The notes under the pieces are model-generated. The model was not told where the DNA came from. It ran no database searches and worked only from the letters and a program-made list of their open reading frames with translations. The translations under genes were made by a program, and so were the position numbers. Source: Nitrosovibrio sp. Nv4 (GTDB lineage Bacteria; Pseudomonadota; Gammaproteobacteria; Burkholderiales; Nitrosomonadaceae). Taken from it: 46,462 nucleotides of DNA. Below are positions 1 to 46,462 of this stretch, piece by piece (position 1 is the stretch's first letter; each line of letters starts with the position of its first letter). The stretch is from NCBI GenBank assembly GCA_945888885.1, contig CAMDAX010000002.1, positions 1 to 46,462 on the forward strand, given 5' to 3'.

Positions 1-11
1 GGAAATTATTT

Positions 12-2588
12 ATGAAAGTATCGAATATCCACGCACTGCGCGGCCCCAATTTATGGAGCCAGCACACGGCTATAGAAGCTATCGTTTCCTGCAGCGTTGC
101 CGAGTACCCCATCGACAAACTGCCGAGATTCATCACCCGGTTACGTGAGCACTTCCCGGAAGCCGCCTTGCTCCAGCCAGCCAGGCATTATGAAACCATG
201 ACCATGGCTCATATCCTCGAATTCGCTGCACTCGGCCTGCAAATGCGTGCTGGATGCCCTGTCAGCTTCAGCCACACCGTACAAACGTTGGAAACCGGCA
301 CCTATCGAGTCGTTGTTGAATACAGCGAAGAAGCGGTTGGTCGGCTCGCTTTTGAGCTCTCACAAACTTTGTGCCATTGTCTAATTGACGATACTCCTTT
401 TGATCTGGCCGATGCGCTACACCGTCTGCGCGAACTTGATGAGGACGTGCGCCTTGGACCAAGCACTGGTGCCATCGTCCACGCTGCTGTAGCACGTGGC
501 ATTCCTTTCCGCCGCTTGACTGAAGGTAGTATGGTGCAGTTTGGGTGGGGCAGCCGGCAGCGCCGCATCCAAGCCAGCGAAACCGATCTGACCAGCGCCG
601 TCGCCGAATCCATTGCGCAGGATAAGGAATTGACCAAGATGCTGCTGCATGCTGCTGGCATTCCGGTTCCGTTGGGCCGTCCAGTATTAAATGCTGCAGA
701 TGCCTGGGCGGCCGCCTGTGAAATTGGTGGACCGGTCGTCATAAAACCCCAGGATGGCAACCAGGGTAAGGGAGTCGCGGTAAATCTCGTAAACCGTGAG
801 CAAGTAGAGGCTGCCTACGCAGTAGCGGTTGAAATCAGCGGCGAAGTTCTGGTTGAGCGTTACATCTCCGGTCATGACTACCGCATGCTGGTAATTGGCA
901 GCAAGCTGGTTGCTGCTGCGCGGCGAGAACCGCCTCAAGTAGTCGGTGATGGCGTACACAGTATTCGGCAACTGGTAGAACAGGTCAATAGTGATCCGCG
1001 CCGTGGCAAAGGTCACGTTGCCTCGCTGACTAAAATAAATTTTGATGAAATTACTCTCGCTCACCTTGCAATCCAGAATCTTACGACCGAATCCATCCCG
1101 GTCAAAGGTACACGCATCATCCTGCGCAATAACGCCAATCTTTCCACTGGTGGTACGGCTGTCGATGTGACAGATGAAGTTCATCCCGAGCTTGCTGAAC
1201 GCGTGGTGGCCGCTGCGCAAATGATTGGTCTCGATATCTGCGGAGTTGACGTTATCTGCAACACTGTGCGGGATCCGCTGGAACAACAAAGCGGCGGCAT
1301 CATTGAGGTAAATGCTGCACCAGGTCTGCGCATGCACCTGCAGCCTTCATCCGGCAAAGAACGTGCGGTTGGCGAGGCAGTCATCGCCAATATGTTTGCC
1401 GACGGTGAGGATGGGCGCATTCCTGTTGTTGCAGTAACCGGCACGAACGGCAAGACCACCACCGTTCGTCTGATTGCCAATATCCTCGGCTGTCAAGGCT
1501 TGCGTGTCGGCATGACAAATACTGACGGCGTCTACATTGAAGAGCAACGCATCGACACCGGCGATTGCAGCGGCCCGAAGAGTGCGAGAAATGTCCTCCT
1601 CCATCCCGATGTCGATGCCGCTGTATTTGAGACGGCACGCGGTGGCATGCTGCGCGAAGGACTGGGTTTCGACCTCTGCCATGTTGCAGTAGTCACCAAC
1701 ATCGGCATGGGCGATCACCTCGGTCTCGCACACATCAATACGGCAGAGGATCTGGCCGTTGTCAAACGTGTCATCGTACAAAACATCGTACCCGATACTG
1801 GTGTTGCCGTGCTCAACGCCGCTGATCCGTTGGTAGCCAGCATGGCTGATAGCTGCCCTGGCTCAGTTACTTTCTTTGCCCTCGACCGCAACCATCCGAT
1901 AATAGCCAGGCACCATGCACAACGTAAACGCGTCATCTATCTTGATGGCGACTCGATAGCTGCCGTGGGGGCAACTGGAGTTGAATACCGGATCCCGCTG
2001 AGCGAAATCCCGATCACGCAGAATGGCACCATAGATTTCCAGATTGAGAATGCCATGGCAGCTATCGGAGCTGGCTGGGCGCTTGGTCTTGATTGGGCGG
2101 TCATTTGTGCGGGTTTGACCAGCTTTGTCAGTGATGTGCAAACTGCGCCAGGCCGTTTTAATCTTTTCAGCCATCGTGGCGCTACACTGATCGCTGACTA
2201 CGGCCACAATGCGGATGCGATTCGGGCACTTGTATGTGCCATCGATAATATGCCAGCCAAACGGCGCTCGGTAGTCATCAGTGGTGCCGGTGATAGACGC
2301 GACGAAGACATCCGTCAGCAGACCAAGATCCTTGGTGACGCTTTCGATGAAGTCGTGCTTTATCAGGATCAGTGCCAGCGTGGCCGTGCCGATGGAGAGG
2401 TGCTTGGCCTACTGCGGCAGGGATTGGAGAATGCTAAACGCACCCGTGTGGTCAAGGAAATACGGGGGGAGTTTGTCGCCATTGATGCTGCTTTCGCCAA
2501 CCTCAAAGCTGGCGAGCTATGCCTTATTCTCATCGACCAGGTCGAGGAAGCACTCAGACATATCAGCAGACGGGTAATCGCAGGCTAA
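12..2588 (+). CDS. cphA: Cyanophycin synthetase
   Basis: Polymerises aspartate and arginine into cyanophycin, a nitrogen/carbon storage polymer, using ATP in the cytoplasm. The 858-residue length fits the family. An N-terminal domain opens with ALRGPNLWS; an ATP-grasp domain follows (about 200-460, with KPQDGNQGKG near 246); then a Mur-ligase-like domain carrying the P-loop GTNGKTTT at 477-484 and a DYGHN motif at 729-733 (many Mur ligases and cyanobacterial CphA have DYAHN there). The ATG at 12 has a GGA eight bases upstream. Betaproteobacteria often carry two adjacent cyanophycin synthetases; the partner, if present, would lie left of the window, which cannot be seen. The family call is firm; activity is inferred. 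Confidence 0.93.
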   Translation: MKVSNIHALRGPNLWSQHTAIEAIVSCSVAEYPIDKLPRFITRLREHFPEAALLQPARHYETMTMAHILEFAALGLQMRAGCPVSFSHTVQTLETGTYRVVVEYSEEAVGRLAFELSQTLCHCLIDDTPFDLADALHRLRELDEDVRLGPSTGAIVHAAVARGIPFRRLTEGSMVQFGWGSRQRRIQASETDLTSAVAESIAQDKELTKMLLHAAGIPVPLGRPVLNAADAWAAACEIGGPVVIKPQDGNQGKGVAVNLVNREQVEAAYAVAVEISGEVLVERYISGHDYRMLVIGSKLVAAARREPPQVVGDGVHSIRQLVEQVNSDPRRGKGHVASLTKINFDEITLAHLAIQNLTTESIPVKGTRIILRNNANLSTGGTAVDVTDEVHPELAERVVAAAQMIGLDICGVDVICNTVRDPLEQQSGGIIEVNAAPGLRMHLQPSSGKERAVGEAVIANMFADGEDGRIPVVAVTGTNGKTTTVRLIANILGCQGLRVGMTNTDGVYIEEQRIDTGDCSGPKSARNVLLHPDVDAAVFETARGGMLREGLGFDLCHVAVVTNIGMGDHLGLAHINTAEDLAVVKRVIVQNIVPDTGVAVLNAADPLVASMADSCPGSVTFFALDRNHPIIARHHAQRKRVIYLDGDSIAAVGATGVEYRIPLSEIPITQNGTIDFQIENAMAAIGAGWALGLDWAVICAGLTSFVSDVQTAPGRFNLFSHRGATLIADYGHNADAIRALVCAIDNMPAKRRSVVISGAGDRRDEDIRQQTKILGDAFDEVVLYQDQCQRGRADGEVLGLLRQGLENAKRTRVVKEIRGEFVAIDAAFANLKAGELCLILIDQVEEALRHISRRVIAG

Positions 2589-2753
2589 TTTCAATTCCAT
2601 TTCATTAGCGGCACTTTGTTGATATCCTCACTCGTACCTTGCCGTACTATTCACCCCGAAGAAAATCTCCTTGGGGGGCGTACTGTCTGCGGCGCTCATT
2701 CGTCATCGCCTTATTTTACTTTCGAACTGGAATTGGAATAAGATCTCGACAAC

Positions 2754-3860
2754 ATGCGTACTGATGTTTCGAGAATGCCCTTGGTGGATGCACTTAAGGC
2801 CACTGCCTGTCTGTTGATTGTGTCGCATCATCTATCAATCTACGGCCCCATGTCGGATTTGGCATACCCACTAATTCCTGGCCTGATCGATTGGCTTCGT
2901 GAGTACGGAAGAATCGCAGTGCAGGTTTTTTTTGTTGTAGCAGGTTTTCTTTTGGCAGGAAAACTTGCCCCGCACGGGGTGCCACTCGTCACCGACCCGA
3001 TTCAGGCTATCAAACAACGCTATGTTCGATTGGTCATCCCGTATCTCGCCGCCTTGACCCTAGCAATCGGATGTGCGGCACTGGCAAGGTACTGGATGAC
3101 TCACGATTCCATCCCCGCCGCACCTAACCTCCCCCAACTGCTCGCTCATATATTTCTGCTGCAAGATCTGCTTGATCAGGATGCCCTGTCAGCAGGCGTC
3201 TGGTACGTGGCTATCGATTTTCAGTTATTCACCCTTGCGGTGACCATACTCTGGCTATCCAGAAAAATTGAATGTCGTTATCCACACCTGAAATTGACTG
3301 GCCTGGTTTTAATTGCAGGCTTAACCATGGTCTCGCTATTTACGTTCAACCGGAATGATTTCTGGGACGAAACTGCTTTCTACTTTTTTGGCTCATATGG
3401 CCTTGGGATTCTGGTCTATTGGGCTTCGAACCGGCAACAACATATTGTCTGGCTCGCATTACTAGGCACGCTGGTAGTAGCGGCCTTGCTGGTAGACTTT
3501 CGTTCTCGGATAGCGGTTGCAGGTATCGTAATGCTGGCGCTGGGATTCGCCAGGCAATATGGAGTCTTGGGAAGTTGGCCCGTGCCAAATTTCCTGACCT
3601 ATCTTGGGCGCATTTCTTATTCCATATTCCTTGTGCACTTTCCGTTGTGTCTGGTTGTCAACGCGACTTTCTTCCGCTTCTTCCCACATCAACCGGTCAT
3701 CAGCATATTCGGGCTGATCCTGGCCTTAGGTATTAGCATTCTTGGTGGCGCCTTACTCTTCAAATGGATCGAAAGCCGTCCACTTACGAATAAGATGCAG
3801 CTGTTGCTACCGGCAGGGTTTATGACAAGTGGCTTACTCGTAGCGTTGGGAAGTGGTTAA
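2754..3860 (+). CDS. Acyltransferase family 3 membrane protein (OafA/YrhL-like)
   Basis: Predicted inner-membrane acyltransferase of family 3, which moves acetyl or other acyl groups onto cell-surface sugars or similar acceptors; the acceptor here is unknown. The 368-residue protein begins with the family signature, a first membrane segment around residues 12-31 (DALKATACLLIVSHHL) with the His pair, followed by a second helix with FFVVAGFLLAG, and about ten hydrophobic segments in all. No SGNH extension is present. It stands alone, 165 bases after cphA, with no functional partner visible, and faces htpG across a shared hairpin. It resembles O-antigen or exopolysaccharide modifying enzymes, but no polysaccharide genes are nearby. 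Confidence 0.85.
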   Translation: MRTDVSRMPLVDALKATACLLIVSHHLSIYGPMSDLAYPLIPGLIDWLREYGRIAVQVFFVVAGFLLAGKLAPHGVPLVTDPIQAIKQRYVRLVIPYLAALTLAIGCAALARYWMTHDSIPAAPNLPQLLAHIFLLQDLLDQDALSAGVWYVAIDFQLFTLAVTILWLSRKIECRYPHLKLTGLVLIAGLTMVSLFTFNRNDFWDETAFYFFGSYGLGILVYWASNRQQHIVWLALLGTLVVAALLVDFRSRIAVAGIVMLALGFARQYGVLGSWPVPNFLTYLGRISYSIFLVHFPLCLVVNATFFRFFPHQPVISIFGLILALGISILGGALLFKWIESRPLTNKMQLLLPAGFMTSGLLVALGSG

Positions 3861-3861
3861 T

Positions 3862-3909
3862 GGGCACCTCTAAAATTCAAAATTCCAAACAAGATTTTTA
3901 GAGGTGCCC
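3862..3909. terminator. 14-bp perfect hairpin between convergent genes
   Basis: Bases 3862-3875 are the exact reverse complement of 3896-3909 (arm gggcacctctaaaa), with a 20-base A/T-rich loop. It begins one base after the stop of the acyltransferase gene and ends 27 bases from the htpG stop, so it can end transcription from both sides. There is no long U-run after the stem. The loop (ttcaaaattccaaacaag) resembles sequence at 29047-29065, so it may instead be a copy of a dispersed repeat. Confidence 0.65.
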
Positions 3910-3936
3910 CAATGAATCATCCTCCTGTGCGAACTT

Positions 3937-5859
3937 CTATTTCCCGTTCAAAGTAGTCAACAGCAACAGCTCGTTGAGTCTTTTGACGAATCCAGCCGGA
4001 TCATCAAGCTGACCACCTTCAGCCAGCAGTGCCTGGTCAAACAGGATACGACTCCAGTCTGCAAATCGTGTCTCCTCGTATTTCAAGCGCTGCACCATCG
4101 GATGGTGCGGGTTAATTTCGAGGATGGGCCTGGCCTGGCTCACCTTCTGTCCGGCTGACTTGAGCATGCGTTCCAGATTGCCGCCCATATCGTAGCTATC
4201 TGCCACCAGACAGGCCGGGGATTCAGTCAAGCGCAAGGTGATACGCACATCCTTCACCTGCTCACCCAGAACATTCTTTATTTTTTCGATGAGCTCTTTG
4301 TATTCGTCTGCTTCCTTTTCCTGCTCTTTCTTCTCCGCCTCATCTTCCAGTTTACCCAGATCAAGGCTGCCTTTGGCTATCGATTGGAGTGACTTGCCCT
4401 CAAACTCTCTCAGGTTCGACACCAGCCATTCGTCCACACGCTCGGATAGCAGCAATACTTCGATACCTTTCTTGCGAAAAATCTCCAGATGCGGGCTACT
4501 TCTAGCAGCCTTGAGGCTGTCGGCAGTAGCATAGTAAATTTTCTCCTGCCCTTCTTTCATACGCCCGATATAATCGCTCAATGACACCGCTTGCTCGTCG
4601 TCATCGGCATGGGTAGAAACAAAACGCAGCAGCTTGGCAATACGTTCGCGGTTGGCGTGGTCTTCCCCCACACCCTCTTTCAGAACCTGGCCAAATTCCT
4701 TCCAGAAGGTTTTGAATTTTTCCCTGTTGCTATCTAGTTCACTCTGAGCAAGGTCTTCGATCAACCCCAACACCTTCTTTACTGCACCGGCGCGGATTGC
4801 TTCGATATCTTTCGATTCCTGCAAAATTTCGCGTGAAACATTCAGCGGCAAATCGTTGGAATCGATTACCCCGCGCACGAAACGCAAATAATTCGGTAGC
4901 AACTGCTCCGCATCGTCCATGATGAACACCCGCCGTACATACAACTTGATGCCGTGGCGGTGCTCGCGATCAAACATGTCAAACGGTGCGTGCGATGGAA
5001 TATAGAGCAGTTGGGTGTATTCCTGCTTGCCTTCCACCTTGGCGTGCACATAGGCCAGCGATGGCTCAAAATCATGTGCCACATGTTTGTAGAATTCCTC
5101 GTACTGCTCCGGAGTGATCTCGCTCTTGGGACGCGCCCACAATGCACTTGCCTGATTAACGGTTTCATCTTCATCAGTGATGGTATTTTCGTTCTTCTCC
5201 TTGGACCACTCCTCCTTTTTCATCACAATCGGCAAAGTAATATGGTCGGAATACTTGCGAATGATGGTACGCAGCCGCCAGCCATCGAGCAAATCCTCCT
5301 CTCCTTCGCGCAGATGTAGAATGACTTCGGTACCGCGATCTGTTTTCTCCACTGTCTCCAGCGTATAATCACCCTCACCCGCAGATTCCCAGCGCACACC
5401 ATGTTCTGCGGTCAAACCGGCGCGGCGCGTAATAAGCGTCACTTTGTCAGCGACGATGAATACTGAGTAAAAGCCGACACCGAACTGGCCGATCAAATTT
5501 GCATCTTTGGCCTGATCGCCGGTTAGTGAGCTGAAGAATTCGCGCGTACCGGATTTGGCGATGGTACCGATATGCTCAATTACTTCCTGCCGCGACATGC
5601 CGATGCCATTGTCAGCGATAGTCAGGGTATGGGCAGCAGCATCATAGCTGACACGGATTCCAAGATCGGGATCGGTTTCGTATAAAGCACTATCAGCCAG
5701 TCCCTCGAAGCGCAGCTTATCGGCTGCGTCCGATGCGTTGGAGATCAATTCGCGCAGAAAAATTTCCTTGTTGCTATACAAGGAATGAATCATCAACTTG
5801 AGCAGTTGTTTGACTTCGGTCTGAAAACTCAGGTGTTCTTTGGTGGCAGCGGCTTGCAT
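3937..5859 (-). CDS. htpG: Chaperone protein HtpG (Hsp90)
   Basis: Bacterial Hsp90, an ATP-dependent cytoplasmic chaperone. With the start chosen here it has 640 residues, close to the usual 620-640. The N-terminal GHKL ATPase motifs are all present: [14 protein letters not shown] (about 36-49), DNGIGM, and [11 protein letters not shown]. The reading frame continues 26 codons further upstream, but the ATG at 5859 is preceded by AGGAG at good spacing and the protein then starts [15 protein letters not shown], as family members do. A heat-shock type promoter lies just upstream (5888-5916). Stands alone, convergent with the acyltransferase gene and divergent from the sugar dehydrogenase. Confidence 0.97.
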
Positions 5860-5887
5860 GGTTATCTCCTTGGAATAATGCAGTAGG

Positions 5888-5916
5888 ATTATGAGGGCAA
5901 ATTGAAATATTTCAAG
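5888..5916 (-). promoter_or_regulatory. Probable sigma-32 (heat-shock) promoter of htpG
   Basis: Read on the minus strand, CTTGAAA (complement of 5910-5916) is followed after 12 bases by CCCTCATAAT (complement of 5888-5897). This is close to the RpoH consensus CTTGAAA-N11-16-CCCCATNT. It lies about 30 bases upstream of the htpG start, leaving room for a short leader with the AGGAG ribosome site. HtpG is a classical member of the RpoH regulon in proteobacteria, which supports the call. Confidence 0.7.
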
Positions 5917-5955
5917 CTGCCTATATATAGAATTCACATTTAAGTTCTACCAATC

Positions 5956-7059
5956 ATGAAAATTTTCAATCGTTTTGCAATTATTCTTATGCTCTATTGT
6001 GCCTTGCCCGCCACTGCACAAAATCTCGCCCTGCCTCTGGATAAAATCAAATTGCCAGCGGGGTTTATGATCAGTCTGTGGGCGGAAGCACCCAATGCAC
6101 GTGGTCTGACACTGGGAACGAATGGCACAGTATTCGCCGGATCCATGACTGAGGGCAAGGTTTATGCTATTACCGAAAAAGATGGCGTGCGTCAGGTCAG
6201 AGTCATCGCCAGGGGACTCCATCTACCAGTAGGTGTAGCCTTTCGTGATAAAGCGCTGTATGTCTCTGCGGTTAACCGCATCCTGCGCTTTGATGACATT
6301 GAGGAAAAACTTGATCAGCCCGGAAAACCCGTGGTGGTAACTGAAATTTTTCCAAAAGAAAAACAGCAACATGGCGGAAGATCCATCGCCTTTGGCCCAG
6401 ATGGCCTGCTATATGTGTCAGTGGGCGCACCATGCAATAGCTGCGAGGCCGATCCGATGAGCTTTGCGCTGATTGCACGGATTCAACCCGATGGCAGCGG
6501 CTACAAAGTTTATGCACAAGGCGCAAGAAATTCAGCCGGTTTTGACTGGCATCCTAAAACGAAGGAATTGTGGTTTACCGATACCGGACACGACTGGCTG
6601 GGCGACAACACTCCACCCGATGAACTCAATCTCGCACCCGGAAAAGGCATGCATTTTGGCTTTCCCTATTGTTATGCCGACGATGTTCTCGACCCCAAAT
6701 TTGGAGCCAAGCGTAACTGCGGCAAGCTCACTGCCCCAGCAGCCAAATTTGATCCACATGCTGCGCCACTGGGAGTACGCTTCTACACCGGTAAAATGTT
6801 CCCGGAGGAATACCACAACCAGATCTTCGTGGCCGAGCATGGCTCGTGGAATCGCCGTGAAAAAAACGGTTACCAGCTCAAGCTGATACGGATAAAAAAC
6901 AACAAAGTAGTAAAGCAGGAAGTGTTTGCCAAAGGCTGGTTGCAGGCAGAAGACGCATGGGGAAAGCCGGTCGATATGCTGGTGATGCCTGACGGTGCAC
7001 TGCTGGTTTCAGATGATTATGCCGGTGCAATTTATCGCATCAGCTATAAAAAACCTTAA
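5956..7059 (+). CDS. Secreted PQQ-type sugar dehydrogenase (sorbosone dehydrogenase-like)
   Basis: Predicted periplasmic beta-propeller quinoprotein of the glucose/sorbosone dehydrogenase family, oxidising an unknown sugar or sugar aldehyde with PQQ. The 367-residue protein has a signal peptide (hydrophobic FAIILMLYCALPATAQ, cleavage near residue 22). Family motifs seen: QHGGRS (138-143, with the His of the active site group), ARNSAGFDWHP, DPHAAPLGVRFYTG and EHGSWNR (294-300). No haem-binding CxxCH domain is fused to it. It starts 97 bases from htpG in the opposite direction and is monocistronic. No PQQ biosynthesis genes are in the window, so cofactor supply cannot be judged. The substrate is unknown. 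Confidence 0.82.
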   Translation: MKIFNRFAIILMLYCALPATAQNLALPLDKIKLPAGFMISLWAEAPNARGLTLGTNGTVFAGSMTEGKVYAITEKDGVRQVRVIARGLHLPVGVAFRDKALYVSAVNRILRFDDIEEKLDQPGKPVVVTEIFPKEKQQHGGRSIAFGPDGLLYVSVGAPCNSCEADPMSFALIARIQPDGSGYKVYAQGARNSAGFDWHPKTKELWFTDTGHDWLGDNTPPDELNLAPGKGMHFGFPYCYADDVLDPKFGAKRNCGKLTAPAAKFDPHAAPLGVRFYTGKMFPEEYHNQIFVAEHGSWNRREKNGYQLKLIRIKNNKVVKQEVFAKGWLQAEDAWGKPVDMLVMPDGALLVSDDYAGAIYRISYKKP

Positions 7060-7072
7060 GGAAGCAACGATT

Positions 7073-7096
7073 TACTCAGTCCGTTCGGGCTGAGTA
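7073..7096 (+). terminator. Strong hairpin after the sugar dehydrogenase gene
   Basis: Arms 7073-7082 and 7087-7096 form a 10-bp stem (one G-T pair) with a GTTC loop, 13 bases past the stop codon. No U-run follows, so it is either a weak terminator or, more likely, part of a REP-type repeat: the text ccgttcgggctgag is a common half of dispersed REP sequences in proteobacteria. Confidence 0.45.
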
Positions 7097-7158
7097 TGAT
7101 ATTCGTCCGCAGGCCGAAAGGCGTTGGCAAGAAACAGGGCAGCCCCAGCCCCGCTCGT

Positions 7159-7294
7159 CCTGAGCCTGTCGAAGGATGTTTCCGTGCTGTTCGGTCCAAT
7201 TTTGGATGGCGTTTCGCAGCGCTACAAAATCGTAACTTATTGATTTTATGATAATGAAAAAGCTGTTTCTTGAGAGCCCTTCGATAAACTCAGG
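7159..7294. repeat. REP-like inverted pair in a gene-free stretch
   Basis: cctgagcctgtcgaagg (7159-7175) and, inverted, ccttcgataaactcagg (7278-7294) are mirror copies differing at three positions, 102 bases apart. This cctgag..tcgaagg core is a widespread repetitive extragenic palindrome type. The rest of the 397-base gap 7060-7456 shows no convincing gene. Confidence 0.55.
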
Positions 7295-7456
7295 AGAGCC
7301 AAAGCGGATGGCTGATCTTTCTCAAAATAGCCTCCTATGCCCCGTTTCGGCGAGCTTTTATTTATATTTATTGAAATACCATGTTTGAGTTATGCTGGTG
7401 ACAAAACTTCGCGCAATAAGTAACACTCTGAACGTTAACCTCCTATCCACGGCATC

Positions 7457-7996
7457 ATGCATCACAACATTATCATGACCCATCAACGTTGGATCGCTGC
7501 TGCCTGCATGTACTGCCTACTTGGTGCCGGCACTGCAACTGCTGCGCCTATCGATGTTGCGGGGGAAGCCTATAACAAAAGTGCCCACGTACAAGCTATC
7601 AAACTATTCAGGCCGTTGGCTGCCCAAGGAAATGCAGATGCGCAAGCCATGCTGGGCATGATGTATCTCAAGGGCGAAGGCACAACCCGGGATTATCCGG
7701 AAGCCATAAAGTGGCTCCTCCTGTCTGCTGCACAAGGCAATGCAGGTGCGCGAAATAACCTTGGGGCGATGCATTTCAATGGCGATGGTGTGAACCGGAA
7801 TTATCCTGAAGCCCTGAAGCTGTTTCGCTTGTCTGCAGAGCAGGGAGATAAATATGGGCAAGTCAGCCTTGCCGCGATGTATCTCAATGGCTACGGCGTA
7901 ACCAAGGATGTCCAGGAAGCCGTGAAGTGGTACCGCCTGGCTGCGGCACAGGGGGATGTAACTGCCGAGAAAGCCTTGAAACGGTTAAATCAGTAA
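7457..7996 (+). CDS. Secreted Sel1-repeat (TPR-like) protein
   Basis: A 179-residue exported protein made almost wholly of Sel1 repeats, helical pairs that bind other proteins. A signal peptide covers roughly residues 8-30 (ending TATAAP). Three clear 36-residue repeats follow at about 61-96, 97-132 and 133-168, each with the A.GNA.A...LG.MY..G.GV..DY.EA.KW pattern. No strong ribosome site precedes the ATG at 7457; the ATG at 7475, just before the hydrophobic segment, is an equally good start. Such proteins act as periplasmic or outer-membrane adaptors in many systems; no partner is evident here. The function is unknown. Confidence 0.8.
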   Translation: MHHNIIMTHQRWIAAACMYCLLGAGTATAAPIDVAGEAYNKSAHVQAIKLFRPLAAQGNADAQAMLGMMYLKGEGTTRDYPEAIKWLLLSAAQGNAGARNNLGAMHFNGDGVNRNYPEALKLFRLSAEQGDKYGQVSLAAMYLNGYGVTKDVQEAVKWYRLAAAQGDVTAEKALKRLNQ

Positions 7997-8053
7997 TGAA
8001 GAAGGGAGCAGGTTGCTGCACCTGAGTTGAGCTCTAATCAATGGATAGAAAAG

Positions 8054-8293
8054 TCATGATGCGCATTCCGCCTTAACTTGGTCGCGTGGCCGGGAGCTCC
8101 TCGAGAAAGATGCTTTTTCACAGTAATTCACCAGCTCATCCTTATTTTGATACATGGTATTCGTAGGGTCAGCTGGCGATAAATCCATACACTTGGAGAA
8201 TAATTCTTTCCGCAAACATTGATCTGTTATGGAAGAGGGTTCGCACCCAGCCAGAAGTGCAAAGATCAGAATAGTTCCGAACATCTTCATCAT
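8054..8293 (-). CDS. Small orphan lipoprotein
   Basis: A 79-residue (or 78 from the second ATG) predicted lipoprotein on the minus strand. The hydrophobic start runs into the lipobox LLAGC at residues 13-17, so the mature chain would be about 63 residues anchored by Cys17. The mature part contains three further cysteines (CLRKELFSKC and one near the C-terminus), enough for a disulfide. A GGAG lies 4 bases before the ATG at 8293 and 7 before the one at 8290, making the second the better start. I do not recognise the family. It points against the Sel1-repeat gene and no operon partner is visible. Confidence 0.55.
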   Translation of the reverse strand: MMKMFGTILIFALLAGCEPSSITDQCLRKELFSKCMDLSPADPTNTMYQNKDELVNYCEKASFSRSSRPRDQVKAECAS

Positions 8294-8638
8294 GTGTCTC
8301 CAGTGGCTTCGTGGTCATTCAGGGTACACTATCTGTGTAAATCAATGACTCCTATCTGGAAATACAAACTTCCACGATCGACACTGAACGGATGCTCAAT
8401 GTCTGAATTAGCCGGCGGGCTACTGAAGCTTTGTCACGCTAGTCCGGGTGAATGTAAAGTTAGGCAGGTTAATTCGACCCTAGCCTTGAGATTTCCCCGA
8501 ACACTAGCGAATTTACCGTACAAAAATGGGAAGTGGATCAGAAAAGACCACGTGGCATGGCGCTTAGGCTATTGCGTGTGGTCGAAAAGCACGGACTTGA
8601 AGTGCTCGTGTAGCCATTTCTGTTTACCCGTCATATCC
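8294..8638. other. Gene-free stretch
   Basis: About 345 bases between the small lipoprotein and the toxin-antitoxin promoter. Open frames here lack ribosome sites, are antisense to the lipoprotein or have no protein-like composition. I see no RNA gene or clear repeat. Confidence 0.5.
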
Positions 8639-8671
8639 TTGTTAAATTTTGTTAGACTGTTAAAGTAACAG
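8639..8671 (+). promoter_or_regulatory. Promoter with operator palindrome of the toxin-antitoxin pair
   Basis: TTGTTA (8639-8644) and TAAAGT (8661-8666), 16 bases apart, resemble a sigma-70 promoter. A perfect palindrome, CTGTTA-AAG-TAACAG (8657-8671), overlaps the -10 box. The antitoxin ATG follows 17 bases later, with AGGAG at 8676-8680. Type II antitoxins typically repress their own promoter by binding such a palindrome. Confidence 0.5.
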
Positions 8672-8688
8672 CTTCAGGAGATCGCATC

Positions 8689-8901
8689 ATGTTAACGACC
8701 ATAGAAGTAACGATTGATAAAACAGGACATTTGCATTGCGTTGAATCCGGACAAACCATCAAGCCCGGACGCGCATTGCTGACTTGGCTGGAACCTGATA
8801 CCGCGCACGAACCCGCCTTGATGGCCGAGGCTGCACTGGCGCAAGACTGGCTCAATCCTGAGGAGGATGCAGCGTGGGCGCATTTGCAGTCGGGCAAGTA
8901 G
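8689..8901 (+). CDS. Probable antitoxin of a MazF/PemK-type pair
   Basis: A 70-residue acidic protein directly upstream of, and overlapping by 28 bases, a MazF/PemK-like toxin gene; position, size and overlap mark it as the antitoxin. The N-terminal half (TIEVTIDKTGHLHCVESG) is beta-rich; the C-terminal LAQDWLNPEEDAAWAHLQ is a pattern common at the end of small antitoxins. It does not look like a classical MazE AbrB fold or a ribbon-helix-helix protein, so how it binds DNA is unclear. AGGAG stands 8 bases before the ATG. Function is inferred from context more than from sequence. Confidence 0.65.
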   Translation: MLTTIEVTIDKTGHLHCVESGQTIKPGRALLTWLEPDTAHEPALMAEAALAQDWLNPEEDAAWAHLQSGK

Positions 8902-9209
8902 TCGTACTGCCTTTCCCATTTTCAGACCTCAGCCGAAAAAAACTGCGCCCAGCTTTGTTGTTGGCAGATGCAGGCCGGGGGGATTGGATCGCCTGCCAGA
9001 TAACCAGCAACCCCTATGCAGATGCCCGCGCAATCACCCTGGCAGAAAGCGAGTTTGCCGAGGGTGGCTTACAGCGCGTGAGTTATCTTCGCCCCGGCAA
9101 ATTATTCACCTGCCACGAGTCTCTTCCTGTTGATACCGCTGGACTACTCAACGAGGCTGCATTGCAACAAGCTCGAACAGCCGTTATTCAGATGATTCAA
9201 GGCTGTTAG
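8874..9209 (+). CDS. MazF/PemK-family toxin (endoribonuclease)
   Basis: Predicted type II toxin that cleaves mRNA and stops growth when its antitoxin is lost. The 111-residue protein shows the family pattern: an opening GQVVVLPFPFSD strand, RPALLLAD, TSNPYADARAITL and the later LQRVSYLRPGKLFTCHES. The start is a GTG at 8874, supported by AGGAGGA six bases upstream, which lies inside the antitoxin gene and gives translational coupling. The gene's TAG stop sits in gttaggt (9207-9213), which fits the integron core consensus GTTRRRY and could be where a cassette joined. Confidence 0.85.
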   Translation: MGAFAVGQVVVLPFPFSDLSRKKLRPALLLADAGRGDWIACQITSNPYADARAITLAESEFAEGGLQRVSYLRPGKLFTCHESLPVDTAGLLNEAALQQARTAVIQMIQGC

Positions 9210-9290
9210 GTATGAACTTAATCCGAACCTGGCACTTTTAATTGTAAAATGAACGATATGGCACTGTACAAGAGACTTAATCAAGAATCA

Positions 9291-9333
9291 ATCGAGTCTG
9301 ACCCCATTGAACCGCCATCGAGTCTGACCCCAT
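9291..9333 (+). repeat. Two 17-base direct repeats
   Basis: atcgagtctgaccccat occurs at 9291-9307 and again, identical, at 9317-9333, ten bases between them. The motif (complement ggggtcagactcgat) resembles short repeats scattered through many proteobacterial genomes near REP-associated transposases. Two copies only; not a CRISPR. Confidence 0.6.
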
Positions 9334-9354
9334 CGATCCTTAATGGAGGGTAGT

Positions 9355-9807
9355 GTGCCTGAGCAAACCTACAAGCGCATTGATCTCGCAAAGGAGCAAC
9401 TAGAAATAGCCCTTGAGATGTTCCTTCTGCGTCGTAGCTTCATTTCAGCGTTAACCCTTGCCGGTGCCGCTGAAGAGATTTTTGGGCAAGCTCTGATCCA
9501 ATGCGGTGAGAAGACAACATTACAGAATGAATATCCACTAATCGAACCGGTTGAAAATCTTTTCCGGAAAGAACCGTACAAGTGGAGTGAATTCACTGAA
9601 GGAAAGAATCGAGTCCGAAACGCCGCCAAACACATGAAAGATGCGTCGCAGACAATGGTTACTGCCGATATGGAGGATGAAGCCCTTTGGATGATCGTTC
9701 GGACTCTCGACAACCACACACGGCTTGGATTCAAACCAACACCACAGATGCACGAATTTGAAGATTGGTTCAATAAAAATGTAGTAGGGCTGAAACATGA
9801 GGTATAA
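9355..9807 (+). CDS. Small HEPN-motif protein of unknown role
   Basis: A 150-residue soluble, mostly helical protein. It carries RNAAKH at residues 88-93 (R-x4-H), the catalytic signature of HEPN ribonuclease domains, preceded by LAGAAEEIFGQAL, a helix also typical of HEPN folds. HEPN proteins are often toxins or defence RNases. An ATG at 9343 is in frame, but GGAGGG at 9345-9350 sits 4-5 bases before the GTG at 9355, which is therefore the likely start. The TAA stop (9805-9807) lies inside the first core box of an attC-like site, as is usual for integron cassette genes. No nucleotidyltransferase (MNT) partner is next to it. The fold call is an inference from one motif. Confidence 0.6.
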   Translation: MPEQTYKRIDLAKEQLEIALEMFLLRRSFISALTLAGAAEEIFGQALIQCGEKTTLQNEYPLIEPVENLFRKEPYKWSEFTEGKNRVRNAAKHMKDASQTMVTADMEDEALWMIVRTLDNHTRLGFKPTPQMHEFEDWFNKNVVGLKHEV

Positions 9808-9891
9808 CATTGCATTTGAGCCGAATGTTATGAGTCGACATACCTTTTCCTGCTGTGCTCATGCCCTGCGCCGCTCAACGCCGCGTTAGAC
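9802..9891 (+). other. attC-like integron recombination site
   Basis: A 90-base imperfect palindrome with the layout of an attC (59-base element). Left core gtataac (9802-9808) and right core gttagac (9885-9891) are complementary at 6 of 7 positions; the right one fits GTTRRRY exactly. Inner boxes tttgagc (9815-9821) and gctcaac (9873-9879) pair over six bases, with spacers of 6 and 5 bases that leave the expected unpaired base. Further in, atgag and ctcat also pair. The stop codon of the HEPN gene overlaps the left core. No integrase gene is in the window. Confidence 0.6.
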
Positions 9892-9926
9892 TCCCCATTC
9901 ACCACCTTACCTCGCAGGGGCCACTC

Positions 9927-10502
9927 GTGAGAATCGTTCTTACTTCCTTCGTACTCCTGAGTGCCCTGGCAGGTTGCGCCTCAATCAAACACACCTCAAA
10001 TGCTCAACAGCCAGTCGGCCAGACAGTACTTGCCGGTGTCGGCGATGTCGTCTTGCGTGTTGACAGGCAACGTGACCTAGAGAACTTTTTCGGGAAGGCT
10101 ACCATATCCGGACGCAAGACAAACGAAGGCTACTCTGAGCTCCGCTTTGCAGGTGTAGAAAGAACCGGTGAAGTTGTGCTGTACCGAAAGGATATGCGCA
10201 TTATTACCAACGAAACAACAATGAGCAGATCACCACTATCCACGATATTTGGTAGCTCCACTACATCAATGAGCGGTGCCTACACGAACTATGGAGGCAC
10301 AGGAACTATCAATGCAAATGCCCAGACGAACTATTCATCCACCATCATCGCGCCAACTAACGACTTTCACGTAGTTGTTCCTGCTGAAACCATCCCTGTG
10401 CGGCTCGCGCCTGGCGAGACAAGATTTCCGATGGAAGGCTACATCATCGAAATCGTCAAAGTAACACCCAATTCTCTTGAATACCGAGTTACAAAGCAAT
10501 GA
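9927..10502 (+). CDS. Orphan lipoprotein
   Basis: A 191-residue predicted lipoprotein starting at GTG 9927 (AGGGG six bases upstream); the frame is open further left to 9855, but that part has no protein character and overlaps the attC-like site. The signal sequence VRIVLTSFVLLSALAGC ends in a lipobox with the modified Cys at 17. The mature chain has a beta-rich first half and a Ser/Thr/Tyr/Gly/Asn-rich middle (SGAYTNYGGTGTINANAQ), then a compact C-terminal segment. I do not recognise the family. It lies between the attC-like site and the end of nuoN and shares no operon with either. Confidence 0.65.
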   Translation: MRIVLTSFVLLSALAGCASIKHTSNAQQPVGQTVLAGVGDVVLRVDRQRDLENFFGKATISGRKTNEGYSELRFAGVERTGEVVLYRKDMRIITNETTMSRSPLSTIFGSSTTSMSGAYTNYGGTGTINANAQTNYSSTIIAPTNDFHVVVPAETIPVRLAPGETRFPMEGYIIEIVKVTPNSLEYRVTKQ

Positions 10503-10658
10503 AGACCAAAAACAAAAGAGCAGAAATAAAAGGGGCCGGGGTCAAATTAACCTTATTGACACCCACAAAACTCACCCAAAACTGAGGGAGTCAAGGCGCT
10601 TGCTGAGACTCTAGCAGTGTGATCTTCAAAAGATGCAACTGTGCCGGGTGCTGCTGCG

Positions 10659-12104
10659 CTATATGGATTGTTGAATCGCGTAAGCGCACAGTGCCATCAA
10701 TGCCTGGGGAAAGAGGCCGAATGCGAGTACCGCCAGGCCATTTGCGCTTATCAGCAGCTTGACGTCGCCCGTTGGCAGAATGGGTGCATCAGTTTCGGGT
10801 TCGTCGAAATACATCAATTTGACGATACGCAGATAATAGAATGCACCGACCAGCGAGAATAACACTGCCACCACCGCCAGCCATATGTAACCCGCATTCA
10901 GTACCGCTTGCAACACCGACAGCTTCGCATAAAAACCTACCACCGGTGGAACACCGGCCAGCGAGAACATCAACAACAAAGTAATGAATGCATACCAGGG
11001 ATTACGCCGGTTGAGTCCTTTGAAGTCACTGAGTTTTTCGGCTTCAAATCCTTCCCGTGACAACAGCATGATCATGCCGAAGGTGCCCAGGGTCATCAAT
11101 ACATAAACCACCATGTAGAACATGGATGAGCTGTAGCCGTTTTCATCCCCGCTGATAATCCCCAGCAGCATGAAGCCCATGTGTGAGATGGTGGAATACG
11201 CCAGCATGCGCTTGATATTAGTCTGGGCAATGGCGGCGAGATTGCCGATGATCATGGACATCACCGCCAGAATGATGAGCATTCCCTGCCAGTCTGCCGC
11301 CATCGCCCCCATACCTTCCACCAGCAAGCGCATGACAAAGCCAAATGCTGCCAGCTTGGGTGCCGAGCCGATAAACAGTACGACTGCGGTGGGCGCACCC
11401 TGGTAGACATCCGGTGCCCACATGTGAAACGGCGCTGCGCTCAACTTGAAGCTGATGCCGGCAACGATGAACACCAGTCCCACCACCAGCACCGTATAAT
11501 CAGCCGCGCCACTCTGAATTACCGCAGTGACCTGTGCGACATGGAGGGCGCCAGTGGCACCGTAAACCATGGACATGCCATACAGCAGGAAACCGGAAGC
11601 CAGTGCCCCCAGTATGAAATATTTTATTGCTGCCTCGGTAGCATCCACTGAGTCGCGGCGCAATGCGACCATGGCATAGAGCGAGAGTGACAAAAGTTCC
11701 AGTCCCAAGTAAAGGGTCAGGAAATGGCTGGCGGAAATCATCACCATCATGCCCAGGGTAGCGAACAACGTCAGGCTGAAATACTCGCCGTTGAACATGC
11801 CGCGCACAGCGATATAGCCACGCGAGTACACCAGCACCATGGATACCGTGACATAGGTTAGCAGCTTCAGTATGTCGGCCATGGCATCGTCCACGAACAT
11901 GCCGGAGAAAGTATAAGTTACACCGGGAGCAGAGGTGGCAAAGGTAATCAGCGCGCAACCAAGCAGCGCAACCTGCGCCAGCAGATAAGCGATGTAACGT
12001 CTTTTTTCACCCGCCGCAAGATCGGCCAGCAACACCACGCACACCATTACCAGAAGAAATATCTCCGGATAGGCGGGGGCGAGATCAGGCGGCAAAAAAT
12101 TCAT
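10659..12104 (-). CDS. nuoN: NADH-quinone oxidoreductase subunit N
   Basis: Membrane-arm antiporter-like subunit of complex I, one of three proton-channel proteins. The 481 residues form about 14 helices. The conserved helix pair [17 protein letters not shown] and the broken-helix motif [20 protein letters not shown] with its key Lys are present. The ATG at 12104 follows GAGGATGATAA. Last gene of the nuo operon, 39 bases after nuoM. No clear terminator is seen downstream before the accessory region. Confidence 0.97.
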
Positions 12105-12143
12105 TTATCATCCTCAAATAAAGCAAACCGTATTTCGTTCCAA

Positions 12144-13628
12144 CTACAATTTACCACGGGTCACATGAGCCAGCAGATCATCCACCGTGGCATGCATCAC
12201 TTCTGTCAATGGCAGCGGATAAACTCCCATCCACAGTACTACCGCTGCCAGAATCGTCAGAATAAGAATTTCACGTCGATTGATATCCTTCAGTGCTTCC
12301 ACCCCAGGATTCGCAACCGCACCGAATACCACCCGCTTGTACATCCACAGGGTGTAGGCCGCACCAAAAATCAGCGTAGTGGCAGCAAGGAACGCATACC
12401 AGAAATTTACCTGGATTGCGCCCATGATGACCATGAATTCGCCGACAAAACCGCTGGTGCCGGGCAAACCGGAATTGGCCATGGCAAACAACATGAAAAA
12501 TGCGGCGAATACCGGCATCTTGTTGGCCACCCCGCCATAGTCAGCGATCTGGCGTGAATGCAGCCGGTCATACAACACTCCCACACACAGGAACATCGCA
12601 GCGGAGATGAAGCCATGTGAAATCATCTGTACCATTGCGCCTTCAACCCCATAGGCGTTGAACAGAAAGAAACCCAGGGTGACAAATCCCATGTGGGATA
12701 CCGATGAATAGGCGATGAGTTTCTTCATATCCGCCTGCACCAGCGCGACCAATCCGATATACACCACTGCAATCAGCGACAATGTGATCATCATGCCAGA
12801 GAGATATTGGCTTGCATCTGGCACGATCGGCAGGGAAAAACGCAGAAAGCCGTAACCACCCAGTTTCAGCAATATTGCCGCCAGTACCACCGAACCACCC
12901 GTGGGTGCCTCCACATGCGCGTCTGGCAACCAGGTATGCACTGGCCACATAGGCACTTTCACGGCGAATGCCAACAGGAAGGCGATAAATATCAGAATCT
13001 GTGGTGCCAGCGGCAGCGGCAGCTTGTGATAATCCAGTATCGAGAAACTGCCGCCGGAAACCGTGTAGAGATAAATGAATGCTATCAGCATCAGCAAGGA
13101 TCCCATCAGCGTGTAGAGAAAGAATTTAATTGCCGCATACACGCGATTGGGGCCGCCCCAAATACCAATAATGAGAAACATCGGGATCAGCGAGGCCTCC
13201 CAGAACACGTAAAACAGAATCGCATCGAGCGAGGAAAATACGCCGTTGACGATGCCGGACATGATCAGAAGCGCCCCCATATACTGCGACACCCGGTTGT
13301 TTATCACCTGCCACCCGGCCATGACCACCAGCGGCGTGGTAAAGCAGTTAAGCAGAATCAGCGGCATGGCGATCCCATCTACACCCAGATGGTAATGAAT
13401 GTTGAAGCGCTCGATCCAGGGGTGATACTCGACAAACTGCATGGCGCCCATCAGCGGGTCGAAGTAGCAATAAAGCGGGATCGCTACCAGCAGGCCCGTT
13501 ACCGATCCAACGAGCGCCAGCCACCTTGCCAGCTGAGCATTACGGTCGCTGCCAGTGGCGAGCACCGCGATGCCGGCAAGAATGGGCAGCCAGATAATCA
13601 GACTTAACAGCGGGAAACCAAACGACAT
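12144..13628 (-). CDS. nuoM: NADH-quinone oxidoreductase subunit M
   Basis: Second antiporter-like proton-pumping subunit of complex I. The 494-residue protein has the essential Glu144 in FWEASLIPM and a channel Lys at 224 in FAVKVPMWPVHTWLPDAH, followed by VEAPTGGSV. About 14 membrane helices. It sits 85 bases after nuoL; that gap contains a strong hairpin. All expected residues are intact. Confidence 0.97.
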   Translation of the reverse strand: MSFGFPLLSLIIWLPILAGIAVLATGSDRNAQLARWLALVGSVTGLLVAIPLYCYFDPLMGAMQFVEYHPWIERFNIHYHLGVDGIAMPLILLNCFTTPLVVMAGWQVINNRVSQYMGALLIMSGIVNGVFSSLDAILFYVFWEASLIPMFLIIGIWGGPNRVYAAIKFFLYTLMGSLLMLIAFIYLYTVSGGSFSILDYHKLPLPLAPQILIFIAFLLAFAVKVPMWPVHTWLPDAHVEAPTGGSVVLAAILLKLGGYGFLRFSLPIVPDASQYLSGMMITLSLIAVVYIGLVALVQADMKKLIAYSSVSHMGFVTLGFFLFNAYGVEGAMVQMISHGFISAAMFLCVGVLYDRLHSRQIADYGGVANKMPVFAAFFMLFAMANSGLPGTSGFVGEFMVIMGAIQVNFWYAFLAATTLIFGAAYTLWMYKRVVFGAVANPGVEALKDINRREILILTILAAVVLWMGVYPLPLTEVMHATVDDLLAHVTRGKL

Positions 13629-13661
13629 GTCTATTCCGTTATATGCGTTAGCGCGTACGTA

Positions 13662-13690
13662 GGCAGCATGTGGAGTAGCAACATGCTGCC
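13662..13690 (-). other. Intercistronic hairpin between nuoL and nuoM
   Basis: ggcagcatgt (13662-13671) and acatgctgcc (13681-13690) are perfect complements, giving a 10-bp stem and 9-base loop in the nuo mRNA. No U-run follows on the minus strand. It lies 33 bases before the nuoM start. Possible roles are mRNA processing, stability or partial attenuation of the distal genes. Confidence 0.6.
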
Positions 13691-13713
13691 CCCCACGGTT
13701 TTGCAGCTCATTC

Positions 13714-15669
13714 TCATGCGGGGAGCAACCAAAAACTCATCAATACGAACACACCGACGATCATGGTAAATGCGTAATGATAGATATAGCCTGACTGGAA
13801 GCGGCGCACCAGCATGGCGCTCCAACTAACCACCCGCGCTGCACCGTTGACAAAGAATCCATCTATCACTTTTACATCGCCGAATTTCCACAGCCCACCA
13901 CCAAGTGCGCGCGCGCCACCAGCGAAAAGCCATGAGTAAAATTCGTCAATAAAATATTTACGTTCAAGCAAGGTATAAAACGGCCCGGCGATTTGCTTTA
14001 GTTTCTCTGGCAAATCGGTTCTCACCCTATACAGGTACCAAGCGGTAAAAATTCCACCTGTGGAAAGCCAGAATGGCGCGGTAGTGAGCGCATGGGTCAT
14101 CATCCCCCCTATTCCGTGAAATTCCGCCGCCATTTGTGCAACTGCTCCATGCTGCGATGCAATCTGTATGCTGTCACCAAAATAGCCTTCAAACAGCATC
14201 GGTCCGATCAACCAGCCTGCACCGACGGTGGGGATTGCCAGAATGATAAGCGGCAGGGTCACTACCCAGGGCGATTCGTGCAAGTGCTCCTCGGTGTGAT
14301 GATCCATGCGTGGCTTACCATGGAAAGTCATGAACAGCAGGCGGAAAGTATAAAACGCTGTGATGAACACGGTAGACAGTACGCAAAAATAGGCAAAACC
14401 AGCACCGGGAATATTGGCAAAATGCACCGCTTCAATGATGGCATCTTTGGAAAAGAATCCGGAGAAACCGGGCACCCCGGCGCTTGCCAGTGCCGCCATG
14501 AACATGGTCCAGTATGTAATAGGCATGTATTTTTTGAGTCCGCCCATTTTTCGCATATCCTGTTCGTGATGCATGGCGATGATTACCGAACCCGCGCCCA
14601 GAAACAGTACTGCCTTGAAAAACGCGTGGGTCATCAGGTGGAATACCGCCACCGAATAAGCCGATGCACCCAATGCTACCGTCATGTAACCCAGTTGTGA
14701 TAAGGTGGAATACGCCACCACCCGTTTAATGTCATTCTGCACAATTGCTACCAGCGCCATGGACAACGTGGTAATTCCGCCGATTACCAATATCACCGTT
14801 AGCGCGGTCTCGGATAACTCAAACAGCGGCGACATGCGCGCCACCATGAAAATACCTGCGGTCACCATGGTGGCGGCGTGGATCAACGCGGAAATTGGTG
14901 TTGGCCCTTCCATCGAATCCGGCAGCCACACATGCAACGGGAACTGCGCAGATTTTCCCATCGCACCAATGAACAGCAGAATGCACGTCACCGACATCAG
15001 CATCCACGGCGAACCGGGAATGATTTCAACTGTCTGGCTTGCGATCTGTGGCGCATGCGCGAATACCGCCGCATAATCCAGCGTACCAAAATACATCAGC
15101 ACCATGCCAATGCCGAGGAGGAAGCCAAAATCGCCGACGCGATTGACCAGAAAGGCCTTCATGTTGGCATAGACCGCTGTCGGGCGGGTATACCAGAAAC
15201 CGATCAGTAAATAGGAAACCAGTCCCACCGCTTCCCAGCCAAAGAAAAGCTGCAGAAAATTATTGGCCATCACCAGCATCAGCATCGAAAAGGTAAAGAG
15301 CGAGATATAGCTGAAAAACCGCTGGTAGCCAGGATCATCGCGCATATAACCGATGGTGTAGACATGCACCATTAAGGACACAAAACTCACCACCACCATC
15401 ATCGTGGCTGAAAGCTGGTCAATCAGAAAACCAATTTCAAAGCGGGTGTCGCCAGAGGTCATCCAGGTATAAACGCTACCGTTATAGACATTGCCTTGCA
15501 ACACATCCATGAAGACCGTAACCGACGCGGCCACACACACGAGCATTAGCGCAATGGTGATGCGATGACTCAAAGCCGGGCCAATCACACGGCCCAATAG
15601 ACCGGCGATAAGTGCCCCTGCCAGCGGTGCCAGCGGAACCAGTAAATAAAGTTTCTGCATCTCTGTCAT
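13714..15669 (-). CDS. nuoL: NADH-quinone oxidoreductase subunit L
   Basis: Largest antiporter-like subunit of complex I, with the long lateral helix at the C-terminus; 651 residues. Motifs: GWEAVGLVSYLLIGFW with the essential Glu, and GKSAQFPLHVWLPDSMEGP with the channel Lys. The ATG at 15669 is taken; a second ATG three codons later (15660) is also possible, since neither has a strong ribosome site. The 58-base gap to nuoK holds a weaker 7-bp inverted repeat (15689-15695 with 15716-15722). Confidence 0.97.
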   Translation of the reverse strand: MTEMQKLYLLVPLAPLAGALIAGLLGRVIGPALSHRITIALMLVCVAASVTVFMDVLQGNVYNGSVYTWMTSGDTRFEIGFLIDQLSATMMVVVSFVSLMVHVYTIGYMRDDPGYQRFFSYISLFTFSMLMLVMANNFLQLFFGWEAVGLVSYLLIGFWYTRPTAVYANMKAFLVNRVGDFGFLLGIGMVLMYFGTLDYAAVFAHAPQIASQTVEIIPGSPWMLMSVTCILLFIGAMGKSAQFPLHVWLPDSMEGPTPISALIHAATMVTAGIFMVARMSPLFELSETALTVILVIGGITTLSMALVAIVQNDIKRVVAYSTLSQLGYMTVALGASAYSVAVFHLMTHAFFKAVLFLGAGSVIIAMHHEQDMRKMGGLKKYMPITYWTMFMAALASAGVPGFSGFFSKDAIIEAVHFANIPGAGFAYFCVLSTVFITAFYTFRLLFMTFHGKPRMDHHTEEHLHESPWVVTLPLIILAIPTVGAGWLIGPMLFEGYFGDSIQIASQHGAVAQMAAEFHGIGGMMTHALTTAPFWLSTGGIFTAWYLYRVRTDLPEKLKQIAGPFYTLLERKYFIDEFYSWLFAGGARALGGGLWKFGDVKVIDGFFVNGAARVVSWSAMLVRRFQSGYIYHYAFTMIVGVFVLMSFWLLPA

Positions 15670-15727
15670 GAAATCCGGTTATTAGTTCTGGATTGCCAAT
15701 GCAGTTCCTGTTTTCCAATCCATGAAA

Positions 15728-16033
15728 CTATCCTTTGAGTTTATTCAGGTCATCCACATTGATGGTGCGCAGGTTGCGGAACAGCACCACCAATATCGCC
15801 AGACCAATGGCAGACTCTGCTGCCGCCACGGTCAGTATAAAAAATACGAAAATCTGCCCCGATACGTCTTGCAAATAATGCGAGAACGCAACGAAATTCA
15901 TGTTTACTGCCAGCAACATTAACTCGATCGCCATCAGCAGGATGATTACGTTCTTCCTGTTGAGGAAAATGCCGACAACACTGATGGCGAACAAAATCGC
16001 ACCAAGCACCAAGTAATGGGATAACGACACCAA
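15728..16033 (-). CDS. nuoK: NADH-quinone oxidoreductase subunit K
   Basis: Small membrane subunit of complex I, 101 residues, three helices, with the conserved Glu in [13 protein letters not shown]. The start is a non-ATG codon: TTG at 16033 gives [12 protein letters not shown], which lines up with the usual NuoK N-terminus; a GTG follows directly. An AGGGG lies upstream. Gene 45 bases after nuoJ. Confidence 0.96.
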
Positions 16034-16078
16034 GTTAACTGCCCCTTTTTAGGACCACATCAAACACAATAATAATCA

Positions 16079-16684
16079 TTATTCTTTCTTCTCGGATGGC
16101 ATCGATACCATCCGTACCCGGTCTGCGCGCTTGACTGCCACTTGTTGTGCCGGATCAAGAAATTTGGTACCGGTACGATGGCGCAGAGTCAATGCGATCG
16201 CAGCAACTATCGCCACCAGCAGAATCACCGCCGCCAGTTCAAATGCATAAACATATTCGGTGTAAATCAAACGACCCAGCTCCTTGGTGTTGCTATAATC
16301 AGCGGCACGCGCTGCTGGTGTGGGCATTTGGTCAAGGCTGAACTGCTTACCCATCACCACAATGGCCATCTCGGCCGCCATCACCAGTGCCAGCAATGCG
16401 CCAAATGGAAACCATCTCCAAAAGCCCTTACGCAGATGTTCGAGATTGATATCCAGCATCATCACCACAAACAGGAACAGCACCATTACCGCCCCCACAT
16501 ACACCAGCACCAGGGTGATAGCGAGAAATTCCGCTTCCAGCAGCAACCATAGTCCGGCACAAGTAAAAAAAGCCAGTACCAACAGCAATGCTGCATGCAC
16601 CGGATTACGGGCGGTAATGACACCCAATGCGGATGCCACCAGCACTGTCGCAAAAAAATAGAAAATTATGTCCTGAAAACCCAT
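16079..16684 (-). CDS. nuoJ: NADH-quinone oxidoreductase subunit J
   Basis: Membrane subunit J of complex I, 201 residues with five helices and a polar C-terminal tail. The conserved third helix with LVYVGAVMVLFLFVVMML, which contains the pi-bulge and the Tyr/Gly motif, is seen around residues 58-76. Start ATG 16684 lies 19 bases after the nuoI stop. No strong ribosome site, consistent with coupled translation within the operon. Confidence 0.96.
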   Translation of the reverse strand: MGFQDIIFYFFATVLVASALGVITARNPVHAALLLVLAFFTCAGLWLLLEAEFLAITLVLVYVGAVMVLFLFVVMMLDINLEHLRKGFWRWFPFGALLALVMAAEMAIVVMGKQFSLDQMPTPAARAADYSNTKELGRLIYTEYVYAFELAAVILLVAIVAAIALTLRHRTGTKFLDPAQQVAVKRADRVRMVSMPSEKKE

Positions 16685-16703
16685 ATGTGCCTAATAACAA
16701 GAT

Positions 16704-17192
16704 TCATCGATAGCTTGCATCTGCTTCCCTGTCTTTCGCTATCTGGTCTTCATGCCGATCTCCCACCGCCAGCAGCATCTGCTTGGTATAAATCAGGTCG
16801 CCACGTTTCTCGCCGTGGTATTCCAGAATGCGGGTCTCAACAATCGAATCCACTGGGCAGGATTCCTCACAGAAGCCACAGAATATGCACTTGGTCAAAT
16901 CGATGTCGTAACGCGTGGTGCGCCGGGTTCCGTCATCACGTTGCTCGGATTCAATGGTGATCGCCAGCGCCGGACATACCGCCTCACACAGCTTGCAGGC
17001 AATGCAGCGCTCTTCTCCATTGGGATAGCGGCGCAGCGCATGAAGACCGCGAAAACGAGGTGATTGCGGCGTTTTTTCTTCAGGAAAATGCACCGTGATT
17101 TTACGCGCGAACATGTAGCGTCCGGTAAGCATCATTCCCTTGAGCAGCTCAAACAGCAGGAAAGTGCGGAAAAAATCTTTAATCCGGTTCAT
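16704..17192 (-). CDS. nuoI: NADH-quinone oxidoreductase subunit I (two 4Fe-4S clusters)
   Basis: Ferredoxin-like subunit of the peripheral arm of complex I carrying clusters N6a and N6b. From the ATG at 17192, preceded by AGGAGAATGCC, it has 162 residues, the normal size; the frame is open nine codons upstream without support. Two CxxCxxCxxxCP motifs: Cys 63/66/69/73 and 102/105/108/112. An amphipathic N-terminal helix links it to the membrane arm. It lies 14 bases after nuoH. Confidence 0.97.
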
Positions 17193-17206
17193 GGCATTCT
17201 CCTGTC

Positions 17207-18307
17207 TCAGTGAAACCACAGATTAAGCGGGAACGCATTCAGAAACGATGGCGGAAGTTGCATCACCGCACCCAGCAGAACGATCCAAACCAGGGTAATC
17301 GGAATAAACACCTTCCATCCAAGACGCATAATCTGGTCGTAGCGATAACGCGGAAAAGTAGCGCGGAACCAGAGAAAAAAGAACAGCAGAAATGCTATCT
17401 TCAACAGTAGCCAGATAAAACCCGGGATCAGGGTAAACGGCGCGATGTTGAACGGTGGCAACCACCCACCTAGAAATATGAGGCTGGCAAGCGTTGCCAC
17501 CAGAATCATATTGGCGTATTCCGCCAGAAAAAATACCGTAAAAGCCATGCCGGAATATTCAACATGGAAGCCAGCAACGATTTCTGACTCACCTTCAGCT
17601 ACATCGAACGGAGCACGATTGGTCTCTGCTACGCCAGAAATGAAATACACCAGAAACATAGGGAACAGCGGGATCAGATACCAGTTGATAAAACTGCCAC
17701 CCTCCTGACCCTTGACGATATCACCCAGGTTAAGGCTATGCGACATCATCAGCACACACACCAGCGCAAAACCCATCGCCAGTTCGTATGAAACCACCTG
17801 CGCAGCAGAACGCATGGCCCCGAGAAATGCATATTTGGAATTGGATGCCCAGCCCGCAATAATGATGCCGTAAACACCCATGGAGGTCATGGCCAGAATA
17901 TAAAGCAGGCCAGCATTGATGTCCGCCAGCACCATTTCCGGAGAGAATGGCACAACGGCCCACGCCGCCAGCGCTGGTGTGATAGTCAGTATTGGTGCCA
18001 ATATGAACAGAAATTTGTTGGCACCGTTGGGAATGATGATTTCCTTCATCAGCGCCTTGACCGCGTCGGCGATGGGTTGCCCCCAACCAGCCAGCCACGG
18101 AATACCAAAGAACGTCACGCGGTTAGGCCCAACACGAATCTGCATGAAAGCAATAATCTTGCGCTCTGCCAGCGTGAGATAAGCCACACCAAGCAATAGC
18201 GGCAGCACAATGGCGACAATTAGCACCAGATTTTTTGTCAGGGAAAACAGAGCAGGCCCCCACTCGGCGCCAAAGAACTGCCCAAATAATTGTTGCGCGT
18301 ATTCCAT
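17207..18307 (-). CDS. nuoH: NADH-quinone oxidoreductase subunit H
   Basis: Membrane subunit that forms the quinone-binding chamber of complex I with NuoB and NuoD. 366 residues from ATG 18307 (the frame opens one codon earlier with TTG). Conserved segments: [15 protein letters not shown] with [13 protein letters not shown], and the acidic loop [16 protein letters not shown] facing the quinone site. Eight to nine helices. An AGGG stands seven bases before the ATG. Confidence 0.97.
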
Positions 18308-18329
18308 CAATAAACCCTGGATTCCACCA

Positions 18330-20741
18330 TCACAATCTCTCTACCATAATTTCACCAAACATCGCGCCCAAGGTTGCAGTCAGCGGATGGGCCGAAGCCA
18401 CACGTACACAGTTGGCAGGTAGTTTGTCGTCACGAGCTGCCGGCAACAGCGCTTCACCGTCACCTTGCTTCACTTTAATCATGTCCCCTGCTTGCACGCC
18501 GAGTCTGTCCAGTAATGCGCCCGGCATGGATGCCAGCGGCGCCATAGCATCATGCGTGCGCTGCAGCGATTCAGCACGGCGTACGATAGGATCCGCTTGA
18601 TATATTGGAACTTCACCAATACGCTGGAGTCCTTCGCTCACCTGTCCAATCTCACCAACGGCAAAGCTACCCAGCCTATTGCTCAGTTGAGTACTGACGT
18701 CGCTGCCAGCGAGAAAAATCTCCGCCCGCACTTGCTCTGGTGTCTCATAATCGAAACCATCAAGTTGCAGCAGATTGCCGAGTACCCGCAGTATCTTCCA
18801 CGCTGGGCGTGCATCGCCCAAGGGTGCCACGACTCCGTTAAAACTCTGTACACGACCTTCGGTGTTGATAAAAGTACCGGAAGTCTCGGTAAATGGTGCG
18901 ATTGGCAGCAGCACGTCAGCATAATCGACACTGGCGACATGCTTTTTATAGGCGCTCATCATCACTACCAGCTCCGCGGCTGCCAATGTTTTCATCGCCT
19001 GTTGCGGGTTGTAACTGTCGAACTCCGGTTCCAGATTCATCAATACGAAAGCGCGGCATGGTTCGGCAATTGGAATGGCGCTCATCCCCAGCATTTGCGA
19101 AGCGTTACTACCATTTGCTCCGACTTGACTGGAACCACTGATTCCCACAGCACCCGGCCCAGGTACTGCTCCGGCAAGATACGCACCAACACTGTTGGCG
19201 GCCTCTCCCAGTACACCGAAACTCGTTTCTGCAATTTGCGCGATATGTTGCGCCAGCATATGAATATCTGCATATTGCGGATGATGTTGCGCCAAATTGC
19301 CGAGGAAAATAGCAGCCGGCTTGTTGTCGATGAGGCTGGCGGCGATCGCGCGTGCGGTATCAGTCACGCTGATGCTGCTTACCGTATCCTTCAAGGTGGC
19401 AGGAATCTCTGTCGCTTTCAATTCGGCAGCAGCTTTCAGAACCTGTGCCAGCATTGCAGCCATCGCAGCGGGGGCAACGACAACTTGATTAGTTACCTTT
19501 GTGAGCAGATCATCGCTGACTGGGTTAATCAGATTTAAATGGGCGCCCTGCTTCACCGCCTGGCGTAGACGCTGCGCAATAAGAGGGTGATCCTTGCGCA
19601 GCGTGCTGCCGATGACCAGCGCCGATTTCAATTGCGAGATCTCGGCAATTTTCATCCCCAGCCAAGGTGAACCTTGTAGATGACTGTCGGCACGAAAATC
19701 GGACTGGCGCAGGCGATGATCGACATTTCCACTACCCAGGCCCCGTATCAGTTTCTGCAGCAGATAAAGCTCTTCCAAGGTGCTGTGCGGGGAAGCCAGC
19801 GCGCCAATACTCTGTGCCCCGTGTTGTTCCTGCGCCGTTTTTAGTCCGTTAGCAACGAACTCCAATGCGGTATGCCAGTCGCATTCCTGCCACTGGCCAT
19901 CACGCTTTATCATCGGTGTGGTTAAACGCTCCTCCGAATTAAGTCCTTCGTAGGAAAAACGATCCTTATCCGAGAGCCAGCATTCGTTGATCTCCTCATT
20001 CTCGCGCGGCAATACGCGCATTACGCGATTCAACTTTATTTGTACCACCAGATTGGAACCGAGACCGCAATGCGGGCTCACGGACTTCCGGCGCGACAAT
20101 TCCCAAATGCGGGCAGAATAGCGGAACGGTTTGCTGACTAATGCACCCACCGGACAGAGATCAATCATGTTGCCAGACAACTCCGAATCTACTGTACTGT
20201 CGACAAACGTCAGAATTTCAGCATGTTCACCGCGACCAGCTACGCCCAGTTCCATAACGCCGGCGATTTCCTGGCCGAAGCGTACGCAGCGAGTGCAGAG
20301 GATGCAACGAGTCATGTCGGTGGAAATCAGCGGCCCCAGATTCTTGTTTACTACCACACGCTTGGGTTCCGTATAACGTGATGCGCTTGCGCCGTAACCA
20401 ACCGCCAAGTCTTGCAATTGGCATTCACCACCCTGGTCGCAAATGGGACAATCCAGTGGATGATTGATGAGTAGAAATTCCATCTGGCCTTTTTGTGACG
20501 CTACTGCCATTGCGGAATGGGTGGACACTTTCATGCCCTCCACCGCAGGGGTAGAACAGGCAGGCAAGGGCTTGGGTGCCTTCTCTACCTGTACCAGGCA
20601 CATACGACAGTTGGCCGCGATCGATAGCTTCTTGTGATAGCAGAAATACGGAATATAAATGCCTAATTGGGTGGCGCCGTCCATGACGGTGCCACCTGTG
20701 GGCACGGATACCTGTTTGCCATCGATCTCAATATTGGTCAT
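18330..20741 (-). CDS. nuoG: NADH-quinone oxidoreductase subunit G
   Basis: Large iron-sulfur subunit of the peripheral arm of complex I, 803 residues. A 2Fe-2S site (Cys 34/45/48/62), a 4Fe-4S site with His94 and Cys 98/101/107, and a further 4Fe-4S site (Cys 146/149/152/196) are intact. The additional N7 cluster known from E. coli is missing: the region after 220 reads [12 protein letters not shown] with one Cys instead of CxxCxxxC. The rest is the molybdopterin-oxidoreductase-like domain without cofactor residues. 22 bases before nuoH and 82 after nuoF. Confidence 0.96.
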
Positions 20742-20823
20742 TGGATACGAACTCTTGAATTAATCACGAATGAACACGAATAAAACGAGGAAGCCCAATT
20801 TACTTTATTGGTGAGTATCTGGG

Positions 20824-22101
20824 TCACACCATGCATTTCTTGTGCTCTATGTGGTATATAAACTCATCACGGAAATGCTGAATCATGGCGCGAACCGGCA
20901 TTGCTGCTGCATCACCCAATGCGCAAATGGTGCGCCCCTGAATATTATCGGCCACGTTGTTGAGCAGATCGAGGTCTTCTATCCTGCCCTTGCCAGTTTC
21001 AATACGATGCACCACACGATAGAGCCAGCCGGTGCCCTCGCGGCACGGCGTACATTGGCCGCAGGATTCCTCGTAATAAAAATATGACAATCGCTCCAGC
21101 GCCTTTACCATGCAGGTAGTGTCGTCCATGATGATGACCGCACCGGAACCAAGAAAAGAGCCGGCCTTGGCAATAGAGTCATAATCCATGTCAGTCCGCA
21201 TCATGATATCTCCAGGCAGTACCGGCATGGATGATCCACCGGGAATGCATGCTTTCAGCTTCCTGCCGCCGCGCATACCACCAGCCATTTCCAGCAATTT
21301 TGCAAAGGGCGTACCCATCGGCACTTCGTAATTACCCGGTTTATTGACATGACCTGACACCGAGAAAATCTTGGTGCCCCCATTATTCGGCTTGCCGATC
21401 TGCAAAAACTTCTCGCCACCATTGCGAATAATCCAAGGCACTGAAGCAAATGTCTCGGTATTATTGATGGTAGTGGGTTTACCGTAGAGACCGAAGCTCG
21501 CAGGAAATGGCGGCTTGAATCGTGGTTGACCTTTCTTGCCTTCGAGCGACTCCAGCAGTGCAGTTTCCTCGCCACAGATATATGCACCGTAGCCATGATG
21601 GTTGTATAACTGAAAACTAAAACCGGAACCTAGGATGTTGTCACCCAACAGACCTGCAGACCGCGCTTCATCTATCGCCTCTTCCATCCGCTCATAGGTA
21701 TCCCAGATTTCACCATGAATATAGTTGTAACCGGTTCTGATACCCATTGCGTATGCGCCGATAGCCATCCCTTCGATCAGGCTATGTGGGTTGTGATGCA
21801 TGATGTCGCGATCCTTGAAAGTGCCGGGCTCGCCTTCGTCAGAATTGCACACCAGATATTTATCGCCCTCATATTGCTTGGGCATGAAGCTCCATTTCAG
21901 TCCGGTCGGAAAACCCGCACCGCCGCGCCCGCGTAGCGCGGATTTCTTCACCTCCCCAATGATTGTGTCCGGCGGAATTTTTTCGTTCAGAATTTTTCTC
22001 AGCGCGGCATAGCCCTCGCGCTGCTCATAACTCCTGAGGCGCCAGTCGTTGGGATCAGACGGATTCAATCCGGCCAGAAGTATCTGGGTAAGCTGTGTCA
22101 C
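20824..22101 (-). CDS. nuoF: NADH-quinone oxidoreductase subunit F (NADH-binding, FMN)
   Basis: NADH dehydrogenase subunit of complex I holding FMN and cluster N3. Motifs: [16 protein letters not shown] (NADH site), [16 protein letters not shown] (FMN) and [13 protein letters not shown] plus a later Cys for the 4Fe-4S cluster. The best start is GTG at 22101: it overlaps the nuoE stop in GTGA, has GGAG eight bases upstream and gives 425 residues, the usual size. The frame extends 18 codons further left without support. Confidence 0.96.
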
Positions 22102-22574
22102 TTGCTTAACTCCTCCAGCAGTTGATCGATCTTTTCGCAGGACATGAAGCTGCACATGCGCTTGTTATTCACCAGCAGTACGGGAGCATCGCCGCATGCG
22201 CCCATGCACTCTCCCTCTTTCAAGGTGAATTTTCCATCGGTGGTAGTCTGGTTGAAACCGATACCGAGTTTCTGTTTGAGATGGGCAGCTGCATCATTGC
22301 CACCTGACAGCGCACACGGTAAATTAGTACAAACGGTAAATTTGTATCTGCCCACTGGCTGCAGGTTATACATGTTGTAGAACGTTGCCACTTCATATAC
22401 TGCGATCGCTGGCATACCCAGATAATGGGCAACGAAGTCCATAGTCTCATTGGCCAACCAGCCTTTCTCATCCTGAGCAATGGCGAGCGCAGACATAACT
22501 GCCGATTGCTTCTGATCGGCAGGATATTTTGTGACCTCATGGTCAATTTTTTTAAGGGATTCGGCGCTTAGCAT
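22098..22574 (-). CDS. nuoE: NADH-quinone oxidoreductase subunit E (2Fe-2S)
   Basis: Thioredoxin-fold subunit of complex I with the N1a 2Fe-2S cluster, 158 residues. Cluster ligands are Cys82 and Cys87 in VCTNLPCAL and Cys123 and Cys127 in [11 protein letters not shown]. Helical N-terminal part with [16 protein letters not shown] is typical. It overlaps nuoF by four bases (GTGA), a sign of coupled translation of the two partners that form the NADH module. Confidence 0.97.
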
Positions 22575-22605
22575 CTCAAACTGTCAATTTAAATTTGCAA
22601 CGGCA

Positions 22606-23859
22606 TTATCTGTCTATCTCACCAAATACGATATCCTGCGTGCCGATGATAGTTACCACGTCGGCGATCATATGGCCTCGCGCCATCTCATCCATTGCCG
22701 CCAAGTGAGCAAAACCAGGAGCCCGGATTTTCAGGCGGTAAGGTTTGTTGGCACCATCTGATATTAAGTAAATGCCGAACTCCCCCTTAGGGTGCTCGAC
22801 CGCTGTGTAAACTTCCCCTGGCGGCACATGGATGCCTTCGGTAAAGAGCTTGAAATGATGAATCAATTCTTCCATGTTCTGCTTCATTTCGATACGTGAA
22901 GGCGGTGCGACCTTATGGTTTCCGGTTATCACCGGGCCAGGATTCTTGCGCAACCATTCGACACATTGCCGGATGATACGGTTGGACTGGCGGAATTCCT
23001 CCATGCGCACCAGATAACGATCATAGCAGTCACCGTTGACCCCCACCGGGATATCAAAATCAATCTGATCATAAACTTCATATGGTTGCTTCTTGCGCAG
23101 ATCCCACTCCACGCCGGAACCGCGCAACATCGGACCGGTAAAACCCAACGCCTTGGCACGCTCAGGCGACACCACGCCGATACCTACTAGACGTTGTTTC
23201 CAGATACGGTTATCGGTAAGCAGGGTTTCATACTCGTCCACATAAGTGGGAAAGCGATTGGTAAAATCCTCAATAAAATCCAATAATGAACCCTGACGGT
23301 TTTCGTTGAGCCCCTTGGTATCCTTTTCATTATGAATTTTTGATGCTTGATATTGTGGCATTGAATCCGGCAAATCGCGATAGACTCCCCCGGGACGATA
23401 ATAAGCAGCATGCAATCTGGCGCCCGATACCGCCTCATAGCAATCCATCAGGTCTTCACGTTCGCGAAAAGCATAGAGGAACATGGTCATTGCACCCACA
23501 TCCAGCGCATGCGCGCCTATCCACAGAAGGTGATTGAGTATGCGTGTGATCTCGTCAAACATCACCCGGATATACTGGGCACGCAACGGCACCTCAAGTT
23601 GCAACAGCTTCTCGATAGCCATCACATAAGCATGCTCGTTGACCATCATCGAAACGTAATCCAGTCGATCCATGTAGGGAACCGACTGGATGTAGGTCTT
23701 GCTCTCGGCCAACTTCTCGGTGGCACGATGCAGCAATCCAATATGCGGGTCGGCACGTTGAATCACCTCACCGTCCAGCTCCAGCACCAAGCGCAGCACA
23801 CCATGCGCTGCCGGGTGCTGGGGACCGAAATTCATGGTGTAGTTGCGTATTTCAGCCAT
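22606..23859 (-). CDS. nuoD: NADH-quinone oxidoreductase subunit D
   Basis: 49-kDa-type subunit of complex I that, with NuoB, makes the quinone site near cluster N2; 417 residues, separate from NuoC as in most betaproteobacteria. Opens with [19 protein letters not shown] and includes [13 protein letters not shown] and a C-terminal VFGEIDR, all family hallmarks. ATG 23859, 27 bases after nuoC. Confidence 0.97.
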
Positions 23860-23886
23860 ACCTTAAAAACCTCCGCCGTAGAGATT

Positions 23887-24504
23887 TCATTCGCTGTCTC
23901 CGTAATGCTGTTCGCGGATCACACGCGGCGTAATTTCACGCGGCTCAATACTGACTGGCTGGTAAATTACCCGTTGCTGATCTGGGTCATAACACATTTC
24001 CACGTTACCGGTTAACGGAAAATCCTTGCGGAATGGGTTACCGATAAAACCATAATCGGTAAGGATTCGGCGCAAGTCCGGGTGACCAGTAAAAACAATT
24101 CCGTACAGGTCGAATGCCTCGCGTTCAAACCAGTTGGCAACTGGCCATATCCCAACTACCGAATCCAGAACTGGGAATTCATCTTCATCTGCAAAAACCT
24201 TGACACGTAATCTACAGTTATGACTAATGGAAAGCAGATGATAGACAGCAGCAAAGCGCTTGCCTTGCCAGTTGGCCTCGGCAATTGACTCGGCACCATA
24301 AGCTGAATAATCCACTCCGCAGACATCGATGAGAGTGTCAAAATCCAGCTCAGAATGATCCCGTAGAGTTTGCATCACCAGCAACGTATCAGCGGGATGC
24401 GTCACAATAGTTAATTCGCCCAGTTGCTCACTTTTGCTGATGAGTTTATTAGTCAGCACGTTCTGCAGGCAAAGGGAGAGCGTTTCCAGGCGGGGGGACG
24501 GCAT
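23887..24504 (-). CDS. nuoC: NADH-quinone oxidoreductase subunit C
   Basis: 30-kDa-type subunit of complex I, 205 residues from ATG 24504 ([11 protein letters not shown]). The frame is open 45 codons further upstream, but that part overlaps nuoB and would make the protein much longer than its relatives. The signature [20 protein letters not shown] and the following RRILTDYGF are present. It starts seven bases after the nuoB stop with no clear ribosome site, so translation is likely coupled. Confidence 0.95.
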
Positions 24505-24511
24505 ATATGAC

Positions 24512-24988
24512 TCAGCGGGCGATAGTGTTAGTACGTTGAATCTTGTTCTGTAGCTGAATAAGGCCGTAAAGCAATGCTTCCGCCGTTGGTGGACAACCTG
24601 GCACATAAATATCCACCGGTACAATGCGGTCACAACCACGTACTACCGAATAGGAATAGTGGTAATAACCACCGCCATTCGCGCAAGAACCCATGGAAAT
24701 TACCCAGCGTGGCTCAGCCATCTGGTCGTAAACTTTACGCAGTGCAGGCGCCATCTTATTACACAACGTGCCGGCCACGATCATCACGTCTGATTGACGT
24801 GGACTGGGGCGGAAAACGATTCCAAAACGGTCGAGATCATAGCGTGATGCGCCAGCCTGCATCATTTCCACCGCGCAGCAGGCAAGACCGAAGGTCATCG
24901 GCCACATAGATCCAGTACGCCCCCAGTTAATGACTGAATCCAGGCTGGTGGTAACAAATCCTTTTTCCAGCACACCTTCGATACTCAT
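24512..24988 (-). CDS. nuoB: NADH-quinone oxidoreductase subunit B (cluster N2)
   Basis: 20-kDa-type subunit holding the terminal 4Fe-4S cluster N2 that passes electrons to quinone; 158 residues. Ligands: adjacent Cys37-Cys38 in LACCAVEM, Cys102 in [11 protein letters not shown] and Cys132 in [13 protein letters not shown]. The ATG at 24988 lies four bases after the nuoA stop. Confidence 0.98.
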
Positions 24989-24992
24989 AGGG

Positions 24993-25349
24993 TTAGTCCC
25001 ACTCCAGAGCGCCCTTCATCCACTCATAGATAAAACCTACGACAAGGATGCCGAGAAAAACCATCATAGCGATGAAACCAAACGAACCGATCTCATTCAG
25101 CACCACCGCCCAAGGAAACAGGAATGCAATTTCCAGATCAAACAAAATAAAGAGAATGGCAACCAGATAGTAACGCACGTCAAATTTCATGCGTGCATCC
25201 TCAAAAGCCTCGAAACCGCATTCATAAGGTGAGAGCTTCTCGCTGTCGGGACGATTAGGGGCCAGCAACCAGCCACACGCTATGGCTCCGCCACCGACGA
25301 CAAGGCCGACCAGAATAAACAACAGAATGGGGAAATAATTTTCGAGCAT
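24993..25349 (-). CDS. nuoA: NADH-quinone oxidoreductase subunit A
   Basis: First gene of the nuo operon; small three-helix membrane subunit. 118 residues from ATG 25349 ([12 protein letters not shown]), matching the family; a TTG at 25382 in the same frame would add 11 residues. Conserved [20 protein letters not shown] loop region and [12 protein letters not shown] helix. No strong ribosome site before either start. A tRNA-Leu gene ends about 100 bases upstream; the operon promoter presumably lies in that gap or further back. Confidence 0.95.
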
Positions 25350-25451
25350 CGTTGCAATCAGAAACCAAGAATTAACGGACAAGGAGGTCGCAAATGTCCA
25401 ATATATACTGCTTTCGCTTAACTGCTAGCTCCTGGTTCCATTACCTGGAAT

Positions 25452-25536
25452 TGGTGCCGACGGCGAGACTCGAACTCGCACAGCTTTCGCCACCGCCCCC
25501 TCAAGACGGCGTGTCTACCAATTTCACCACGTCGGC
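25452..25536 (-). tRNA. tRNA-Leu (anticodon GAG)
   Basis: 85 bases on the minus strand including an encoded CCA end. The acceptor arms GCCGACG and CGTCGGC pair perfectly; the D-loop has the AATTGGTAGACAC form of leucine tRNAs; the anticodon loop CTTGAGG gives GAG (25500-25502); a long variable arm and the T-arm GTTCGAGTC follow. It sits between secG and nuoA in the same direction, an arrangement common in betaproteobacteria. Confidence 0.96.
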
Positions 25537-25622
25537 GGCTTAAATTTGAGTTCTAAGTTTAAAATCTACCTTGAATTTGAAGGCAGTCTCAACTAATCGT
25601 TCAATATTTTTAATAAATTAAA

Positions 25623-25973
25623 TTATTCAGGTATTTCTCTGGCCTTGGAGGCTCCATCATCTGGAGGTATTGTCGAGGCAGATCCCATCGGCTTGGATGA
25701 TTGAGCCGGTATCGCCTTTTCCATAACACCTTTGCTTTCGGTTTTGTCACTGGAAAAATACGTAAGCCCGAGACTGGTAACAAAAAACACTGCCGCCAGC
25801 GAAGCAGTAGCCCTGCTTAAGAAATTTGCTGAGCCGCTGGCGCCAAACAAGCTTCCTGATGAACCGCTACCAAAAGCGGCGCCCATGTCAGCGCCCTTGC
25901 CGTGTTGCAGCAAAACCAGAACAACTACAGTAATGGCTGCCGCTACATGGATTATCCAGATGAATAGTTCCAA
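25623..25973 (-). CDS. secG: Preprotein translocase subunit SecG
   Basis: Small inner-membrane partner of SecYE that helps protein export. 116 residues with two hydrophobic helices (about 3-20 and 53-72) around the conserved loop LLQHGKGADMGAAFGSGSSG, then a polar Ser/Pro/Lys-rich tail. It follows tpiA by 17 bases, the usual pairing, and is in turn followed by tRNA-Leu. Confidence 0.95.
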   Translation of the reverse strand: MELFIWIIHVAAAITVVVLVLLQHGKGADMGAAFGSGSSGSLFGASGSANFLSRATASLAAVFFVTSLGLTYFSSDKTESKGVMEKAIPAQSSKPMGSASTIPPDDGASKAREIPE

Positions 25974-25990
25974 TGTTTACTCCAAAATAA

Positions 25991-26746
25991 TTAACTCTGT
26001 GCTGCTCGATAGATTGCGATAAATTCGCTGGCAACAAGCGAAGCGCCACCGATCAATCCCCCATCAATATCTGGCATGGTGAATAGCTCTGCGGCATTAT
26101 TTGCTTTGACGCTGCCGCCATATAAAATCTGCAGCTCGGTAGCGACTTCAACCTCATACGCAGCGATTTTATTGCGTATGAAAGCATGCATGTCCTGAGC
26201 CTGCTGCGGTGTAGCAGTTTTGCCGGTACCAATGGCCCATACCGGCTCGTAAGCCAGCACCGATTTTGCCAGTGCATTTACACCCAGCAATTCGATTACT
26301 GCATCTAACTGCTCCGCCACCACTTGTTCGGTGATAGCGGCCTCGCGCTGCTCCAAGGTTTCGCCAACACACAGAATAGGCGTTAATCCAGCATCCTGTG
26401 CGGCCCTGAATTTTAGCGCCACGGTGCGACTATCCTCACCGTATAAAGCACGCCGCTCAGAATGACCGACAATTACATAGCGACAACCAAAGTCCGTCAG
26501 CATCACCGCAGACACTTCACCTGTGTAGGCTCCCTTGTCATGCTGACTCACGTTCTGCGCACCCCAGAAAATATGGGTATATTGCAACAATAACTGCACC
26601 TGCGGCAGGTAAGGATAAGGCACACACACAACGCAGTCTGCTCCATGCAGCCCTGCTGTCTCTGTAACGATCGCGTCCAGCAAGTCTCGATTCTGCGTTA
26701 TTCCACCATGCATTTTCCAGTTGCCTGCAACTAGTTTTGAACGCAT
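25991..26746 (-). CDS. tpiA: Triosephosphate isomerase
   Basis: Glycolytic enzyme interconverting dihydroxyacetone phosphate and glyceraldehyde 3-phosphate. The 251-residue TIM barrel has all catalytic residues: Lys11 (GNWKMHG), His95 (VGHSERR) and Glu167 (AYEPVWAIGTG), plus the phosphate-gripping GGSVKANN near the end. ATG 26746; first gene of the tpiA-secG-tRNA-nuo series. Confidence 0.97.
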   Translation of the reverse strand: MRSKLVAGNWKMHGGITQNRDLLDAIVTETAGLHGADCVVCVPYPYLPQVQLLLQYTHIFWGAQNVSQHDKGAYTGEVSAVMLTDFGCRYVIVGHSERRALYGEDSRTVALKFRAAQDAGLTPILCVGETLEQREAAITEQVVAEQLDAVIELLGVNALAKSVLAYEPVWAIGTGKTATPQQAQDMHAFIRNKIAAYEVEVATELQILYGGSVKANNAAELFTMPDIDGGLIGGASLVASEFIAIYRAAQS

Positions 26747-27073
26747 AGTCGTCTTTGTCCCTAAAAGGTGCGAATGTTACCCGTGAACGGGTACCCGGTC
26801 AATCGCAGGAAGCAAATCACCCAATGGATAGCGCCGGAGTGAAAAAAGAAAACAAAACAGCTGGAGATGAAACGATTGCTGCAACGCAGAGTGCGACCAC
26901 CCTGTTTATAGCCCGGTTGAAGCATGAAATCGTCGTCAAATATGGCAGTAACTTTAAGTGATACAACATGATTTCAGGCCGAAGATTTTGCTGAAAGGCC
27001 CATATGAGAAGTCGAATCAGGCCACTACCCTACCCGTGCAGGATTTGTTCAGAGGCTCCTTAATCGCGATTTA
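26747..27073. other. Gene-poor gap with a possible insertion-sequence end
   Basis: 327 bases between sppA and tpiA. Read on the minus strand, the segment near 27040-27065 gives AAGGAGCCTCTGAACAAATC, which resembles the terminal inverted repeat of IS5-type elements (GGAAGG..GAACAAGTC). A matching opposite end is not visible. A TTG-started plus-strand frame (26755-26961, 68 codons) has no family resemblance or good ribosome site and is not called as a gene. Confidence 0.3.
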
Positions 27074-28024
27074 TTACCGCAACCCCCACCCACTCCCCGC
27101 ACTGACTAACGTATTTGCCGCTACTGCACCAAAGCGTTTAGCGAAGCGCTCGACAAAACCTTCCTGCGTGGTGTAGTCCACGATATGCTCGGCTTTGATA
27201 ACTTCACGCGCAACATATTCGGCACTACCCATGGCATCGGCAAGTCCAAGGTCTATGCTTTTCTGCCCAGTCCAGACGATTCCACTGAAGATCTCTGGGG
27301 CATCCTTTAAGCGTTTGCCCCGGCCTTGCTGCACTACCTGAATAAACTGCTGGTGGATTTCACCTAGCATTTCTCTGGCGTATTCCTTTTGCTGTAAATT
27401 GGGTGGTGAAAAAGGATCCAGAAATCCCTTGTTCTCTCCTGCCGTGAGCAACCGCCGTTCAATGCCGAGTTTTTCCATCGTCCCCGTAAAACCGAATCCG
27501 TCCATTAACACGCCGATGGAACCGACGATGCTGGCTTTATCCACATAGATCTGATCGGCAGCAACGGCAACATAATAACCACCTGAGGCGCAGATGTCTT
27601 CGACCACAGCATATAGGGGAATTTCAGGATATGCGGTGCGTAGACGGCGAATTTCATCGTTGATGTAGCCTGCTTGCACCGGACTACCACCGGGACTGTT
27701 AATGCGTAAAATCACACCCTGCGTTTTTTTATCCTTGAATGCTTCCTGTAAACCTGCATTGATGTTATCAGCACTGCTAACGCTATCAGCGGAGATTACG
27801 CCGCGCAACTCTACCAGAGCGGTATGTTTGGTGAGAGTGGGGCCATCTTTAGTGTCGACCCAACCCAAAACGAGGAATAAAAGACTAAACAGAAAAAGAA
27901 AAGTAAGCGATTTAAACAATATACTCCAGTGGCGCGCCCGACGCTGCTCCTGCAGAGAGGAGAACACCAGTTTCTCCAGCAGCTGCTTTTCCCAGCCTTC
28001 GCTGCGATTTTCTGAATCAGCCAT
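27074..28024 (-). CDS. sppA: Signal peptide peptidase SppA (short form)
   Basis: Membrane-bound S49-family serine protease that degrades cleaved signal peptides. 316 residues: a short cytoplasmic N-terminus, one membrane helix at about 39-57, then a single S49 domain. The nucleophile Ser147 (ICASGGYY) and general base Lys199 (GENKG) match the Ser/Lys dyad of the short, Bacillus-type enzymes. Ends 327 bases before tpiA and starts seven bases after the Rieske gene, so the two are likely co-transcribed with gph. Confidence 0.94.
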   Translation of the reverse strand: MADSENRSEGWEKQLLEKLVFSSLQEQRRARHWSILFKSLTFLFLFSLLFLVLGWVDTKDGPTLTKHTALVELRGVISADSVSSADNINAGLQEAFKDKKTQGVILRINSPGGSPVQAGYINDEIRRLRTAYPEIPLYAVVEDICASGGYYVAVAADQIYVDKASIVGSIGVLMDGFGFTGTMEKLGIERRLLTAGENKGFLDPFSPPNLQQKEYAREMLGEIHQQFIQVVQQGRGKRLKDAPEIFSGIVWTGQKSIDLGLADAMGSAEYVAREVIKAEHIVDYTTQEGFVERFAKRFGAVAANTLVSAGSGWGLR

Positions 28025-28031
28025 GATTATT

Positions 28032-28382
28032 TCAATCCTTCAAGAAAATGTTGCCATCGCGTTCTTCGATCTTCAAACATTGCAAACTTTTCCCCTTGCA
28101 GGGACCACCAGTGCAAAAACCGCTTTGAGGTGCATAAGTCGCACCATGAGTCGAACAGATTAAGTATAACCCTGAATCATCGAAAAATTCGCCTTCCATC
28201 CAGTCCAGTTCGACACCCACATGAGCGCAACGGTTGAGATAGGCGTAGATATCTCCCCGATAGCGAATCACGAATGCTGGAACGACACCAAATTCATGAT
28301 GATGGTCCACGTTGAAACGGATACCTTTACCGCCATCCGTCAGTTCGCTACTTGCGCAAATCAGACGTTCGCGTTGAGCCAT
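28032..28382 (-). CDS. Rieske-type 2Fe-2S ferredoxin
   Basis: A 116-residue soluble Rieske protein. Cluster ligands are Cys52 and His54 (CAHVG) and Cys76 and His79 (CSTHG), with the expected 21-residue spacing between pairs. It resembles stand-alone Rieske ferredoxins that feed electrons to oxygenases or act as small redox carriers; no oxygenase is nearby. It overlaps the end of gph by 22 bases and is followed by sppA. The partner is unknown. Confidence 0.88.
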   Translation of the reverse strand: MAQRERLICASSELTDGGKGIRFNVDHHHEFGVVPAFVIRYRGDIYAYLNRCAHVGVELDWMEGEFFDDSGLYLICSTHGATYAPQSGFCTGGPCKGKSLQCLKIEERDGNIFLKD

Positions 28383-29026
28383 GAATGCAATTCCGTGATG
28401 TTATTGACACAATCGAGTGGCGCCAGAGCGTTGAGATTCTCTCTGGAATGGGCACCATATGCCACCCCCAACCCAGCAACCTTGGCATTGATTGCCATTT
28501 GCAAATCATGGGTAGTGTCGCCTATCATCAGCGTACGCCCTGCTTCCACGCCGAATTGCTCCATTAATTCCAGCAACATTGCTGGGTGAGGTTTGGAGAA
28601 AGTCTCATCGGCACAACGACTAGCATGGAAATAGACTCCCAGCCCGCTGAATTCGAGTGCGCTATTGAGTTCAACGCGACCCTTACCAGTGGCCACTGCC
28701 AGTAGAAAACCATCCACATGCAGGGTTTCGATAATCTCGGTTACACCCTCGAACAGGGGAAGGCTCTTCCCGTATGTAAAGTAATGATGCTGGTAACGAT
28801 CCATCATTGATCCAAATTGCTGCGAGGAAAGATCAGGAAAAAGATATTCCAGAGCTTCGCTCAGACCCAGACCAATGACATGGCGCGCATCTTTAGCCAA
28901 AGGCTCCAGCAGCTCCATATCGCGGGCTGCACCTTGGATTGAAGATACTATGACATTGGTGGAATCCATCAGAGTTCCATCCCAGTCAAATACTATCAGG
29001 TCGAACTTCTTTGTTATCAGAGTCAT
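28361..29026 (-). CDS. gph: HAD-family phosphatase, phosphoglycolate phosphatase-like
   Basis: A 221-residue HAD hydrolase with nucleophile Asp14 and Asp16 in FDWDGTLMDS, the VATGKGR motif II, a Lys in FSKPHPAML and the Mg-binding MIGDTTHDLQMA. It most resembles Gph/CbbZ-type enzymes that clear 2-phosphoglycolate, but other small phosphates are possible. The gene starts the gph-Rieske-sppA group; in betaproteobacteria it is often found next to rluC, as here. Confidence 0.85.
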   Translation of the reverse strand: MTLITKKFDLIVFDWDGTLMDSTNVIVSSIQGAARDMELLEPLAKDARHVIGLGLSEALEYLFPDLSSQQFGSMMDRYQHHYFTYGKSLPLFEGVTEIIETLHVDGFLLAVATGKGRVELNSALEFSGLGVYFHASRCADETFSKPHPAMLLELMEQFGVEAGRTLMIGDTTHDLQMAINAKVAGLGVAYGAHSRENLNALAPLDCVNNITELHSWLNANV

Positions 29027-29207
29027 TTACAAGGCAACTCTAGTAATTCGAAATTCCAAACAAAACAAGGTTGAAATAAAAATTCAGGCACGGCATATGG
29101 TTGATATATAAGGAAACATTTTGATTTGGCCATGAAATATTGTGCTGAAATCTGGACTTCTAAAAGTGACCCTACAGAGTAGTGACTGTGCAACCTGATT
29201 CGTATTA

Positions 29208-30215
29208 TTAGCCATTTTCCGCATCGAGCGTGTCCAAAAAATTTTGTAAATCCATTGCTAGCGGCGCCTCCAGGAACAAGCGTTCACCACTTACCGGATG
29301 CACCACCACGGCCGTACGGGCATGCAGAAACATGCGTCCCAAACCTGATTTCCGGTCGCGTTTGGCCAACTTCTTGTTGAGTGCAAAATCCCCATATTTG
29401 TCATCACCAGCAATGGGGAAACCAAGATGGGCAAGATGTACACGGATTTGATGAGTACGTCCGGTTTTTAATTCCGCTTCCAGCAGGCAGAAATCCTGCC
29501 AAGATTTCTGCAGGGTGAATACTGTATGGGTGACCATCCCCTCTCTCTCACCTGAGGTTACAGCTACACGCCGCTCTCCCGTCGCGGTCACATACTTGCT
29601 GAGCGGTAGTTTCACGCTTTGTTTTGGATTGCGCCAATTGCCTTTTACCAGTACTAGATAGCGCTTTTCCATTAATCCTTCACGAATTTGCCGGTGCAGT
29701 GCAACCAGTGCTGCGCGTTTCTTGGCAAGCAGCAAAACGCCGGAAGTGTCCCTATCGAGACGGTGAACTAGTTCCAGGAATTTCCAGTCGGGATGCTGAG
29801 CGCGCAATTGTTCGATGACACCAAAGCTCACACCACTACCACCATGTACCGCCACTCCGGCAGGTTTGTTGATCACCAGAAGCGATTCATCCTGAAACAA
29901 CACGCCGAACGAAATAAATCGGGATTTGGTTATCTTTTTACTGTCCGGCGTATTACCTGGTGTCATTCTCACTGGCGGAATACGTACGGTATCGCCTTGT
30001 TGGAGATGATGATCTGCATGGATACGTTTACTGTTGACCCGTACCTGACCACTACGCAAAAGCTGGTAAATGTGACTTTTGGGTACGCCTTTGAGACGCT
30101 TGATCAAAAAATTATCAATACGCTGGCCATCGCTATCCTCGCCAACAATCTCCTTGATCACAGCATTCAAAGGAAAGTCTTTGCCTAAATCCTTAATTTT
30201 ACCTATACTTGCCAA
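29208..30215 (-). CDS. rluC: Ribosomal large subunit pseudouridine synthase C
   Basis: Makes pseudouridines in 23S rRNA (family positions 955, 2504 and 2580 in E. coli). An S4 RNA-binding domain covers about 30-80 (RIDNFLIKRLKGVPKSHIY), followed by the RluA-type catalytic domain with the nucleophile Asp154 in HRLDRDTSG and a later KTGRTHQIRVH. The longest frame, 335 residues, starts with TTG at 30215; there is no clear ribosome site, and a TTG at codon 16 is an alternative. Divergent from rne, as in many proteobacteria. Confidence 0.93.
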   Translation of the reverse strand: MASIGKIKDLGKDFPLNAVIKEIVGEDSDGQRIDNFLIKRLKGVPKSHIYQLLRSGQVRVNSKRIHADHHLQQGDTVRIPPVRMTPGNTPDSKKITKSRFISFGVLFQDESLLVINKPAGVAVHGGSGVSFGVIEQLRAQHPDWKFLELVHRLDRDTSGVLLLAKKRAALVALHRQIREGLMEKRYLVLVKGNWRNPKQSVKLPLSKYVTATGERRVAVTSGEREGMVTHTVFTLQKSWQDFCLLEAELKTGRTHQIRVHLAHLGFPIAGDDKYGDFALNKKLAKRDRKSGLGRMFLHARTAVVVHPVSGERLFLEAPLAMDLQNFLDTLDAENG

Positions 30216-30637
30216 TTCGGAGTTCCATTCTATCTTCTATCCAATGTGCGCAATGGCGCTGTTGATGGAATTTTATTCTACTCATGAAAAGGGGCCGACT
30301 CCGAAACCAGGTTAACGTCGCTCACCAATAGAAGTAGCGATAGTAATTGATTTGTGCGCTCAAAGTACACGTAGATTTCAGCCTTCAGTTTCATAGAACC
30401 TGTTTCCCGAGAAAACCATAGTCGGAACCAGGTTGAAACTGAGCTGAAACTTAATTTCCGGTTCTGCTTGCCAAAGAGGCAGGGCCCTAGTGACAAACCA
30501 GAGAATAGTCATCATTAACAAGCAGCCCGACACTATGACCAAGTTGCCTGACTAATAAATTCTTATATTCATGTGCCGGATACTGTCCTGCACATGCGTG
30601 GGTTGTCCGCCCGTGATCAGAGCGCGGGAGGCATAAA
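30216..30637 (+). promoter_or_regulatory. Long leader region of rne with stem-loop
   Basis: 422 bases without a gene between rluC and rne. At 30376-30393 and 30434-30449 two segments pair in a long stem: nine base pairs (30385-30393 with 30434-30442), a small bulge, then six (30376-30381 with 30444-30449), with a 40-base loop. E. coli RNase E represses its own synthesis through hairpins in a 361-base leader; by analogy this stem may do the same. The ribosome site is GGGAGG at 30626-30631. Confidence 0.45.
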
Positions 30638-33334
30638 ATGAAACGCATGCTATTTAATGCAACACAGCCGGAAGAACTCCGTGTCGCCATTGTCGACGGT
30701 CAAAAACTGATCGACCTTGACATTGAATCCGCCGGCAAAGAACAACGAAAAAGCAACATCTACAAGGCCGTCATTACCCGGCTCGAGCCTAGCCTCGAAG
30801 CTGCCTTTGTCGAGTATGGTGGCGAACGTCATGGTTTCCTGCCGTTCAAAGAAATCTCCCGTGTTTATTTCAAGGAAAATTCCGACCCTACCCGAGTCCG
30901 CATTCAGGATGCGCTACGCGAAGGCCAGGAGCTCATTGTCCAAGTGGATAAGGACGAGCGTGGCACCAAGGGTGCTGCACTCACTACCTTCATTTCACTA
31001 GCCGGGCGCTATTTGGTTCTGATGCCTAACAATCCGCGCGGTGGGGGCGTATCACGCCGCATCGAAGGCGAAGATCGCGCTGAATTACGCGACGTGATGT
31101 CGCAGCTAAATGTCCCCTCTGGCATGAGTATTATCGCTCGCACTGCCGGTATAGGCCGCAGCGAGGAAGAGTTGCAGTGGGATCTCAACTATTTGATGCA
31201 ATTATGGCGCGCCATCGAAGACGCCTCCCAGAGTCAAAATGGCGCTTTCCTGATCTATCAGGAAAGCAGCTTGGTAATACGCGCCATCCGTGACTATTTC
31301 CATCAGGAGATCGGCGAGATCCTGATTGATACTGAAAGCATTTACGAACAAGCCTGCCAGTTCATGAGTCACGTCATGCCTGCCAACGTCAATCGCGTCA
31401 AACTCTATCGTGATGATGTCCCATTATTCTCACGTTTCCAGATTGAGCACCAGATTGAGACTGCTTATTCACGGCAAGTGACCCTACCCTCTGGTGGTGC
31501 CATCGTCATTGATCATACTGAGGCATTGGTGTCGGTTGACGTCAACTCTGCACGCGCCACCCGTGGTTCCGATATTGAGCAAACTGCACTTAACACCAAT
31601 GTGGAAGCTGCTGATGAAATCGCGCGGCAATTGCGTCTGCGCGACTTGGGCGGATTGGTAGTAATTGACTTCATCGACATGGAAGTCGCCCGTAATCAGC
31701 GTGAAGTGGAGAACCGACTGCATGATGCATTGCGTTATGATCGCGCACGAGTACAGGTAGGAAAAATATCTCGTTTCGGCTTACTGGAATTGTCACGTCA
31801 ACGTCTACGCCCTTCCCTGGGTGAGAGCAGCTATATTTCCTGTCCTCGTTGCCACAGCACTGGCCATATTCGCGGCACTGATTCCTCTGCCCTGCATATC
31901 CTCAGAATTATCCAGGAAGAGGCAATGAAAGAAAATACCGCCGCACTGCACGTTCAGGTGCCGGTGGACGTCGCCACTTATCTGTTGAATGAAAAGCGTG
32001 CGGAAATTCATGCCATCGAAGCACGTCTGAAGATGAACGTGATATTGATTCCAAATGTTCACTTGGAAACGCCTAACTATAATATTGCCCGTTTGCGACA
32101 TGATGACATTAAGCTTGGTGAGGTACAAACCAGCTATCAGATGGTAGAAAAGCCAGTAGAAGAAATTACCTTACCATCAGCTGCGCAGGAAGCTAAACCA
32201 GCCCGACCACAAGCGGCTGTGAAGGGCATCACACCGTCACAACCTGCTCCAATACGCGAGGAAAAACCGCAACTCCAGCTCAAGGAGCCATCACTTCTAA
32301 GTAAATTCTTCTGCTGGCTCAAGCAAACGAGTAGCGAAGAGAAGAAAGAGGAGCCGAAACAAGTTAAAACCAAACCGCAGCGACAGGAACATCCACGTGG
32401 ACGCCATGGTCGCGAAGGGCGAGATGTCAAGCGTGGCGAGTCTGGCAACGAGGTTGGCGGTGCCCTGATACAAGGACGCGCGACCACTGCCCAACGTCTT
32501 CCACGCGGCGAACAAGAACCTAGGGGTGAACGACTCATCCAGAAAAAACCTTCGCGCCCTCCACGGGAAGAGCACATCCGGATGGAAGCTAAACCGCTGG
32601 CGGCAGAAGGGCAGCTACCGGAAGAGAGTCAACCCCAGCAAGATGAAGATAATGGGCGTTCCCGCCGCCGTCGCGGTGGCAGGCAGCGTGAACGGGGTGA
32701 ACGTCAAGGACGCGGTGAGCACGGAAACCAGCAAACAGGTATTCAGAGCAATCCGCCCGAGCAGACCGCTACCCAGACAGTGCGCCATGCAGACAGTATC
32801 TCTGAGGTCGCCCCCATACCAATACATAAACCATCAGATTTCGACTCTATTGTTTCCGTCCCACATGTAGTAGAGACACCTGAAAGGACAAAAACCACCC
32901 CTCTCGTTGCACCTCCAGTTGTAACCATGCTAGCAATAGTGCCAGATACAACGCTAGCAGCGGTTAAGACAGAAACGACATTTGCTCCCGTCCAGGAATC
33001 GATATCGGCTGATGCGATACCCGCTTCCATCACGGGTATATCAGCACCCAGCCAATCCAGGGTTGGCATCATGGAAGATAGTGTCCCAGCGGCGTCACCA
33101 GTAGTGGCGCATGTACCCGTGCCTAATGTGCCTCAGCAACCGCCGTCTATGCCAGAACCACTGAATTTGGCTATGAGCGGATTAGTTATGATAGAGACTA
33201 TTCCGAAAAAAATAAAACAGATTGAAGTTATTACATCGGAAGAGCCAGCACAGCCAAAACAACGACGGGAAAGATCTATATCTCCGCCGGGGGTGGAGCA
33301 TGATCCATTGGTGCAAATTGAAACGCACCAATAA
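30638..33334 (+). CDS. rne: Ribonuclease E
   Basis: Main endoribonuclease for mRNA decay and rRNA/tRNA maturation and the scaffold of the RNA degradosome. 898 residues. The N-terminal half contains an S1 domain (about 35-120), the catalytic Asp301 (SVDVNSA) and Asp344 (VVIDFIDME), and the zinc-link CPRC (402-405), each two residues before the E. coli positions. The C-terminal 400 residues are low-complexity, Arg/Gln/Glu- then Pro/Val-rich, with arginine-rich RNA-binding stretches (about 575-700), as in degradosome scaffolds. GGGAGG precedes the ATG; a strong terminator follows. Confidence 0.96.
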
Positions 33335-33377
33335 TCTCGGCTACAGTTGAAATAAGAGATAGAGGCAAATTAAGTTG

Positions 33378-33400
33378 CCTCCGGCAAAGCCGGAGGTTTG
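33378..33400 (+). terminator. Intrinsic terminator of rne
   Basis: Perfect 8-bp G+C-rich stem cctccggc/gccggagg (33378-33385 with 33389-33396), AAA loop, followed by tttgtt, about 43 bases after the rne stop. Confidence 0.85.
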
Positions 33401-33497
33401 TTACTTGAGCGCCTCAAAGACGCTGGTGACCCTCCATGAGCCGCCTAAAGGCGATAAAATTAGGCTCCCTAACCTTTTTTGCTCTCTAAAATAGCCT

Positions 33498-33860
33498 GTG
33501 AAAAAACTAATCGTCGCATTAATTACTTGTATGCCCATGATTTGCTATGGGCAGCAAGATCTTAGCCTGGTTTGTATTGGTGATAGTGTATATACAGGAG
33601 CAGGTGGAAATACGGATAAAGAATCAATGACCCAGACTTTTTCTTTTGTTGACGGGAAACTACACGGCTTTATACTTTGTCAATGGTCAGATTCAATGAT
33701 CATTTGTGACGCTGAAAAAGTGAAAGCTGGCACTGTTGTTACTTTTACTCAAACCAGTATTGACAGGTTATCTGGAATTGTGACTGATATATCTGAAGGC
33801 AGAAGAGGTGGAGTGATTACTTTTACTGGCCAATGCTCACCTGTCCAACCAAGATTCTAG
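33498..33860 (+). CDS. Secreted orphan protein
   Basis: A 120-residue protein starting at GTG 33498 with a clean signal peptide (KKLIVALITCMPMICYGQ, cleavage near 19). The mature part, about 100 residues, is beta-rich with four cysteines (one near residue 26, two in LCQWSDSMIIC and one near 113), compatible with two disulfides. The sequence is A+T-richer than its neighbours. I do not recognise a family. It lies alone between rne and yaeQ. Confidence 0.6.
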   Translation: MKKLIVALITCMPMICYGQQDLSLVCIGDSVYTGAGGNTDKESMTQTFSFVDGKLHGFILCQWSDSMIICDAEKVKAGTVVTFTQTSIDRLSGIVTDISEGRRGGVITFTGQCSPVQPRF

Positions 33861-34027
33861 GCACATGATCCTTGATTGCGGTCACCTCTGGAAATCCAAA
33901 CTCAGTCGCGATACTTTACTGCTCATAAAAAATGCCTTCTTGCATATCACCCATATGCCGCATCTGAATCTTTTAGTTCTGGCCTTATCTTGTTTGAAAT
34001 GTCCTCACATCATCCACAGACAGTTAT

Positions 34028-34564
34028 ATGGCACTTAAAGCAACCATTTTCAAAGCCGAGCTGAAAATAGCCGATATAGACCGTAACTACTATCAGAATC
34101 ATGCGCTAACTCTCGCCCGCCACCCTTCTGAAACCGATGAACGCATGATGGTGCGATTACTGGCTTTTGCACTACATGCGCATGAAGCGCTAGTATTTGG
34201 TAATGGGTTGAGTACCGATGACGAACCCGATCTCTGGCAGAAAGATTTGACCGGCGCTATCGAACTCTGGATAGATGTGGGTCTGCCCGATGAAAAACTG
34301 ATTCGTAGAGCCTGTGGCCGCGCCAGGCAGGTATTCATCTATAGCTACGGCGGTCGTATCGCTGACAGGTGGTGGGATCAATGTCGCAGCAAACTGGATC
34401 GGATTAAAAATCTGAGTGTAATTAATCTGCCGCCACAAACTAGTCAGGCCATCGCCAGACAGGCCCAGCGCAACATGCAGTTGAATTGCACTATCCAGGA
34501 GGGACAGATCTGGCTGGCTGATAAAAATGAATCGGTGCAGGTTAAGCTGGTGGCGGTTACGTAA
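34028..34564 (+). CDS. yaeQ: YaeQ family protein
   Basis: A 178-residue protein of the YaeQ family, structurally related to PD-(D/E)XK nucleases; its cellular role is not settled, though early work linked it to suppression of rfaH defects. Family features: the opening ATIFKAELKIADIDRNYY, ARHPSETDERMMVRLLAFAL, and the mid-protein AIELWIDVGLPDEKLIRRAC, where the acidic and Lys residues of the nuclease-like site lie. Length is typical. Monocistronic, convergent with ftsB. Confidence 0.93.
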   Translation: MALKATIFKAELKIADIDRNYYQNHALTLARHPSETDERMMVRLLAFALHAHEALVFGNGLSTDDEPDLWQKDLTGAIELWIDVGLPDEKLIRRACGRARQVFIYSYGGRIADRWWDQCRSKLDRIKNLSVINLPPQTSQAIARQAQRNMQLNCTIQEGQIWLADKNESVQVKLVAVT

Positions 34565-34633
34565 TTTTCCATGAAAACCCTGCAGTATTTTGGACTTCCT
34601 TATTCCGCTCCCCTTCTTTATCTTCTGGTTATT

Positions 34634-34954
34634 TCAGGGGGCTCCTATCCCGCTCCTGTCTGGTTGGCTAGTATTATTTTCACTACTTTCCAGTACCTGG
34701 AAAAAAATTTCATCCTGCTTAATCATACCCAGCTCGCTGCGCGCACGTTCTTCGATGGCATCGTGACCCTGTTTTAGGTCTTTCACTTCTGCATCCAGTA
34801 CGGCATTGCGGATTTTTAGTTGCTGGTTGGTTTCGTGCTGCGTTATGACTTGTTGATTGACTTCCCACACTTTGAGCCAACTACCCTTGCCCAGCCATAG
34901 AGGGTATTGCAACAGTGCAATCATGGCAATGAGTACAAGCGTCAGCAGCTTCAT
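34634..34954 (-). CDS. ftsB: Cell division protein FtsB
   Basis: Small bitopic divisome protein that forms a complex with FtsL and FtsQ. 106 residues: a membrane helix at about 3-19 ([18 protein letters not shown]), a leucine-zipper-like coiled coil (about 28-65), and the conserved [18 protein letters not shown]. The C-terminal 20 residues are polar. Located 121 bases after eno in the same direction, the usual order in beta- and gammaproteobacteria. Confidence 0.93.
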
Positions 34955-35075
34955 TTAAACGTCTCTATGAATCCACAATCTGCATCTGCTTGCGGATCGC
35001 CTACCACGTAACGTTATAATGTGGCGGTGCTAAATAAATCTCTTGCCACATCTCCTCTGTCTGATCCCATGAATT

Positions 35076-36380
<1,305 letters not shown>

Positions 36381-36421
36381 TTAAATAATTTACAAGCCGT
36401 GGAATTCTATGCGAAAGGCAT

Positions 36422-38161
<1,740 letters not shown>

Positions 38162-38264
38162 TTATCTCCCGGAAGGAATTAGTCACTACCGATTAATTAC
38201 CATTGTCCGAACGAAATAACCGGCTTTCTTAAACGTCCTGGTCAATGAGACCGTTATTTAACGG

Positions 38265-39268
<1,004 letters not shown>

Positions 39269-39422
39269 TTAGGCGCGTCTACCGTAAAAATCCAACGGCA
39301 TGAGCAGCTTGTTGGGCGAAGTCGCTATCGCGGAGAAATGCTCCCCATCAATTTGATTCAAAGCCATAATTCCTCCTCACCCCGCAAGGGATCTTTTGTA
39401 CTTTAGCATGAGGAGAATGATT

Positions 39423-39575
39423 ATGGAACACGAATATCCACAACCATTTACACGAAATTATGAGAGTCTGCTCAAGCGCTTGAAGTGTCCCGGTCGCGGC
39501 CCAGGACGACTGAATCATACCGCCACGGTGTGCGCCGAGCCGCCGCGTATTTTGACTATCAGATCGATGGCTTAA
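39423..39575 (+). CDS. Possible 50-codon gene or fragment
   Basis: A short frame starting MEHEYPQPFTRNY with a good ribosome site (GAGGAG, eight bases before the ATG) and ending at TAA 39573-39575. The N-terminal part looks like a real protein beginning, the rest is Pro/Arg-rich. It lies in a region of mobile-element debris, so it is probably the remnant of a broken gene. No family recognised. Confidence 0.3.
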   Translation: MEHEYPQPFTRNYESLLKRLKCPGRGPGRLNHTATVCAEPPRILTIRSMA

Positions 39576-39639
39576 ACAAAGATCAGTGTTGAGAGTTCAT
39601 GATTTGTCCGGTTCTGTAGCGCGACATCTGTCCGGTCGT

Positions 39640-39852
39640 CATAGTACCCGGTGGTATTTATTGAAGTATGAAGCGGAAGGGCTGGAGGGCTGGCGGGCTG
39701 GAGGGCTGGAGGGCTGGAGGGCTGGAGGGCTTGATTGATCGACGGTTGGAACAAGCTTCACACCATCGGGTGCCGGTAGATGAAGTCATGGCTCTGACCG
39801 AGCAGTACCGAACCCGGCATAGCGGCTGGAACATCAAGCACTTTCATGGGTG
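39640..39852 (+). pseudogene. ISNCY-type transposase fragment, frameshifted
   Basis: The N-terminal helix-turn-helix region of an ISNCY-like transposase. One frame reads WYLLKYEAEGLEG (from 39652); after the 8-bp tandem repeat the next frame continues LIDRRLEQASHHRVPVDEVM and on to YRTRHSGWNIKHFHGW, ending near 39850. Joined with one repeat unit, the two give KYEAEGLEGLIDRR, the normal family text. The fragment stops where the IS3 remnant begins. Family assignment is from memory of the motif, not a search. Confidence 0.6.
39681..39728 (+). repeat. Six tandem copies of an 8-bp unit
   Basis: gctggagg repeated at 39681, 39689, 39697, 39705, 39713 and 39721; the second copy has one change (gctggcgg). 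Eight is not a multiple of three, so copy changes shift the reading frame. The array sits inside the ISNCY transposase fragment. Confidence 0.9.
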
Positions 39853-40208
39853 GTCCAATATCGCATATACCTCAGTGAGAGGAAATTCTCGCTGCTTATC
39901 AATCCAGGCGTACTTCACACTACATCTCTCGCGAAGTACGCCGTGGCTTTTTTTAGGATTTCACATTCTCGCTTCAGTCTTACGTTCTCAGCTCGCAACC
40001 AGGATAAATCCATTTGTTCCGGTATGACACACCTGCTACCCGCGCCAGTGAGTTTGCCCGCAGCCGCTAACTTTGTCCAATTACGCAGCGTTTGCTCTAT
40101 CAGTCCAAGCTCTTTAGCCGCCAAGCCAATCGACTCCCCCTCCTTTACATGTTTGACCGCCCGTTCTTTGAACTCGGTCGTGTATTCCTGCTTCGGGATC
40201 TTTTGCAT
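39844..40208 (-). mobile_element. IS3-family remnant: orfA plus start of orfB
   Basis: OrfA (39915-40208, 97 residues) is a complete IS3-type helix-turn-helix protein: YTTEFKERAVKHVKEGES, then LGLIEQTLRNW, a leucine-zipper-like LRAENVRLKRECEILKK and the ending ATAYFARDVV. On the minus strand the run CTAAAAAAAGCC (39945-39956) is a typical slippery site for the -1 shift that makes OrfAB. In the -1 frame reading continues through VKYAWIDKQREFPLTEVYAI, the usual OrfB beginning, then stops at 39844. The DDE catalytic domain is absent, so the element cannot move by itself. Terminal repeats were not identified. Confidence 0.8.
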
Positions 40209-40294
40209 CTTCTTCCTCCAAAAAGTAACGTTAACTGTACGTCACCCTTGGAAGACTATTTATCGGGGGAATCTCAATCTGACTTAGGGCATCT

Positions 40295-41467
40295 CTACAA
40301 CCCCCTTGCCAAATCCACTTTGATATCTTGCACCGCTTCCAATCCCACCGCGATGCGCAACAGGCCTTCGGTGATACCCGCCACATCCCGTGCTTCCTGA
40401 CTAATACGGGCGTGGGTAGTACTGGCGGGGTGAGTAAGCGTACTCTTGGTATCACCTAGATTGGCGGTAATCGAAATTAAACGAGTGGAGTCTATCACCT
40501 GCCATGCGGCTTCTTTTCCACCCTTCATTTCGAATGAAACGATGCCACCACCAGTTTTCTGTTGGCGCCGGGCAAGCTCGTACTGCGGATGCGACGCTAA
40601 GCCGGGATAATAAACTCGCGCCACATTTGGCTGCGCCTCCAGCCAGCGAGCAATTTCCATAGCATTAGTAGAATGAGCCTCCATGCGGATTTTTAGAGTT
40701 TCCATTCCCTTCAGAATTACCCAGGCATTGAATGCGCTCAGAGTTGGGCCAGCAGTACGCAAGAAGCCATGCACCCCTTTTTCCATCACCAGCTCGCGTT
40801 TCCCCAGCACTGCGCCACCCAGCACTCTACCCTGACCATCGAGATACTTGGTAGCAGAGTGGATCACGAGGTCGGCGCCCAACTCCAGCGGCCTTTGCAG
40901 TATCGGTGAACAAAAACAGTTGTCGACCGCAAGCCACGCCCCAGTTTTTCTCGCAACTACAGCCAGCGCTGCGATATCGGAAATTTCAGTAAGCGGGTTT
41001 GACGGGGTTTCTACAAAGAAAAGTTTTGTGTTGGTTTTTACTGCCGCCTGCCATGCTGCAACATCGGTGGCTGAAACAAACGTGGTCTCAATACCGAAAC
41101 GTTTGAGGATATTGTTAAACAGGTTTACCGTGGCACCAAACAGGCTGCGTGAAGCGATAACGTGATCCCCTGCAGAGAGCAATCCCATTACGCAGGCAAG
41201 TATTGCCGACATGCCGGAAGAAGTGGCAACACAGGCCTCCGCTCCCTCCAGTGCAGCAAGTCGTTCCTCAAAAGCAGTAACAGTAGGATTGGTGAAACGC
41301 GAATATATATTTCCAGGTTCCGCGCCGGAAAATCGTGCGGCAGCTTGGGCAGCACTATCAAACACATAGCTTGAGGTAAGATACAAAGCCTCGGAGTGTT
41401 CATTGAATTGACTGCGGTGAATACCGGTATGGAGCGCCAGCGTTTCCAGTTCAAAATCGTCAGACAT
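40295..41467 (-). CDS. metZ: O-succinylhomoserine sulfhydrylase
   Basis: PLP enzyme that makes homocysteine directly from O-succinylhomoserine and sulfide in methionine synthesis. 390 residues of the Cys/Met-metabolism PLP family: ALHTGIHRSQFNEHSEALY at the start, SRFTNPTVTAFEERLA, SGMSAILA, and the PLP Lys207 in SATKYLDGQG. Its position at the end of the purF cluster is usual for metZ. The ATG follows an AGGG six bases upstream. A SAM-II-like riboswitch and terminator lie directly before it, so expression should fall when S-adenosylmethionine is plentiful. Confidence 0.94.
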   Translation of the reverse strand: MSDDFELETLALHTGIHRSQFNEHSEALYLTSSYVFDSAAQAAARFSGAEPGNIYSRFTNPTVTAFEERLAALEGAEACVATSSGMSAILACVMGLLSAGDHVIASRSLFGATVNLFNNILKRFGIETTFVSATDVAAWQAAVKTNTKLFFVETPSNPLTEISDIAALAVVARKTGAWLAVDNCFCSPILQRPLELGADLVIHSATKYLDGQGRVLGGAVLGKRELVMEKGVHGFLRTAGPTLSAFNAWVILKGMETLKIRMEAHSTNAMEIARWLEAQPNVARVYYPGLASHPQYELARRQQKTGGGIVSFEMKGGKEAAWQVIDSTRLISITANLGDTKSTLTHPASTTHARISQEARDVAGITEGLLRIAVGLEAVQDIKVDLARGL

Positions 41468-41480
41468 GGGAGACCCTCTC

Positions 41481-41520
41481 CAAATAAAAAAACCCGTTCA
41501 GCCTTTGCTAAAACGGGTTT
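41481..41520 (-). terminator. Intrinsic terminator/attenuator before metZ
   Basis: On the minus strand a perfect 9-bp stem AAACCCGTT/AACGGGTTT (41512-41520 with 41490-41498) with a 13-base loop is followed by a T-rich run (TTTTTATTT). It ends only about 14 bases before the metZ start, so it must be overridden or controlled if metZ is read from the upstream promoter. Bases 41507-41517 also belong to an alternative hairpin with the riboswitch. Confidence 0.88.
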
Positions 41521-41578
41521 CCCACGCTTTAGCTGTATTTATAACGCGCCCGCAAGCTGAATATCAAATCGGCGCACA
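41521..41578 (-). ncRNA. SAM-II-like riboswitch
   Basis: On the minus strand the segment contains the SAM-II core in order: a P1 stem TGCGCC (41571-41576) with GGCGCG (41545-41550), the loop start GATTT just after the first arm (41566-41570), the conserved TTATAAATACAGCTAAA (41528-41544), and GGGAA ending it at 41521-41519. The known SAM-II aptamer of a marine metX leader has the same GAUUU, AUAAAUgyAGCUAAA and GGGAA elements with the same spacing. SAM-II binds S-adenosylmethionine in a pseudoknot and controls methionine genes, and metZ is directly downstream. Recognised from memory, not from a covariance search. Confidence 0.8.
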
Positions 41579-41619
41579 ATCACAAATTACACTTGGTAAA
41601 TATTTTTGTCAAATCGCCG

Positions 41620-43140
41620 TTAATCTGCTGCCACCAAATTCAAGTCCAGTTGCGTGCTGGATCTGGCTTGCGCTAAGGCAAGGCCGCCATTGCGTTGCGC
41701 CTCAATAATAGCCAGGTATTCAGGCGTAACATCACCAGTGATGTAATTACCATCGAAACAGGAAGTCTCATAACGTGTAATGGATGGATTAACCCGGCAC
41801 ACATCTTTCTTGAGGGAGTCGAGATCCTGGTAAACAAGATGATCCGCGCCGATTTCTCGGCAAATATCATCGTCATTGCGTCCAGTGGCAATCAGTTCCT
41901 GGCGCGTTGGCATATCAATCCCGTAGACATTTGGAAACCGTACTGGCGGCGCGGCTGAAGCAAAATATACTTTGTGCGCCCCGGCTTCCTGTGCCATTTG
42001 TACAATTTCTCGGCTGGTGGTGCCGCGCACAATGGAGTCATCCACCAATAATACGTTCTTGCCACGGAATTCCACACTCATCGCGTTGAGCTTCTGCCTC
42101 ACCGATTTACGCCGCTGCTGCTGCCCTGGCATGATGAAAGTACGGCCAATGTAACGGTTCTTGACGAAACCCTCGCGAAAGTTTAGCCCCAGGCGATTGG
42201 CAAGCTGCAAGGCACTAGGACGGCTGGAATCAGGAATTGGAATTACCACATCAATATCTAGATGCCGCATGGTCTTAGTGATTTTATCGGCCAGACTCTC
42301 ACCCATGTTCAGTCGTGTCTCGTATACTGAAATACCATCCATTACCGAATCGGGACGCGCCAGATAGACATATTCGAAAATACATGGGTTAAGCGTAGGG
42401 TTGATAGCGCATTGTTTGCTATGGAAATTACCATTCTCGTCAATAAAAACCGCCTCGCCCGGTGCAATATCACGTACCAGTTTGAACCCCAGTGTATCGA
42501 GCGCTACGCTCTCAGATGCTACCAGATACTCGATCCCATGTTCGGTATCGGCACAGCCAAATACTAGCGGGCGGATACCGTAGGGATCACGGAAGGCCAG
42601 CAACCCGTAACCTGCGATCATTGCTACTACTGCGTAAGCACCGCGGCAACGCCGGTGTACACCGGCAACCGCAGCAAAAATAGCAGCAGGATCAAGCTGA
42701 TGGTTTTTCGTGCTCCTTTGCAACTCATGTGCAAGCACATTGAGCAACACCTCAGAATCGGAATTGGTATTGACGTGACGTAGGTCTTCACGAAACAACT
42801 CCTGGTTAAGTTGTGCTGCATTGGTGAGATTGCCGTTGTGTCCCAATACGATGCCAAACGGCGAGTTGACGTAAAAGGGCTGGGCCTCGGCGCTAGATTC
42901 AGCAGAACCAGCGGTCGGGTAGCGCACATGGGCAATACCCATATTGCCAGCCAGCGCACGCATGTTACGAGTTCTAAATACATCCCGAACCAAGCCTCCA
43001 CCTTTTTGCATGTGGAAAGTATTGCCCTGCGCAGTAACTATGCCAGCAGCATCCTGTCCACGATGCTGCAGTACCAACAGCCCGTCATAAAGCAGCTGGT
43101 TGGCAGGCGATTGTGCGACTACACCCAGAATTCCACACAT
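41620..43140 (-). CDS. purF: Amidophosphoribosyltransferase
   Basis: First enzyme of purine synthesis, making phosphoribosylamine from PRPP and glutamine. 506 residues. The N-terminal Ntn-hydrolase domain begins MCGILGVV, Cys2 being the nucleophile after Met removal; the C-terminal phosphoribosyltransferase domain has the PRPP loop [14 protein letters not shown]. No propeptide is present, as in the E. coli-type enzyme. It follows cvpA, the usual neighbour, by 130 bases and precedes the metZ riboswitch. Confidence 0.97.
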
Positions 43141-43270
43141 GATTACATCCCGGAAAGAGCGTACAGGTTAATGCCGCATGAAAAAAGTGTAAAGAAATTT
43201 ACTTCGCGTTTTATTCTGCACCATATTGACGAGGACTGTCCCCCATCTCTGTACCATAATCAGGGAACCT

Positions 43271-43771
43271 CTATCGTTCATAATGAATACGCTTGGACAA
43301 ATCTTGTGGCAGCCAAGGCATTATCATCTTTACCGCTGTTTCGAGCGGCTTACTAAATAGGGCCTTCTGCCAGAACGATTCTTGTGGGAGCGCAGTCATC
43401 CCTGATGCCAATACAATCAGCAGCACTACCAGCAACCCGCGTGCAAGACCGAACAATGCACCAAAAAGTCTGTCAATAAATCCCAACCCCACTGTCTTTA
43501 CCATGGCTGAGGCCAGCATGCCGACCAGACTCATTCCCAACAATGCCGACAAGAATACCGCAACAAATGCCACCAACATGCGTAGCGACTCTCCATGGAT
43601 GCCAGCCGGCAGCATCAATGCAAAACTTGCCGCCAAAGAGTTCGCTGCCATGAACGCTACTACCCAACTCACCAGCGCCAATAACTCGCGCACTGCACCA
43701 CGCGCCACACTCAGCAAAATCGATGCAGCCAATACGCTTAGGACAGCGTAATCGAAAATAGTCATTTGCAA
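43271..43771 (-). CDS. cvpA: CvpA family membrane protein
   Basis: Inner-membrane protein of 166 residues with four hydrophobic helices (about 5-22, 29-48, 62-85, 100-122). Named for colicin V production in E. coli; in other bacteria linked to envelope stress and bile resistance, with the mechanism unclear. Motif GFIDRLFGALFGLARGLLVV is characteristic. It lies between dedD and purF as in most beta- and gammaproteobacteria. Confidence 0.92.
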   Translation of the reverse strand: MQMTIFDYAVLSVLAASILLSVARGAVRELLALVSWVVAFMAANSLAASFALMLPAGIHGESLRMLVAFVAVFLSALLGMSLVGMLASAMVKTVGLGFIDRLFGALFGLARGLLVVLLIVLASGMTALPQESFWQKALFSKPLETAVKMIMPWLPQDLSKRIHYER

Positions 43772-43858
43772 AAATGAGAAAAATTACCGGAGCAAGCTTT
43801 CTCCACATGGCAATCGCTATTACTTCGTTGCATCCAAGCTATAAATTCCATCATGGAA

Positions 43859-44485
43859 TTATTGAGCTGTCACTACACCATCAAGCCCCAACTTTTTCAA
43901 TTTCTCACGCATTTCCTCTGCCGTTCCGCGAATAGGGAAAGGGCCGATACGCACACGGATTACTTCACCCTTGTCGGTGTTGATATTTTCCATATAGGTA
44001 TTGATGCCATTTGAAATGAGATTTTGCTGCTGTTGCCTTGCCTTGACTGGATCAGAAAACGCACCCAATTGCACCACAAATGCACCTGTAGCAGCGACAG
44101 ATTTTTCAACTCGGGATTCAGTCTTTAAATCAGATTTATTCTCAACTGGTTTCTCTACCGATTTCCCTACGGCTTGTGCTGACTGCGGTAGAGATTGAGA
44201 TTTCACCTGCTCTGTTTGCGCAGCTTGTTGTGCTATTGCTTCCGGTTCTTCAGCAGCAGCGATAGCTGACACCCCTGCCTCGGGAACAATCTTGGGGGAA
44301 AACTCGCCTGCTGAATTTTCCGAAGGAATACGGATGTCAATCTCATGACTCCCCTGCTTCGGTTCGCTGTCGAGCACCATCGGTAGAATCACAATCGCAG
44401 CGATCACCAGTACAGCCGCCCCAATCAGGCGTCTTCTGGCACTTTTCCTTAATTTAATTTCTTCTTCAGTGATTGTTTTTGCCAT
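43859..44485 (-). CDS. dedD: SPOR-domain protein DedD
   Basis: Cell-division accessory protein that binds denuded peptidoglycan at the septum. 208 residues: a short cytoplasmic head (KLRKSARRRL), a membrane helix at about 18-38, a long Ala/Glu/Gln/Lys-rich periplasmic linker (about 45-130) and a C-terminal SPOR domain (about 133-208, FVVQLGAFSDPVKARQ to GLDGVVTAQ). It sits between folC and cvpA, the canonical order. Confidence 0.92.
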   Translation of the reverse strand: MAKTITEEEIKLRKSARRRLIGAAVLVIAAIVILPMVLDSEPKQGSHEIDIRIPSENSAGEFSPKIVPEAGVSAIAAAEEPEAIAQQAAQTEQVKSQSLPQSAQAVGKSVEKPVENKSDLKTESRVEKSVAATGAFVVQLGAFSDPVKARQQQQNLISNGINTYMENINTDKGEVIRVRIGPFPIRGTAEEMREKLKKLGLDGVVTAQ

Positions 44486-44502
44486 TTGAATCTGTCTGTT
44501 TA

Positions 44503-45810
44503 CTACTGTCGGCGCTTAACTGTATTGCGATATCCTAACACTTCACTCACAGTATGGAATGAGCCGAAAACGCAGATTCTATCATTTTCGGTCGCTTGCT
44601 CACAGGCATATGCATAGGCCGTAGCAGTATCTGGAAAAACGCGGATTACCCCTCCTGCTCCCACTACATTCACACCTTCCAGCACCTGCAGTAGTTCATC
44701 GGCAGAGGCGCCGCGTGGCGCATTGATACCCGCCACCAACCACACATCCACTCTGGACATGAGCGATCGCACCACACCGGCCATATCTTTATCCCTGAGC
44801 ATCGCGAATACTGCATAAGTCTTCTGATAGCGATCCATATTATCAAGATTGATAGCCAGAATATGTGCAGCACTTGGATTATGCGCTACATCCAGCACTG
44901 TCAGCGGCCGTCCTGGTAATACCTGAAACCGTCCCGGCAATGTTACTTCCATCAGGCCCTGGCGTATATCGCCCATGGTAACCGGCAAACTGTCCTTGAG
45001 CGTATCCAGCGCAGCGAGGCAGGCACTGGCGTTGCGCAATTGACAAGTACCACGTAGGGCAGGATGGGGGAGCGCATGACGCTTGCCTCCTGCTCCCCAA
45101 TAGCCCCATAGAGTTGCATCGGCTGAGTACCCAAAGTGTTCGCCAATATGCATGAAATTCGCACCAATTACCTCTGCATGTCGACGGACAGCAGCAGGAA
45201 CATTTGGCTCTGAACAGATTGCAGTTCTGCCGCTTCTAAAAATTCCAGCCTTCTCGAATCCGATTTCCTCCCGCGTGTTACCGAGATAATCCATATGATC
45301 GAAGTCCACGCTAGTCAACACTGCACAGTTAGCATCAAAGATATTGACTGCGTCCAGACGCCCACCCAACCCTACTTCCAGAATCGCAACATCCACCCCA
45401 GCCTGACTGAACAACTGCATTGCCGCCAAGGTTCCAAACTCAAAATAAGTCAGAGAAATACCACTATCTATCCGTGCCGAATCGACCGCATCAAAAGCTC
45501 TACATAAATCATCGTCACTTGCCTCCTGCTGATTTATCCTCACTCGCTCGTTATAGCGCAGCAAGTGCGGCGAAGTATAGCAAGCGACACGATACCCGGC
45601 ACGGCTCAAAATTGCCTCCAGCATGGCGCATGTCGAACCCTTACCATTGGTGCCACCGACAGTAATAATGGGAAAAGACGGTGTAAGACCCATTATGGTC
45701 TTGACCTGATCGACACGCTCCAACCCCATCTCGATGGTCTTGGGGTGGAGGTATTCGAGATAACTCAACCAATCAGATAGAGTTCTTGGTTTTGAATTGG
45801 ATTCGATCAT
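44503..45810 (-). CDS. folC: Folylpolyglutamate / dihydrofolate synthase
   Basis: Mur-ligase family enzyme that adds glutamate to dihydropteroate and folates. 435 residues with the P-loop GTNGKGSTCAMLEAIL (about 53-68), DVAILEVGLGGRLDAVN, the carbamylated-Lys region and VLDVAHNPSAAH. It follows accD by 71 bases and precedes dedD by 17, in the standard accD-folC-dedD-cvpA-purF order. Confidence 0.96.
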   Translation of the reverse strand: MIESNSKPRTLSDWLSYLEYLHPKTIEMGLERVDQVKTIMGLTPSFPIITVGGTNGKGSTCAMLEAILSRAGYRVACYTSPHLLRYNERVRINQQEASDDDLCRAFDAVDSARIDSGISLTYFEFGTLAAMQLFSQAGVDVAILEVGLGGRLDAVNIFDANCAVLTSVDFDHMDYLGNTREEIGFEKAGIFRSGRTAICSEPNVPAAVRRHAEVIGANFMHIGEHFGYSADATLWGYWGAGGKRHALPHPALRGTCQLRNASACLAALDTLKDSLPVTMGDIRQGLMEVTLPGRFQVLPGRPLTVLDVAHNPSAAHILAINLDNMDRYQKTYAVFAMLRDKDMAGVVRSLMSRVDVWLVAGINAPRGASADELLQVLEGVNVVGAGGVIRVFPDTATAYAYACEQATENDRICVFGSFHTVSEVLGYRNTVKRRQ

Positions 45811-45881
45811 TTGCTGTCACACGCCGTCCTGACAATGAAGCCACGATACGGATCATTTGCTGCAGCAAGCGCTACCATGGA

Positions 45882-46462
45882 TCAGGATGTAGGGGCAGGC
45901 ACCCGCATCAGTAACGTGCACAGATTGGCGAGCTTATCGCGCATCTGCCTGCGATCCACGATCATATCTATCGCCCCATGCTCTAGCAAGAACTCGGCAC
46001 GCTGAAAGCCTTCCGGTAGAGTTTGACGCACTGTCTGTTCGATCACCCTTGGCCCGGCAAAACCGATCAGCGCTCCAGGTTCGGCGATTACCACGTCGCC
46101 AATGAAGGCAAAACTGGCCGATACGCCACCCATGGTAGGATCGGTAAGTACCGAGATAAAAGGGATTTTCTCCTGACTTAGCTGGGTAAGTACCGCTGAT
46201 GTCTTGGCCATTTGCATCAGCGATAACAACCCCTCCTGCATGCGCGCTCCACCACTGGCGGTAAAACATGCAAACGGCATATGCTGCTCAATGCATACCT
46301 GTACTCCGCGCACAAAGCGTTCGCCCACCACCGAACCCATCGAACCACCCATGAAACCAAATTCGAACGCGGCTACCACCAAGGGTATAGTCTTGACGCT
46401 ACCCTGCATTACCACCAGCGCATCGTCTTCGTCAGTATCTATTTTCGCCTGTGATAGGCGAT
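45882..46462 (-). CDS. accD: Acetyl-CoA carboxylase carboxyltransferase subunit beta (5' end outside window)
   Basis: Beta subunit of the carboxyltransferase that makes malonyl-CoA for fatty acid synthesis. The window holds the last 193 codons, about two thirds; the frame runs open to the right edge ([20 protein letters not shown] before the first internal Met at 46415), so the N-terminal zinc ribbon is missing. Seen: [36 protein letters not shown] and [14 protein letters not shown], the acetyl-CoA and carboxybiotin sites. The C-terminus VPAPTS is of normal length. Confidence 0.95.

Follow-up and report, generated by a model that had tools for sequence, protein, structure and literature searches.

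In the 46,462-nucleotide stretch of DNA analyzed here (hereafter, the window), the leader of the methionine gene metZ is highly likely to carry a SAM-II riboswitch that attenuates metZ transcription, and this is the best explanation of the data. The element lies on the minus strand, in the gap between purF and metZ. Using NCBIfam equivalog models, metZ (40295-41467, minus strand) was identified as encoding an O-succinylhomoserine sulfhydrylase of 390 amino acids (NF006003, 717 bits, cut-off 522; TIGR01325, 596 bits, cut-off 510). The upstream gene, purF (41620-43140; TIGR01134, 528 bits, cut-off 350), is encoded on the same strand. Sequence and comparison support the aptamer homology, the P1 stem, promoter-like elements, a terminator and an antiterminator, the mutual exclusion of the two, and conservation; from these we infer that SAM is bound, which way the switch works and where transcription starts.

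When 341 bp were compared with all 4227 Rfam families, the metZ leader matched SAM-II (RF00521) at 31.3 bits (E 1.9e-5). This score is below the gathering cut-off of 36 bits, which is an annotation threshold and not a structural feature, and a default Rfam scan is therefore silent at this leader. In a search of the whole genome (2.0 Mb), the metZ leader was the only RF00521 match at E <= 0.1 (E 2.7e-5). To avoid circularity, we also used a hold-out model (R2) made from 30 aptamers outside the window's own family, alphaproteobacterial ones included. In its own genome the metZ leader scored 75 bits with R2 (E 1.7e-17), and no other match fell below E 0.1. A betaproteobacterial model (R1) contains the window's own sequence, and its score there is thus not independent. 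A second SAM-II in the same genome was sought with both models but not found, the best other matches having E values of 0.34 (R1) and 0.1 (R2). Relatives with the same layout do pass the RF00521 cut-off: one from the same family, also in the metZ context (L003, 36.6 bits), and one from another family (L001, 45.2 bits). The first-pass annotation had recognized the parts of a SAM-II aptamer, in order, before metZ, and was borne out by these searches; the RF00521 check that it proposed succeeded by E value and by uniqueness in the genome, but not by bit score. Minus-strand matches to SSRC10, PyrR and Trp_leader were far under their cut-offs, covered mainly the terminator hairpin and were rejected.

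Comparison with relatives supported the same assignment. P1 is formed by TGCGCC (41571-41576) and GGCGCG (41545-41550); among 119 distinct relatives, 95.3% of cells were paired and 62 cells had two-sided changes. Its covariation score was 0.222; shuffles scored 0.074, with none of 500 reaching the observed value, and slid controls did not exceed 0.033. The covariation in P1 named beforehand as a check was thus present. By itself, P1 was no more stable than shuffled sequence. The pseudoknot stem P2 pairs CAGCUUGC (41552-41559), in which TTGC is invariant, with GCUAAAGC, and 90% of its cells were paired. Of the six pairs, the two outer ones vary without compensation and the other four are invariant, so the pseudoknot rests on homology. 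The core blocks GAUUU, UUGC, AAAU and GCUAAA are all present and align with those of alphaproteobacterial members. GAUUU (41566-41570), the conserved predicted SAM-contact loop, is almost invariant among relatives, and GCUAAA (41528-41533), the 3' strand of P2 and a predicted SAM site, is invariant. These blocks also align with what we take to be the crystallised SAM-II sequence, and those that contact SAM in the solved SAM-II are unchanged in the metZ leader. By homology, then, the minus strand at 41525-41577 is a SAM-II aptamer.

Directly behind the aptamer, as had been noticed earlier, stands an intrinsic terminator (41487-41523, core stem 41490-41520; -17.9 kcal/mol, z -4.65), in which GCUGAACGGG is the stem partner of the 5' arm. 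Its tract of seven U (41486-41492) ends 18 bases from the metZ ATG (41486 to 41467) and not about 14, the distance originally given. A competing antiterminator hairpin of 27 nt (41507-41533; -13.8 kcal/mol, z -4.46) pairs GCUAAAGCG (41525-41533) with CGUUUUAGC (41507-41515), and GG (41522-41523) with CC (41516-41517), making 11 pairs that close a GAAA loop and leave a single U bulged. Both hairpins (z -4.7 and -4.5 when rounded) folded better than 200 of 200 shuffles. The blocks from which the first-pass annotation had built this hairpin are where it placed them (GCTAAA 41528-41533, TTTAGC 41507-41512, GGG 41521-41523, CCC 41515-41517), and a hairpin using GCTAAA and the terminator arm does exist; however, the GGG:CCC pairing would span an internal loop and is really GG:CC plus the bulged U. 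Since terminator and antiterminator share the strand 41507-41517, they are predicted to be mutually exclusive, and the antiterminator also takes up, in its 5' strand, GCUAAA, which is predicted to be held in the pseudoknot when SAM is bound. When folding of the growing RNA was followed from the expected start, the antiterminator became the most stable fold at about 74 nt and stayed so until the 3' arm of the terminator had emerged, at about 90 nt, when the terminator took over.

Of 199 distinct relatives, 156 had a hairpin with a U tract; shuffling reduced this number to 35, and the opposite strand had 16. Throughout the window's family, the 5' arm of the terminator is coupled to the aptamer. 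The remaining 43 related leaders had no detectable terminator, and some of these may act on translation. The competing hairpin was kept among relatives as well, in line with the earlier expectation: when the 15-nt tail of the aptamer was paired with the stretch that runs to the terminator loop, the mean energy gain was -10.15 kcal/mol, as against -8.34 when partners were permuted among loci (sd 0.16, best of 200 -8.71) and -4.95 when the partner was shuffled. This swap test used fixed boundaries; terminator-defined boundaries could bias it. With the variable part of the tail only, the signal was weak (-4.03 vs -3.79, sd 0.13), so that the antiterminator evidence lies mostly in the partners of the constant GCUAAAGCG and their contiguous extensions. 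Within the window's family this partner is TTTAGC or TTTGGC, and occasionally CTTAGC or TTTGAGC.

A strict sigma-70 consensus scan of the leader returned no promoter. The putative promoter was missed because its -10 is weak (TAnnnT); the -35 hexamer, TTGACA (41607-41612), is perfect and lies directly behind the purF stop. The putative -10 element, TAATTT (41584-41589, spacer 17), was assigned from the motif recurrent in relatives, TTGAC(A)-16..18-TAnnnT, which precedes 96 of 200 related aptamers (shuffles predict 1.1) and whose -10 mostly ends 6-11 bases before the aptamer. Transcription is expected to start near 41577-41580. At the metZ Shine-Dalgarno region (41469-41481), the sequence GGAGAGGGTCTCC is self-complementary, is alike in sister genomes and may form a weak GGAGA/TCTCC hairpin (-5.1 kcal/mol, z -0.35) that is no more stable than shuffles.

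The natural reading of this arrangement, we infer, is an OFF switch acting on transcription. RNA polymerase would start at the promoter behind purF and make the aptamer first. At low SAM, GCUAAAGCG of the pseudoknot strand would pair with CGUUUUAGC in the terminator 5' arm, the terminator would be blocked and metZ would be transcribed. At high SAM, GCUAAA would be held in the pseudoknot, leaving the 5' arm free for GCUGAACGGG, and transcription would end at the U tract to yield a leader RNA of about 90-95 nt.

Across the 399 genomes of the order, R1 detected the element in 312 at E <= 0.01 and in about 277 at E <= 1e-6 (by hand count of the table), whereas RF00521 at its own cut-off was passed in 64. 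By these model matches, the SAM-II class is widespread in betaproteobacteria, mostly under the Rfam cut-off. The downstream genes, named by motif, included 57 of metZ/metY type, 29 metX and 14 metH among others, counts that are lower bounds since 79 of the 209 genes were left unassigned; metK, metB, MetN-type transporters, metA and homoserine/aspartate kinase were also named by short motifs, and 32 of 74 scanned downstream proteins fell in the sulfhydrylase/homocysteine-synthase family group. Tandem SAM-II copies about 90-170 nt apart were seen at L118-L123, L030, L004, L116, L109 and L198, with a terminator between the copies at L030 and L004. We do not present these as new, 44 cases of tandem SAM-II having been described already (PMC9481103). 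Most genomes of a sister genus in the same family (g3; e.g., G010 and G013) are without a strong SAM-II, and a few carry tandem copies that are weaker, in one case upstream of metK (L118). This genus may have lost its metZ switch or replaced it. Three Burkholderia-like metX leaders (L304, L305 and L306, at about position 1507) have a SAM-II into which an additional hairpin is inserted immediately 3' of P1. No terminator was seen in L305 and L306, where GCGGCTAAA could pair with TTTAGCCGC further downstream and CCGCC with GGCGG at the Shine-Dalgarno; from their sequences, these two look like a translational version.

Could the metZ aptamer likewise act chiefly on translation, the hairpin and U tract being weak or incidental? 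We consider this improbable. The small hairpin described above can cover the metZ Shine-Dalgarno, and L305 and L306 combine the lack of a visible terminator with an antisequestor-like Shine-Dalgarno pairing; however, the metZ hairpin has a z of only -0.35, no better than shuffles, and lies downstream of the U tract, whereas the terminator folds strongly and has a 5' arm that is linked to the aptamer family-wide. That the hairpin is a mere 3' terminator of purF, with the remainder due to chance or decay, is suggested by the position of purF, which ends at 41620 on the same strand and upstream of the hairpin. A promoter-like site behind purF, a conserved antiterminator partner, and an aptamer whose conservation extends to 305 of the 391 good genomes of the order, where it also precedes metX, metH and metK at sites away from purF, make this explanation extremely unlikely. 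There is an equally slight chance that the SAM-II fold is tuned to another ligand, e.g., SAH. Sequence cannot decide ligand specificity, but the blocks known to contact SAM in the solved SAM-II are unchanged, and the regulated genes make methionine and should be repressed by SAM.

Two published labels bear on the class and the strand of the element. One is the metXZ element, reported as "novel" by Leyn et al. (2014) from the leaders of metX and metZ in betaproteobacteria. It has six conserved blocks, regions 1+4 and 2+6 of which form a pseudoknot, together with a terminator/antiterminator (PMC4239095). In the search that these authors made with the Rfam model, SAM_alpha was confined to Rhizobiales and Rhodobacterales, and they called the betaproteobacterial element new, which would favor a separate RNA class with its own ligand. 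Such a class is most improbable, as the genes, the taxa, the six blocks, the 1+4/2+6 pseudoknot and the terminator behind it are the SAM-II layout; the metZ elements of Nitrosospira and Methylophilales, both named in that paper, match SAM-II models (L190 and L250), and many relatives score above the SAM-II cut-off. The second label, the Burkholderia sRNA Bp2_287 (RF02424), would put the functional RNA on the other strand. The plus strand at 41487-41613 scores 36.8 bits to RF02424, and an RT-PCR product has been reported in B. pseudomallei (PMC3521395). However, the score is under the cut-off of 70 bits, and, of 199 relatives, 156 have a terminator on the metZ strand and 16 have one on the other strand. 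At loci L177, L178, L179 and L180, RF02424 matches the strand opposite SAM-II aptamers; this is so in three of three genomes over its cut-off and also at L180. The discoverers themselves placed Bp2_287 (Bp2_Cand287_SIPHT) beside purF and metZ and guessed at a cis element for methionine genes (PMC3521395). A functional RNA on the plus strand is therefore hardly credible, and RF02424 probably has both the strand and the type wrong.

Against these alternatives, the SAM-II attenuator agrees with what is known of the class. As in SAM-II (RF00521, SAM_alpha), there are a P1 stem, the GAUUU/UUGC/AAAU/GCUAAA blocks, methionine genes and, in many members, a downstream terminator; it differs in that the metZ leader falls below the Rfam cut-off and has a betaproteobacterial flavor (CAGCUUGC, GCUAAAGCG and a shorter P2b). 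A 2007 report already singled out SAM-II as the riboswitch with the most frequent links to terminators in alpha- and betaproteobacteria (PMC2258182), and the Sinorhizobium meliloti metZ SAM-II is predicted to terminate transcription on SAM binding, yielding a leader RNA (RZ) (PMC9373788). The high interest first attached to an attenuating SAM-II on metZ in a betaproteobacterium does not survive, because both the link to terminators and a metZ case were already published. The S. meliloti switch shares the gene and the predicted terminator with ours, but belongs to an alphaproteobacterium in which the leader RNA was measured at high and low SAM (PMC9373788), whereas the present switch is predicted from its sequence.

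The correspondence with the metXZ element extends to the order of its parts. In a mapping that is our own and not that of its authors, regions 1 to 6 would be GCGCC, GAUUU, CAGCUUGC, GGCGC, AAAU and GCUAAA, i.e., the SAM-II order, and SAM-II models match elements both before metZ (Nitrosospira, Methylophilales) and before metX (the Burkholderia-like L304-L306). The metXZ element has the betaproteobacterial metX/metZ leaders, six blocks, pseudoknot and terminator/antiterminator in common with the element described here, but was published as new and without a named ligand (PMC4239095), whereas we assign it to SAM-II. Bp2_287 occupies the same purF-metZ intergenic region and appears to be the same element, but Rfam models its opposite strand and labels it an sRNA (RF02424; PMC3521395). 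On sequence grounds, SAM-II, the metXZ element and RF02424 appear to be one element under three labels; a literature search, mostly without subscription journals, found no paper uniting them. We regard it as very probable that the metXZ element and, on the wrong strand, RF02424 are both SAM-II, and that SAM-II is the main betaproteobacterial switch for homocysteine synthesis, most copies of which are missed by the Rfam cut-off.

Taken together, the comparative data make the metZ leader a well-supported candidate SAM-II transcription attenuator of a known riboswitch class. A 2022 paper states that no earlier study had addressed how SAM-II affects gene expression (PMC9373788). The metZ leader offers a complete predicted SAM-II expression platform, i.e., aptamer, antiterminator, terminator and promoter, in which the switching strand is identified. 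The results also suggest a correction of annotation: of the order's 399 genomes, the betaproteobacterial model detects the element in about 277 (E <= 1e-6) and the Rfam cut-off in 64, and SAM-II can take in two elements that were published separately.
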